Shown: positions 1 to 54,158 of the stretch, in pieces
Numbering within the stretch: position 1 is the first letter of the stretch
Layout: the number at the start of each line of letters is the position of its first letter
Origin: Gammaproteobacteria bacterium
GTDB taxonomy: Bacteria > Pseudomonadota > Gammaproteobacteria > UBA6429 > Thiohalophilaceae
Reading direction: 5' to 3'
NCBI GenBank assembly: GCA_024641475.1
Contig: JAHECZ010000018.1
Coordinates: 1-54,158 of the forward strand
Length of the DNA stretch: 54,158 bases
The notes under the pieces: model-generated
The model's database searches: none
What the model was told of the DNA's origin: nothing
What the model saw: only the letters and a program-made list of their open reading frames with translations
Program-made: the position numbers and the translations under genes

Positions 1-84
1 GTCACGGTTTATCAAGTAACTGCGCAAGGTTATGGTTTGAGCGCCAACTCGCGCGTGATGCTGCAAAGTTACTATGGACATTAA
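1..84 (+). CDS. pilX: PilX-like minor pilin assembly protein, C-terminal end only
   Basis: The first 27 codons of the window are open in frame 1 and end with TAA at 82-84. The tail ends in VMLQSYYGH. PilX proteins typically end in a stretch such as 'TARGxGxxxxxxVxLQSxY', which this resembles. The reading frame overlaps the long pilY1 frame and ends 43 bases before the preferred pilY1 start. Gene order pilX-pilY1-pilE is standard for the minor-pilin operon, whose products prime type IV pilus assembly in the inner membrane. Only the C-terminus is present, so the call rests on this tail and on context. Confidence 0.75.
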   Translation, partial: VTVYQVTAQGYGLSANSRVMLQSYYGH

Positions 85-127
85 CAAATACCACAATAGC
101 AACAAGACACAGGCTCGGAGAAATTTT

Positions 128-3100
128 ATGATAACGCTACGATCAATTACACGTCAGTCCATCGCTATTGCCTTGGTGTGTGTTTTCTCCATGTCCACTC
201 AAATGGCCCAAGCCGTACCGCTCACGCTCAGCGATGAACCTTTGTTTTTGCTGACCACCGCTAAATCCAATATGTTCTTTCTGTTTGACAACACGGGGAG
301 TATGGCTGCAGAAACGATCACAAAAGATCTAACAGAAGACAATGTCTACACAGACGGGCTGAAATGGAATTTCACGGCACCGAACGACGCGACTAATCAA
401 TCGGGCAATTACATATCCATCAGCAGTGGCGGCGCATCGATTAAGGCCTTGCGTGCCTACCAATACAACACGTTATATTATAACCCGAACAACGACTATG
501 AAGCCTGGCCAAATACCAACCCGGCTGATTGTACCATCGACAAAGCCATCATCAACCCTGCTCAATTAGGCACCTCAGGTTACGTCAAATTAAACGCCAA
601 CTGGCTCTCGCTCGGAACCGGTACCACAACAGCTGACGACAACTATGCCGCGGGTTATTTTGTGTGGAAGGATAAACTCACTGACACACCTGCCGGCAAT
701 GATGATGGGATTGTACAAAATAGTGAGTTAACTTTTGTTCCCGTGACGACTGCACGGGAGCAAAACTTTGCCAACTGGTTTTGCTATCACCGCACACGCT
801 TGCTTGCGGCCAAAGCCGCTATCCTCAATGCAATCTATACCATTCCTGCGAACGTACCATTACGCGTTGGCATCAATACGTTTAAAAACGATCGATTTAT
901 TGGCCTCAAGGATGTCACCGTCAGCAATCCAGATCCAATGGCGGTCCCTTTAGATGGCGGGTTAACCAATCGCAATAGCTTGGTATCTTCGATAAAACCC
1001 TGGGAATTTTGCAGTTCAGGATGCGCTAGCGGTACACGAACTTTTTCTGCATTAACACGCGCAGGCGATTATTTTAAATGTAGTACGACTACCACAGCCC
1101 TGGGTGGCGGGACTAGTAGTGGCGCCTCGCAAAATTGTGCCTATAACTCCAGTGTCATTCCGAGTGACGAACAAACCTGTAGCGCGAATTTTGCGGTGAT
1201 CGTAACCGATGGTGAGTACAGAGATGAAACCGGGTCCAGTGCTGCCGATGATACAATTTCAACAGCTGATCCGACTTTCGTAACTGCACCCTATCAAGGT
1301 ACGACAACCCATACCCTCGCCGATCTGGCCATGTCACTATACAATGCAGATTTTCAAGCCGGCATTGCGAATAAAATACCAACGATTTGTGGTGTCGATG
1401 AAAATTCAGCTCAACATCTGGTGACCTATGGGGTGAGTATGGGCTTACCTTATGATACAGATATCCTGCCCAGCCGACACCCCAAGTTGGGCTACGCTAC
1501 GAATTGCATACGTGATTCGGATGCTGTTATCACTGGTCTTGCTACCGGCAATAACTGGAGAGAAAGTAGCGGCCCGACGACAATACAAAAAATGAATGAA
1601 TTCGTACATGCAACCTATAATGGCCGTGGCAAATTTTATAATGCTGCATCAGCCAGTGAATTAACCGATAGTTTAGTAAGCATTGCGACTGACGCCGCTG
1701 CCCGTCGTGGTGCCGCGGCGGCAGTTGGCCTCAGCAGTACCACCAACACCACCGGGACCGTGGCCTATCTTTCCACCTATTACTCCGGCTATTGGTACGG
1801 TGCACTGGGTGCCTATACGCTGTCATCCGCTGGCGTTCTTAGCACCACATCCATTTGGAGCGCTGACGAGAAACTCGATGCGACAACTGCCACCGCACGC
1901 AAAATCGCGACCTACAATCCGGGCAGTGGTGGTATTGCCTTTAGCTGGAGCACCACTGCATTGACCGCAGCACAACAGTTGGATTTAAATTCCAGCGATA
2001 GCAAAGGCTCACTGCGCCTTGACTTTATTCGCGGCGATCACAGTTGTGAAGAGAATTTTACTTCTTCCTGCGCAACCACCGATAAAATATTCCGGGATCG
2101 GATCAAATCATCATCCTCTTCTACCTACACCCGGCTTGGTGATTTAATTAATTCTGCACCGGTCTATGTCGGCACACCGATTGGTAACTATCCGGACGCG
2201 GCGCCCTATCCCACCGGTACCACTGATAAATATTCGTCGTTCAAATCCGGGACCCTCGGCACCACCCGTACACCGATGCTCTACATTGGTGGCAATGACG
2301 GCATGCTCCACGCCTTTACAGCAACAGGCACGGCGGCTGGTGGTGTGGAGGCATTTGCCTATGTTCCCAATGCGTTATCGCTTGCCGGCGGTAGCAAATT
2401 ACATGCACTCACTGAAAAATTAAAACATCGCTCTTACGTCGATCTCACGCCAACAATCGCCGATGCTTATACGACCGTACCAGGCAGTAGTACCCGCACC
2501 TGGCGTACTATCCTGGTCGGGGGATTACGCCACGGCGGCAAAGGTATTTATGCATTGGATGTTTCCGATCCGGATACCGTCACAGACAACGCCTCTGCAG
2601 CCAGCAAAGTCATGTGGGAGTTCACCGAAGACGATGATGCTACCGATGGTGACATGGGTTACACCTATAGTCAGCCAGCAATTGTGCCATTGTATGTTGG
2701 ATCTGGCGGCACAGTAGCTGACATCGCCTGGTTCGCGGTATTTGGTAATGGCTATGGCAGCGCATCTGGTCATGCGGCATTGTATCTGGTCAAACTGAGC
2801 GGACCCACAGGAACAGGTCCCGGCAGTAAATGGATAAAAGATACGGACTATTTCAAGATTGTTGTAGGCGGCACTGACAATGGCCTGTCTACCCCGGCAC
2901 TAGTCGCACTTGGTTCAGATGGCATCTATACCCGTGCCTACGCCGGTGATCTTAAAGGCAATATGTGGGTATTTGATTTGTCTTCAACTGCACCGACGAC
3001 GACGCCTTGGGCAAGCGCATTTGGTACAACGACGACACCCGAGCCGCTGTTTACTACGGCAGTGCCAACTTCCAGTATAACTGGCAGTACCGCGGGCAAC

Positions 3101-3898
3101 CCACAACCGATTACCACAAAACCGGTTATTGTGCGTAACACGGCAAGCGCTGCAGCGCCCAATGTGCTTGTCTTATTTGGAACAGGAGAATATCTCGCCA
3201 ATGGTGATCAAAATATTTCCGATGTGCAAAGTTTTTACGGTATCTGGGACAAGGGTACAAATGTCGATACCAAGGGAACAGCGAGTACCGCCGACGACAC
3301 AAGTCCTTTGACATCATCTAACTTGATTGAACAAACGATTACGCAAGCATCCGTCGCCTTTGCCTCTACCAGTAGTACAGCAACGGTTCGAACCTTAAGC
3401 AACTCCGCCGTTGACTATTCAGCTGCCACGGTCTTCGGCTGGTACATGGATTTTAAAATTGCTGCTGACGCAAAAGAGCGTGTTGTGTCCAAAGCAAACT
3501 TATTGGGCAACACGTTATTGTTCTCCACGATTACACCGACTGCCAATGCCTGTGGTGGTGGTGGTACCAGCTGGTTGATGGCGGTAAATCCCATTAACGG
3601 CCATGCCCCGGCAATTCCGACATTTAATGCGGACGGTGGTGCGAATGGGGTAGTTGATACCAGTGACAACGTTGGTGGCGCGGTTGTCGCTGGCGTGCAA
3701 AATGCCCATCTCACACCAGAATATGCCTTCGTTTCGGGGGATAACACCGCCGTCAGTGGCACAAAGCCCTGCGCAAGCGGTTCGTATGTGCAAGGTATTG
3801 GCACATCGACTGATGCAAGCACAACATCGCAAGGCATTTGTGCGGAATCAGGCACCGGTCAATCAGGTCGTCTCTCCTGGCGACAGTTGCACTTTTAA
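128..3898 (+). CDS. pilY1: Type IV pilus tip adhesin/assembly protein PilY1
   Basis: About 1256 residues. I prefer the ATG at 128, because GGAG lies at 117-120 with 7-base spacing and a signal peptide (MITLRSITRQSIAIALVCVF, cut near MAQA) follows directly. A longer frame opens at 74 inside pilX. The N-terminal half has a von Willebrand A-like domain with a metal-site segment FLFDNTGSM and several Cys. The C-terminal half is the PilY1-type beta-propeller with repeated GGLRHGGKGIYALDV and GGNDGMLHAF stretches. A D/N/G-rich loop near the end (NADGGANGVVDTSD) could be the calcium-binding site known in PilY1. PilY1 sits with minor pilins at the pilus tip, opposes retraction and mediates adhesion and surface sensing. 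No pilY2 follows; pilE comes next after 17 bases. Confidence 0.95.
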   Translation: MITLRSITRQSIAIALVCVFSMSTQMAQAVPLTLSDEPLFLLTTAKSNMFFLFDNTGSMAAETITKDLTEDNVYTDGLKWNFTAPNDATNQSGNYISISSGGASIKALRAYQYNTLYYNPNNDYEAWPNTNPADCTIDKAIINPAQLGTSGYVKLNANWLSLGTGTTTADDNYAAGYFVWKDKLTDTPAGNDDGIVQNSELTFVPVTTAREQNFANWFCYHRTRLLAAKAAILNAIYTIPANVPLRVGINTFKNDRFIGLKDVTVSNPDPMAVPLDGGLTNRNSLVSSIKPWEFCSSGCASGTRTFSALTRAGDYFKCSTTTTALGGGTSSGASQNCAYNSSVIPSDEQTCSANFAVIVTDGEYRDETGSSAADDTISTADPTFVTAPYQGTTTHTLADLAMSLYNADFQAGIANKIPTICGVDENSAQHLVTYGVSMGLPYDTDILPSRHPKLGYATNCIRDSDAVITGLATGNNWRESSGPTTIQKMNEFVHATYNGRGKFYNAASASELTDSLVSIATDAAARRGAAAAVGLSSTTNTTGTVAYLSTYYSGYWYGALGAYTLSSAGVLSTTSIWSADEKLDATTATARKIATYNPGSGGIAFSWSTTALTAAQQLDLNSSDSKGSLRLDFIRGDHSCEENFTSSCATTDKIFRDRIKSSSSSTYTRLGDLINSAPVYVGTPIGNYPDAAPYPTGTTDKYSSFKSGTLGTTRTPMLYIGGNDGMLHAFTATGTAAGGVEAFAYVPNALSLAGGSKLHALTEKLKHRSYVDLTPTIADAYTTVPGSSTRTWRTILVGGLRHGGKGIYALDVSDPDTVTDNASAASKVMWEFTEDDDATDGDMGYTYSQPAIVPLYVGSGGTVADIAWFAVFGNGYGSASGHAALYLVKLSGPTGTGPGSKWIKDTDYFKIVVGGTDNGLSTPALVALGSDGIYTRAYAGDLKGNMWVFDLSSTAPTTTPWASAFGTTTTPEPLFTTAVPTSSITGSTAGNPQPITTKPVIVRNTASAAAPNVLVLFGTGEYLANGDQNISDVQSFYGIWDKGTNVDTKGTASTADDTSPLTSSNLIEQTITQASVAFASTSSTATVRTLSNSAVDYSAATVFGWYMDFKIAADAKERVVSKANLLGNTLLFSTITPTANACGGGGTSWLMAVNPINGHAPAIPTFNADGGANGVVDTSDNVGGAVVAGVQNAHLTPEYAFVSGDNTAVSGTKPCASGSYVQGIGTSTDASTTSQGICAESGTGQSGRLSWRQLHF

Positions 3899-3915
3899 TT
3901 AATGGCTTGCATGAT

Positions 3916-4344
3916 ATGAACAACAATCAGCGCACAAATGGTTTCACATTAATTGAATTGATGATCACCCTTGCCATCATAACTATATTAGCGGGGATCG
4001 GTTGGCCAACGTATCAAGGCTATATCGCCAAGGGTCATCGTGCGGATGCCATCATCGCTATCACAAAAGCACAGGGCTTATTGGAAAATTGCTATAGTAA
4101 AACTCGTGATTATGCTGACAGCAGTTGCGCACTACCAAGTGCTATTGCAACACCACCTGCACCCAACAATCACTATCAAATCTCCTACACCAGTTCTGCC
4201 TCGGATAATTACACAATTACCGCAACTGCAACTGCAGCACACATAAATGATGCAAAGTGTACAGTTCTAACCTTGGCAAGTACCGGAGCAAAAGCTTCTC
4301 AGGACAACACGACAGCTGCAACAACTGGTTGTTGGCCCAAGTAA
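3916..4344 (+). CDS. pilE: PilE-type minor type IV pilin
   Basis: 142 residues from the ATG at 3916. The class III prepilin signal is clear: leader MNNNQRTNG, cleavage before F, then TLIELMITLAIITILAGIGW with the conserved Glu at mature position 5. The segment KGHRADAIIAITKAQGLLE resembles PilE minor pilins. Two Cys near the middle (NCYSK, SSCAL) and two near the end (AKCTV, TGCWPK) could form the usual disulfides. It lies 17 bases after pilY1 in the same direction. The start has only a weak ribosome site, so translation may be coupled to pilY1. The stop codon abuts the ispH stop codon on the other strand with no spacer. Confidence 0.9.
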   Translation: MNNNQRTNGFTLIELMITLAIITILAGIGWPTYQGYIAKGHRADAIIAITKAQGLLENCYSKTRDYADSSCALPSAIATPPAPNNHYQISYTSSASDNYTITATATAAHINDAKCTVLTLASTGAKASQDNTTAATTGCWPK

Positions 4345-5280
4345 CTAACCCTGCAACACCTTCGGCAATGAGAACGTCACATTCTCCTGCCGGACGGTAA
4401 GTTCAGTTGTTTCTGTCACACCCCATTCGTTTAATTTTGCGATCACGTTTTGCACCAACACTTCCGGCGCCGAGGCACCGGCACTGATGCCGATGTGTTG
4501 TTTGCCATTCAGCCAGTCGCGTTGAATTTGATTGGCATCATCGATCAGATAGGCCGGTACACCGAGGCGTTCGGCAACTTCTTTGAGCCGATTGGAATTG
4601 GAACTGTTCAGTGAGCCCACTACCAAAACCACATCGCATTTCTCTGCGATAGATTTCACGGCATCCTGACGATTCTGGGTGGCGTAACAGATATCATCTT
4701 TTTTCGGTCCGTGAATCAGCGGGAATCGCGCTCGCAACGCATCTATAATCGCGGCGGTGTCATCCATCGACAGTGTGGTCTGTGTAACATAACTGAGTTT
4801 ATCGGGATGGCTGACCTGCAATTTCGCTACATCGGCAACGGATTCAATCAAAACCATGTTACCGCCCTGGCTGGAATCGAACTGTCCCATCGTACCTTCG
4901 ACTTCCGGATGGCCATGATGACCGATTAGAATACATTCGTAGCCGTCGCGACTGTAGCGCGTCACTTCCATGTGGACTTTGGTAACTAACGGACAAGTTG
5001 CATCAAATACGCGCAACCCGCGTTGCTGTGCCTCGGTTTGTACGGCCTTACTCACCCCATGGGCGCTGAAAATCACAATCGCGCCATCGGGTACTTCGGC
5101 TAATTCTTCAACGAAGATCGCGCCTTTATTCCGCAGACCATCAACAACAAATTTATTGTGCACGACTTCATGCCGCACATAGATTGGCGCACCAAACAAT
5201 TCAATGGCACGCTCGACAATGGCGATGGCCCGGTCGACACCGGCACAGAAACCGCGGGGATTGGCTAAGATTACATGCAT
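4345..5280 (-). CDS. ispH: 4-hydroxy-3-methylbut-2-enyl diphosphate reductase
   Basis: Last enzyme of the MEP isoprenoid pathway. It reduces HMBPP to IPP and DMAPP using an iron-sulfur cluster. The three cluster cysteines are visible in GFCAG (Cys12 from this start), ATCPL and DICYAT. The motif [17 protein letters not shown] is highly characteristic. I take the ATG at 5280, giving 311 residues and matching the usual N-terminus; a GTG at 5295 would add five residues. Neither has a convincing Shine-Dalgarno sequence, and the gene starts just after fkpB ends (5302), so coupling is likely. It is the last gene of the murJ-ribF-ileS-lspA-fkpB-ispH run and converges on pilE. Confidence 0.97.
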
Positions 5281-5301
5281 AGTGGTATTGGTCACGCGTA
5301 A

Positions 5302-5769
5302 CTAGTCACTCGTCCCTGTATTACCCGGTTTAATCGCCAGTATCTCTACCGAAAAAATCACCGGCATTCCAGCCAATGGATGATTGAAGTCCACTTTTAC
5401 GCTATCACCCTCCACATCCATAATCGTACCCGGCACTTCCGTGCCGTTTGGTGTGGAGAAACCCAGAATAATACCTGGCTCCAGTGGCAGTGACGGATCG
5501 AATTCTTCGCGTGGCAGCAAATGAATATTGGTCTCATCGACAAAACCAAACGCATCGTGCGGGGCGATTTCCAGCGTTTGTTGTTCACCGACTTTAAGAC
5601 CAAACAAGGCCAGTTCCAGGCCTTGAATCAAACTGCCATCACCCATCGTAAAGATTAACGGCTCACCTGGTTCGCTGGCATCGGCAATCGTGCCATCCCG
5701 CAGTCGCAAGTTGAAATTCATGGTGACTTCGCAGCCTGGTCCGATAGTAATGGCTTCAACCTTACCCAT
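5302..5769 (-). CDS. fkpB: FKBP-type peptidyl-prolyl cis-trans isomerase (FkpB/SlpA)
   Basis: 155 residues, SlyD/SlpA-like FKBP. An N-terminal FKBP half-domain has LRLRDGTIADAS and GDGSLIQGLELALFGLKVGE. The insert-in-flap region (APHDAFGFVDETN, LPREEF) follows, then a second FKBP segment with NHPLAGMPVIFSVEI. These enzymes catalyse proline isomerisation in the cytoplasm and act as chaperones. There is no His-rich metal tail as in SlyD, which fits FkpB. The ATG at 5769 overlaps the end of lspA by 8 bases, and ispH follows. The lspA-fkpB-ispH order is conserved in gammaproteobacteria. Confidence 0.93.
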   Translation of the reverse strand: MGKVEAITIGPGCEVTMNFNLRLRDGTIADASEPGEPLIFTMGDGSLIQGLELALFGLKVGEQQTLEIAPHDAFGFVDETNIHLLPREEFDPSLPLEPGIILGFSTPNGTEVPGTIMDVEGDSVKVDFNHPLAGMPVIFSVEILAIKPGNTGTSD

Positions 5770-6292
5770 TGGCTTTCCTTAGTTTTGGCTGCACCAGTAT
5801 GCTGTCATAGATATACAGCACGGCGCCGATGAATATCGCCGCGTCAGCAATATTAAACGACGGCCAGATGCAATCCGGCCCGTATTTGCTAAAACCGATC
5901 AGACAATGTTCACCGTGGTAAAACCATTGGATAAAATCGATCACATGACCATAGATTACCCGATCGAGCAAATTTCCCACAGCACCACCAAGTATCAGTG
6001 CCAGACCCCATTTGGTATACCGCTCCTGCGCGGGAAAGCGTTGTAACATTGTAACCAACAACACACTGACACCTGCAGCGATCACGGTAAACAACCAACG
6101 CTGCCAACCACCGGCATCATTTAAGAAACTAAATGCAGCGCCATAATTATGTGTCAGCATCAGATTAAAATACGGCATGACTTCTAGCGGTTGTTGAAAT
6201 GCCAGACTGGTAGATGCCAAATACTTACTGAGCTGATCCAGGAAGATCACCAATCCCGTCAACACCATCCACAACTGCAATTTAATTCGCAT
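5762..6292 (-). CDS. lspA: Lipoprotein signal peptidase (signal peptidase II)
   Basis: 176 residues with four predicted membrane helices. It is an aspartic protease that cuts the signal peptide of prolipoproteins at the periplasmic face of the inner membrane. The family motifs are GNLLDRVIYGHVIDF and FNIADAAI. The catalytic dyad should be Asp119 (VIDF) and Asp150 (IADAA). An insert with two Cys (HGEHCLIGFSKYGPDC) lies between these motifs, in the variable periplasmic loop. It sits 12 bases after ileS and overlaps fkpB by 8 bases. Confidence 0.97.
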   Translation of the reverse strand: MRIKLQLWMVLTGLVIFLDQLSKYLASTSLAFQQPLEVMPYFNLMLTHNYGAAFSFLNDAGGWQRWLFTVIAAGVSVLLVTMLQRFPAQERYTKWGLALILGGAVGNLLDRVIYGHVIDFIQWFYHGEHCLIGFSKYGPDCIWPSFNIADAAIFIGAVLYIYDSILVQPKLRKANG

Positions 6293-6304
6293 AGGATTTT
6301 TCGA

Positions 6305-9136
6305 TCAGGCAAAGTCACGTGGCTCACCGCCACCGATGATGTTTTCCACACACCGTCCGCATAATTCCGGATGTTCGGTGTGATAACCCACTTCCTCACG
6401 ATGATGCCAACACCGCACACACTTAGGATGCGGTGAAGCCGCCACGTTGATCCAAATCTCGTCATTGGTCGACAATGTGAAATGTTCGGCATCGGAGGGT
6501 GGTTGTTGCACCAATTGCACCTGTGCCGCCGAAGTAATCAATACAAAGCGCAATTCATCACCGAGTTTATGCAGCACATCATAGATTTCACGTCCGGCGG
6601 TGATCGTGACGGAGGCATCCAGGTTCGAGCCAATTTCACCACTGACACGCAATTTCTCCGCAACCTTTTTCACCGCATCGCGCACTTCGATCACTTTTTG
6701 CCAGTAAGCATTGTCCATGCCTTTAGGATCGGCCGGTATCGTTGGCAAGGCATACCACTCATTGAGTAATACCGATTCATTACGGGGTCCAGGCATAAAT
6801 CCCCAGATCTCTTCAGCGGTAAAACTCAGAATCGGCGCAAGCCAGCGTACCATGGCTTCGGCAATATGATACATCGCCGATTGCGCGGAACGCCGCGCGA
6901 CACTGTTGGCCTGCGTGGTGTACTGGCGATCTTTAATGATATCCAGATAGAAGCTACCCAACTCCACGGAGCAGAAGTTGTGCACCTCCTGATACACCAC
7001 GTGAAATTCATATTTATCGTAAGCTTCCTGAATTTGCTGTTGCAATTGTGCTGCCACATCGACAATCCAGCGATCCAGGCTCAACATTTTATCCATCGGT
7101 AATAAATGTTGTTGCGGATCAAAACCGTGCAGATTCGCCAATAAGAAACGCGTGGTATTACGAATGCGCCGATAGGCATCGGCAATGCGTTTTAAAATTT
7201 CATCGGACATGCTCATTTCACTGCGATAATCCGTTGCCGCTACCCACAAGCGCAGAATATCCGCACCTGAAGTTTTCATCACATCCTGCGGCTCGATACC
7301 ATTTTTTTGTGATTTGGACATTTTTATGCCCTTGGCATCGACGGTGAAGCCGTGTGTTAATACCTGTCGATATGGTGCGACGCCATGAATGGCCACTGAA
7401 GTCAGCAATGACGAGTGGAACCAGCCGCGATGTTGATCGGAACCTTCCAGATAGATATCTGCCAGTGGTTGGCGTGTATAGCCTTCGCGTTCTTGCAACA
7501 CGGCATAGTGGGTAACACCCGAATCAAACCAGACATCCAGCGTGTCAGAAGCTTTTTGATAATGTTCTGCATCCGCGCCAAGTAATTCTGCCGCATCGAG
7601 ATCGAACCACGCATCAATGCCTTTTTGTGCCACGCGTTGTGCGACGGCTTCAATGAGTTTCGGGGTATCCGGATGCAAGGTTTGTTTTTGTTTGTGCACA
7701 AACAATGGAATCGGCACACCCCAGGTCCGTTGCCGCGAGATACACCAGTCCGGACGCGATTCGATCATGCCGTAGATACGTGCCTGACCCCATTCCGGTA
7801 TCCATTGGGTTTGTTTGATCTGTGCCAGAGCCGCTTGCCGTAACCCATTTTGTTCCATACTGATAAACCATTGTGGCGTCGCACGGAAGATGATCGGGGT
7901 TTTATGCCGCCAGCAATGCGGATAACTGTGACGTAATGCGGCATCATGCACCAACGCGCCTTTGGCCTTGAGTAACTCAACCACGGCAGGATTGGCGTTA
8001 AACACATGTTGTCCGGCGAAGTGCTCAACATCGGGAAGAAACACACCATTGGGTCCGACCGGATTATAGACCTTGAGGTTATAACGTTGGCCAACCACAA
8101 AATCTTCCTGACCATGACCGGGTGCGGTGTGCACCGCCCCGGTACCGGCGTCGAGTGTGACATGTTCACCCAGAATGATCGGCACTTCGCGCGCCAAAAA
8201 TGGATGCGCAAGTTTGATCCCTTCCAACGCAGCACCAGCACACGTACCAATAATGCGATACTCGCTGACACCATAACGCGCCATAATGTCTTTCACCATG
8301 AGATCAGCCAACACCAGCCGCTCGTTATTCACTTGCACTAAGGCATAAACAACTTCGCCATTGAGTGCGACAGCCTGATTCGCCGGCAGGGTCCACGGTG
8401 TGGTGGTCCAGATCACGACCGAGATTTTTCCCTGGCCTGCCTGACCATTGGACAACTGACATGCCGCCAACAAGGCTGCATCGTTCATGACTTCAAAACG
8501 TACATCGATAGCCGGTGAGGTACGATCTTCGTATTCCACTTCGGCTTCGGCCAATGCTGATCCGCAATCAGCACACCAGTGCACCGGCTTGGAGCCTTTA
8601 TGCAAATGACCATTGGCAATAATCTTGCCGAGTGCGCGAATAATATCGGCCTCGAATTTGAAATCCATGGTGAGATACGGATTTTCCCAATCGCCGATCA
8701 CACCCAGACGTTTGAAATCCTTGCGCTGGCCATCCACCTGTTTGGCGGCATATTCACGACAGGCTTTGCGAAATTGCGCCGGCGTGACTTTACCCCCGGC
8801 CTTGCCGACCTTTTTCTCCACCTGTAATTCGATTGGCAAGCCATGACAATCCCAACCCGGCACATACGGCGCATCAAAGCCGCTTAGCGTTTTGGATTTA
8901 ACAATAATGTCCTTGAGAATCTTGTTAAGTGCATGGCCTAAATGAATCTCACCATTGGCATACGGCGGTCCATCGTGTAGTACAAACAACGGTTTGCCTT
9001 TACCGGCCGCCCGTAACTTGGCATAGATTTGTATGGCTTCCCATTGCTTCAAGCGTTCAGGTTCGCGTTGCGCCAGGTTCGCTTTCATCGGGAAAGCGGT
9101 GTCGGGAAGATTCAAGGTATGTTTATAGTCAGCCAC
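6305..9136 (-). CDS. ileS: Isoleucyl-tRNA synthetase
   Basis: 943 residues, the usual bacterial size. It charges tRNA-Ile with isoleucine. The class I HIGH signature is HLGH at about residues 65-68 ([11 protein letters not shown]), and the KMSKS loop lies near 602-607 ([10 protein letters not shown]). The CP1 editing domain lies between them. The C-terminal zinc motif is [10 protein letters not shown]...CGRCVENI. The start is GTG at 9134-9136, reading [17 protein letters not shown], which matches the family N-terminus. ribF ends one base upstream. No riboswitch or T-box is visible, as expected in gammaproteobacteria. Confidence 0.98.
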
Positions 9137-9137
9137 G

Positions 9138-10103
9138 TTAATTCAACTTTTTCTCAATTGCAGGGTTGGTTGTTTGTCGACAGTTAAAAAACTCTTGTGC
9201 CTGCTTCACATCGTTGTCGATCTGGATTTTCAAGGCATCCAGCGAGGTGAAGCGCAGTTCATCGCGTATTTTATGCAGAAACCCGACTTGCAGATGCTGG
9301 CCGTATATGTCCCGATTAAAATCGAACAGATATACCTCCAGTAACATTTTCTTGCCGTTTACCGTGGGACGGGTACCCAGACTCGCTACACCAGCCAGCG
9401 GTTCACCTGCTAAACCAAAAACTTCCACGACAAAGATACCATGTAATGGCGTGGTCTTGCGGCGAATATGAATATTGGCGGTAGGATAACCTAATTGCCG
9501 GCCTATTTTATCCCCGTGTGCCACCCGTCCGCTCATGCGATATTGCCTGCCCAATAACTGTTCCGCATGAGCCAGATCGCCTTGTTGCATTGCCTCACGA
9601 ATACCGGTACTGCTAACACGTTGCCCGTCGCTGCAAAAGCTGTGCAGATTCACCACCTCAAAACCATGTTGCTGTCCGGCTTGCTGTAACAAGGTGAAAT
9701 CGCCACTGCGACCACGGCCAAAACGAAAGTCATCGCCCACCACTAAATAACGAACCTGCAAACCGTCCACCAACACACGTTGAACAAATTCCTGCGCCGT
9801 TAATTGCGCCAGTTTGCGATTAAACGGCAACACCAGCAAACGATCGACGTTGAAACGTCGCAGGGCTTCAAATTTTTCACGAAACCGTGTCAGTCGCGCC
9901 GGCGCCTGTTGCGGTGAAAAATATTCCAGTGGCTGCGGTTCAAAGCTAATGACCACCGACGGCACATGCATACGCGCCGCCTGTTCCGATAACTGGCCTA
10001 ACACCGCCTGATGCCCCAGGTGCACGCCATCGAAATTACCGATGGTGGCGACGCAACCCCGATGCGCTTCACGTAAATTGTGCAGACCGCGGATTAATTC
10101 CAT
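9138..10103 (-). CDS. ribF: Bifunctional riboflavin kinase / FAD synthetase
   Basis: 321 residues. The N-terminal FMN adenylyltransferase domain carries [14 protein letters not shown], a nucleotidyltransferase HxGH-type site. The C-terminal riboflavin kinase domain carries [11 protein letters not shown]. The enzyme turns riboflavin into FMN and then FAD in the cytoplasm. It is placed between murJ (18-base gap) and ileS (1-base gap), the usual order. The ATG at 10103 starts [10 protein letters not shown]. Confidence 0.97.
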
Positions 10104-10121
10104 TGTTGCAGTTTACACCGT

Positions 10122-11696
10122 TTAGTCCTCATGGCGGCTACTCTCACCCTGAGCCAATAATAATTGTCGTGGCCGCAAGCCGGTCATCAACGCGGTGAGC
10201 AGGTAGACCAGCAGACCCACCGCGACCCAAAGCGACAAACGTCCGACCCGATCCCAGGTATGCGCCCGCAACCAGCTATCGAAATTGCCCACTCCTATAT
10301 ACAGGACAATACCCATCACCGCACTGGCGACAAAAACCCGTGACAGAAACACACCCCAGCCTGGTTGCGGTTGATAGACCCGTTCCCGATAAAGACGTAT
10401 GAATAACAACCCGGCATTGACAAAAGCGCCTACCGTGATCGCGATTGCCAAACCGATGTGACCCAGCGGATAAAACAACAGCAAACTCACACTGATATTC
10501 GCCAGCATTGCCCAGATACCGATGCGCATCGGGGTTTTGGTATCCTGACGGGCATAAAATCCCGGCGCGAGCACCTTTACTAACATCAATGCAGGCAGGC
10601 CAACTGCAAATGCGATCAACGCAGCGGCACTCATATGCACATCCTGTTCGTTGAATTCACCGCGCATAAACAGCGTCAGCAGCAATGGACTGGCAAGTAC
10701 GACCAACGCAATCGTGGCAGGAATGCCAATGACAAACACCCAACGTAATCCCCAGTCGAGCAGATGTGAGAAATCCTTTGGCGAATGACTGGCATGGCGG
10801 CGCGATAATCCGGGCAAGATCACCGTCGCCAGAGCAATACCAAATACACCCAAAGGAAATTCCATCAAGCGATCCGAGTAATACAGCCATGACACACTGC
10901 CCGTCATCAGGAACGAGGCTAGTAAGGTATTCACCAATAAATTCACTTGTGAAATCGACGAACCGAATATCGCGGGTAACATCAATCGATAAACACGCTG
11001 TACGCCGGGATGCGGCGTACGCAATTGCACATGCGGCCGAGGTAATAAACCAATTTGACGCAGAAACGGTAGTTGAAATAATAACTGCACGACACCGGCA
11101 ATGAGCACACCCCACGCCAGCGCCATTACCGGTAAATCCATATGCGGTGCTAACCACAACGCGGCGCCGATCAGACACAGATTCAGTAATACCGGTGTAA
11201 ATGCCGCCACACCGAATTTGCCATAGGTATTGAGTATGCCGGCGGCCATGGCCACCAGCGAAATAAACAGGATATATGGAAAGACAATACGTAGCATGCT
11301 GACGGTGAGATCGTACATTCCTGGCTTGTTCACAAAGCCGTGTGCCAAGCCCCATACAATGACAGGTGCTGCAACAACACCAACGAGGGTTATGACTAGA
11401 AGAATACTGCCCAGGCTACCCAGGATGTGGCTGACGAAATCACGTACTTCGGCGGCCGTGTTCCTGGTCTTGTATTCGGCAAACACCGGCACAAAAGCCT
11501 GCGCAAACGCGCCTTCGCCGAAAATCCGGCGCAGAAAATTGGGAATACGGAACGCCACATAGAAGGCATCGGCCGCCACACCCGTGCCCGCACCGATCAG
11601 GCTGGCAAACACCATGTCCCGCACCAGGCCGGCTATGCGAGATAACAGCGTCATGCCGCCGGTGACAGCGGTCGATAGCAATAATTTACGGCTCAT
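10122..11696 (-). CDS. murJ: Lipid II flippase MurJ (MviN)
   Basis: 524 residues with about 14 membrane helices. The N-terminus MSRKLLLSTAVTGGMTLLSR, followed by IAGLVRDMVFASLIGAG, is the family signature, and SSISQVNLLVNTLLAS is also typical. MurJ moves lipid II across the inner membrane for peptidoglycan synthesis. It is the first gene of the long minus-strand run down to ispH and is divergent from rpsT across about 195 bases. I see no clear promoter for murJ, though the intergenic space is large enough for one. Confidence 0.97.
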   Translation of the reverse strand: MSRKLLLSTAVTGGMTLLSRIAGLVRDMVFASLIGAGTGVAADAFYVAFRIPNFLRRIFGEGAFAQAFVPVFAEYKTRNTAAEVRDFVSHILGSLGSILLVITLVGVVAAPVIVWGLAHGFVNKPGMYDLTVSMLRIVFPYILFISLVAMAAGILNTYGKFGVAAFTPVLLNLCLIGAALWLAPHMDLPVMALAWGVLIAGVVQLLFQLPFLRQIGLLPRPHVQLRTPHPGVQRVYRLMLPAIFGSSISQVNLLVNTLLASFLMTGSVSWLYYSDRLMEFPLGVFGIALATVILPGLSRRHASHSPKDFSHLLDWGLRWVFVIGIPATIALVVLASPLLLTLFMRGEFNEQDVHMSAAALIAFAVGLPALMLVKVLAPGFYARQDTKTPMRIGIWAMLANISVSLLLFYPLGHIGLAIAITVGAFVNAGLLFIRLYRERVYQPQPGWGVFLSRVFVASAVMGIVLYIGVGNFDSWLRAHTWDRVGRLSLWVAVGLLVYLLTALMTGLRPRQLLLAQGESSRHED

Positions 11697-11822
11697 GCCC
11701 TCTCCTGGTGGTCTGCGTACCCCTTCTAACCGGCTGATTTTACAGGGGGTTTATCCAGGGGTGGATTATGCCATGAGCAGGCCGACAACGAGAACAAATC
11801 TACGCCTTCCCACCCCGATACA

Positions 11823-11851
11823 TTGACAAATAGGGGCAAAATCGCCATAGT
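11823..11851 (+). promoter_or_regulatory. Sigma-70 promoter for rpsT
   Basis: A perfect -35 TTGACA lies at 11823-11828, then a 17-base spacer, then CATAGT at 11846-11851 (4 of 6 to TATAAT). It lies about 40 bases upstream of the rpsT start, which fits a short leader. Confidence 0.7.
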
Positions 11852-11891
11852 ACGCGGCTCTTTTTACCAGTCGCCCGTTAGGAGAATTACA

Positions 11892-12155
11892 GTGGCAAAT
11901 ACAGCTCAGGCCCGCAAACGCGCCCGTCAGGCCGACGCCCATCGCGATCATAACAACGCGCAGCGTACCCGTTTCAAAACCGCGGTCAAGAACGTGAAAG
12001 TCGCCATTGCCAAGGGTGACAAGACCGTCGCACAGGCAGCCTATCTGCAGGCCGTGTCGTTAATCGACAAGACCCAAGGCAAGGATTTGATTCACAAGAA
12101 CAAGGCAGCCCGGCAGAAATCCCGTCTGAATGCCGAACTGCGTAAGCTGGCCTAA
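11892..12155 (+). CDS. rpsT: 30S ribosomal protein S20
   Basis: 87 residues, exactly the usual S20 length, starting at GTG 11892 (protein MANTAQARKRARQADAHRDH). GGAG at 11881-11884 gives correct spacing. A longer in-frame reading exists from 11823, but it runs through the promoter. S20 binds 16S rRNA and also inhibits polyamine-biosynthetic decarboxylases in some species. It is basic and helical throughout. A terminator follows. It is divergent from murJ, as in Pseudomonas-like genomes. Confidence 0.97.
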   Translation: MANTAQARKRARQADAHRDHNNAQRTRFKTAVKNVKVAIAKGDKTVAQAAYLQAVSLIDKTQGKDLIHKNKAARQKSRLNAELRKLA

Positions 12156-12175
12156 ACCAGCTTACTGCCAGATAT

Positions 12176-12205
12176 AAAAAAGCCGGTCACTGACCGGCTT
12201 TTTGT
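12176..12205 (+). terminator. Rho-independent terminator after rpsT
   Basis: AGCCGGT at 12181-12187 pairs with ACCGGCT at 12193-12199, followed by a T-rich run. An A run precedes the stem, so it can also serve proB coming from the other side. Confidence 0.85.
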
Positions 12206-12227
12206 TTGTCTGAATCTCGGAATTATT

Positions 12228-13349
12228 TCAGGTCAGTACCAGATTATCACGATGAATCAATTCGGGTTCATCCAGATAACCCAGGATCGTTTCGATTCGA
12301 TCACTCGCCTGACCTTTAATTTTGTTAATTTCACTGGCACTGTAATTGACCAGGCCACGTGCGATCTCATTGCCCGCCTCATCGATACAGGCAACCACTT
12401 CGCCACGCATGAAATCACCGGCTACCGCTTTAACGCCAACAGCGAGCAAACTTTTGCCTTGCTGTTTTAATACCTTGGCGGCACCGGCATCGACAGTCAA
12501 ACTGCCACGCAATTGCAAATGCCCGGCCAGCCATTGCTTACGCGCCACGACGGGCACCTGTGTTGCCACCAGATAACTACCAACATTGTCTGCCGCACGC
12601 AACTTCAGTAATACATCATCGAGACGTCCATAGGCGATCGCAGTCGACGCACCCGAACGTGCAGCCAGGCGTGCCGCGCGTAATTTAGTGTACATACCAC
12701 CACGCCCTAATGTGCCGCCTTTGCTTGAGACCATGCTGTCCAGCGAAGTATCTTCGGCCTGCATTTCACTAACCAATTTCGCATCACTGTGTTCGCGGGG
12801 ATTTTTATCGAACAAACCTTGTTGATCGGTGAGAATAATTAAATGATCGGCTTCCAATAAGTTGGTTACCAGTGCGCCGAGCGTATCGTTATCGCCAAAT
12901 TTAATTTCTTCGAAGACGACAGTATCGTTTTCATTCACGACCGGCACGACGCCCAGATCCAACAGCGTGCGCAGCGTGCTGCGCGCGTTCAAATAACGTT
13001 TACGATTGGCCAGATCATCGTGCGTCAATAAAATCTGCGCGGTCTGCAACCCGTATTTCTGGAATTCGGCTTCGTAGGCTTGTATCAAACCCATTTGGCC
13101 GACTGCGGCAGCGGCCTGTAATTCATGCAGGGCATTGGGACGGGATTTCCAATTGAGGCGCGCCATCCCTTCAGCAACCGCACCGGAAGATACCAGCACC
13201 ACTTCAATACCCTGGCGGTGTAAATACGCGATCTGTTTTACCCAGGCAGCAATACCGGGACGATTGAGGCCTTTGCCATCGGAAGTCAGCAGCGCGCTGC
13301 CGATTTTAATTACCCAGCGCGTCGCTGTTTGGAGTGTCTGCCGAGTCAT
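12228..13349 (-). CDS. proB: Glutamate 5-kinase with PUA domain
   Basis: 373 residues from the ATG at 13349 ([20 protein letters not shown]). A TTG at 13376 would add nine residues, but AGG in ACAGGCAG sits correctly for the ATG. It carries out the first step of proline synthesis, phosphorylating glutamate. The amino-acid-kinase fold runs through about residue 255 ([26 protein letters not shown]). A C-terminal PUA domain follows ([31 protein letters not shown]). The start overlaps the 3' end of obg by 44 bases, suggesting translational coupling. Confidence 0.96.
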
Positions 13350-14367
13350 GGTCTGCCTGTTTTTGTTGTTCGACAAAATTCATGATATCAAAACATAATT
13401 GCTCAGTGCCTTCTTTCTTGATGGCCGCGATCTGGTACACCGGGCCCTTCCAGCGCAAGCGTTTGACTACATCCTTGCAGCGCGCTTTGCGTTCTTCTTC
13501 CGGCACCAAATCCAGCTTGGTGAGCACTAACCAGCGTGCATAACCGGCGAGTTCCTCGCTGTATTTTTCCAGTTCGTTTTCGATGATATGCACGGCATCG
13601 ACCGGATCGGAATCATCAAATGGTGCCATATCCACCAAATGTAATAACAAGCGTGTGCGTGCGACATGTCGTAAAAATTGCAAACCCAGACCGGCACCTT
13701 CTGCAGCACCCTCGATAATTCCCGGGATGTCTGCCACCACGAAACTGCGGTTGGTATCGATACGCACCACACCCAGATTTGGATACAGTGTCGTAAAAGG
13801 ATAATCCGCCACTTTGGGTTTGGCGGATGAGATAGCACGAATCAAGGTTGATTTACCGGCATTGGGCAACCCCAATAAACCCACATCGGCCAACACTTTC
13901 AATTCCAGTCGCAGGTTACGCGCTTCACCGGGTTTGCCGAGGGTAAACTGCCGTGGCGCACGATTGGTGCTGCTCTTGAACCGGGTATTCCCCAGGCCAT
14001 GAAATCCACCCTGCGCGACCAGTAATTGTTGTTCGTCCGTGGTGATGTCGGCAATTAATTCCTGCGTGTCATCATCGTAAACGGATGTACCCAGCGGCAC
14101 TTGTAAAAATAAATCTTCACCACCGCGGCCGGTACATTCGCTGCCCATGCCGGTCTGACCACTCTCGGCCTTGAAATTACAGGTAAAGCGAAAATCCGCG
14201 AGCGTATTCAGATTGACGTTGCCAACTAAATAGACGCTACCACCATTGCCACCATCACCACCGTTGGGCCCGCCAAACGGCACAGCCAGCTCACGGCGAA
14301 AGCTCACAATGCCATCGCCACCTTTGCCGGCTTGCACATAAATTTTGGCTTCATCAACGAATTTCAT
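13306..14367 (-). CDS. obg: Obg GTPase (CgtA/ObgE)
   Basis: 353 residues. The N-terminal glycine-rich Obg fold ([34 protein letters not shown]) is followed by a GTPase domain with G1 [12 protein letters not shown]3 DIPGIIEGA and G4 TKLDL. It is an essential GTPase that acts in 50S ribosome maturation and stress control. It follows rpmA after 68 bases containing a terminator, so part of its expression must come from readthrough or an unseen promoter. The downstream proB start overlaps its 3' end. Confidence 0.97.
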
Positions 14368-14380
14368 TTGATCAGTCCTA

Positions 14381-14408
14381 AAAGAAAAAAGCCCCGTCTA
14401 ACGGGGCT
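14381..14408 (-). terminator. Rho-independent terminator after rplU-rpmA
   Basis: On the minus strand, GCCCCGT pairs with ACGGGGC (14391-14397 and 14401-14407) around a 3-base loop, followed by TTTTTTCTTTT. It lies between rpmA and obg and should reduce transcription of obg relative to the ribosomal genes. Confidence 0.85.
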
Positions 14409-14435
14409 TCTTTCACTATTTCGGCGTACTGCCGC

Positions 14436-14693
14436 TTATGCTGGCAGTATATTAATAAATGTACGACTCTTGGCACCCTTGGTAACAAATTCGACTTTAC
14501 CATCGGATTTGGCGAACAAGGTATCATCTTTACCCATACCGACGTTTACGCCGGCATGGAAACGTGTACCACGTTGACGTACCAGAATATTGCCAGCGCG
14601 AACCGTTTCACCGCCAAAGCGTTTCACGCCAAGACGTTTACTTTCTGAGTCGCGACCGTTGCGGGTACTACCGCCTGCTTTTTTATGTGCCAT
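14436..14693 (-). CDS. rpmA: 50S ribosomal protein L27
   Basis: 85 residues, the standard length, starting [20 protein letters not shown]. Its N-terminal tail reaches toward the peptidyl-transferase centre. It has no Firmicutes-type cleavable N-terminal extension. It follows rplU after 17 bases. Confidence 0.98.
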
Positions 14694-14710
14694 TGCTGTA
14701 CTCCTGAGCC

Positions 14711-15022
14711 TTAACCGCTAATCGCGGTGATTTCTATTTCGGTGTAATCCTGGCGATGGCCCTGGGATTTACGATAATGCTTACGGCGACGAAACTTCAC
14801 GATACGGACTTTATCGCCACGACCATGTGACGAGACCGTAGCCGTGACCTGGCCACCTTTAATATAAGGTGCACCAATCTTCACGTCTTCGCCATTGGCG
14901 AGCATCAATACTTTATCCAGATTCACGGTATCACCGGCGGCGGCATCGAGTTTTTCGACTTTGATGCGTTGACCCTGACTGACACGGTACTGTTTACCAC
15001 CGGTTTCAATTACTGCGTACAT
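14711..15022 (-). CDS. rplU: 50S ribosomal protein L21
   Basis: 103 residues from the ATG at 15022 ([18 protein letters not shown]), the canonical L21 start and length. GGAG lies about 10 bases upstream. The longer frame to 15103 is not expected to be translated, since the promoter lies across it. The C-terminal [15 protein letters not shown] is the rRNA-binding signature. It is first in the rplU-rpmA pair. Confidence 0.98.
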
Positions 15023-15083
15023 CGCTTGCATTCTCCACGCTGGGCCCCCGGAACAACACCGGAATAGCCTAAAAAGGGGCGCA

Positions 15084-15113
15084 ATTTTAGCTGTTTTTCC
15101 CAAGCCGGGTCAA
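15084..15113 (-). promoter_or_regulatory. Sigma-70 promoter for rplU-rpmA
   Basis: On the minus strand, TTGACC (15108-15113), an 18-base spacer, then TAAAAT (15084-15089). Transcription would begin about 55 bases upstream of the rplU ATG. Confidence 0.65.
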
Positions 15114-15147
15114 ACATTTAGCGCAAATACTCTGCCGGCCTTTGCGC

Positions 15148-15176
15148 TTGACAGTCCGAAGGGGTACCCCTAGCAT
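15148..15176 (+). promoter_or_regulatory. Sigma-70 promoter for ispB
   Basis: TTGACA at 15148-15153, a 17-base spacer and TAGCAT at 15171-15176. Transcription would start near 15183, past the ATG at 15175, which supports the later ATG at 15205 as the ispB start. Confidence 0.7.
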
Positions 15177-15204
15177 GCGCTCTCCCTTAGAAACCCCTAA
15201 GCCA

Positions 15205-16173
15205 ATGAAACTAGACGACATTTACGCCCTGATCGCCGATGACATGCAGCAGGTTAACGCCTGCATCCAGGCCCGCCTGCAGTCCGATATCGTCCTGATC
15301 AACCAAATTGGGCTGCATATTATCAATAGTGGCGGCAAACGCCTGCGTCCGGTGCTGCATTTACTGGCGGCACGGGCTCTGGGCTATACCGGCCCCTACC
15401 ACATCAATTGCGCGACTCTCATCGAGTTTATCCATACCGCGACCTTATTACATGACGATGTCGTCGACAGCTCCGACCTGCGCCGCGGTCAGGATACCGC
15501 CAATGCCCTGTGGGGCAATGAGGCCAGCGTGCTGGTCGGCGATTTCCTCTATTCGCGCGCCTTCCAGATGATGGTGGAGATCGGCAATATGCGCATTATG
15601 GCGATCCTGGCCGATGCGACCAATACCATTGCCGAAGGCGAAGTCCAGCAATTGCTCAATATCCACGATCCGGAAACCACCCAGGAACGCTACCTGCAGG
15701 TGATTCACGATAAAACCGCCAAATTATTTGAATCGGCCACCCAACTGGCCGCTGTGCTCACCGGACAACCCGCCACAACTGAAACCGCCATTGCCCGTTA
15801 TGGCATGCATCTGGGCACCGCATTTCAGCTGGTCGATGATGTGCTGGATTACCGCTCCAGTAGCGACGAAATTGGTAAAAACATCGGGGATGATCTGGCG
15901 GAAGGCAAACCTACCCTGCCTTTGATACATGCGATGCGGGTCGGCACCCCGGCGCAAGCGGCACTCATCCGCCAGGCCATTGAGGTCGGCGGACGAGAGC
16001 ACATCACCGCCGTCCAGCAAGCCATTGAATCGACTGGGGCCATCGACTACACTGCCCGCCTTGCCCAAAGCGAAGCCGACAAAGCCAAAGCATGTCTGGC
16101 GGGTCTCCCGGACACCGCCTATACCCAAGCCCTGCATGCCCTGGCCGAGTTTTCCGTTAATCGGACGTATTAA
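15205..16173 (+). CDS. ispB: Octaprenyl (polyprenyl) diphosphate synthase
   Basis: 322 residues from ATG 15205 (MKLDDIYALIADDM), which aligns with the start of known IspB proteins. Upstream ATGs at 15142 and 15175 lie within or before the promoter. It is a trans-prenyltransferase that makes the ubiquinone side chain. The first Asp-rich motif is LLHDDVVDSSDLRRG and the second is QLVDDVLDY. GGKRLRP binds substrate. It is divergent from rplU, a conserved arrangement. A small hairpin, CGGCCT/AGGCCG at 16195-16211, follows without a T run. Confidence 0.97.
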   Translation: MKLDDIYALIADDMQQVNACIQARLQSDIVLINQIGLHIINSGGKRLRPVLHLLAARALGYTGPYHINCATLIEFIHTATLLHDDVVDSSDLRRGQDTANALWGNEASVLVGDFLYSRAFQMMVEIGNMRIMAILADATNTIAEGEVQQLLNIHDPETTQERYLQVIHDKTAKLFESATQLAAVLTGQPATTETAIARYGMHLGTAFQLVDDVLDYRSSSDEIGKNIGDDLAEGKPTLPLIHAMRVGTPAQAALIRQAIEVGGREHITAVQQAIESTGAIDYTARLAQSEADKAKACLAGLPDTAYTQALHALAEFSVNRTY

Positions 16174-16201
16174 CTCCTTCGCGATTGCCGTAAACGGCCT
16201 A

Positions 16202-16325
16202 ATTCAGGCCGATCAAACGGACAGTGGCAAGGCGAAGAAGGAGCGAGAAAGCGGAGTTTACTCAGGTAAATGAGCATTTCGAGCGAGTTCTTCAACGCAG
16301 CCAATGCCGTTTCAACGGCCTGAAT
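16202..16325. repeat. 124-bp imperfect palindromic element next to tRNA-Pro
   Basis: The two 62-base arms are symmetric about 16263.5. By my pairing, 36 of 62 positions match, in blocks: ATTCAGGCCG (10), AAACGG (6), GAAGAA (6), GAAA (4), and TTTAC/GTAAA at the tip around TCAG. The right arm ends one base before the tRNA. It has no coding potential. It looks like a REP- or MITE-like dispersed element, or possibly a structured RNA; no second copy is in this window. Confidence 0.6.
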
Positions 16326-16326
16326 G

Positions 16327-16403
16327 CGGGGTGTAGCTCAGTCTGGTAGAGCGCTGCGTTCGGGACGCAGAGGTCGCAGGTTCAAATCCTGTCTCCCCGA
16401 CCA
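16327..16403 (+). tRNA. tRNA-Pro (anticodon CGG)
   Basis: 77 bases including an encoded CCA. The acceptor CGGGGTG pairs with CTCCCCG, with one U-U mismatch at pair 6. The D arm is TAGCTCAGTCTGGTAGAGC. The anticodon stem CTGCG/CGCAG encloses TTCGGGA, giving CGG. The T arm GCAGG/CCTGT encloses TTCAAAT. It marks the boundary between the core genes and the accessory region, but no integrase or duplicated tRNA end was found. Confidence 0.95.
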
Positions 16404-16702
16404 ATTTATTTTCTGACTGTAAATTAATTGTCTGTTTGAACATGTCATCGCAGGTTGACTCGCGTGATTGTTGCATTACCAACAGTTACTGTCCGCCACC
16501 TGCCACCCAGGCCTAAACAGCAATACTCTCTTCCCGCTTCGATTCAAGAATATCAACGATTAAACAATTTGAAGATCACGATCGCGATCACGCTTTTGCA
16601 CCGCCAGGCATCGTTATAAAAAACCTTCAACTACACTAATGACGCTTTGAGTCAGAAATATACTGACGCTAATTATCACCTACCACATTCGCAGGAGAAT
16701 CC

Positions 16703-16870
16703 ATGAAAAAACTGGCCATTACTGCAATATTTTTTTGCATCGCCCTTTCTGCCTCGGCAGAAGGCTATTACACCAATGCAAATGGAGATCGGTGCACGAC
16801 AGGCACAGATGGATGCGTCTATCTTAAGTGTGTAAACGAAAAAGTACCGGTTGGCGGCATTCGCGGTTAA
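16703..16870 (+). CDS. Small exported cysteine-containing peptide, unknown
   Basis: 55 residues. AGGAG at 16693-16697 lies 5 bases before the ATG. A signal peptide, MKKLAITAIFFCIALSASA, is followed by a mature part of about 36 residues with three Cys (RCTT, GCVY, KCVN) and the C-terminus VPVGGIRG. I recognise no family. The good ribosome site and signal peptide argue that it is real. The final GGIRG also ends the 215-residue cysteine-rich protein at 21808-22455. Confidence 0.6.
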   Translation: MKKLAITAIFFCIALSASAEGYYTNANGDRCTTGTDGCVYLKCVNEKVPVGGIRG

Positions 16871-17014
16871 GCCCCATTCATAAAATCATACGATTGAAAT
16901 ATGCGGTTATTTGTAGAGAAATATATTTTGGCATGCACGTTTCAATTTGCTTTGAATGCCACAAACAATAACGTGTAATTGATATTAACATCCAAACAAT
17001 CCGAAGGATAAAGT

Positions 17015-17272
17015 ATGCGTATACATGTAAAGTCAACTATTACCGTTTCTCTGTTTTTGCTTTCTTCTCTTGCTTACTGTGACACATGCTCTGAGACTAA
17101 TAGTAACGCACAATCAATAAATAAGTGTCGAGAATTATACCAACAATACGGACGCGAGGATAAAGCACGTCAGGAAACGTTCAAGAAAGAGTCTGATGCT
17201 ATAGCAAAAGATTTTTTTAGCAAGTCAGCCACCAATAAAGGTTCCAAACCTAGTACTGGTATTGCCAGATAA
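17015..17272 (+). CDS. Small exported protein, unknown
   Basis: 85 residues with an AAGGA ribosome site at 17004-17008. The signal peptide is MRIHVKSTITVSLFLLSSLA, cut near AYC-DTC. The mature part is hydrophilic and charged, with an N-terminal CDTC pair and one further Cys (NKCREL). A helical Glu/Lys/Asp-rich section follows (REDKARQETFKKESDAIAKD). No family is recognised. It follows the 55-residue peptide after 144 bases. Confidence 0.6.
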   Translation: MRIHVKSTITVSLFLLSSLAYCDTCSETNSNAQSINKCRELYQQYGREDKARQETFKKESDAIAKDFFSKSATNKGSKPSTGIAR

Positions 17273-17842
17273 TCTAAGTAAAAAAAATGACCAGGATCTG
17301 AATTAACACCAGTTAATTATGGTCAAAACGAAGATATCGTCACCTGGATGTTGTGGTGGTCACGCATGGCATTAATTTTATTTTGTTCATCATCGACTTG
17401 AGCAAAAACAAGATATGCCATGCGTGCCACTCGCATACTAGTGAAACGGCCGTGCCACGTTAGAACTCGGATCACTGAAGGCTGACCCTGAGTGATCGCT
17501 ATAATCAGCGGTCGGCGTATTTTCTCAATAAATTGGAAATCGAGATTCCACGCCATGCTGGTTCGTAAAGGCGATTATCCGATGCGGTAGGACAAACGGC
17601 TGAACACAAATCATGGCCTACGAGCTGGCATGAATTCACTACCAATCTAATAATGCATGATCCCGATCACGATTTACATTCCAGTGCAACTCTATCCGGT
17701 ATCGTTGAAAAAGTTATAAAGAATAAACATCATTGTTACGATACATTACCTGACAGAAAGGTGTTGGTCTTTTATTATTCACCTCTCGTTTGGTTTGGTT
17801 TAACTATCATTACGCCACATCATGATGCCGGATATGCATACC
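17273..17842. other. 570-base stretch without a convincing gene
   Basis: Two short frames lie here: 77 codons on the minus strand at 17323-17556 and 114 codons on the plus strand from 17653, which runs into the next gene in another frame. Neither has a ribosome site or a recognisable protein. It may hold the promoter of the gene at 17843, or gene remnants. Confidence 0.4.
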
Positions 17843-18616
17843 ATGAAATATATCAGCCTGCTCTGCCTCGCCATCGCCAGCGTGTTGCCGGTGTCAGTCT
17901 TCGCCTGCCTAGACGCACAACAGGAAACACTCCGATCGCATCTCGAGCTATACCCAACCGCCAATGGATCGACCAACCATTGGCCTACCGAACGTAACCT
18001 GAACATTGGTTCGGTAATTTCTTTCCTGGTTCCTATTGATGCGTCGATTGCTTTCAAGGATATTCAGAAAGGGATGTTGGCACCGCTGACGCTGCTTGGT
18101 ACGCCGAGCCACGAACAAATCCGTACAGCAGCTAACCTGGTGCCGCACTGGATTGATATTGACTACGATGCCAAGAAATATAAATGGATGCATATTGTCG
18201 CCTCCAGCTTCGGTAGTAGTGAGGCGCACATCACTTCGCCACGCGGCTGGTCAAAGTCCATCAAGTTCACGTTGGGCTATCCTTCACCGACAGAGGTCGC
18301 ACAACGGCCCCCCGTTAGCATCACCCTCGGCCACGGGGAGATAGCTCCCGTTGCGGTAGACGGCCATGACAATATCGAGGTCACCATTGCGGGCACGGTA
18401 AACGATGGTTGGAATGTCTCGCTTGTCACTGAGACCGGTTTCCGGTTAATCCGGATCCTGCAAGTGGAAATAATCGACGGCGAACCGCGAGTGAAACTGT
18501 TCTTTGCGGGGACCAGCAGTCCCAAAACCTCCACCATGGTAATACAGCAGGGCCACGGGGATAGCATTAAGCGCACTGAGTTTAAAATCATCGCGCTGCC
18601 GACGCCCACTTGTTGA
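17843..18616 (+). CDS. Exported beta-rich protein, possible lipoprotein, unknown
   Basis: 257 residues from ATG 17843; an in-frame ATG at 17822 would add seven. The signal peptide MKYISLLCLAIASVLPVSVF ends in A-CLDAQQ. Cys after SVFA could be a lipobox, though Phe at -2 is unusual. The rest alternates short hydrophobic and polar stretches, as in beta-sandwich proteins. A C-terminal section (GHDNIEVTIAGTVNDGWNV and following) has an Ig-like look, faintly like chagasin-type inhibitors, but I would not name it. The last residue is Cys. It is alone on the plus strand. Confidence 0.6.
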   Translation: MKYISLLCLAIASVLPVSVFACLDAQQETLRSHLELYPTANGSTNHWPTERNLNIGSVISFLVPIDASIAFKDIQKGMLAPLTLLGTPSHEQIRTAANLVPHWIDIDYDAKKYKWMHIVASSFGSSEAHITSPRGWSKSIKFTLGYPSPTEVAQRPPVSITLGHGEIAPVAVDGHDNIEVTIAGTVNDGWNVSLVTETGFRLIRILQVEIIDGEPRVKLFFAGTSSPKTSTMVIQQGHGDSIKRTEFKIIALPTPTC

Positions 18617-18664
18617 ACATCGTGTAACGCACGCATTCCTATTACTGTTTAACAATTGGTAGCC

Positions 18665-18860
18665 ATGATGATTTCATACCGAAAGATAGCCATATTACTG
18701 TTAGCCAGTCTCGCCTCTGCTGCGATTGCGGCGGAATCACCTCGGCTGACAATGTGCCCCGTTAAACCCGATCGATATTGAGCGACGCATACCCGATGGC
18801 CCCTATCGACTGGATGCGCTCGATTGCGATGGTAGTCCGACAACTTCAATCGCTTATTAT
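18665..18860 (+). pseudogene. Broken small exported protein
   Basis: ATG at 18665/18668 opens a signal peptide (MISYRKIAILLLASLASAAI, then AAES) that stops at TGA 18779-18781. In the frame two bases on, a coding-like stretch continues (LNPIDIERRIPDGPYRLDAL, then DCDGSPTTS) up to the 3' end of the minus-strand TPR gene. The simplest reading is a small exported protein interrupted by a frameshift near 18755-18775. No family is recognised. Confidence 0.4.
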
Positions 18861-19513
18861 TCATGTCTTGGCATATCCGGCTCAACAGGGCGTTCCGGTA
18901 CATTTCGGCATGCCGTAGTATCTAATTTTATATGATTTGCACAATTATCTAGCCAAGCATTTATATCGTGTATCCCATCTGGTATCCGAAAAGTACATGC
19001 TTCATAACGCCATTTGCGCGAGGTTGACTCATCGCACGCATTGGCCGCTTGGCGGTATGCTTTATATATATCATCGTACCGCGCCTTTTTAATTTTATAA
19101 ACATCCATGCGTTTCTGATACTCACGGTCTTTTTGAATTTGAATCAACGCTGCCGCTTCATATTCTTCCGTTTTTGCATACATCTCCAACGCTTCTTTGT
19201 AGAATTTGCCGTTGGCACCGGCCTTGGTGATGTACTTGTCGAGCTGTTCTTTAGCTCGCGCGAACTCGCCGGTATTTGTCAGCGCCACGCCATAGTGATA
19301 GGCAAATGTTGCAGGGAGTCGGGCTTTTAATTTTTCCATCCGCGCAAATTTCCCGGTCGCAACCGCGTAATTTTTCGCTTCCATTGCCGCCTTGGCTTCA
19401 ATTTGCAGCTTGTCGGCTTCTGCCTGGGGTGGTAATGCATAAGCGTTAAGTGTAAATAGGCCTACACCAAAATACAGAGCGACAGTGCTAATGTGGCGTT
19501 GATTGATTTTCAT
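18857..19513 (-). CDS. Exported TPR-type protein, paralog A
   Basis: 218 residues. The signal peptide MKINQRHISTVALYFGVGLF is cut near AYA-LPP. Residues about 30-115 form TPR-like helix pairs (AMEAKNYAVATGKFARMEKL, FAYHYGVALTNTGEFARAKE). A charged coil and a C-terminal part with four Cys (NACDES, YEACTF, DNCANH, TACRNV) and a Pro-rich end follow. It is nearly identical over the first 110 residues to the next gene upstream, then diverges. It is the last gene of a minus-strand set starting at 22455. A role in a periplasmic complex is inferred only. Confidence 0.7.
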   Translation of the reverse strand: MKINQRHISTVALYFGVGLFTLNAYALPPQAEADKLQIEAKAAMEAKNYAVATGKFARMEKLKARLPATFAYHYGVALTNTGEFARAKEQLDKYITKAGANGKFYKEALEMYAKTEEYEAAALIQIQKDREYQKRMDVYKIKKARYDDIYKAYRQAANACDESTSRKWRYEACTFRIPDGIHDINAWLDNCANHIKLDTTACRNVPERPVEPDMPRHE

Positions 19514-19568
19514 ATTATTTAATCCAAAGCATGGAGCCGTTACGCAGAGTTATGCAATCTGAGGCAGA

Positions 19569-20225
19569 CTATTCGCGTTTGGGTTTTTGTGGTTCTGTGG
19601 GGCGACGCGGCATATTCTCACACGCTGGATATGACGAATTTTTGGAGTTCATACACATTGTAACCAACTCTGGGTCATAACGATTCATTCCTCTAGCCCA
19701 TCCTTCACATCCCTCCCGGCGGCCTTCAGATGACTTTTCATAGTCGCACTTATTTTTCGCCGTCCTGTAAATCTCATAGTCATGATTGTATTGTTCCAGT
19801 TCAGCTTCATACTTAACCATAACTTTCGCATAAGCCTTATCGATTTCAGCTTGCTTTATGGCTTGCTTTTCATTTGCCTCTGTCTGCGCATATGTCTCCA
19901 GCGCTTCTTTGTAGAATTTGCCGTTCGTCCCTGCCTTGGTGATGTACTTGTCGAGCTGTTCCCTGGCGCGCGCGAACTCGCCGGTTTTGGATAAGGCCAC
20001 GCCATAATGATAGGCAAATGTGGCGGGGAACCTGGCTTTTAATTTTTCCATCCGTGCAAATTTTTCGACAGCAACGGCGTAATTTTTAGCTTCCATCGCT
20101 GACTTGGCTTCAATTTGCAGTTTATCGGCCTCAGCCTGTGGTGGTAATGCATGAGCCAAGCCTGCAAACAGGCTCATAACAATAAGGAGAGTGGAAGTGC
20201 TAATGTGGCGTAGATTGATTTTCAT
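19569..20225 (-). CDS. Exported TPR-type protein, paralog B
   Basis: 218 residues, the same length as paralog A, which lies 55 bases downstream. The signal peptide is MKINLRHISTSTLLIVMSLF, cut near AHA-LPP. TPR-like helices share FAYHYGVAL and ARAREQLDKYITKAG with the paralog. The C-terminus differs in sequence but keeps four Cys (KCDYE, EGCEG, TMCMN, PACEN) and a Pro-rich tail (PTEPQKPKRE). Both genes share the leader GGATTAAA before the ATG, so the duplication includes the translation start region. It begins 5 bases after the 524-residue gene. Confidence 0.7.
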   Translation of the reverse strand: MKINLRHISTSTLLIVMSLFAGLAHALPPQAEADKLQIEAKSAMEAKNYAVAVEKFARMEKLKARFPATFAYHYGVALSKTGEFARAREQLDKYITKAGTNGKFYKEALETYAQTEANEKQAIKQAEIDKAYAKVMVKYEAELEQYNHDYEIYRTAKNKCDYEKSSEGRREGCEGWARGMNRYDPELVTMCMNSKNSSYPACENMPRRPTEPQKPKRE

Positions 20226-20230
20226 GTTGT

Positions 20231-21805
20231 TTAATCCAAAAAGTTAGTGGTGGGTATCTCTTTTTTGTTTGTCAGGACATTTTTACTCGCGCGGGCTTTC
20301 GCATCCCATTCCTTTTTCAGGTGGGCTCTGGCGTCTTGTTCAGTTGGCCCAGAAGTTTTCATTTGTTGCCCGACGCAAGCGTCAAGGCTTTCGATGCCAC
20401 CCGGGTTGCAGGCTGGCGCGTATTGTTGTTGGCATTTTGCATATTCATCTCTTTCGTTTCGGCGCATTTTGCATTGCTGCCAAATAGCATCGTACCGTGA
20501 ATCCCAAGCACTCTGTTTCTGAGTCAAGTCGGCTCGCTCTTGCTCTTTTTTCCTTTCGATGCGTGCTTTTTCTGCTTTACATTCGTCATCGTCGTGGTAG
20601 CAAACCTCACCGGGTTCAGGATGGTGTACAACCGTGAGGCAAATCGTGGTTGCGCAGCTATCGCCACTTGGATACGCAGGTATACGCCCACATTCATCGC
20701 GTGACGGGCTTGCGCCTGGTCTTTTACAACTTGTTTTTGCAAAACAATTATCAATGGTGCGCAGGGTGTTTTGACATGCCACGTCTGCCTTGTGACGATA
20801 GACCGCTCTCTCCTGTTCCAATCGCTTTTGAATCTGCGGACGCTCCGCGTCCTCATCCAATAAATCACTGATGGATTTATCCTCGTTACCCCCCGATGAT
20901 GGACCATCGAGAAAATCTTCACTGACGCCAGATTCAGGTTGCTTGGACTTTGCTAGTTTATGAGACTGCTTTGAATCATTTTCTGATTTTTTACTTTTGT
21001 GCTGTGTATCCTGGTTTAAATCAGTATGAGCAGCCTTCTTTTTTACGATGGCTTCTTGATCAGCACGCTCCTTGCGAAACTTGTCAGTCCGAGCTTTTTC
21101 TTGCGCAACTTTTTTGGCACTACTTTCCTTTGCGGCGCGTTCCCGGTCATCCTTTTCCTTGGCGGCTTTCACCTGTATTGCGTGTTCGGCTTTTTCCCGA
21201 TCGGACTTCTCTTTGGCAGCCTTGACGGCAGCTTGTTTTTCTGCGCGTTGCTTGGCTATTTTTTCTTGCTGGGCTTTATCCTTGGCCGCTTGAATGGCCT
21301 TGGCTTTGGCTTCCTTTTCGGCGTGTTCCCGTTCGGCTTTTTCTTTCGCCGCTTTTGCTTTGGCTGCTTGCTCGACTTTTTCCTGGTCAGCCTTTTCTCT
21401 GGCTGCCTTGGCTTTGGCTGCTTTTTCGGCGCGTTCTTTAGCAGCCTTTTCTTCATTTTCTTTTTGCATGCTGGTACATTTGTACGTCGCCTGTTTGACT
21501 GTACATTTAAACTGACCAGAATTTCCACAGGCAGTGCATTGCTCGTAACCTGAGAATGCCTGTCCTGTGTACCGCCAGCTCGAACCAAGCGCGTTACATT
21601 CGTTATGTGCATCATTTTCGGCGCCTACCCTGGCAAGCTTTTGTGCTATTTCGCGCGCATAACAATAATCAGACTTACCTTCGGCAACCACGGTTTTAGT
21701 TTCGGCAAAACTGGGATTACAAACCAGTGCCCCAAGCAAGGTAGCACCTAGTGTCAGCCATGTTACCAGGCTGGTGAAAGGATGAGCGTGATACCGTGTT
21801 TTCAT
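20231..21805 (-). CDS. Exported protein with TolA-like charged helix between Cys-rich ends
   Basis: 524 residues. A signal peptide (cut near PSFA-ETK) is followed by an N-terminal Cys module (SDYCYAREIAQ, HNECNALG, YEQCTACGNSG, FKCTV, YKC). From about 110 to 270 runs a Lys/Glu/Ala heptad-like stretch (AAKERAEKAAKAKAAREKAD and many variants), which should form a long single helix or coiled coil. A second Cys-rich part follows (SCKRPG, DECGRI, DSCATTICL, EVCYHDDDECK, CQQQYAPACNPGG). The architecture recalls TolA or similar periplasm-spanning proteins, but there is no N-terminal anchor beyond the signal. The segment TSGPTEQDA recurs in the next protein (SSGPTEEEA). Confidence 0.7.
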   Translation of the reverse strand: MKTRYHAHPFTSLVTWLTLGATLLGALVCNPSFAETKTVVAEGKSDYCYAREIAQKLARVGAENDAHNECNALGSSWRYTGQAFSGYEQCTACGNSGQFKCTVKQATYKCTSMQKENEEKAAKERAEKAAKAKAAREKADQEKVEQAAKAKAAKEKAEREHAEKEAKAKAIQAAKDKAQQEKIAKQRAEKQAAVKAAKEKSDREKAEHAIQVKAAKEKDDRERAAKESSAKKVAQEKARTDKFRKERADQEAIVKKKAAHTDLNQDTQHKSKKSENDSKQSHKLAKSKQPESGVSEDFLDGPSSGGNEDKSISDLLDEDAERPQIQKRLEQERAVYRHKADVACQNTLRTIDNCFAKTSCKRPGASPSRDECGRIPAYPSGDSCATTICLTVVHHPEPGEVCYHDDDECKAEKARIERKKEQERADLTQKQSAWDSRYDAIWQQCKMRRNERDEYAKCQQQYAPACNPGGIESLDACVGQQMKTSGPTEQDARAHLKKEWDAKARASKNVLTNKKEIPTTNFLD

Positions 21806-21807
21806 GT

Positions 21808-22455
21808 TCAGCCCCTTATGCCACCGGGATTGGACATAACACTGTGTTTGCAGCTCTTGTCGTGTGGATCACACTTGGCTAGTTCCCTGAGCATCCCCTT
21901 TAAATTGTTAATTACTGACACAGCCGGCTTTGGCCCACTGGATTCGACTTTACAGACGCTGATTTTGCCGTGTTTTTTACAGGCACATTCGCCGGGGGTG
22001 CCGCTGTCACTGGCCAGCAGTTTTGCCTTTAGACACGCTTCTTCTTCAGTCGGCCCACTGGAGGTACTGATCATTGTCGAGGCGCTCTTTGTAGCAGACT
22101 TCGGGGGCTTGCACAGATAACCGCCTTTGTCATCCGTATACTTATACGATCCGTAGTCGCCAAAGCAGGCACCATACGCAATATGCGCACCTAGTGGCGA
22201 AGAATATGGATTGCTGTCAACTTGCCCAGGTTTGAGCATGGTGGTTAAACGGTAATAGCGTTTGTTATCCCCGCAGAGTCCGCCTTTGTTTACCGGTTTG
22301 CTGGAATTATGGCACCAGAAAACGATGATCGATTCGCCACAGACATTTTTGAGGGACTGTGCAGTTGCTGTCGTACCGAGTTGCACACAACTAGCAGCGT
22401 CGCCAGCAACAGCAATGCGCGCGCAGCACAATAGCACCAGAAGTACATAACGCAT
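21808..22455 (-). CDS. Exported cysteine-rich protein, first gene of secreted operon
   Basis: 215 residues from the second ATG (22455). GGGGA sits 6 bases before it but directly abuts the first ATG (22461). The signal peptide is MRYVLLVLLCCARIAVA. The mature protein has about eleven Cys in pairs (ASCVQL, NVCGES, FWCHN, GLCGD, GACFGD, YLCKPP, EACLKA, GECACKK, SVCKV, AKCDPHDKSC), so it is probably disulfide-bonded. It ends in SNPGGIRG. The motif SSGPTEEEACLKAKLLA followed by ECACKK resembles the N-terminal module of the downstream 524-residue protein, which begins 2 bases later. Function unknown. Confidence 0.7.
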   Translation of the reverse strand: MRYVLLVLLCCARIAVAGDAASCVQLGTTATAQSLKNVCGESIIVFWCHNSSKPVNKGGLCGDNKRYYRLTTMLKPGQVDSNPYSSPLGAHIAYGACFGDYGSYKYTDDKGGYLCKPPKSATKSASTMISTSSGPTEEEACLKAKLLASDSGTPGECACKKHGKISVCKVESSGPKPAVSVINNLKGMLRELAKCDPHDKSCKHSVMSNPGGIRG

Positions 22456-22885
22456 TATCATTCCCCATGCCGTAACGCAATCACACTTCTGCCATCACCC
22501 CGGCAGGTCTGCTAAATCCTTTCATTCGTACTTTGTTGCAATGCAACAGAATTTTTGGTTGCACCTTAGCCATTTACACCTCCAATGTATTAAATTGGTT
22601 GGAGATTTATTGACTAGCGCGGTGTAAAAGACATTAAGTAGATTAACGACCTGAATAATCTTTTCTTGAATATCATTCCCGACGATAAATTCACCCTGCC
22701 GTTATTACCCTTTGCTATTTCCATGATGCAGATCCCACTTTGTGTGGTTATGCCTCCAAAGCGCAATTCGTGTTCAAGCCAAGACTGATATATTTATGCC
22801 CATCTGGAATCAACCGATACAGAATAACAGTTCTATTGAAACACCACCGAGTTATACATACACAGGAAGTCTTGTAGGAAACACA
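22456..22885. other. Divergent intergenic region with two inverted repeats
   Basis: 430 bases separate the exported minus-strand operon from the Sel1 genes. They contain TGTTGCA-A-TGCAACA (22534-22548) and CTCCAA...TTGGAG (22580-22604). An in-frame extension of the Sel1 frame reaches back to 22742 but lacks a ribosome site. No promoter is certain. Confidence 0.4.
22534..22548. promoter_or_regulatory. 15-bp perfect palindrome, possible operator
   Basis: TGTTGCA, A, TGCAACA between divergent genes. Its size suits a dimeric regulator. No matching regulator gene is nearby. Confidence 0.3.
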
Positions 22886-23596
22886 ATGAATATACGTAAA
22901 TTAACGCTGGTAATATTTTTTATTTTCACAGCAGTATCCGCCCATGCCAACAAGATAGATGAAGCATTAGATGCTATGAATGCTGACGACTTCACCACCG
23001 CACTCAGTATTTTTCGTCCGTTGGCGAAGCAGGGCGATGCCCAGGCTCAATTCTGGCTGGGAGCGATGTATTTTTATGGGAAAGGCTTGCCGCAAGATAT
23101 CCAGGAAGCCAAGACATGGATAGAGAAGGCGGCACAACGCGGCTACGCTAAGGCACAGAATTTTCTCGGCAAGATTTATCGAGATGGGATCGCAGGCACA
23201 CCGATTAACAACCAAGAATCGGTTAAATGGTTTCGACTGGCAGCTGAACAGGACTATGCCGTAGCGCAAATCAGTCTGGGCGAAGCCTATTTGTATGGCC
23301 GTGGAGTACAGCAGAACAAAGTAAACGCGGCAACGTGGTTTGAAAAAGCGGCGGAACAGGGAAACCATACTGGACAATATCTTCTCGGCGTACTGTTTAC
23401 AGCAGGGCTGGGAAACGATTATCACATATGTATGTTATTTGCTCTTGCTGTTGAAGATGGAGCAGATGCTGAAACAGTCAAAGAAATTGACTTAATGAAG
23501 CAGGCAGTAGCTGACCAGGAGCAATGTCGCGCCGGTGAAGCTGCCGCTGCCAAATGGAAACCCGGTATACCACTGTTTAAAACCCAGGACAACTAG
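22886..23596 (+). CDS. Exported Sel1-repeat protein
   Basis: 236 residues from ATG 22886, with TAGGAA just upstream. The frame is open back to 22742, but the signal peptide (MNIRKLTLVIFFIFTAVSA, then HAN) fixes the start. It has about four Sel1 repeats (AQAQFWLGAMYFYGKGLPQD, AKAQNFLGKIYRDG, AVAQISLGEAYLYGRGV, HTGQYLLGVLF). Sel1 solenoids are TPR-like scaffolds for protein contacts, often periplasmic in gammaproteobacteria. The C-terminus AAAKWKPGIPLF matches the end of the next gene (VAKWQPGLPLE), so the two are paralogs. Confidence 0.85.
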   Translation: MNIRKLTLVIFFIFTAVSAHANKIDEALDAMNADDFTTALSIFRPLAKQGDAQAQFWLGAMYFYGKGLPQDIQEAKTWIEKAAQRGYAKAQNFLGKIYRDGIAGTPINNQESVKWFRLAAEQDYAVAQISLGEAYLYGRGVQQNKVNAATWFEKAAEQGNHTGQYLLGVLFTAGLGNDYHICMLFALAVEDGADAETVKEIDLMKQAVADQEQCRAGEAAAAKWKPGIPLFKTQDN

Positions 23597-23770
23597 ACAT
23601 CCAAATTGCATGTGTATACGCGGTGGTGTTTTATATGACTAAAAATCATGACACTTACCAAATAGTGTTGCCCTACTACGTCAGTGTCAAACATGCAGCA
23701 ATTGAAGCAGGATAATGACCATGCCCCATCACCACGATACCTGTATATATGCAGGCATCAATAAAAACCC

Positions 23771-24697
23771 ATGATTAGACGTCAATTATTTCTGGTCGTA
23801 GCGATAATTTGTATATCATCGTTAGCCAGCGCAAAGACGCTTGAGGAAGGAATTAAGGCATTCGATGCTGGTGATTTCAGCGCTGCCGTTTCCACATTGC
23901 GACCGTTGGCGAAGCAAGGCGATGCACAGGCGCAATTCTACCTGGGTGTAATGTATGTCAGAGGCCATGGCGTTTCGCAAAACGATTGGGAAGGCGCCAA
24001 GTGGATTAAAAAGAGCGCAGAACAAGGCAACTTCCACGCGCTATATAATCTCGGTTTACTCTATGCAAGTGGCAAGGGTGTCCCGCTAAATAATCTCGAA
24101 GCCACTAAATGGCTGGAAAAGGCAGTGGAACAATCTCCTGCCAAAATGGATGCGCTCACGCAAATCGGCACGCTGTATCTACTCGGTGACGGGGTCCCGC
24201 AAAGCGATCAGGAAGCCGTTAAATGGCTTACCAAAGCGGCAGACCAACGCAGTGCCGCGGCGCAATATGCTCTCGGCGTGATGCACCAAAATGGTCGCGG
24301 CTTTGTGCAGAATGATAAAGAAGCGTATTCGTGGTACCGCAAAGCAGCCGAACAGGGCTATACCAAAGCGCAGTCCCGTCTCGGATTCGTTTACGAGGAA
24401 GGCAATGCAGCGATAGTGCAGAACGTTCAGGAGGCCGCTGTGTGGTACCGCAAGGCAGCCGAACAGGGCGATGATGAGGCGCTATACCAACTGGGATTGC
24501 TCTACCGCCAGGGTAAAGGAGTCGTCAAGAACACCAAACTTGCCTACGTATTATTTTGTCTTGCCTACCAACAAGATGAATTCAATCATAATGCCTACGT
24601 GGCTTTCAATTCTGCCGCACAGCAGCTTAACGCCAAAGATAGAATCGACGCCGATGCGATGGTCGCCAAATGGCAACCCGGTCTGCCGCTGGAATAA
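23771..24697 (+). CDS. Exported Sel1-repeat protein, larger paralog
   Basis: 308 residues with signal peptide MIRRQLFLVVAIICISSLAS. About six Sel1 repeats are present (AQAQFYLGVMYVRGHGVSQN, FHALYNLGLLYASGKGV, ALTQIGTLYLLGDGV, AAAQYALGVMHQNGRGF, TKAQSRLGFVYEEG, DEALYQLGLLYRQGKGV). It lies 174 bases after its smaller paralog. A third, truncated relative of its N-terminus is at 34629-34826, on the far side of the amine locus. Probable periplasmic scaffold; partner unknown. Confidence 0.87.
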   Translation: MIRRQLFLVVAIICISSLASAKTLEEGIKAFDAGDFSAAVSTLRPLAKQGDAQAQFYLGVMYVRGHGVSQNDWEGAKWIKKSAEQGNFHALYNLGLLYASGKGVPLNNLEATKWLEKAVEQSPAKMDALTQIGTLYLLGDGVPQSDQEAVKWLTKAADQRSAAAQYALGVMHQNGRGFVQNDKEAYSWYRKAAEQGYTKAQSRLGFVYEEGNAAIVQNVQEAAVWYRKAAEQGDDEALYQLGLLYRQGKGVVKNTKLAYVLFCLAYQQDEFNHNAYVAFNSAAQQLNAKDRIDADAMVAKWQPGLPLE

Positions 24698-25006
24698 TAT
24701 AAATTATTAAGGAGAGCATAGAACACCTCCTGTACCCATAACAGATGAAATACCGGAATGTCTTTCCTTATTGACAACATCCATTGCATACTGAAGACAG
24801 CAAATCACTCCTCTATCGTGTTTTATATGAATAGGTTTATCAGCCCTCGCCCGCATATTTTCATATACGCATTAGATCGAATTCCCACGCGATACGAGTA
24901 ACAAGAGCGGTAAAAATAATCCGCACTGCACGCAGCGATATCAATTACCTTAAGCATGAATTAATACTTGTCATACACTTCTTAAACCAATGCGCAACCG
25001 CACAAA

Positions 25007-25055
25007 AGTGCAGTTAAGGTGCAGACTTGTTATGACGTTGCACTAAGAACATGCA
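25007..25055 (+). promoter_or_regulatory. Two NtrC-like enhancer sites, centres 32 bp apart
   Basis: Compared with the NtrC consensus TGCACYANNNTRGTGCA, the site at 25039-25055 reads TGCACTAAGAACATGCA (about 11 of 14 defined bases). The site at 25007-25023 has a good right half only (AGGTGCA). Centres 25015 and 25047 are 32 bp apart, three helical turns, the same spacing as the paired NtrC sites of enterobacterial glnA. They lie at about -150 and -118 from the predicted start. The site assignments are inference. Confidence 0.5.
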
Positions 25056-25099
25056 GCGTTAAATACCGTTTCACTGTTCGAAAAAATATTGCTGAGATT

Positions 25100-25112
25100 T
25101 ATCAAGCGGTTG
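25100..25112 (+). promoter_or_regulatory. IHF-type site
   Basis: TATCAAGCGGTTG matches the IHF consensus WATCAANNNNTTR at all defined positions. It lies between the NtrC-like sites and the sigma-54 promoter, where IHF usually bends DNA in such promoters. Confidence 0.5.
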
Positions 25113-25138
25113 ATTCAATATTAATTCAAGCTAATGTA

Positions 25139-25154
25139 TGGCATATGAATTGCT
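25139..25154 (+). promoter_or_regulatory. Sigma-54 promoter of the amine locus
   Basis: TGGCATATGAATTGCT matches TGGCAYRNNNNTTGCW at every defined base, with GG at 25140-25141 and GC at 25152-25153. Predicted transcription start is about 25165, 36 bases before the permease ATG. Confidence 0.75.
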
Positions 25155-25200
25155 CTGGCTGTCATTACGATAGTTAACCCCACATCAATTCGGAGATGCT

Positions 25201-26649
25201 ATGAGCAATTCAGCAAGTATTGTGAGCAGTACAGTCCCGGCAAACGGCACGGCGGTCGGACTTAAGTCTGACAACCTGTCGTTCATTGAGACGATTGGAC
25301 AATCGATCGCAAACGTATCACCGACATTCATGCCAGCGCTGGCATTAGTCGTCGTTGCCGGTATTGCCGGCCCGGCGAGTTGGTTGGTGTACGCACTGGC
25401 AACCATTAGCCTGGTACTCGTCGGTTTAAATTTATCGCGACTAGCCAGTCGTTATGCTACCGCCGGTTCGTTCTTTGTGTATATTTCGCGTAGCCTGGGA
25501 CCGGTGACGGGTGGCTTGGTCGGCTGGGGATTGATCGTGGCCTATCTGGGCACGGCGATGGCGGTCACCGTCGGTGTGGCAATTTTCTTGGAAAGTGTAC
25601 TCAAGCCCTTCGGGCTACATGTACCTTCGTTTATTGTCTATGCAATTACCGTCGGTCTAGCCTGGTTGCTGGCATACCGTGACATCAAACTCTCTTCGCG
25701 CGTCGGTCTGGGTCTGGAAGTCGCGTCCATCGTGGTTATTTTATTCCTGGCCTTCAGCGTACTCGCCAAACATTCCGGTCCGCTACTCGATATGAAACAA
25801 CTAACGCTTGAAGGTGCCTCGTTTGGTGGTATCGCACAGGCCGCGGTCTTTGCTATTTTCTCTTTTGTGGGCTTCGAAAGTGCCGCCAGTCTTGGACGTG
25901 AAACCAAAAATCCGTTACGCACCATTCCGCGGGCGGTGATCACCAGTACCATAATGGCCGGTAGCTTCTTTGTGGTGATGACTTACATCATGGTGCTCGG
26001 CTACAACGACAATGCTGCCGTGTTAGCGAAAGATGCGGCGCCACTTGATACGCTCGCGGCCGGTGCCGGTATTGCTGGCATTGGAACACTCATCTACATT
26101 GGCGCAACAATCAGCGCCTTCGCGTGTGCCCTCGCTTCCATTAACGCGGCGGCGCGTTTGCTGTTTTCCATGGGTCGCTATCAGTTTGTGCATGGTTCAA
26201 TGGGTATGGTTCATGCCAAACATCGCAGTCCGCATCTGGCGGTAACCATTAGTGCTGTGCTGACATTCATCGTACCGATATTGATGCTGGGCATGGACGA
26301 CATGACTGCCTTCGGCGTACTCGGCACCATGGCCACGTTCGGCTTTATTCTGGGCTATCTGCTGATCTCGGTTGCCGCACCGCTGTATATCAAGAAACAG
26401 GGCGAACTGAAGAAACGGGATATCCTTACCGGTGTGCTTGGCTCAACTGCCATGCTTGGTGCGATCGTTGGCAGTCTGTACCCGGTGCCGGATTATCCTT
26501 ACAACATCCTGCCCTATATCTTCCTGGGCTATCTGGTGCTCGGTTTCATTTGGTTCCTGAGTCTCAAGAAGCGTTCACCACAAATCATCGCCAATATCGA
26601 AAAAGATCTTGAGACCAATGAGGCCGAGATTATCGGTGGCAGGAAATAA
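25201..26649 (+). CDS. APC-superfamily amine/amino-acid permease
   Basis: 482 residues with about 12 membrane helices in the inner membrane. APC features include SFIETIGQSIANVSPTFMPA in the first helix region and FSFVGFESAASLGRETKNP in helix 6, the motif seen in amino-acid and ethanolamine-type permeases. GGAG at 25192-25195 supports the ATG. It is the first gene downstream of the sigma-54 promoter and reads toward the amine oxidase and eutBC genes. Import of ethanolamine or another primary amine is the natural inference, but the substrate cannot be read from sequence. Confidence 0.85.
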   Translation: MSNSASIVSSTVPANGTAVGLKSDNLSFIETIGQSIANVSPTFMPALALVVVAGIAGPASWLVYALATISLVLVGLNLSRLASRYATAGSFFVYISRSLGPVTGGLVGWGLIVAYLGTAMAVTVGVAIFLESVLKPFGLHVPSFIVYAITVGLAWLLAYRDIKLSSRVGLGLEVASIVVILFLAFSVLAKHSGPLLDMKQLTLEGASFGGIAQAAVFAIFSFVGFESAASLGRETKNPLRTIPRAVITSTIMAGSFFVVMTYIMVLGYNDNAAVLAKDAAPLDTLAAGAGIAGIGTLIYIGATISAFACALASINAAARLLFSMGRYQFVHGSMGMVHAKHRSPHLAVTISAVLTFIVPILMLGMDDMTAFGVLGTMATFGFILGYLLISVAAPLYIKKQGELKKRDILTGVLGSTAMLGAIVGSLYPVPDYPYNILPYIFLGYLVLGFIWFLSLKKRSPQIIANIEKDLETNEAEIIGGRK

Positions 26650-26674
26650 CGCCCGTAGTTTTGACAACTAGCAC

Positions 26675-26722
26675 CTCGCACTGGCGACTAACCGACGACA
26701 TCGGGCGGTCGCCGGTAGCGAG
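26675..26722 (+). other. Strong RNA stem-loop between permease and amine oxidase
   Basis: CTCGC (26675-26679) pairs with GCGAG (26718-26722). ACTGGCGAC (26680-26688) pairs with GTCGCCGGT (26708-26716), with one bulged A and one G-U pair. After a 3x3 internal loop, CCGA (26692-26695) pairs with TCGG (26701-26704) around a 5-base loop. That is about 18 pairs in 48 bases. No long T run follows, so it is more likely an mRNA-stability or attenuation element than a full terminator. Confidence 0.55.
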
Positions 26723-26848
26723 TTTCCCAACATCTGTTTCGGTTACGACGTCTACGACCTGCACGCGCATCACTGTTGCGTGTGACATTCTGCAACGCAG
26801 TATGCCGTAACAGTACAACCCGCGGCTTTGTTATCAGGAGAGTTGATC

Positions 26849-28792
26849 ATGGCTGGTATTAATGAATTTCATACCCAAGTGCAGAGCGAAGTGTGTAGTG
26901 TGCATCCGCTAGACCCTCTGAGCGTGGCAGAAATGCGCGAAGCTGTTGCGCTGCTGCGTACAGCACAAAATCTTTCCGCCAAAGTACGCTTCATGTCGGC
27001 GACGCTGCGCGAACCGACCAAGCACGAGGTGCTCGCATATGAAGCGGGGACCCCGCAGGTGCGCGAGGCGCACTTCATTCTGTTGGATAATACCGATGGA
27101 CAAACGTATGAAGCCATCGTATCGCTGAGCAACAAGTGTGTTGTCTCATGGAAGCACATCCCCGGTGTGCAGCCGCCGATACACATCGATGAATTCATCG
27201 AATGTGAAAACGCGGTAAAGGCCTCGCCGGAATGGCGCGCGGCACTGAGCAAGCGTGGCATCACTGACTTCGACAGCGCCATCGTCGATCCGTGGTCAGC
27301 CGGCAATTATGGCGATCACACTTATAGCGGCCAGCGGCTGGCGCGTGGTTATACCTGGATGCGTACGAGTAACGACGATGTTGGTTATGGCCGTCCCGTC
27401 GAGGGTGTGGTCGCGATTGTCGATCTCAACAACATGAAAGTACTCGCGGTCGAAGACAATGGCGTGGTCCCCTTGCCACCACCTTCAGGTAACTATACCG
27501 CAACCTCGGTAGGACCGTTGCGTACGGATCTCAAACCTTTGGATATCGTGCAACTCGATGGTCCGAGCTTTCGTGTCGACGGTTACTCGGTAAGCTGGCA
27601 AAAATGGAAATTCAGGATTGGCTTCACGCCGCGCGAAGGCCTGGTGTTGTATCGCATTAGTTACGACGATGCGGCACAGGAACGTTCCATCCTGTATCGC
27701 GCCTCGTTGTCGGAAATGGTTGTGCCCTACGGTGATCCGGGTCCGAATCACAACAAGAAGAATGCTTTCGATGTGGGCGAGTATGGCATCGGCCGTCTGG
27801 TCAACAGCCTTGAACTTGGTTGCGATTGTCTGGGTACGATCAAATACTTTGATGCGGTGATGACCGACAGCAAAGGTGGCGTCACGGTCATTCCCAAAGC
27901 CGTGTGTATGCATGAGGAAGATGCCGGCACGCAATGGAAGCACACGGACTGGCGCACCAATCATACCGAGGTGCGCCGTGCGCGCAGGCTGGTGGTGTCG
28001 TTTATCGCTACCGTGGGCAACTACGACTACGGCTTCTTCTGGTACTTCTACCAAACGGGTGATATTCAACTCGAAATTAAATTGACCGGGTGTTTGTCGG
28101 TGGGTGCATTACCACCGGATGTGCAACCCAAATACGGGTCGATGGTCGCACCACAACTGTATGCACCAATCCATCAACATTTCTTTAACTTCCGCCTGCA
28201 TTTCATGGTCGATGGCGATAAGAATTCAGTTTATGAAGTCGATACGATTGCAGAACCGGCAGGCCCGGATAATCCGTTGGGGAATGGCTGTTATCCGATG
28301 GCTACCTTGCTCGACAAAGAGAGTGTTGCCCAACGCATTATCAATCCGCTGGCGGCGCGCTACTGGAAAATCGTCAACCCGGCAAAACGCAACAAGGTTA
28401 ACCAGCCCGTCGGATACAAATTGATGCACGGTGAGAATGTGCTTCCCTTTGCCAAGCCTGAGGCCAGTGTCATGCAACGTGCCGGTTTCATGCGTAACCA
28501 TGTGTGGGTGACAGCTTATGATCCTACGGAACTGTATGCCTCAGGTGACTATATCAACCAACACAGTGGTGGCGATGGCTTGCCTGCCTACGTTGCACAA
28601 GATCGGCCGTTGGAAAACAGCGATGTGGTGCTCTGGTATACCTGCGGACACAACCATATCCCACGTCCGGAAGACTGGCCGGTGATGCCGGTGGCCACGA
28701 TGGGTTTTATGCTTCGTCCAGTGGGTTTCTTCAATGCCAATCCGGCAATGGATGTGCCACCACCCGAGCTACGTGCGAGTTGCGAGGTCTAA
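26849..28792 (+). CDS. Copper-containing primary amine oxidase (TPQ enzyme)
   Basis: 647 residues from ATG 26849, with AGGAG at 26836-26840. It oxidises primary amines to aldehyde, ammonia and hydrogen peroxide. The NYDY motif places the self-processing Tyr (topaquinone) at residue 392. Copper ligands are His442 and His444 (PIHQHFF) and His603 (NHIPRPEDWPVMP). The catalytic base is Asp308 (AFDVGEYGIG). All catalytic residues are present. There is no signal peptide, so it is probably cytoplasmic, like the Arthrobacter phenylethylamine and histamine oxidases and unlike the periplasmic E. coli TynA. The substrate is unknown. It lies 199 bases after the permease and 3 bases before a small Cys-rich gene. 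Confidence 0.93.
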   Translation: MAGINEFHTQVQSEVCSVHPLDPLSVAEMREAVALLRTAQNLSAKVRFMSATLREPTKHEVLAYEAGTPQVREAHFILLDNTDGQTYEAIVSLSNKCVVSWKHIPGVQPPIHIDEFIECENAVKASPEWRAALSKRGITDFDSAIVDPWSAGNYGDHTYSGQRLARGYTWMRTSNDDVGYGRPVEGVVAIVDLNNMKVLAVEDNGVVPLPPPSGNYTATSVGPLRTDLKPLDIVQLDGPSFRVDGYSVSWQKWKFRIGFTPREGLVLYRISYDDAAQERSILYRASLSEMVVPYGDPGPNHNKKNAFDVGEYGIGRLVNSLELGCDCLGTIKYFDAVMTDSKGGVTVIPKAVCMHEEDAGTQWKHTDWRTNHTEVRRARRLVVSFIATVGNYDYGFFWYFYQTGDIQLEIKLTGCLSVGALPPDVQPKYGSMVAPQLYAPIHQHFFNFRLHFMVDGDKNSVYEVDTIAEPAGPDNPLGNGCYPMATLLDKESVAQRIINPLAARYWKIVNPAKRNKVNQPVGYKLMHGENVLPFAKPEASVMQRAGFMRNHVWVTAYDPTELYASGDYINQHSGGDGLPAYVAQDRPLENSDVVLWYTCGHNHIPRPEDWPVMPVATMGFMLRPVGFFNANPAMDVPPPELRASCEV

Positions 28793-28795
28793 CTT

Positions 28796-29005
28796 GTGGT
28801 AACGCAAACATCAACTCCTAACACAATAGCAGGGGATGCGAATTGTCCCGTGTGTGGCTGGCCGTTGGGACGCAAGCCGGTTGTCAGAATGATCGGCGAG
28901 GTGGAATGGCGCGTCTGCTGCTTTGGCTGCGCCAGCGCGCAGTATCTGATCCACTTGTTAAAAACGCGTGGCGTACCAATGACTAATGTCACAGGCGATA
29001 GTTAA
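28796..29005 (+). CDS. Small CxxC/CCxxC metal-site protein, candidate copper donor
   Basis: 69 residues, GTG start at 28796 with GAGG 8 bases upstream inside the amine oxidase gene. Cys17-PVC20-GWPLG and, 20 residues on, WRVCCFGCASAQY (Cys41, 42, 45) give a CxxC...CCxxC arrangement. This resembles the small metal-binding domain at the N-terminus of some copper P-type ATPases and TRASH-like domains (inference). The stop overlaps the SDR start (TAATG). Tight coupling to a copper enzyme suggests copper or zinc handling for the oxidase; this is not proven. Confidence 0.6.
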   Translation: MVTQTSTPNTIAGDANCPVCGWPLGRKPVVRMIGEVEWRVCCFGCASAQYLIHLLKTRGVPMTNVTGDS

Positions 29006-29781
29006 TGCAACGACACAATAAATCCGTACTTGTTACAGGCGGCACCAAGGGCATCGGTTTGGGCATTGCCAACGTGTTCGCCCGGCACGGCGCGAAAGTG
29101 ATGCTCATCGGGCGTACGCTGGCTGATGGCGATAAAGCGATTGCCGCCATTAAGCAACAAACACCGGAGGCGATGGTTGAATTTGCTATGGGTGATGTGA
29201 CACAACTAACCGACATGGATCGTGTGGCACAAACGGCGGTACAGCACTTCGGTGGGATTGACGTACTCTGCACTAATGCCGGCATCTTCCCTTCCGCAAA
29301 ACTCGAGGTGATGACCGAAACCGACTGGAATACGGTGATCGATGTCAATCTCAAGGGCATGTTCTTTGCGATCAAGGCCTGTATGCCCTATCTTAAGGTG
29401 AGTGACGCTGGACGCGTGGTATTGACGTCGTCGATCACCGGGCCGATTACGGGATTTCCCGGTTGGGCGCATTACGGTACCACCAAAGCCGGTATGCTCG
29501 GTTTTATGCGTACCGCCGCGATCGAATTCGCGCCACATGGCATCACGATCAACGCGGTGATGCCAGGCAATATCCTGACAGAGGGTCTGCAAAACATGGG
29601 ACAACAATATCTTGATCGCATGGCGGCTTCCATTCCTTTACGTCGCCTGGGTTCACCCGAGGACATCGGTAACGCCGCACTGTTCTTTGCGTCGGAACAA
29701 GCCGGCTATATCACGGGACAAACGCTGATCGTGGATGGCGGCCAGATCCTGCCCGAATCACTTGATGCATTGACGGCTTAG
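29005..29781 (+). CDS. Short-chain dehydrogenase/reductase
   Basis: 258 residues, classical SDR. The cofactor loop is TGGTKGIGLG (11-20), the NAG motif is at 91-93, and the catalytic triad is Ser143, Tyr157 (HYGTTK) and Lys161. IGRT at 35-38, with basic Arg37 after the second strand, would fit NADP(H), but this is weak. The start overlaps the upstream stop. It could act on the aldehyde or alcohol formed from the amine. No aldehyde dehydrogenase is present, so this is the only visible redox step after the oxidase. Confidence 0.88.
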   Translation: MQRHNKSVLVTGGTKGIGLGIANVFARHGAKVMLIGRTLADGDKAIAAIKQQTPEAMVEFAMGDVTQLTDMDRVAQTAVQHFGGIDVLCTNAGIFPSAKLEVMTETDWNTVIDVNLKGMFFAIKACMPYLKVSDAGRVVLTSSITGPITGFPGWAHYGTTKAGMLGFMRTAAIEFAPHGITINAVMPGNILTEGLQNMGQQYLDRMAASIPLRRLGSPEDIGNAALFFASEQAGYITGQTLIVDGGQILPESLDALTA

Positions 29782-29790
29782 TTGATCTCT

Positions 29791-30486
29791 ATGAATTGGA
29801 AAAACGCCTACCGTTCGTTTTATTATGAATCACTCGCCGACATTCCAGATCTCGGGCTGATGCAGCGAGAAACAGCACTGTTGGTCATCGATGTACAGAA
29901 TACCTATTTTGGTCCTCCGCCTGCGCCGCAAGCAACAGCACAACAATATGCCGAATGGCAACGCTGGGCACCATTTCGTACACGTATGGCAACCATCGTA
30001 ATTCCGACCGCCCAGCGCTTGCTGGCTTTTTTTCGTAGCAAGGGGATGGATGTGTTCTTCGCACGCATCGCGACGTTGCGGCGCGATGGCCGCGATCGTT
30101 CGCTGAGTCAGTGCCGACCTGGCTTCAACAATGTGCTGCTGCCCAAAGACGATGCGCCAAGTCAAATCATCGAGGCGCTGGCGCCACAGTCTGATGAGAT
30201 TGTTGTTACCAAAACGACGGACAGCGCCCTTACCGGTACCAACCTGCGGCTAGTCATGCAGAACATGGGGATAAAGAATGTCGTGGTCGCGGGTATCTTC
30301 ACCGATCAATGTGTATCATCCACGGTACGCAGCCTCGCAGACGAAAGCTTTAATGTCGTCGTTATCGCCGATGGCTGTGCCGCCGCCACCGATGAACTGC
30401 ACGTGCGTGAACTTGAAATTATCAATAATATTTACTGTCAGGTCATGGACAGCAGCGATGTTATGCACATTTTCAAAACAGGATAA
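29791..30486 (+). CDS. Isochorismatase-like cysteine hydrolase
   Basis: 231 residues from ATG 29791 (a TTG at 29782 is also possible). The triad is Asp34 (LLVIDVQN), Lys141 (VTKTTDSAL) and Cys174 (FTDQCVSSTVRSL), with the usual cis-peptide region VVVAGIFTD. The family includes nicotinamidase, N-carbamoylsarcosine amidase, ureidoacrylate amidase and isochorismatase. In this setting an amide or carbamoyl hydrolase releasing an amine or ammonia is plausible. It begins 9 bases after the SDR. Confidence 0.85.
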   Translation: MNWKNAYRSFYYESLADIPDLGLMQRETALLVIDVQNTYFGPPPAPQATAQQYAEWQRWAPFRTRMATIVIPTAQRLLAFFRSKGMDVFFARIATLRRDGRDRSLSQCRPGFNNVLLPKDDAPSQIIEALAPQSDEIVVTKTTDSALTGTNLRLVMQNMGIKNVVVAGIFTDQCVSSTVRSLADESFNVVVIADGCAAATDELHVRELEIINNIYCQVMDSSDVMHIFKTG

Positions 30487-30497
30487 CTACCTGCCGC

Positions 30498-32321
30498 GTG
30501 GTCATGCCCACTGGGACAACATCCATGATGTTGTTAACAGGCCGAGATCCATTACCAATGATTGATATCTCTTCCAGCGCTGCTGCCAGCATACCCGGCT
30601 CACATCATACCGCCGATCAGCAGGACGTAGCGGGCCTGCGAATCGCTGGCGCCGGTCTGGGACCGGAACTGGACATTGGCTACCGATCATTGGCAGGCCG
30701 GCGTGAACACAATGATGATTACATTGGGATCGCAGTGGGCGATACTCTGCAACGCGCCACCCGTGGTAGCGTTCTAGTACTGGCTGACGGTATGAGCGGT
30801 GGCCGCGGCGCGCGTATTGCTGCCGAACTTTCTGTACGCAGCTTTCTGGAAGCCTACTATGAACTACCCGATACCTTGCTGCCAGAGCGTGCTGCAGGGC
30901 GTGCTCTTGCGGCAACCAACCGTTGGTTGCACACACAAGGTCAGACCGACCCAGCGTTACAACACATGGCGGCGGCATTTGCTGCACTGGTGTTTCGCGG
31001 ACGCGAAGCTTTTCTGATCACGGCCGGTGATGTCAGGCTGTATCGGCTGCGCGCCGGGCGTTTACACCAGCTTAGCGAAGACCATGTACTGCCAACCACC
31101 TTCGGTAGTTTTGTCACGCGCGCTCCTGGTCTGGATAAAAATCTGATTGCGGATTTCCGGCCTATCGACATGGCCGAACATGATCGGCTCTTGTTGTGCA
31201 GTGATGGCTTGTATCGTCAGCTTGGCAACATACGAATTGCAGAATTGCTATCGTCAGGCGATGTCCACATTGCAGCGCACGACCTGGCCGATGCGGCGCT
31301 GCAAGGTGGATCGCAGGATAATATTAGCGCGATGGTCATCGATGTACTGAGTCTGCCGGAGCTCGATCCACGCTATCTGGAACGCGTGATCGGAACATTA
31401 CCGATTCTCGCTGTGCCTGACGACAGTGAAATCATCGATGGCTATCGATTGGAATCCACCCTCTATACTGGACACTACAGCCGCTTGTTTATCGCACGGG
31501 ATACCCTGGCGGCGAATGAACAGGTCGTCGTGAAATTTCCGCACCCACGCGCAGCAAGCGACGAAAATATCCGCCGCGCGTTTACTCATGAGGGCTGGAT
31601 TGCCAATCGCATCCGCAGTCCCTGGATCGTTGAACCAAAGATGCCGGTACCCGGACGTCAAAGTCGTCTCTATATCGTCATGCCCTATTACAATGGGGAA
31701 ACCTTAGAGGCACGGCTCAAGCGCCAGTCTGTCTCTTTACGTGCCGGGCTAAGAATTGCCGGCCAACTCACGCGTGCAATTGATGCGCTGAATCGACGTG
31801 CGATTTATCATCGCGATATCAAACCCGAAAATATCATGATCCTCACCGACGGCAGTCTGAAACTTCTTGATCTCGGTTTTGCCCATTTACCCGGCATAGT
31901 GGATCCGTCGGTTCCTTTTACGCCTGGAACACCAAGCTATATGGCACCGGAACTCGTGCAAGGCGCACCCGGTGACGCACGCTCGGAGGTATTCGCCTGT
32001 GGTGTAACCTTATTTCGTATGTTTAGCGGTGGTGGATCACCTTATGGTCTACAGCACCGTACGCGCTTGCAGGTATATCGTCCCGATCTGCCAGTATGGT
32101 TGGATCGGGTTTTCGAGAAATCCATGGAACCCCTGCCGCAACGCCGTTATCACGACATAATCGAAATGCTGGCGGATCTGGAATATGGCGAGGCTCACGG
32201 CGCACGATTGGAAATACCGGCGCACCAGAGTCTTTATGAACGCCATCCCCTATTATTCTGGAAGGCGTGTAGCGCTATCCTTAGTATATTGTTGTTACTT
32301 ACTCTGATCTTGCATCAGTAA
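30498..32321 (+). CDS. Fused PP2C phosphatase / Ser-Thr protein kinase with membrane anchor
   Basis: Up to 607 residues from GTG 30498; ATGs at 30504, 30531 and 30558 are alternatives, and none has a strong ribosome site. The PP2C domain (about 58-285) has metal Asp residues in REHNDD (73-74), LADGMSGG (97), CSDGLY (236) and SQDN (274). The kinase domain (about 312-590) has Lys346, the catalytic HRDIKPEN (438-445), DLG at 458-460 and APE at 483-485; the Gly-rich loop is degenerate. A hydrophobic C-terminal helix (WKACSAILSILLLLTLIL) should anchor it in the inner membrane. Such fusions are known as bifunctional kinase/phosphatases, but this context with eut genes is unusual. Its target is unknown. 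Confidence 0.88.
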   Translation: MVMPTGTTSMMLLTGRDPLPMIDISSSAAASIPGSHHTADQQDVAGLRIAGAGLGPELDIGYRSLAGRREHNDDYIGIAVGDTLQRATRGSVLVLADGMSGGRGARIAAELSVRSFLEAYYELPDTLLPERAAGRALAATNRWLHTQGQTDPALQHMAAAFAALVFRGREAFLITAGDVRLYRLRAGRLHQLSEDHVLPTTFGSFVTRAPGLDKNLIADFRPIDMAEHDRLLLCSDGLYRQLGNIRIAELLSSGDVHIAAHDLADAALQGGSQDNISAMVIDVLSLPELDPRYLERVIGTLPILAVPDDSEIIDGYRLESTLYTGHYSRLFIARDTLAANEQVVVKFPHPRAASDENIRRAFTHEGWIANRIRSPWIVEPKMPVPGRQSRLYIVMPYYNGETLEARLKRQSVSLRAGLRIAGQLTRAIDALNRRAIYHRDIKPENIMILTDGSLKLLDLGFAHLPGIVDPSVPFTPGTPSYMAPELVQGAPGDARSEVFACGVTLFRMFSGGGSPYGLQHRTRLQVYRPDLPVWLDRVFEKSMEPLPQRRYHDIIEMLADLEYGEAHGARLEIPAHQSLYERHPLLFWKACSAILSILLLLTLILHQ

Positions 32322-32355
32322 AAAACAGACCGACTCATGCAAAAGGCGCGCTTGT

Positions 32356-33741
32356 ATGTTTTCACACAAGGTTGACAGTACCACCTACCACTTCGCTGAT
32401 CTCAAGACACTGCTGGCCAAAGCCACACCGGCGCGTTCCGGTGATATGCTGGCGGGCGTCGCCGCGCAAACCATGCAAGAACGAATCGCCGCACAGCAAA
32501 CACTTGCCGATGTCCCGCTGAAGACTTTCCTTAATGAGGCGATCGTGCCTTATGAAAATGATGAAGTAACCCGTCTTATTATTGACGAACATGACACACT
32601 AGCCTTTGCGCCGATTAGCCATTTCACTGTTGGTGATCTAAGAAACTGGCTACTGTCATACGAAGTGAATAACAGTATCCTTACTGCGCTTTCCCCTGGA
32701 TTGACGCCTGAGATGGTCGCCGCGGTAGCAAAACTGATGGGCATTCAAGACTTGATCCTTGTTGCACAAAAATGCGAAGTCGTCACCCGTTTTCGTAATA
32801 CGCTGGGTTTAAAGGGTCGGCTTGCCACCCGCTTGCAACCTAATCATCCTACTGATGATCCGCGCGGCATCGCTGCCAGCATTGTCGATGGTTTGTTGTA
32901 TGGCTGCGGCGATGCGGTCATCGGCATTAATCCGGCATCCGACAATGTGCAATCGGCAATGACCTTGATGACGCTAATCGATCGTATCCGGCAGAGCTAC
33001 CACATCCCCACGCAATCCTGCATTCTCACCCATGTAACCAATCAAATTGAAGCAATGCGCCTTGGTGCGCCAGTGGATTTGGTGTTTCAATCCATTGCCG
33101 GTACTGAAGCCGCCAATGCCGGTTTCGGTATCAATCTGGCACTACTTGCCGAAGCGCACGCCGCCGCACTGACACTGGCACGCGGCGATGTCGGTGATAA
33201 CGTGATGTACTTTGAAACCGGTCAGGGCAGCGCCCTCTCCGCCAATGCGCATCATGGCGTGGATCAACAAACCTGTGAAGCACGTGCCTATGCCGTAGCG
33301 CGCAAGTTCCGTCCGTTATTAGTCAATACCGTCGTTGGTTTCATCGGCCCGGAATATTTATATGATGGCAAACAGATCATCCGCGCCGGTCTTGAAGATC
33401 ACTTTTGTGGCAAACTGCTGGGTCTGCCGATGGGTGTGGACGTGTGTTACACCAATCATGCCGAAGCCGATCAAGATGACATGGACATGCTACTCACCTT
33501 ACTGGGCAATGCCGCATGTAATTTTGTGATGGGAATTCCCGGTGCCGATGACATTATGCTCAATTATCAGAGCACCTCGTTTCATGACGGCGTTTATCTG
33601 CGGCAATTGCTTGGGTTACGACCCGCGCCCGAATTCGAACAATGGCTTATGGAGTTGGGTATTGTTGATCAGGAGCGGCACCTGCGCGACATAACACGTG
33701 CGCATGCGTTACTGTCGCTAACTTTGGAAAAGATCGCATGA
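32356..33741 (+). CDS. eutB: Ethanolamine ammonia-lyase, large subunit
   Basis: 461 residues, normal length. It has the EutB start region (YHFADLKTLLAKATPARSGD, then MLAGVAA) and the glycyl-rich barrel core (GLKGRLATRLQPNHPTDDPR, FETGQGSALSANAHHGVDQQ). With EutC and adenosylcobalamin it converts ethanolamine to acetaldehyde and ammonia. It overlaps eutC by 4 bases (ATGA). No eutA reactivase, cobalamin adenosyltransferase or microcompartment shell gene is in the window, so this is the non-compartment type of ethanolamine use. Confidence 0.96.
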   Translation: MFSHKVDSTTYHFADLKTLLAKATPARSGDMLAGVAAQTMQERIAAQQTLADVPLKTFLNEAIVPYENDEVTRLIIDEHDTLAFAPISHFTVGDLRNWLLSYEVNNSILTALSPGLTPEMVAAVAKLMGIQDLILVAQKCEVVTRFRNTLGLKGRLATRLQPNHPTDDPRGIAASIVDGLLYGCGDAVIGINPASDNVQSAMTLMTLIDRIRQSYHIPTQSCILTHVTNQIEAMRLGAPVDLVFQSIAGTEAANAGFGINLALLAEAHAAALTLARGDVGDNVMYFETGQGSALSANAHHGVDQQTCEARAYAVARKFRPLLVNTVVGFIGPEYLYDGKQIIRAGLEDHFCGKLLGLPMGVDVCYTNHAEADQDDMDMLLTLLGNAACNFVMGIPGADDIMLNYQSTSFHDGVYLRQLLGLRPAPEFEQWLMELGIVDQERHLRDITRAHALLSLTLEKIA

Positions 33742-34565
33742 ATAAGCAGCGGGAAATAACCTGTGTCCCAATAAAACCGGTCCCGTGGGGATTCCTCAAG
33801 GAATTCACTGCTGCCCGCATCGCTCTCGGTCGTGCCGGTGGTAGCCTGCCAACCCAGGCGATGCTTGATTTCAGAATGGCGCACGCACAAGCGCGTGATG
33901 CCGTGCATCTGGCCTTCGCAGCAGAAGACATCAGCACGCAATTAACCGCCTGTGGCTGGCAGAATGTCATGGTTAATAGCGCCGCGCCCGATCGGCAAAC
34001 CTTTTTACAACGGCCGGATCTGGGTCGTCAGCTCAATGCGATTTCTCGGCAAACACTGGCAACCTTACCTGTTGCCAGCGAGGGATACGATGTGGTCTTT
34101 ATCATTGCTGATGGTCTGTCACCGCTGGCGGTACATCATCATGCCTTAGCGTTACTCAAGCAGATACTACCCGTCCTCAAATCTTCAGGTTGGCGGATTG
34201 CGCCCTGCGTTGTCGCATCGCAGGCGCGCGTGGCACTGGGTGATGAGATCGGAGTCAGCCTAGGTGCGTTGCAGGTTGTGATGCTCATCGGTGAACGTCC
34301 GGGGCTCAGCTCACCGGACAGTTTAGGTGTCTACCTCACTTTCGACCCACGCCCCGGACACAAGGATTCCGAACGCAATTGCCTGAGTAACATACGCCCC
34401 GCAGGTATGGATTATCCGTTGGCGGCGCATAAGCTGTTTTATCTACTACGTGAATCGCGGCGACGGCGGATCAGCGGGGTGTCACTCAAGGAGGAGGCGC
34501 CACCGCCGGCAATGCTAGATTTGATTCAACCCGCGCACATCAACACAATCAAACCGATCCCATAA
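33738..34565 (+). CDS. eutC: Ethanolamine ammonia-lyase, small subunit
   Basis: 275 residues. It binds adenosylcobalamin together with EutB. Family stretches include ARIALGRAGGSLPTQAMLDF, then MAHAQARDAVH, the VVFIIADGLSPLAVHHHALA segment, ALGDEIGVSLGA and MLIGERPGLSSPDSLGVYLT. The C-terminus extends about 25 residues past the typical LLRESRRRR-like end. It is the last gene of the amine locus; no terminator is visible before the truncated Sel1 copy. Confidence 0.95.
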   Translation: MNKQREITCVPIKPVPWGFLKEFTAARIALGRAGGSLPTQAMLDFRMAHAQARDAVHLAFAAEDISTQLTACGWQNVMVNSAAPDRQTFLQRPDLGRQLNAISRQTLATLPVASEGYDVVFIIADGLSPLAVHHHALALLKQILPVLKSSGWRIAPCVVASQARVALGDEIGVSLGALQVVMLIGERPGLSSPDSLGVYLTFDPRPGHKDSERNCLSNIRPAGMDYPLAAHKLFYLLRESRRRRISGVSLKEEAPPPAMLDLIQPAHINTIKPIP

Positions 34566-34628
34566 CAGGCGTGGCAGCGGCGATGTTCGTCGCGACATCA
34601 CAAATTAAATTACAGGCTCACTAAATAG

Positions 34629-34826
34629 ATGGTAACGCTTGCCGTGTTATTTGCATGTAGTGCAGGGCTTTCTCAAGCTAATACGCTTGAAGAAGGAATT
34701 AAGGCATTTGAATCCAGCGATTACAGTACTGCCGTCAGCCTATTGCATCCGTTGATGAAGCAAGGTAATGCCCATGTGCAATTCTACCTGAGTGTAATGT
34801 ACATCAGAGGCCAAGCTTGTTTATAG
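34629..34826 (+). pseudogene. Truncated Sel1-repeat protein remnant
   Basis: 65 codons. After a weak signal-like start it reads NTLEEGIKAFESSDYSTAVS and FYLSVMYIRG, clearly related to the start of the Sel1 gene at 23771. By my count there are about 27 differences over about 131 aligned bases. Similarity stops at AGAGGCCA, and the frame ends 12 bases later. It is a remnant of a third Sel1 copy, now separated from its paralogs by the amine locus. Confidence 0.75.
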
Positions 34827-34834
34827 ATTTCATC

Positions 34835-35065
34835 TCATTCTAACTCAGCCAACTTCCTTTCAATCCGCGCTAATTCTTCTGCCGCCGCTTTGGCAATCCC
34901 AGCCTGCACCTCAGCATTCTCTAATTGTTGTGCACGTTCTTCTGAATCGGCATCCAGGCCCTGACGATAATCACTTTCGATTTTTTGCAGGCGCGCACGC
35001 AAAGCATCGCGTTGCTGAATTAATTTTGCTTTCTCCTGTACTGGGGTAAGTGTGGTGTTGGTCAT
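34835..35065 (-). CDS. Small DksA/TraR-type coiled-coil protein without zinc finger
   Basis: 76 residues with AAAGGAG 7 bases upstream of the ATG. The protein is one helical hairpin: a helix (EKAKLIQQRDALRARLQKIE), a turn with acidic residues (LDADSEERAQQLENAEVQ), then a second helix ending at LARIERKLAELE. In TraR/DksA-type proteins a similar hairpin with an acidic tip is followed by a four-Cys zinc finger; here the protein stops just where that would begin. It might enter the RNA polymerase secondary channel or be an unrelated coil. greB, another secondary-channel factor, is 900 bases away. Confidence 0.6.
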   Translation of the reverse strand: MTNTTLTPVQEKAKLIQQRDALRARLQKIESDYRQGLDADSEERAQQLENAEVQAGIAKAAAEELARIERKLAELE

Positions 35066-35080
35066 CGATGACTCCTTTAA

Positions 35081-35739
35081 TTATTTACCACGTTCGGTCT
35101 TGCCTAATTCGATATAGTACACCGTTATGTCGTCGGTATCGTTGGCGCTTTGGGGCTGACTACGACGTAATTGTGTCTCAACTCGTGCGGCATTGATTTG
35201 CGCTGGATCAATCACTTGCGGAAATAACCGATGATTTTTTTCGACCAGTGCGGCCTGCTGACGGGCCAGCGGTTCGTAATATCGTCATGTCGCATCGTCC
35301 AGATGCTGCAATAACAACAACCATGGCGCCTGCCACTGTAAGAAGGCTTCGATGAGTTGCGTATGATGGTTATCATGATGCTGGGTATCAAGCAGCCACA
35401 GTTCGTAACAATCGGCAAATCCAAACGGCACCTGACGATGCACCTTGAGCAGATGTTGATAGACCATCTCGCCCATTTGTTCCATCCGTAGAAAATCATC
35501 GGAAGGCTGAAGCGGACCACGCTTCAATCCCTGCTCTGCCGACCAGCTGCCATAGCGAATATCGGAAGTCTGCACGCGTTCGGCCTGGACCAAAGCCTTG
35601 ACCAGTTCCGCGGATTGCGCACATAAATATCCCGGTGCAACCCGTCAAGCGTCACCGCTTCGGCGGCTTGATATTCAATCACGTTCATGACACCACGAAA
35701 CGGATTGAGGAGGCGTTGTGCGTAACTGCGAATGGGCAT
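35081..35739 (-). pseudogene. Frameshifted hypothetical gene, about 219 codons
   Basis: It begins MPIRSYAQRLLNPFRGVMNV at 35739 and reads in frame to about DIYVRN. It continues one base out of frame (AELVKALVQAERVQTSDIRY) from about 35610. This frame meets a TGA at 35285-35287 and then continues in the same frame (RYYEPLARQQAALVEKNHRL) to TAA 35081-35083. So one single-base deletion, between about 35605 and 35635, and one nonsense change break it. It looks like a conserved cytoplasmic hypothetical protein; I cannot name it. Sequencing error at both places is possible but less likely. Confidence 0.65.
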
Positions 35740-35804
35740 GGTGTATCTGGTCGGTTGACACTTATAATATAGTCTATTGCATGAATTGACACTGCATAAC
35801 CGAA

Positions 35805-35911
35805 TAGACTGGCAAAATTTAATAAGCGCCAGTGCGACAGGGATGTCGCACGCGCATCGTCAAGCCAGGATGGCGCGTAGATGCGAGAAGCGTTTAAATC
35901 TTGCCAGTCTA
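35805..35911. mobile_element. 107-bp MITE-like element upstream of greB
   Basis: Terminal inverted repeats TAGACTGGCAAAATTTAA (35805-35822) and its complement (35894-35911) match at 17 of 18 bases. TA at both outer edges could be a TA target duplication. Inside is a perfect hairpin, GTGCGACA-GGGA-TGTCGCAC (35832-35851), and a second pairing, CGCATC/GATGCG (35853-35858 and 35880-35885). It has no coding capacity. It ends 31 bases before the greB ATG, so it may supply or disturb the greB leader. It resembles a non-autonomous, TA-targeting element or a REP-type unit. Confidence 0.6.
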
Positions 35912-35942
35912 CTCTCGAATACAACAAACTACGGTCATAAAT

Positions 35943-36449
35943 ATGAGTCGATACCGCGCACCACAACCGAAAGCCTCGCCGTATATTACGGCGCACGGTT
36001 ATGACGTTCTGGATCAGGAACTCAAACAAATCTGGATACGCCGCGCTGAAGTCACTAAAGCCCTGTCCGCCGCAGCGGCCGAAGGCGATCGCTCGGAGAA
36101 CGCCGAATATATCTATCGTAAAAAAGAATTACGTGAGATCGACCGCCGGATTCGCTATCTGCAAAAACGCTTGCCAGAATTAACGATCGTCAAGGAACAA
36201 CCTGCCGATGCCAAGCGCGTCTATTTCGGCGCCTGGGTCACCTTGGAAAACGATGCTGGCGAAGAATTCTGTTACCGCATTGTCGGCGCCGACGAGATCG
36301 ATCATAACTCGCATTACATCAGTATGGATGCACCTCTGGCACGCACCTTAATGCGCAAGGCGCTGGATGAAGATTTTAACGTGGTTACACCCAAAGGCAC
36401 ACTGCATTATGCCATTATTGCTATTACCTATGACGCGCCTCAGCAGTAA
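35943..36449 (+). CDS. greB: Transcription elongation factor GreB
   Basis: 168 residues from ATG 35943 (MSRYRAPQPKASPYITAHGY). The N-terminal coiled coil has the acidic-tip sequence EGDRSENAEYIYRKKELREI, typical of GreB. The C-terminal FKBP-like domain has VYFGAWVTLENDAGEEFCYR, IVGADEID and MDAPLARTLM. It enters the RNA polymerase secondary channel and stimulates cleavage of backtracked RNA. No SD-like sequence is evident. It converges on the DHOD-like gene with a 33-base gap. Confidence 0.93.
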   Translation: MSRYRAPQPKASPYITAHGYDVLDQELKQIWIRRAEVTKALSAAAAEGDRSENAEYIYRKKELREIDRRIRYLQKRLPELTIVKEQPADAKRVYFGAWVTLENDAGEEFCYRIVGADEIDHNSHYISMDAPLARTLMRKALDEDFNVVTPKGTLHYAIIAITYDAPQQ

Positions 36450-36482
36450 TTGATTTATTTTAAAATGTTCTATATCGGGTGT

Positions 36483-37496
36483 TTATCGCATAACTCCACG
36501 CGGATGGGTATAGCTATCCAGTACGTTCATATAATTGGTACGTTCAAATGCCACTGGATCAAGGGCATGTTGCTGGCTGACACTGCCTTTGAGTTGCTGG
36601 ATGGAGGTATATTCGCGTTCTTCCATCCAGTTCGACAAATGCTGAAGTATTTCACTTAACCGCGACGGGCCATGTTGCAATAACGTGCTGCACAGATGCG
36701 TCACATCCGCACCCGCTAACAAAGCTTTGAGCACATCGGTATGGGTATGCAAGCCACCAGTCACCGCCAGCGAACATTTGACACGACCATAGAGCATAGC
36801 AATCCAGCGAATCCGTAACAAAGATTCCTGCGAAGTCGATAAATTCAGCGTAGGGGTTACCTTCAGCGTGGCAAGATCAATATCCGGTTGATAAAAACGA
36901 TTGAATAGTGCTACGCCGGCCGCACCGGCATGATTGAAACGTTGCACGACATTGGTCAAGGAACTGAACTGTGAAGACAGTTTCAAAGTAATCGGTACAC
37001 TCACCTGCTGCCGCAATGCCTGCAGGATCTCGACATATCGATCTTCAACCTGCTGCCCAGTCTCATGCACATCCGCTGCGATATAATACACATTAAGCTC
37101 CAATGCATCGGCACCGGCTTGTTGTAATTGTTTACCGTACTCAACCCAGCCACCCAGCGAGATGCCATTCAGGCTGGCAATAATTGGGATCGACAATTCA
37201 GATTTGAGGTGCTGCAGTTGCTCCAGGTATTCATCCTGATAACTCCGATAAGTTATCGGCGAAGGATGAAAGCTGTCTGCTTCTGGATGACCGATGGCCT
37301 GATTCTCGACAAACCGCATCATGTGCTCGTGTTCGTGTTCGATTTTTTCTTCAAACAGTGAATACATCACCAGTGCTGCTGCGCCGGCATCTTCCAGCTG
37401 TTTGGCCATATCCCGATCGCGGCTTAATGGTGAGGCCGATGGCACCAAAGGATTGTTGAGTTTGATTCCTAAATATTCCGTTGTCAGGTCCACCAT
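36483..37496 (-). CDS. Dihydroorotate dehydrogenase-like flavoprotein
   Basis: 337 residues, (beta/alpha)8 barrel of the class 1 DHOD type: LGIKLNNPLVPSASPLSRD at the start, IASLNGISLGGWVEYGKQLQ in the middle and VTGGLHTHTDVLKALLAGAD near the FMN-phosphate site. It is probably not the pyrimidine enzyme but the DHOD-like partner often found beside nifJ. It starts one base after nifJ ends, so they are surely co-transcribed. A role in electron transfer or repair linked to pyruvate oxidation is inference. Confidence 0.85.
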   Translation of the reverse strand: MVDLTTEYLGIKLNNPLVPSASPLSRDRDMAKQLEDAGAAALVMYSLFEEKIEHEHEHMMRFVENQAIGHPEADSFHPSPITYRSYQDEYLEQLQHLKSELSIPIIASLNGISLGGWVEYGKQLQQAGADALELNVYYIAADVHETGQQVEDRYVEILQALRQQVSVPITLKLSSQFSSLTNVVQRFNHAGAAGVALFNRFYQPDIDLATLKVTPTLNLSTSQESLLRIRWIAMLYGRVKCSLAVTGGLHTHTDVLKALLAGADVTHLCSTLLQHGPSRLSEILQHLSNWMEEREYTSIQQLKGSVSQQHALDPVAFERTNYMNVLDSYTHPRGVMR

Positions 37497-37497
37497 G

Positions 37498-40400
37498 CTA
37501 TTTCTCCGTTTTTGCCTGTGTCAGTTTGGCCTTGGTCGCCGCGACACTCACGGTATCATCCCAGGCCAGCTCAGAGAGTTGTTTGTAATAATGATAACGA
37601 TGCGTCACTTCACGTTGTGCCTGCTCCAGGAATTTTTCGGCATCCTGCGGATGCGTGTGCCACAGCATACTGAAACGGGTTTCAGTTTGCACAAAGTCAC
37701 GATACGGAATACTTGGTTCGGCCGAATCCAGGTGCAAGGGATTCTTGCCATGCGCAATGCGCGCCGGATCAAAACGGAACAATGGCCAATGCCCACTATT
37801 CACCGCCAACTGTTGCTGACGGTGATTGTGCGACAGATCCACCCCGTGCGCGATACATGGAGAATAGGCAATGATGATCGATGGTCCCGGATGTGCCTCG
37901 GCTTCGAGAAACGCGCGTAAGGTTTGTATATCCTTGGCGCCGTATGCCACATGCGCCACATACACATTGCCATAATCCATTGCCAACAGACCCAGATCTT
38001 TTTTCGCGGTGGCTTTACCGCCGGATGAAAATTTGGCAACAGCGCCACGCGGTGTAGCCTTGGAAGTCTGACCGCCGGTATTGGAATACACTTCGGTATC
38101 CAACACTAATATATTCACATCACGCCCGGAGGCCAGCACATGATCCAGACCACCATAACCGATGTCATAGGCCCAGCCATCCCCACCCACAATCCACACG
38201 CTCTTGCGACAGAGATTCTCGGCTAATTCCAGTAATTGGCGGGCCGATACGGTCTTTAATTTTGCAAGTTGTTCGCGCAGTTGCGCAACACGGGTGCGTT
38301 GCGCATGGATGCCTGTTTCATTGGTTTCATCTGCAGATAAAATCGCCTCCACCAGTGCAGCATCCAATGGCGGCTTTAATCCCTGCAACAATTCCCGCGC
38401 CTGCTGGCGATGTTGATCTATCGCTACCCGCATGCCCAGACCAAACTCGGCGTTATCCTCGAACAAGGAATTATTCCAGGCCGGTCCACGGCCTTGCGTA
38501 GTGGCGCTCCACGGCGTTGTCGGTAAATTGCCGCCATAGATCGACGAACAACCGGTGGCATTGGCCACCACCATGCGATCACCAAACAATTGTGTCGCGA
38601 GTTTTAGGTACGGCGTTTCACCACACCCCACGCAAGCACCGGAGAATTGAAACAAGGGTTGCAACACCATCGCGCCTTTGATCGTGGCGGTTTTGATTTG
38701 CGTGCGATCAAATTCAGATAACTGTTCAAAGAATTCCCAGTTATGGCGTTCCTGTTCGCGCAACGGCGGCTGTGGTGCCATGTTCAAGGCCTTATGGCTG
38801 ACATTGGATTTGTCATGGATCGGACAGATGTCAACGCACAAACCGCAACCGGTGCAATCTTCCGGTGCCACTTGATACATGATGTGCAACCCTGTCGGAA
38901 AATCTTTACCTAATATTGGCGCATGTTTGAAAGTGGCCGGGGCATTCTGTAATTCTGTTGCGGGTACAATTTTGCTACGGATCGCGGCATGTGGACATGC
39001 CAGCGGACATTTACCACATTGCGTGCAAAGTTCCACATCCCACACCGGAATCTCCAGTGCCAGATTACGTTTCTCATACACGGCCGTGCCCAACGGATAA
39101 CTGCCGTCACAGGGGAACAGACTGACCGGTAACTGATCACCACGGCCTGCAATTATCTCCGCCGTGACCTGACGCACAAACTGCGGGGCAGACTCACGCA
39201 ACACGGGTTCGCGCTCGTGCTGACTGGTGACTTTATCTGGAATGGCCACTTGTTGTAACCCGGCCAAGGTGGCATCGATGGCTTTGAAATTCATCTCGAC
39301 AATCCGGCGACCTTTTTTACCATAGGTTTTTTCTACCGCGGTCTTGATGGCAGCAATCGCCGTCTCACGCGGCAACACCCCGGAAATCGCAAAGAAACAG
39401 GTTTGCATTACCGTATTGATACGTTTGTTCATCCCGTTTTTTTCTGCAACCGCATAGGCGTCGATGCAATACACCGCAATATGTTTGGTGAGAATTTGTT
39501 GTTGCATACTGCCCGGCAAACTGTCCCACACTTTGTTTACCGCAACCGGCGTGTTCAGTAAAAACACGGCTTTATCGGCCGCCTTGTCGAGCATCGGATA
39601 CCGTTCCAAAAACACCGGTTGATGACAGGCGACAAAATTAGCCTCGTTATTGCCGATAAGATAACTGGCGCGGATCGGCTGCGGACCAAAGCGCAAATGC
39701 GACACCGTTACTGCCCCGGCTTTCTTGGAGTCATAGACAAAATAGCCTTGTGCATGCAGATCGGTATCCTCACCAATGATCTTGATGCTGTTCTTGTTGG
39801 CACTCACGGTGCCATCACTGCCTAATCCATAGAACACCGCTTGAATGGTGTTGACGAGTGCATCGGTACGATAATTGACGTCCCAGTCTAAGGAGGTGTG
39901 TGTCACATCATCATGAATCCCAATCGTAAACGGATGTTTCGGCTGCGGCGTGTGCAATTCATCGAAGATGGCTTTAATCATGCCGGGGGTGAACTCTTTG
40001 GATGACAAGCCATAACGTCCACCGATCACCTGTGGCATCTGCTTGAAACGCGACTCGGCTTGGTACATGGCTTGCGCCAAAGCAGTCACCACATCTTTAT
40101 ATAAGGGTTCGCCATCAGAACCGGGCTCTTTGGTGCGATCCAGCACCGCAATCTTGCGCACGCTGACGGGTAAGGCGGCAAGTAATGCCGTAGCAGCAAA
40201 CGGTCGGAACAGCCGCACCTTCAACACGCCAACTTTCTCACCCTGACGCTGCAGAAACGCCACGGTTTCATGCACGGCCTCGGCACCCGACCCCATCAGA
40301 ATAATTACCCGCTCGGCATTGGGATCACCGACATAGTCAAACAAACGATAGGCTCGACCGGTTAATTGTGCGAAGCGATCCATGATGGTTTGCACGGCAG

Positions 40401-41124
40401 CGGGCATGCGTTCATAAAAAATATTGACGCTTTCGCGCGCCTGAAAAAATACATCGGGGTTCTGCGAGCTGCCGCGCAACACCGGCCGCTCAGGTGATAA
40501 AGCGCGGTGGCGATGTGCCGCAATGGCGTCGTTATCCAGCAGCGCACGCACGACTTCCGTGTCGAGACTGGTTATCTTGGCGACCTCATGCGAGGTACGA
40601 AAGCCATCGAACACATGCAAGATGGGAATGCGTGTTTGTAGTGTCACGGCTTGCGCGATCAACGCCAGGTCCATCACCTCTTGCACAGAATTAGCAAACA
40701 GCATGGCAAAACCGGTGGCACGCGTGGCCATCACATCACTGTGATCACCGAAGATCGACAAGGCCTGACAAGCGACCGAGCGCGCCGCAATGTGAAACAC
40801 TGTCGGCGTCAGTTCACCGGCGATTTTGTACATATTGGGAATCATTAACAACAGGCCTTGCGACGCGGTGAAGGTCGTCGTCAACGCGCCGCTTTGTAAC
40901 GCACCGTGGATCGCGCCGGCCGCACCGGCTTCACTTTGCATTTCGATGACCTGTGGCACCGTACCCCATAAGTTGGGCTGGCCGCGGGCAGACCATTCAT
41001 CCGCCCACTCGCCCATCGGCGAAGCAGGGGTGATGGGATAGATGGCGATCACCTCATTGGTGAGATGCGCGATGGTTGCGGCGGCCTGATTGCCGTCGAT
41101 CGTAACGGTCAGCGAACGGGTCAC
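37498..41124 (-). CDS. nifJ: Pyruvate:ferredoxin (flavodoxin) oxidoreductase
   Basis: 1208 residues, the single-chain form. It oxidises pyruvate with CoA to acetyl-CoA and CO2, reducing ferredoxin or flavodoxin. Domain order: pyrimidine-binding N-terminus (VTIDGNQAAATIAHLTNEVI, YPITPASPMGE), gamma domain, a two-cluster ferredoxin domain (CTQCGKCPLACPHAAI near 698, CTGCGLCVDICP near 756), then the TPP domain with GDGWAYDIGYGGLDHVL near 980 and SNTGGQTSKATPRG. The enzyme is oxygen-sensitive, so it suggests anaerobic or microaerobic metabolism or nitrogenase support. An FNR-like site lies upstream. Confidence 0.97.
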   Translation of the reverse strand: MTRSLTVTIDGNQAAATIAHLTNEVIAIYPITPASPMGEWADEWSARGQPNLWGTVPQVIEMQSEAGAAGAIHGALQSGALTTTFTASQGLLLMIPNMYKIAGELTPTVFHIAARSVACQALSIFGDHSDVMATRATGFAMLFANSVQEVMDLALIAQAVTLQTRIPILHVFDGFRTSHEVAKITSLDTEVVRALLDNDAIAAHRHRALSPERPVLRGSSQNPDVFFQARESVNIFYERMPAAVQTIMDRFAQLTGRAYRLFDYVGDPNAERVIILMGSGAEAVHETVAFLQRQGEKVGVLKVRLFRPFAATALLAALPVSVRKIAVLDRTKEPGSDGEPLYKDVVTALAQAMYQAESRFKQMPQVIGGRYGLSSKEFTPGMIKAIFDELHTPQPKHPFTIGIHDDVTHTSLDWDVNYRTDALVNTIQAVFYGLGSDGTVSANKNSIKIIGEDTDLHAQGYFVYDSKKAGAVTVSHLRFGPQPIRASYLIGNNEANFVACHQPVFLERYPMLDKAADKAVFLLNTPVAVNKVWDSLPGSMQQQILTKHIAVYCIDAYAVAEKNGMNKRINTVMQTCFFAISGVLPRETAIAAIKTAVEKTYGKKGRRIVEMNFKAIDATLAGLQQVAIPDKVTSQHEREPVLRESAPQFVRQVTAEIIAGRGDQLPVSLFPCDGSYPLGTAVYEKRNLALEIPVWDVELCTQCGKCPLACPHAAIRSKIVPATELQNAPATFKHAPILGKDFPTGLHIMYQVAPEDCTGCGLCVDICPIHDKSNVSHKALNMAPQPPLREQERHNWEFFEQLSEFDRTQIKTATIKGAMVLQPLFQFSGACVGCGETPYLKLATQLFGDRMVVANATGCSSIYGGNLPTTPWSATTQGRGPAWNNSLFEDNAEFGLGMRVAIDQHRQQARELLQGLKPPLDAALVEAILSADETNETGIHAQRTRVAQLREQLAKLKTVSARQLLELAENLCRKSVWIVGGDGWAYDIGYGGLDHVLASGRDVNILVLDTEVYSNTGGQTSKATPRGAVAKFSSGGKATAKKDLGLLAMDYGNVYVAHVAYGAKDIQTLRAFLEAEAHPGPSIIIAYSPCIAHGVDLSHNHRQQQLAVNSGHWPLFRFDPARIAHGKNPLHLDSAEPSIPYRDFVQTETRFSMLWHTHPQDAEKFLEQAQREVTHRYHYYKQLSELAWDDTVSVAATKAKLTQAKTEK

Positions 41125-41163
41125 GTCACCACCTCCTGCGCAGATAAATCTGATACAACATAT

Positions 41164-41203
41164 ATATTAGGGAATTAAGCCGAAGTGAAGTGATTTGGAT
41201 CAG
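41164..41203 (-). promoter_or_regulatory. FNR/Anr-type class II promoter for nifJ
   Basis: TGAT-TTGG-ATCA at 41191-41202 fits the core of the FNR box TTGATNNNNATCAA (10 of 10 if the outer bases are ignored). On the minus strand TAATAT (41164-41169) forms a -10. The box centre at 41196.5 is about 40-42 bases upstream of the predicted start, the class II activating position. This fits anaerobic induction of an oxygen-sensitive enzyme. Confidence 0.55.
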
Positions 41204-41347
41204 CCAAGTCCTAAATGCCAGCATTTCACCAAGGATAAGCTTCAGGTCTATCGTAGCGATGACTTTCGTTATATTTCACCCACTCACGCTGACTTGCGCT
41301 CTGGTTAAGGTGAATTTTTGCACAGAAATAATCGATAGATTCATGAA

Positions 41348-41375
41348 TTGATTGTTACAATTTGTAAACAATCAA
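41348..41375. promoter_or_regulatory. 28-bp near-palindrome, possible operator
   Basis: TTGATTGTT (41348-41356) and AACAATCAA (41367-41375) are perfect 9-base arms around ACAATTTGTA. The spacing is too wide for an FNR site. It lies about 160 bases upstream of the DUF1631 gene and 220 upstream of nifJ. Regulator unknown. Confidence 0.4.
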
Positions 41376-41535
41376 GGTAGGCTAGTGCCCAAAATGAGAA
41401 ACAGTCCACACATCAATAGAAAATCCCTTATCCTTATATATGGACAGTAACCTGACTATTACACTTACTAACAAGCAGCGTTCTCTGCTGTCGAACTCAT
41501 TTTCACTCATGTAACTACCAGTGAAGGTCAAAGCC

Positions 41536-43962
41536 ATGGCACAGTCAGATAACGTCGTCAGCTTCAATAAAAAACCCGCAACGGAATCGCTGGATCAGCA
41601 AGTCAACGCCAAAAAAATCTATACGCGTTGCGAAGAATTAACGGTTAACCTGCTGGGAGCCGTCATGCAGCGGATGTTCGACAGCGCCGATGACACCTTA
41701 TTCAAATTTTCAGAAAAAGCGCAACAGAAAACCGAGCAGGCAAGCTACTTTGACTCGATGCGTATCGTGCGCCTGCAACGCCAAACCATTACCAATACTT
41801 TTATCGATCAGGTGAAAGCAAATTTCATCTCTGCCATCAACACGAAAAAATCTTCTGGTAACGATTTGGGGAAACTATCTTTGAATGAGATGACCTTGGT
41901 TGAAGAAAGTGATCTGGAAGAATCAATCGCGGTAAAAAACATGATCACCAAGATCCGTTATCAATATCCCGAAGAGCTTAATGCCTTGCAAACCCGTCTG
42001 GCACACCTGTTCCCCTCAGCCGGAGTGGATGATGATTCCAACCCCATCGGCCCGGAATCAATTTGCCAGGCTTTTATGCAAGCGATCAAGACACTGTCAA
42101 TCGGCGTCAATATCAATCTGATCATTCTGAAACTGTTTGAGCTGGACATTATTACCGGCTTAAAACCGTTGTATGACACAGTTAATAAATTATTGATCGA
42201 TGCCAATGTCTTGCCGGTCATACGCCCAACCTTCAATCGTTCCCCGGATCAACCAGGCTATACAGCCGCGTCTGGAATGCCCGCCTATCCAGTTACGGGC
42301 GCTGCGGCTGGCAGCATGACAAGTAGTGTACCCGGCGATACGCATCCGACCACCATGAGTGCCGACCTCTCCATTTCGTACCTGCACAATTTGATGAGCC
42401 AGTATCGTCAAACTCATGCCCTGCCCGGTTATGGTTTTGCTGCGGGTCAGGCCGGTATCCCGCAAAACACCATGCCATTAACAGCAGAGATGATTGCACG
42501 ATCCAGTAATACGCTGACATCCATGTTGACGACATTACAATCCAGTGATTTTTTGTCAAACGCCCAGCTTGGCAGCATGCCGATGGCAATTCCACCGGGT
42601 GGTTTACGCGAATATGTCATCAGCAATTTGCAACAACAAGGTCATGAACTCCAGACACTCAATCCTCTGGACACTGACATTATTGACATTGTTTCGATGA
42701 TGTTCGAATACATCCTCGATGACGATCGGATTCCCGATGCAGCCAAGGCGCTATTAAGCAAATTACAGATCCCCTTATTGAAGGCAGCGATTCTGGACAA
42801 ACAGCTATTTGCCAGCAAAGGTCATCCCGCACGCAGCCTGCTCAATGAAATGGCACGCGCCACCATGACCATTACCGCTAGCGATGTCGAACATGCCGAT
42901 AGCCTGTTAGCGGAAATAAAACGCATTGTTGACACTGTGGTGACCGAATTTAATGATGATCTGGCGATTTTTGAACGGCTGTTACGTGAATTCCAAAACA
43001 TCCTGGAATTGATCAATTTCCAGGAAGATGAGATCCATCAGCAGGTCGCTAAAATTATCAAACACAAGGAAGACTCCGCACTGGCCAGCAAGTGGGTGGA
43101 TGAATCCCTGAAAGAAATTTTGTCATCGCGCCAATTCCCGGCGCCGGTAGAAGCCATCATCACTGGCCCGTGGAAACAGGTCATGCTCACGACCTATTTA
43201 AATGCCGGTCTGGAAAGCGATATCTGGAAAAGCCAGGTACGTTTTATCGAAATCCTCGACTGGTCCATACAACCCAAACGTATCTCAATGGATCGCGCCA
43301 AACTGGCCAGTATTATCTATCTCCTCGTCAATACGCTGCGCAATGGCTTGAAAAACATTGGCACATCTGCTGAAGAAATAGTCCACACACTGCAGCAATT
43401 GGAGCCCTACCATATGGCCAGCATCAAGGGCATGCAACACAGCAGCCAGGGCACGCGCGCCGACTTTTCTTCCCGGCCTTTCCATGATAATCAGGAAAAT
43501 AATTTATCAGTCGAGGAAATTAGCGGTGCAATCAAACAAATTGAACATGAGATTGCAGAATTAACGGCCATTGATGAGCCGGATGAGATTCCCGCTGAGC
43601 TATCCGATAAGTTGATCATGGAAGATATCGTGCTCGAAGGCTATGACACACACGATCACGATCCAAGCAAACAACCCCAGGATGAATATCTGGAGCTGGC
43701 ACGCCACCTGGAACAGGGCAAATGGGTGGAATTTACCGGCAAACATAATCGGAAGGTACGCGCCAAACTGGCCTTCAAATCAGAATTATTAGGTGAATAC
43801 ACCTTTCTTGATTGGAAATATAAGGTCGTGGCAGATAAATCGCTTTATGCCCTCGCCGCAGATTTCCGCCGCGGGACGGTCGCCGTCATTGATGACGCGC
43901 CGCTTATCGACCGCGCTCTGGATGCGGTGATGAATACACTGAGCGGTTCGGGAAAAAAGTAA
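41536..43962 (+). CDS. DUF1631-family protein with PilZ-like C-terminus
   Basis: 808 residues from ATG 41536; GAAGGT 7 bases upstream supports it over the GTG at 41521. No signal or membrane segment. It is a large mostly helical cytoplasmic protein, with a low-complexity Ala/Gly/Pro/Thr linker near 240-280. DUF1631 proteins are widespread in beta- and gammaproteobacteria and of uncertain role. The last about 85 residues (GKWVEFTGKHNRKVRAKLAF, YTFLDWKYKVV) resemble a PilZ-like barrel, which suggests c-di-GMP or a related signal, although the classical RxxxR motif is not obvious. A diguanylate cyclase gene converges on it 39 bases away. Confidence 0.8.
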   Translation: MAQSDNVVSFNKKPATESLDQQVNAKKIYTRCEELTVNLLGAVMQRMFDSADDTLFKFSEKAQQKTEQASYFDSMRIVRLQRQTITNTFIDQVKANFISAINTKKSSGNDLGKLSLNEMTLVEESDLEESIAVKNMITKIRYQYPEELNALQTRLAHLFPSAGVDDDSNPIGPESICQAFMQAIKTLSIGVNINLIILKLFELDIITGLKPLYDTVNKLLIDANVLPVIRPTFNRSPDQPGYTAASGMPAYPVTGAAAGSMTSSVPGDTHPTTMSADLSISYLHNLMSQYRQTHALPGYGFAAGQAGIPQNTMPLTAEMIARSSNTLTSMLTTLQSSDFLSNAQLGSMPMAIPPGGLREYVISNLQQQGHELQTLNPLDTDIIDIVSMMFEYILDDDRIPDAAKALLSKLQIPLLKAAILDKQLFASKGHPARSLLNEMARATMTITASDVEHADSLLAEIKRIVDTVVTEFNDDLAIFERLLREFQNILELINFQEDEIHQQVAKIIKHKEDSALASKWVDESLKEILSSRQFPAPVEAIITGPWKQVMLTTYLNAGLESDIWKSQVRFIEILDWSIQPKRISMDRAKLASIIYLLVNTLRNGLKNIGTSAEEIVHTLQQLEPYHMASIKGMQHSSQGTRADFSSRPFHDNQENNLSVEEISGAIKQIEHEIAELTAIDEPDEIPAELSDKLIMEDIVLEGYDTHDHDPSKQPQDEYLELARHLEQGKWVEFTGKHNRKVRAKLAFKSELLGEYTFLDWKYKVVADKSLYALAADFRRGTVAVIDDAPLIDRALDAVMNTLSGSGKK

Positions 43963-44001
43963 CGGTATTAAAAAGTTAACAACTGTAATCGATTGTTCAG
44001 T

Positions 44002-45045
44002 TTAGACAGTCGGACTATTCGATGTTACCCGGTTGCGCCCTGCACGTTTGGATGAATAGAGTGCATCATCCGCACGCTGTATATAGCTATCGATCTCTTC
44101 CCCACAGGTATATTCTGTCACCCCGATAGAGACGGTGACACTTCCCACTACCTGGCCGGTTTCAGTGCGTCTGAGTTTGCTGCGTTCAACCGTGATACGT
44201 AACATTTCAGCAACCCGCAGCGCGTTTTCCAATGCGGTTCCTGGCAGAAGGACTGCGAACTCTTCTCCGCCGAATCGGGCTACCGTATCCTTGCCTTTCA
44301 CGTTTGAAGAAAGCAATACACCGACATTGCGCAACACCTTATCACCCACCAAATGTCCATAGGTATCATTCACTGTTTTAAAGTGATCGATATCAAGAAT
44401 CAACAGACTCAACGCCTGCTTGCTTTGCGATGCTTCGTTACAGGCAAGCTGTAATGCTGTTTCGAATCCACGCCGGTTGACTAACCCGGTTAAGGAATCG
44501 GTCGTCACCTGCTGACGAGTGCGTTCCAGTTCTTCGCGCAAGGTATCGATCTCGTGACGAGTCTCGTCCAGCATCTGCTTGAGTGAGATACTGTTTTGCG
44601 CCAGCGTATTTGTTTCCTCCACTACTTCACCCACAATGACACGTAACTCTTCGACTGACGGCCCTTGCTTGAGGCGTCGGGAATTGGCTTCCAGACATGA
44701 CGCCGATAGTGTTGCAACCTGACTTGCCTGGGTCATGCCAGACATGGTTTCCATGATCAGGCTGCGCATTTCTGTGCGGATTTCTTCCAGACGGCGTTTA
44801 TCTTCATCCCAGATATATTGTCGAAATAAATGTCTGGCCGTTTCGGGATTAAATGTACCGAGCTTAAAAGCATTATCGATCGCTTCACGCAATTCTGGCA
44901 CATTGCCTGTTACATATTCAAAAGCCAGGGTAAAATTGACTGGATTCGGTGCAAGCCCATGCTTGCCGAGAAATGCGAGCGATAAGCGCAGCAATTCACT
45001 TGCCTCAGCAGGATTGTCGGTATACTTTAGCGTTGTACTATCCAT
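44002..45045 (-). CDS. GGDEF diguanylate cyclase
   Basis: 347 residues, soluble. The N-terminal part (1-125) is helical with an NPVNFTLAFEYVTG stretch, followed by a coiled coil to about 180. The GGDEF domain (181-340) has TDSLTGLVNRRGFE, LDIDHFKTVNDTYGHLVGD and the active GGEEF at 259-263, so it should make c-di-GMP. At the product-inhibition site the usual RxxD is KGKD (250-253), with Lys replacing Arg, so feedback may be weak. It may feed the PilZ-like DUF1631 neighbour or the type IV pili; both are inference. Confidence 0.93.
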   Translation of the reverse strand: MDSTTLKYTDNPAEASELLRLSLAFLGKHGLAPNPVNFTLAFEYVTGNVPELREAIDNAFKLGTFNPETARHLFRQYIWDEDKRRLEEIRTEMRSLIMETMSGMTQASQVATLSASCLEANSRRLKQGPSVEELRVIVGEVVEETNTLAQNSISLKQMLDETRHEIDTLREELERTRQQVTTDSLTGLVNRRGFETALQLACNEASQSKQALSLLILDIDHFKTVNDTYGHLVGDKVLRNVGVLLSSNVKGKDTVARFGGEEFAVLLPGTALENALRVAEMLRITVERSKLRRTETGQVVGSVTVSIGVTEYTCGEEIDSYIQRADDALYSSKRAGRNRVTSNSPTV

Positions 45046-45170
45046 TTTCGACTCAATCTTACTCTGTATTCGATAATCAAACTGGTTATAGACCGATAGT
45101 TTATCTGATTTTGCTGTGCTAGCCCATGTTATATATTAACGCCTGCAGCCAAAGGACGATAGATAGTCTA

Positions 45171-46676
45171 TTACCCATTGGGCAATCCGATCGTACGGCT
45201 GCCACCGTAGCCGCGGCGCAGATCCAGACGACGGATAAACTCCGCCATAATGATTTCGTACAGACGGTCCCCCAGCATCGAATCTTCGACACCGGCATCG
45301 ATGTTAGGATTATCATTGATCTCGATCACAAAAACACCACGTTCGTTATGTTTGATGTCCACGCCATACAAGCCATCACCAATTAATTGCGCCAGACGTA
45401 AAGCTACTTTGATGACTTCTTCTGGTACCTGCTCAATGGGAAAGGCCTTGAAAGTACCTTCATGGGCACGACCCTGGTTGTCATGTTTGACAATCTGCCA
45501 GTGTTCCCGTGACATAAAGTATTGGCAGGCAAAAATTGTCTGGCCGTTAAGGATACCAATACGCCAGTCGTATTCGGTATAAAGATATTCCTGGGTTAAA
45601 ATCAGATCGGATTGCTTGAACATGGGTTCGGCAAGTTGACGAAATTCCGCGGCATTCGCCGCTTTAAACACACCGCGTGAAAACGAGCCATCCGGAATTT
45701 TCAGTACCGCCGGAAATACCATCTTATCAACCAGGTTGGTCCAGTTAGACTTATGCAATATTTCGGTTTGCGGCATAGGGATACGATTGGTACGCATCAA
45801 ATCCGTCAAAAATATCTTGTTGCTGCATTTCACGATGGAATCCGGATCATCAATAACAATCATGCCTTCGTTTTCCGCCTTCTTGGCAAATCGATAGGTA
45901 TGATGATCGATATTGGTAGTTTCACGAATAAATAACGCATCGAACTCGGCAAGACGGTTAAAATCCTTCTTCTCAATTAATTCGACATCAACATCCAGGC
46001 GCTTGCCGGCTTTGACAAATTTATTTAAAGCTGCCCGATCCGATGGTGGCAATTTCTCGGCGGGATTAAACAAAATTGCCATATCATAACGTGTGGTGGT
46101 CTTGGTTTTAGGAGACCGCCATGGCTTGCTCATGTATTGATTTAATGCAGCAATAAAGAATTCTTCCTGTACGGGTGTCAAACGATGCATGTGCAGTCGG
46201 CGTATCGCTGCAATTTCCCATAAACGATCTCGCTCGAAGGTTACACGCATCAACGGCGTCCTAAACAACTCATAAAGCTGCCGAGCGATATCCTGTAGCG
46301 CTTCATTGGCGGTCTGACCAAAAAAAATATCAATTTCAACTGTTTGGTCAACAGGATCTGGATTTATCTTGGCAAGAGCCTTCTGTAAATCCCGATCCAA
46401 ATCCGCCGCATTTAAACTATAGATTTTTTTACTGGATAAATCTGTCAGAGTACGTACGGATGGCAGAATTTTGTGCTTACGAGCCTCCGCCAGCAAGGAA
46501 CAATAATAACCCGTGCTCAGATAACTGTAATCACGGCATAAATTTATAATACGTAGATTTTTTTTCTTGGAAAATGCATCACTATTCAGATATTCCTGCG
46601 CAGTCATGCGCATCACGTCGGGGTAGTTCTTTTTCCAGTCACGTGGCTCTTCAATGAGCACCAAATGGGTTGCCAT
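45171..46676 (-). CDS. RimK-family ATP-grasp ligase with N-terminal extension
   Basis: 501 residues. The first about 200 residues form a family-specific extension (HLVLIEEPRDWKKNYPDVMR at the start). The ATP-grasp part (about 255-490) has AVLKIPDGSFSRGVFKA, EYLYTEYDWRIGILNG and metal ligands in VFVIEINDNPNIDAGVED. RimK relatives add Glu or other amino acids to peptide or protein ends by forming amide bonds. It starts 9 bases after the GNAT/C39 gene, so the two form a unit. The modified substrate is unknown. Confidence 0.88.
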   Translation of the reverse strand: MATHLVLIEEPRDWKKNYPDVMRMTAQEYLNSDAFSKKKNLRIINLCRDYSYLSTGYYCSLLAEARKHKILPSVRTLTDLSSKKIYSLNAADLDRDLQKALAKINPDPVDQTVEIDIFFGQTANEALQDIARQLYELFRTPLMRVTFERDRLWEIAAIRRLHMHRLTPVQEEFFIAALNQYMSKPWRSPKTKTTTRYDMAILFNPAEKLPPSDRAALNKFVKAGKRLDVDVELIEKKDFNRLAEFDALFIRETTNIDHHTYRFAKKAENEGMIVIDDPDSIVKCSNKIFLTDLMRTNRIPMPQTEILHKSNWTNLVDKMVFPAVLKIPDGSFSRGVFKAANAAEFRQLAEPMFKQSDLILTQEYLYTEYDWRIGILNGQTIFACQYFMSREHWQIVKHDNQGRAHEGTFKAFPIEQVPEEVIKVALRLAQLIGDGLYGVDIKHNERGVFVIEINDNPNIDAGVEDSMLGDRLYEIIMAEFIRRLDLRRGYGGSRTIGLPNG

Positions 46677-46685
46677 GTTACCTCT

Positions 46686-47789
46686 CTACAGTTCTTTTCT
46701 TGGCGGCTTGATGATGAGTACCGCTTTGAGCCCGGATCGCCCATAACGGGACATGCGCGTAAAATCATTTTTAGGAACGGGCATATTCACGCAGTCAATG
46801 ACGCTGCGTTCTGCATCCGTTGTCACATAGGGATCATGTGCATAAACATAATTGCTATCAAAACCGGTCACGACAATCCAGTGTGGCGTTTTTTCTTTAT
46901 AAATACGATACAGGCTTATTAACACAATAGGGATTCCGCCTTCGTCAAATTTAACCTGTAGCTCATCGACACTCAAGGTGCTATGTTCAAATTTCACCGG
47001 CAATTTTGCCAATTCATTCACCATATCATCCTGAACCAGACGCATCACCTCTTTCTTTTCATCACTGCGTACACTGTCAACAAACAAGGTGCTGGCATCA
47101 CTGACATAGAGTTCCACTTCAAACCCGCGCCGATATGCCGCCAAAGCCATACCGTAAGGTCCACAACCACCATGCCCGGACGTCATAAATACCGTCGTCG
47201 ATTCCCGCCATAAACGCAACTCCAGCTCACGTGTTTTTTCAATCTTGGGATTGAGAGCATGCATCGCCATCATTAATGCAGCCGGACCGCAGGTAAATTC
47301 CAATGTCTGCGCGTAATATGGTACGCGTACAATATCGGGTTTAAGCTGGGGGGCCAGGGATTTTTCAAAGCGCAAGGCATCGGCATGATCTTCATAGTAA
47401 TCATGAGTCATGGCAAATTGCTTGTAGCCAAATTTCTGATACATCGTGATGGCAGCGCGATTATCCGGCCGCACTTCCAGACGTAACGCAATGCAATGGT
47501 GTTGTAAGGCCGCTTGTTCTGCAGCACGCATGAGTTCTGTGCCGATTTTCTTGCCAGTATGTGCAGGATGTACCGCGATTGAATAGATACGTGCCAAAGA
47601 AATACCGGTACTAAATAATAGAATCAAATAACCGCATATCATTCCTTCACTTTCATACACCAGCGTCGTGGCATTTGCCTTGGTCAGCAGATAGCGGAAT
47701 GTCCGGCGCGAAAACCGATCTATCGTGAAGGCCAGATCTTCAATGTTGACGAGTTGATCCAGATCGGCCAACGTGGCAATTCGTATCAT
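46686..47789 (-). CDS. GNAT acetyltransferase fused to C39-like cysteine peptidase
   Basis: 367 residues. Residues 1-145 are a RimI-like GNAT domain (SIAVHPAHTGKKIGTELMRA, LRLEVRPDNRAAITMYQKFG). Residues 155-340 are a C39-like papain-fold domain with Gln161, Cys167 (LEFTCGPAALMMAM), His303 (TPHWIVVTGF) and Asp319 (VYAHDP), so the triad looks intact. There is no ABC transporter part and no membrane helix. With the RimK-like ligase downstream it may trim, acetylate and extend a peptide or protein N- or C-terminus. This pairing recurs in proteobacteria as far as I know, but its substrate is not established. Confidence 0.88.
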   Translation of the reverse strand: MIRIATLADLDQLVNIEDLAFTIDRFSRRTFRYLLTKANATTLVYESEGMICGYLILLFSTGISLARIYSIAVHPAHTGKKIGTELMRAAEQAALQHHCIALRLEVRPDNRAAITMYQKFGYKQFAMTHDYYEDHADALRFEKSLAPQLKPDIVRVPYYAQTLEFTCGPAALMMAMHALNPKIEKTRELELRLWRESTTVFMTSGHGGCGPYGMALAAYRRGFEVELYVSDASTLFVDSVRSDEKKEVMRLVQDDMVNELAKLPVKFEHSTLSVDELQVKFDEGGIPIVLISLYRIYKEKTPHWIVVTGFDSNYVYAHDPYVTTDAERSVIDCVNMPVPKNDFTRMSRYGRSGLKAVLIIKPPRKEL

Positions 47790-47915
47790 AATATTCTGCT
47801 TAGCAGGAATGGTGGGGCATGCTGAGACATGTTAAGCGCAATTATTTTTATGCGAGTTATGAAAGGTAATTACAATGTGATGGCACCAAATTCTGTATCG
47901 GTACCACCACAATGC

Positions 47916-48152
47916 TTATAAATCGAAATCGTCGCCTAACTCTTTTTTCAGGCGGCGTTCTTCCAGATATTGCTCCAGTTTCCGACGCATAATCATCCGC
48001 CGTGCAACTTCGTCTTCATTTTTTGCAAACTGTGCCGGGTCTTCGACCTCGGCATCGACTTCTACAATTTCATCTTCAATCAGCTCGTCACTACCGCCAG
48101 AGGTTTGCTCTTTGGCGTTTGTAGACTGCACAGCTTTTTTCTTCTTAGCCAT
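47916..48152 (-). CDS. Small charged protein, PA3496-like
   Basis: 78 residues. A Lys-rich start (MAKKKKAVQ) and an acidic middle (DELIEDEIVEVDAEVEDP) lead to a conserved helical end (RRMIMRRKLEQYLEERRLKK then ELGDDFDL). The end matches the Pseudomonas PA3496-type small proteins, described as putative envelope-integrity factors. It is likely real because of this conserved tail. It lies between the GNAT/C39 gene and ssb on the same strand. Confidence 0.65.
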   Translation of the reverse strand: MAKKKKAVQSTNAKEQTSGGSDELIEDEIVEVDAEVEDPAQFAKNEDEVARRMIMRRKLEQYLEERRLKKELGDDFDL

Positions 48153-48230
48153 ACGTCCAACTCTCCAACTACCTATGTTATCTAACCAATGCCCTAGTTA
48201 TCGGCACAGCTCGCGGCTGTGTTAGCCCAT

Positions 48231-48266
48231 AAATAAGGGCCCGTGTCTTAAAATCAACGCGGGCCC
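48231..48266 (-). terminator. Rho-independent terminator after ssb
   Basis: GGGCCCGTGT (48237-48246) pairs with ACGCGGGCCC (48257-48266), 10 pairs with one G-U, around a 10-base loop. On the minus strand TTATTTATG follows. It ends transcription coming from ssb. Confidence 0.75.
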
Positions 48267-48327
48267 ATCTATTAAAATAGTACACGCCTTCGCTTTAAGG
48301 GTTATGCCCCGGAAAAGACGCCTTTAA

Positions 48328-48777
48328 TCAAAATGGAATGTCGTCGTCAAAGCCATTGTCCCCGGCCATGGCGGGTGCCATATCCTGGGAATGGTTGTCG
48401 GTTTCTGCTGCGGCATGGCTGCCACCGCCACCACCACCACTGCTTCCTAACATCTGCATCTCATTTGCCACGATTTCGGTGGTATAGCGATCTTGACCCT
48501 GCTGATCCTGCCACTTACGCGTCTGCAGACGTCCATCAATATAAACTTTTGAGCCTTTTTTAAGATATTCGCCGGCGATCTCAGCTAATTTGCGGAACAT
48601 GACCACTCGATGCCACTCAGTTTTTTCCTGTTGCGCACCCGAGGCCTTGTCTTTCCAGGCTTCCGACGTGGCGATGGTAATCGTGGCGACAGGCTGACCA
48701 TTGGGCATATAGCGGACTTCAGGATCTTTACCCAAATTTCCGATCAACATGACTTTATTCAACGTACCTTTTGCCAT
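48328..48777 (-). CDS. ssb: Single-stranded DNA-binding protein
   Basis: 149 residues. The OB fold covers about 1-110 ([60 protein letters not shown]). A Gly-rich linker and the acidic tip DDDIPF, which recruits repair and replication partners, follow. GAGGGGGT upstream is a strong ribosome site. It is next to the MFS gene and uvrA, the usual gammaproteobacterial order. No LexA box (CTGT-N8-ACAG) was found upstream. Confidence 0.98.
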
Positions 48778-48792
48778 TGCTACCCCCTCGAA

Positions 48793-50193
48793 TTAAGTGC
48801 TGGTCTCTTGTTCAACCGGGGCCAAAGAGTACGCATACAACGCGTCTTTGTCCAAGGCTTTCTGATCGACTTTTAGATAGGCCACACCCTCCTGAGCCAT
48901 CACCACAGCCTCACTGACACCTGTTATGGCCAGGAGTGTCTGTGCCAGCTGTCGGGCTTTTTCATCGGGCATAGTGCCTACTTTGAGCAGCTGACTGCTG
49001 AGATAGGGGGGTTGACGCATACCCAGTGCCAGTCCAAACCAGATGAGCATGAGCACGCCATTTACCGCAAATACCGCTTCCAAACTGAAGTGACCACTAA
49101 CATAGCCTGCACAAATCGCCCCGAGAAAAGCCCCGAGGAATTGAAATGTCGAAAATGCGCCCATCGCAGTGCCTCGATGCGCAGCCGGTGCATATTTGGC
49201 GACCAGCGAGGGCAAACTGGCTTCGAGCAAGTTAAACCCGATAAAAAATACAAAAACGCACACGATAAGCCCGCCCCACCACAGTTGAGCAAACTCCCAT
49301 AAGCCAAATGAAGCCAGCGTCAACGTCACTACTGCAGCTATAAAGACTTGTTTGAGAAGACGACGGCGCTCACCCAGAAAGATAAATGGGATAACAACCG
49401 CGATGGAAACCAGCAAAGCAGGTAAATAGATCTGCCAATGACGATTCGACGCAAAATGGTGCTGTTCTGCCATGATTAATGGCAGGCTAAAGAAGGTTGC
49501 TGTCACGACACAATGCAGTAACAGCACACCCAGATTCAGGCGCAACAATTGTCCATCACCCAATACATGGCTCAGCCAGGCCCATTCGACCTCGGTGTCA
49601 CGGTGGAATCGGGCTATCGGTGCATGCGGGATAAATACCTGTACAAGTACGAGTGCACCAACAGCTAAGCCAGCCGTTAACATGAAAATTCCGGATACGC
49701 CAATCCAGCCCTTCAGGATTGGCCCCATGACGATAGCCAGGGCAAACGACAATCCTATGCTGCCCCCAATCATGGCCATAACCTTGAGACGATGTTCCTC
49801 GCGGGTCATATCGGCGGCGAGAGCCATTACCGCACCGGCAATTGCGCCCATTCCCTGCATAGCACGGCCCAGCATAACGCCATAAATATGATCCGATACC
49901 GCAGCGATCACGCTACCCACGGCAAACAGAACTAACCCACCCAATATGACTGGCCGTCGTCCGATCCGATCTGATAAACGGCCCAAGGGAATTTGCAGAA
50001 TACTTTGTGTCAGACCATACAGCCCGAATGCCCACCCCGCTAATGCCGGTGTGTAACCGCTTAACGTCTTGGCATAGAGCGAGAACACCGGTAAAACCAT
50101 GAACAACCCTAGCATGCGCGAGGCAAACACCCCGGCAAGCACCAGTGCGGTGCGCCGTTCGGTCGCCAGCATACGATCGGAAATACGTGCCAT
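48793..50193 (-). CDS. MFS transporter with C-terminal YajR-like domain
   Basis: 466 residues from ATG 50193 (MARISDRMLATERRTALVLA); the frame extends to 50331 but that part runs through the uvrA promoter. It has twelve membrane helices, with motif A in GRLSDRIGRRPVILGG. After helix 12, about 65 cytoplasmic residues (DEKARQLAQTLLAITGVSEA, VVMAQEGVAYLKVD) look like the ferredoxin-fold domain at the end of E. coli YajR. It is an inner-membrane exporter of unknown substrate. The ssb-MFS-uvrA neighbourhood is conserved. Confidence 0.88.
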   Translation of the reverse strand: MARISDRMLATERRTALVLAGVFASRMLGLFMVLPVFSLYAKTLSGYTPALAGWAFGLYGLTQSILQIPLGRLSDRIGRRPVILGGLVLFAVGSVIAAVSDHIYGVMLGRAMQGMGAIAGAVMALAADMTREEHRLKVMAMIGGSIGLSFALAIVMGPILKGWIGVSGIFMLTAGLAVGALVLVQVFIPHAPIARFHRDTEVEWAWLSHVLGDGQLLRLNLGVLLLHCVVTATFFSLPLIMAEQHHFASNRHWQIYLPALLVSIAVVIPFIFLGERRRLLKQVFIAAVVTLTLASFGLWEFAQLWWGGLIVCVFVFFIGFNLLEASLPSLVAKYAPAAHRGTAMGAFSTFQFLGAFLGAICAGYVSGHFSLEAVFAVNGVLMLIWFGLALGMRQPPYLSSQLLKVGTMPDEKARQLAQTLLAITGVSEAVVMAQEGVAYLKVDQKALDKDALYAYSLAPVEQETST

Positions 50194-50233
50194 GACAAAG
50201 ACAATCCTTGGTGAGAGCAACTTGCGGGGAATT

Positions 50234-50263
50234 TTGCGTCGACCCCGATCTGGCGCGTATATT
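50234..50263 (+). promoter_or_regulatory. Possible sigma-70 promoter for uvrA
   Basis: TTGCGT (50234-50239), 18-base spacer, TATATT (50258-50263). The -35 is weak (3 of 6), the -10 good (5 of 6). No SOS box is visible. Confidence 0.45.
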
Positions 50264-50295
50264 AGCAGGTTTGATTGGTATGGAAAAAATCTTGT

Positions 50296-53139
50296 ATGGA
50301 TAAAATTGTCATTCGGGGTGCACGCACGCACAACCTTAAGAATATCGACCTGGAGTTACCACGCGACAAGCTAATTGTCATAACCGGCCTGTCCGGTTCG
50401 GGTAAATCATCGCTCGCCTTTGACACGATATATGCTGAAGGTCAGCGCCGTTATGTCGAATCGCTTTCGGCTTATGCCCGTCAATTCCTCTCGATGATGG
50501 AAAAACCGGACGTAGATCACATTGAAGGACTGTCACCGGCAATTGCCATCGAACAAAAATCCACCTCGCATAATCCGCGATCTACTGTTGGCACCATCAC
50601 AGAAATTTACGACTACTTGCGCTTGTTATTCGCACGTGCGGGTGAACCGCGCTGCCCGGATCACCAACTACCACTCAATGCACAAACTGTTAGTCAGATG
50701 GTGGATCAAATTTTAGCCTTACCCGAAGGCACCAAGGTCATGTTACTCGCGCCGTTGATCGAAGAGCGCAAAGGCGAACATCTCCAGGTTATCGAACAAT
50801 TACGTGCAAATGGTTATATTCGTGCGCGTATAGATGGTGAAGTCATTGAACTGGATCAACCTGTCAAGAAAATGGACTTGCACCGCAAGCATACGATCGA
50901 AGCCGTGATCGATCGTTTCAAGGTGCGTGCAGATATTGCACAACGACTGGCGGATTCAATTGAGACCGCACTGAATTTATCGGAAGGTATCATTCGCGTT
51001 GCTTTCATGGAGGAAAAGCGCCGTGAACTGGTTTTCTCGGCACGTTATGCCTGCCCACAATGCGGTTACTCCATCAGCGAACTCGAACCACGAATGTTTT
51101 CATTTAACAATCCCAGTGGAGCCTGCCCCAGTTGTGATGGATTGGGCGTTAAACAATTTTTTGATCCGGAACGGATTGTTTCCAGTCCTGAGCTCAGCCT
51201 GGCCAGTGGAGCGATACGTGGCTGGGATCGCAATAATATGTATTACTTCCAGATGCTCAGCTCGCTGGCGAAGCATTTCCAATTTGATATGGATAAGCCT
51301 TTTGGCAAATTATCCAAAAAGATTCGTGACATTATTCTTAATGGCAGCGGTGATGAATCAATCAAATTTACTTACCAGAATGATCGCGGCAATAAAACCA
51401 TCAAACAGCAACCGTTTGAGGGGATTCTTCCAAACATGCAGCGTCGCTATCACGAATCCGGATCAGCCTTGATACGTGAAGAACTCTCCAAGTTTCTCAG
51501 TCATCAGGTTTGTCCGGAGTGCGACGGCGCACGACTGACTCGATCCGCCCGGCATGTTTATATTCAGGAAAAATCCCTGCCAGATATTGCAGCCGTTTCA
51601 ATCGAAAACTGCCATGCCTTTTTTACCACGCTGCGTCTACCAGGTCGACGGGGAGAAATCGCGGTAAAAATAGTCAAGGAAATACTGGAGCGACTTAAAT
51701 TTCTCATCAACGTGGGGTTGGACTATCTGACTTTAAGCCGTAGTGCCGAGACGCTATCCGGTGGCGAAGCACAACGCATACGCCTGGCCAGTCAAATCGG
51801 TGCGGGCCTGGTGGGTGTGATGTATGTTCTGGATGAACCATCGATTGGGCTGCATCAACGCGACAACACCCGTTTGCTCAGTACGCTGACACAATTGCGC
51901 GATCTGGGTAATACTGTGATTGTTGTTGAGCATGACGAGGAAGCAATCCTCGCTGCTGACCATGTCGTCGATATCGGTCCCGGCGCGGGTGTACACGGTG
52001 GACAAATAATTGCGCAAGGTACACCGCAACATATCCTGGATCATCCTGATTCACTCACCGGTGCCTATTTGTCAGGGAAACAAACGATTCAAGCCCCCGC
52101 CAAACGCACCCCTCCCGATAAAGAAAAAATGATCGAGATCAGCGCGGCAGGTGGCAATAATCTCAAAAATCTCAACGTCAGTATTCCAGTCGGGTTGATG
52201 ACTGCCATTACCGGCGTTTCCGGATCAGGTAAATCCACCTTGATCAATGACACGTTATACCGCCATGCCGCGTTACACATTAATGGTAGTGGTGAAGATC
52301 CAGCTCCGTGTGATGCAATAAATGGTTTGGATCACTTCGATCAGATTGTTGATATTGATCAAAGCCCGATTGGGCGCACACCAAGATCCAACCCGGCCAC
52401 CTACGCCGGCCTGTTTACGCCGATGCGCGATTTATTCGCCGGGACTCAGGAAGCTCGCGCACGTGGCTATAATCCTGGCCGTTTCAGCTTCAATGTCAAA
52501 GGTGGACGTTGTGAAGCCTGTGAAGGTGACGGTGTCATTAAAGTCGAGATGCATTTCTTGCCGGATATTTATGTACCATGCGATATCTGCAAAGGTAAAC
52601 GTTATAATCGGGAAACGCTGGAAATTCGCTATAAAGGCAAAAACATCTACGAAATTCTGGAGATGACTGTCGAGGATGCCAATGATTTTTTCCACGCTGT
52701 ACCGCCGCTTAAACGCAAACTGCAGACTTTGATGGATGTCGGATTAAGTTACATCAAACTCGGCCAGAATGCCACCACCCTGTCCGGCGGTGAAGCACAA
52801 CGCGTCAAACTATCCCGCGAGCTCTCCAAGCGCGACACCGGCCGCACACTTTACATTCTCGATGAACCTACGACTGGACTGCATTTTCATGATATCAAAC
52901 AATTATTGCAGGTGTTATTACGTCTACGTGAACACGGCAATACTATTATCGTCATTGAACATAATCTGGATGTCATTAAAACCTGTGATTGGGTTATCGA
53001 TTTGGGGCCAGAAGGAGGAGATAAAGGCGGTACACTAGTTGCCTGCGGCACGCCTGAGAGTATTAGCAAAACAAAAAAATCTTATACCGGACAATATTTA
53101 CAGCACGCGCTCAAACAAACAGCAATTGAGAAAATATAA
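50296..53139 (+). CDS. uvrA: Excinuclease ABC subunit A
   Basis: 947 residues from ATG 50296 ([20 protein letters not shown]). It is the damage-recognition ATPase of nucleotide excision repair. Two ABC ATPase halves have Walker [10 protein letters not shown] (N) and GVSGSGKST (C), and signature LSGGEAQRI and LSGGEAQRV. Zinc modules are [20 protein letters not shown] through CPSCDG and [14 protein letters not shown] through CDICKG. It is complete. It is divergent from the MFS gene and followed by a perfect terminator. Confidence 0.98.
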
Positions 53140-53170
53140 TATATTTCTTTAAACAAGTTCACTCTTCCAC

Positions 53171-53205
53171 AAACAATAAAGGGGCCGTTAGCCCCTTTAT
53201 TGTTT
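53171..53205. terminator. Bidirectional terminator between uvrA and the outer-membrane gene
   Basis: Perfect 15-bp stem (AAACAATAAAGGGGC and its complement, 53171-53185 and 53191-53205) with loop CGTTA. A runs on one side and T runs on the other let it work for both converging genes. Confidence 0.9.
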
Positions 53206-53217
53206 AAAATAATATCG

Positions 53218-53781
53218 TCAGAATTTAATGCCAGCGACGATACCAAAACTATTCCCATTGTATTTCGTATTACTATTCGAAATAGTATAGTCAATCAGGG
53301 TTAAGCGCCCACCGATATACACAGCACCCAAATCCCGATCTAATTCTAATAGTAATCCGAATGCATCATCGAATGGTACTGCGTATCCATAGTAAGTGTC
53401 ACTGTATTCAGGATTCAGATGATACGTAACACCTCCGCCTATTTTCCAACCGCCTGTTTTCATTAGCACTAACACATCAATTGGATAACGCGTAAAACGG
53501 ACGTCTCCGTTAGTTGCAAAAACCCCATCCTCTTTGACGCCAATGGTGATCCTGCTTTCCAATTCAGGACTTAAATCCAGTCCCACACCGATCCCAAATG
53601 AATATAACCCACCTGCATTGATATCCGAAGTTCCGGTACTTGTATAAACCGTAGCTAACCTGTCACCCCCAAAATGTAATCCACCTTCAAGGATTAAGCC
53701 ACTGGCAGCGTTACTCAAACCAACACTACTCAGAAAGAACATCCCGCTTAATATACCCATGCCTAACAATTTAGTACGCAT
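53218..53781 (-). CDS. Small outer-membrane beta-barrel-like protein
   Basis: 187 residues. GAGGAGG lies 6 bases before the ATG, a strong ribosome site. A signal peptide ends near SNA-ASG. The mature part alternates aromatic and polar residues with Gly-rich turns (YSFGIGVGLDLSPELESRIT, GGWKIGGGVTYHLNP, AVYIGGRLTLIDYTI) and ends in Phe (GIVAGIKF), typical of outer-membrane barrels of about eight strands. No specific family is recognised. It converges on uvrA. Confidence 0.75.
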   Translation of the reverse strand: MRTKLLGMGILSGMFFLSSVGLSNAASGLILEGGLHFGGDRLATVYTSTGTSDINAGGLYSFGIGVGLDLSPELESRITIGVKEDGVFATNGDVRFTRYPIDVLVLMKTGGWKIGGGVTYHLNPEYSDTYYGYAVPFDDAFGLLLELDRDLGAVYIGGRLTLIDYTISNSNTKYNGNSFGIVAGIKF

Positions 53782-53882
53782 TAGTGCCTCCTCGTAGTAA
53801 TAATTCCATCTTCATCTTGCATTTTAAACAATTAACCCCACCTGAATAATTACTTTGGGTTCAATATTCCACATATTACGAT

Positions 53883-54158
53883 TTAACCATTTTCCTCAAA
53901 ATTTAAACCTGTCCCAATACAACATCCAAACTTTGTTTGGAAACTACCCTGATTCACCGCCAGCTCAATCAGTCCAATTGAATTCTCATACCAGAATGCC
54001 TGTCCCGATGGAACTGCAGCAAAAGACCTGGCAAAATTCAAAGATTGTCCAGCAACTCTAATCCTGCTTTTATCCGGCACTCTTGAAGCAGGTATGCCAG
54101 TCATCGCGTTGCCATAATGATCATTATAGATAACCTCATGCAAATCTATAGGCCAATC
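53883..54158 (-). CDS. SAM hydroxide adenosyltransferase (DUF62)-like, C-terminal part
   Basis: The minus frame is open to the window edge (91 codons, reading DWPIDLHEVIYNDHYGNAMT first), so the 5' end is missing. VIYNDHYGNAMTGIPAS and PSGQAFWYENSIGLIELAVN are hallmarks of the C-terminal domain of the SAM hydroxide adenosyltransferase / fluorinase-like family (DUF62). These enzymes split SAM to adenosine and methionine with hydroxide. A CC pair near the end (FGCCIG) is unusual. It ends 101 bases upstream of the outer-membrane gene on the same strand. Confidence 0.75.
   Translation of the reverse strand, partial: DWPIDLHEVIYNDHYGNAMTGIPASRVPDKSRIRVAGQSLNFARSFAAVPSGQAFWYENSIGLIELAVNQGSFQTKFGCCIGTGLNFEENG

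Follow-up and report, generated by a model that had tools for sequence, protein, structure and literature searches.

In the pathway for NAGGN synthesis (Ngg/AsnO/peptidase, TIGR03103; PA3459-PA3461 in P. aeruginosa), Ngg acetylates one glutamine and joins the acetylated glutamine to a second, as outlined in part of the text of PMC8070244. A retropepsin is encoded together with an ATP-grasp gene in the RimB and Rlo operons, according to an excerpt of PMC12239564. Fusions of a GNAT acetyltransferase with DUF3335 are also already in print, and the passages of PMC10318531 that deal with them cite Iyer et al. 2009 and allow that the GNAT part of these proteins may itself act as a peptide ligase.

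We analysed a stretch of 54,158 nucleotides from a gammaproteobacterial contig (JAHECZ010000018.1, here called the window), in which a gene for an ATP-grasp ligase with an RLAN domain lies beside a gene for a GNAT-DUF3335 fusion. RLAN and DUF3335 are both in Pfam, and the copy in the window is an ordinary representative; what is new here are the linkage statistics, the loci without the C39-like domain, a fusion of GNAT with the ligase, and the evidence against a neighbouring 78-residue protein as substrate and against glutamate as the default. No experimental study of the pair was recognised in searches of an open-licence library, outside which most subscription journals lie. Gene neighbourhoods of this kind were reportedly first described by Iyer and co-workers in 2009.

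Domain composition of the ligase and its partner

The ligase gene (45171-46676, minus strand) encodes 501 residues and was identified from matches to PF14401 and PF08443 and from a structure model. Nine bases (agaggtaac, 46677-46685, minus strand), which include a Shine-Dalgarno-like AGAGG, lie between it and the partner gene; the gene positions, the length of the ligase and the gap agree with the initial annotation. That annotation had also described the N-terminal half of the ligase as novel. Residues 26-176 (46149-46601, minus strand) matched the known Pfam domain RLAN (PF14401) over 149 of 150 positions (E 2.5e-51; 173.7 bits, cut-off 25), and this half of the protein is therefore not novel. 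An ATP-grasp domain is formed by residues 285-460 (45297-45824, minus strand), with a match to the RimK-like ATP-grasp family PF08443 at 48 bits (cut-off 21). K287, K326, D440, E452 and N454 were invariant in all 40 aligned rows, and we take these residues to have ligand roles.

The ligase was modelled with AlphaFold (pLDDT 84.9), and in a structure search with this model residues 197-486, which have a pre-ATP-grasp and ATP-grasp fold, matched structures of RimK, LysX and ArgX with Z scores of 23-28 (7qys_E: Z 28.2, rmsd 2.6, 273 residues aligned). Solved complexes with RpsF and LysW were among these matches. The ATP-grasp half filled the list of matches and RLAN was not covered, and for the partner protein GNAT filled the list, leaving residues 150-367 (the C39 part) uncovered. 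Since both lists were filled by the better-known domains, neither RLAN nor the C39 domain can be called new. RLAN probably sets the substrate specificity of the ligase, although this is a guess on our part. We rejected the idea that RLAN detectably repeats the pre-ATP-grasp domain; hhalign gave a probability of 0.2 to 1%.

The partner gene (46686-47789, minus strand) encodes a fusion protein of 367 residues, as judged from Pfam matches and an AlphaFold model (pLDDT 90.1). Its GNAT domain (47373-47765, minus strand) is RimI/Ard1-like, the closest folds being N-alpha-acetyltransferases; archaeal Ard1 and bacterial RimI structures matched at a Z score of 23 (4pv6_D: Z 23.2, rmsd 1.3, 143 residues aligned). 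Glu105 was invariant in 30/30 rows and position 117 was Tyr in 23/30, residues that would presumably match the catalytic pair of RimI. At position 81 (47547-47549), in the acetyl-CoA motif, the window protein has Lys where 25 of the 30 rows have Gly, which is kept by a relative of the same genus (L020), and at position 78 it has Thr where 27 rows have Arg or Gln. With Lys81 and Thr78, activity of this particular GNAT is not assured. Its score with the RimI model TIGR01575 was 80.9 bits, below the cut-off of 86.4, and a separate gene in the same genome scored above the cut-off (128.3 bits). The domain order was the same as in other DUF3335 GNAT fusions (PF11814), from which the window copy showed no notable difference besides the weak acetyl-CoA motif.

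The papain-like, C39-like DUF3335 domain (46707-47324, minus strand) matched PF11814 at 288.2 bits (cut-off 25). Gln161, Cys167, His303 and Asp319 were invariant in 30/30 aligned rows, the window included; the last three had been correctly picked out before, and we take Gln161 to be the expected oxyanion residue. An HGG at residues 206-208 was also invariant, and Cys209 was present in 29/30 rows. The invariance of the four site residues makes hydrolysis or acyl transfer by DUF3335 plausible as far as sequence can tell. The domain might act not as a peptidase but as a transacylase or transpeptidase, passing an acyl group via Cys167 between small molecules, which would be a variant, for one step, of the peptide synthesis that we propose below. 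Papain-like folds include acyltransferases, as mentioned in a portion of PMC10318531, a portion of PMC2922099 suggests that papain-like proteins encoded in peptide gene clusters may work as transacylases, and the conserved HGG and Cys209 would be compatible with this. However, our analysis found no relative with such an activity and the C39 part of the model lay outside the structure matches, and we consider a transacylase quite unlikely.

Linkage of the genes and constancy of the partner

A profile search of 398 genomes of the phylum detected DUF3335 in 58; within this sample the ligase, traced by its RLAN domain, reached 72/398 genomes and both families 57/398, with DUF3335 only in 1, RLAN only in 15 and neither in 325. 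Fisher p for the co-occurrence of RLAN and DUF3335 was about 1e-53, a value that is inflated because the sampled genomes are related and their independence is overstated. Both families lay on one contig, no more than 3.5 kb apart, in 55 of the 57 genomes that held the two; the exceptions were a genome in which they are 2.1 Mb apart (G062) and one in which they are on separate contigs (G247). The ligase and GNAT-DUF3335 genes are a linked unit, and the initial view that the ligase, the acetyltransferase and the papain-like site belong together was borne out. Among 14 well-known control genomes, RLAN was found in none and DUF3335 in one. Fifteen of 58 nearer genomes, including the window's own, carried RLAN, indicating a patchy distribution. 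Pseudomonas, Azospirillum and Dyella are among the named bacteria that carry the ligase.

Gene neighbourhoods were compared at 135 loci, made up of regions from 14 relatives, the best 80 of 582 contig matches, 40 further regions and the window. Seven loci without a ligase were left out, giving a set of 128; L125, L143, L144, L152 and L153 had been fetched for DUF3335 alone, and L056 and L091, in which the choice of ORFs hid the ligase, are outside the 128. Pseudomonas and Lysobacterales are over-represented among the loci, ORF starts were set mechanically, and at least one contig is probably counted twice, as L019 and L064, whose contigs and GNAT-C39 proteins are of identical length. Within 3 kb of the ligase, a GNAT-C39 fusion was present at 81 of the 128 loci, GNAT without C39 at 41, another C39 protein without GNAT at one (L028) and no partner at five. 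GNAT, fused or alone, therefore accompanied the ligase in 122/128 loci. A six-frame search with the C39 profile detected the domain at 81/81 fused loci, 0/41 GNAT-only loci and 0/5 partnerless loci. Among the latter, L115 is cut by the end of the contig, and the genome of L124 has a fusion on another contig (L125). The fused partner was upstream and divergent in 41 loci, upstream on the same strand in 34 and downstream in 6, and linkage of the ligase and its fused partner survives rearrangement.

Fifteen of the 72 RLAN genomes were without any DUF3335, and nine of these loci were examined, all of which (9/9) were GNAT-only. GNAT-only loci also occur in genomes that have a GNAT-C39 gene elsewhere, in at least three cases (L122, L126, L137). 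At L139 (4282-6285), GNAT, RLAN and ATP-grasp were in one frame of 667 residues, adjoined by a GNAT-C39 gene. Because GNAT-only loci are kept and GNAT is fused to the ligase at L139, ligation and acetylation look like the core of the system, with the C39 domain an optional accessory.

For a tree of the GNAT domains, 129 rows were thinned by identity to 106. Three GNAT-only Pseudomonas rows were nested among fused rows, and the starred branches force at least three changes between the fused and unfused states. The outgroup rows were not cleanly apart, many forks were open, and the long-branch rows L140 and L141 may be falsely joined. Owing to the unclean outgroup and the open forks, whether the C39 domain was lost or another GNAT was recruited is not settled outside Pseudomonas.

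At L028 (7888-12002), a C39 protein, the RLAN ligase, GCS2 and FGase lie in a row on one strand with no GNAT, and the C39 protein matched C39_2, not DUF3335. A DUF2817 gene was beside the pair in nine loci. GCS2 was not found in the window's genome, and DUF2817 gave no match there in a search in which the control was also without a match, so its absence is not shown. As separate observations, a GNAT-C39 gene adjoins a DUF2817-like gene at L152 (5508-7961), in a genome whose ligase lies 2.1 Mb away, and L143, L144 and L153 carry copies of DUF3335 at loci without an RLAN ligase, the L144 protein having about 150 N-terminal residues without a Pfam match at E 0.001. Open frames of 667 and 660 were seen at the RLAN matches of two genomes from the genus of L139 (G301 and G415, respectively).

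Neighbouring genes and the question of the substrate

Just upstream of the pair is a gene for an acidic protein of 78 residues (47916-48152, minus strand; NCBIfam PA3496_fam), which has known relatives of its own, as had been stated, and which had been put forward as a possible substrate. Directly after this gene, separating it from the pair, folding predicted a hairpin of 14 pairs (47876-47911, minus strand) that resembles a terminator or attenuator and has a weak T tail. Its energy was -25.7 kcal/mol (z -5.5), and none of 200 shuffles was as stable; a loose scan found one such site compared to 3.2 expected from shuffles. The 78-residue protein was present in 4/135 loci, the window among them. 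Its gene was adjacent to the pair in two, the window and L020 of the same genus; in L030 and L023 the distance exceeded 1 kb. Given this rarity and the strong hairpin, we rejected the protein as the substrate; from its sequence context it is a poor candidate and is probably not part of the unit.

A search for conserved small ORFs in the neighbourhood had also been suggested. Around the pair in the 128 loci, we found 1871 small ORFs, of which the 12 largest clusters were each limited to one lineage, the largest of them covering 13 Pseudomonas loci and 11 Lysobacterales-type loci, respectively. None of these 12 clusters was a RiPP-type conserved precursor ORF adjacent to the pair, and no small gene shared across lineages was present beside the pair in the recurrent neighbour clusters, which were read by eye and only some of which were matched to families. 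A RiPP pathway, in which a ribosomally made precursor would be modified by the ligase and GNAT and freed of its leader by the C39 domain, is consistent with the conserved papain triad, and papers on microviridin RiPPs contain both ATP-grasp and C39 terms. The restriction of the small ORFs to single lineages, the occurrence of the 78-residue protein at so few loci, and the lack of a C39-ABC transporter recognisable by eye among the recurrent neighbour clusters all argue against such a pathway, which we regard as very improbable.

The initial statement that no transporter is adjacent holds for the immediate neighbours, but an MFS gene (48793-50331) lies three genes upstream on the same strand as the pair. 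Elsewhere in the window, the product of 41521-43962 is an 813-residue DUF1631 protein that matches NCBIfam PacR in part, with a score well below the cut-off of that model.

Glutamylation as the default chemistry was not supported. The ligase did not reach the cut-off of any NCBIfam RimK-type model, and the models for RimK alpha-L-glutamate ligases gave 85.8 bits (TIGR00768, cut-off 143.4) and 35.2 bits (PRK10446, cut-off 331). The stretch FRSNLHRGG of the RimK reference rows, which we take to be glutamate-binding, aligned with HWITNTARGG in the LysX row. At this stretch the ligase had HWQ in 40/40 rows, HW being common to LysX. The Asn and RGG of the reference stretches were not conserved: in the gapped alignment of residues 385-406, Arg or Asn was found at no position in more than 17/40 rows, and, in the same gapped alignment, Gly407 was present in 40/40 rows and a second Gly in 14/40. 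Position 390 was Lys or Arg in 37/40 rows. Since no RimK cut-off was reached and the presumed glutamate stretch is not conserved, glutamate is neither to be assumed nor excluded, and S6 glutamylation was rejected as the default. Besides the ligase, PF08443 matched in the window's genome one gene resembling glutathione synthetase and one resembling urea carboxylase (both named by eye from the sequence), and no match to PF05618 (RimB) was found in that genome.

The ligase may instead extend a protein encoded elsewhere, from which the C39 domain would remove the added residues, as RimB does for RimK, with GNAT acetylating the end of the protein. The structures closest to the ATP-grasp half are those of RimK, LysX and ArgX, enzymes that work on the ends of proteins, GNAT is RimI-like, and neither another RimK-like S6 ligase nor RimB was found in the genome. 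Protein modification nevertheless appears unlikely in view of the RimK scores and the unconserved presumed glutamate site, the lack of a small carrier gene common to lineages beside the pair, and the 41/128 loci at which the C39 domain is missing while ligase and GNAT stay.

Proposed function and comparison with known systems

It seems most likely that a small acetyl-capped peptide is made or trimmed, rather than the adjacent small protein modified. We give about an even chance to the proposal that the two genes form a small module for non-ribosomal peptide synthesis, yielding an N-acetylated peptide by a logic like that of NAGGN synthesis. The fold of the ligase and its five invariant ATP-grasp residues suggest that it would activate a carboxylate as an acyl phosphate and join it to the amine of a small molecule, forming an amide. 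The RimI-like GNAT would then cap the alpha-amine with acetyl, and DUF3335, or in some relatives a DUF2817 protein, may cleave, trim or recycle the product. This product could be a dipeptide or oligopeptide that is N-acetylated and soluble, similar in logic to the osmolyte NAGGN. More tentatively, the core of RLAN ligase and GNAT may make an N-acetylated peptide built on something other than glutamate; in this reading the papain-like domain would be an optional recycling enzyme, lost in at least some Pseudomonas and perhaps repeatedly.

In favour of a peptide module we counted GNAT as the steadier partner, the fusion at L139, the linkage, the lineage-limited small ORFs, the N-alpha-acetyltransferase fold, the separate RimI in the genome, and the recurrence of DUF2817, GCS2 and FGase. 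Counted against it were the RimI/Ard1-like fold, which also fits acetylation of protein N-termini, the action of RimK-type ligases on proteins too, Lys81 and Thr78 in the window GNAT, the low TIGR03103 score (see below), L028 without GNAT, and L122, L126 and L137. Should the C39 domain be optional and GNAT and the ligase form the core, experiments should look for the loss of an acetylated small molecule, and not for a processed precursor.

The ligase differs from RimK, LysX and ArgX in its 190-residue N-terminal extension with RLAN. As in the RimB and Rlo operons (PMC12239564, in the excerpt cited), an ATP-grasp gene adjoins a protease gene; however, the protease domain of the pair is papain-like, not retropepsin-like, and PF05618 is absent from the genome. 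The likeness to NAGGN synthesis lies in acetylation and peptide ligation within one pathway with a peptidase gene alongside, as set out in part of PMC8070244, and L139 carries GNAT and ATP-grasp as a single chain. Unlike the NAGGN system, the pair has RLAN and a GNAT mostly fused to a papain-like domain, none of the eight window genes scanned was asparagine-synthetase-like, and TIGR03103 gave about 25 bits against a cut-off of 569, over the GNAT part only. By analogy, the pair would resemble NAGGN synthesis in its logic while not being a member of that pathway.
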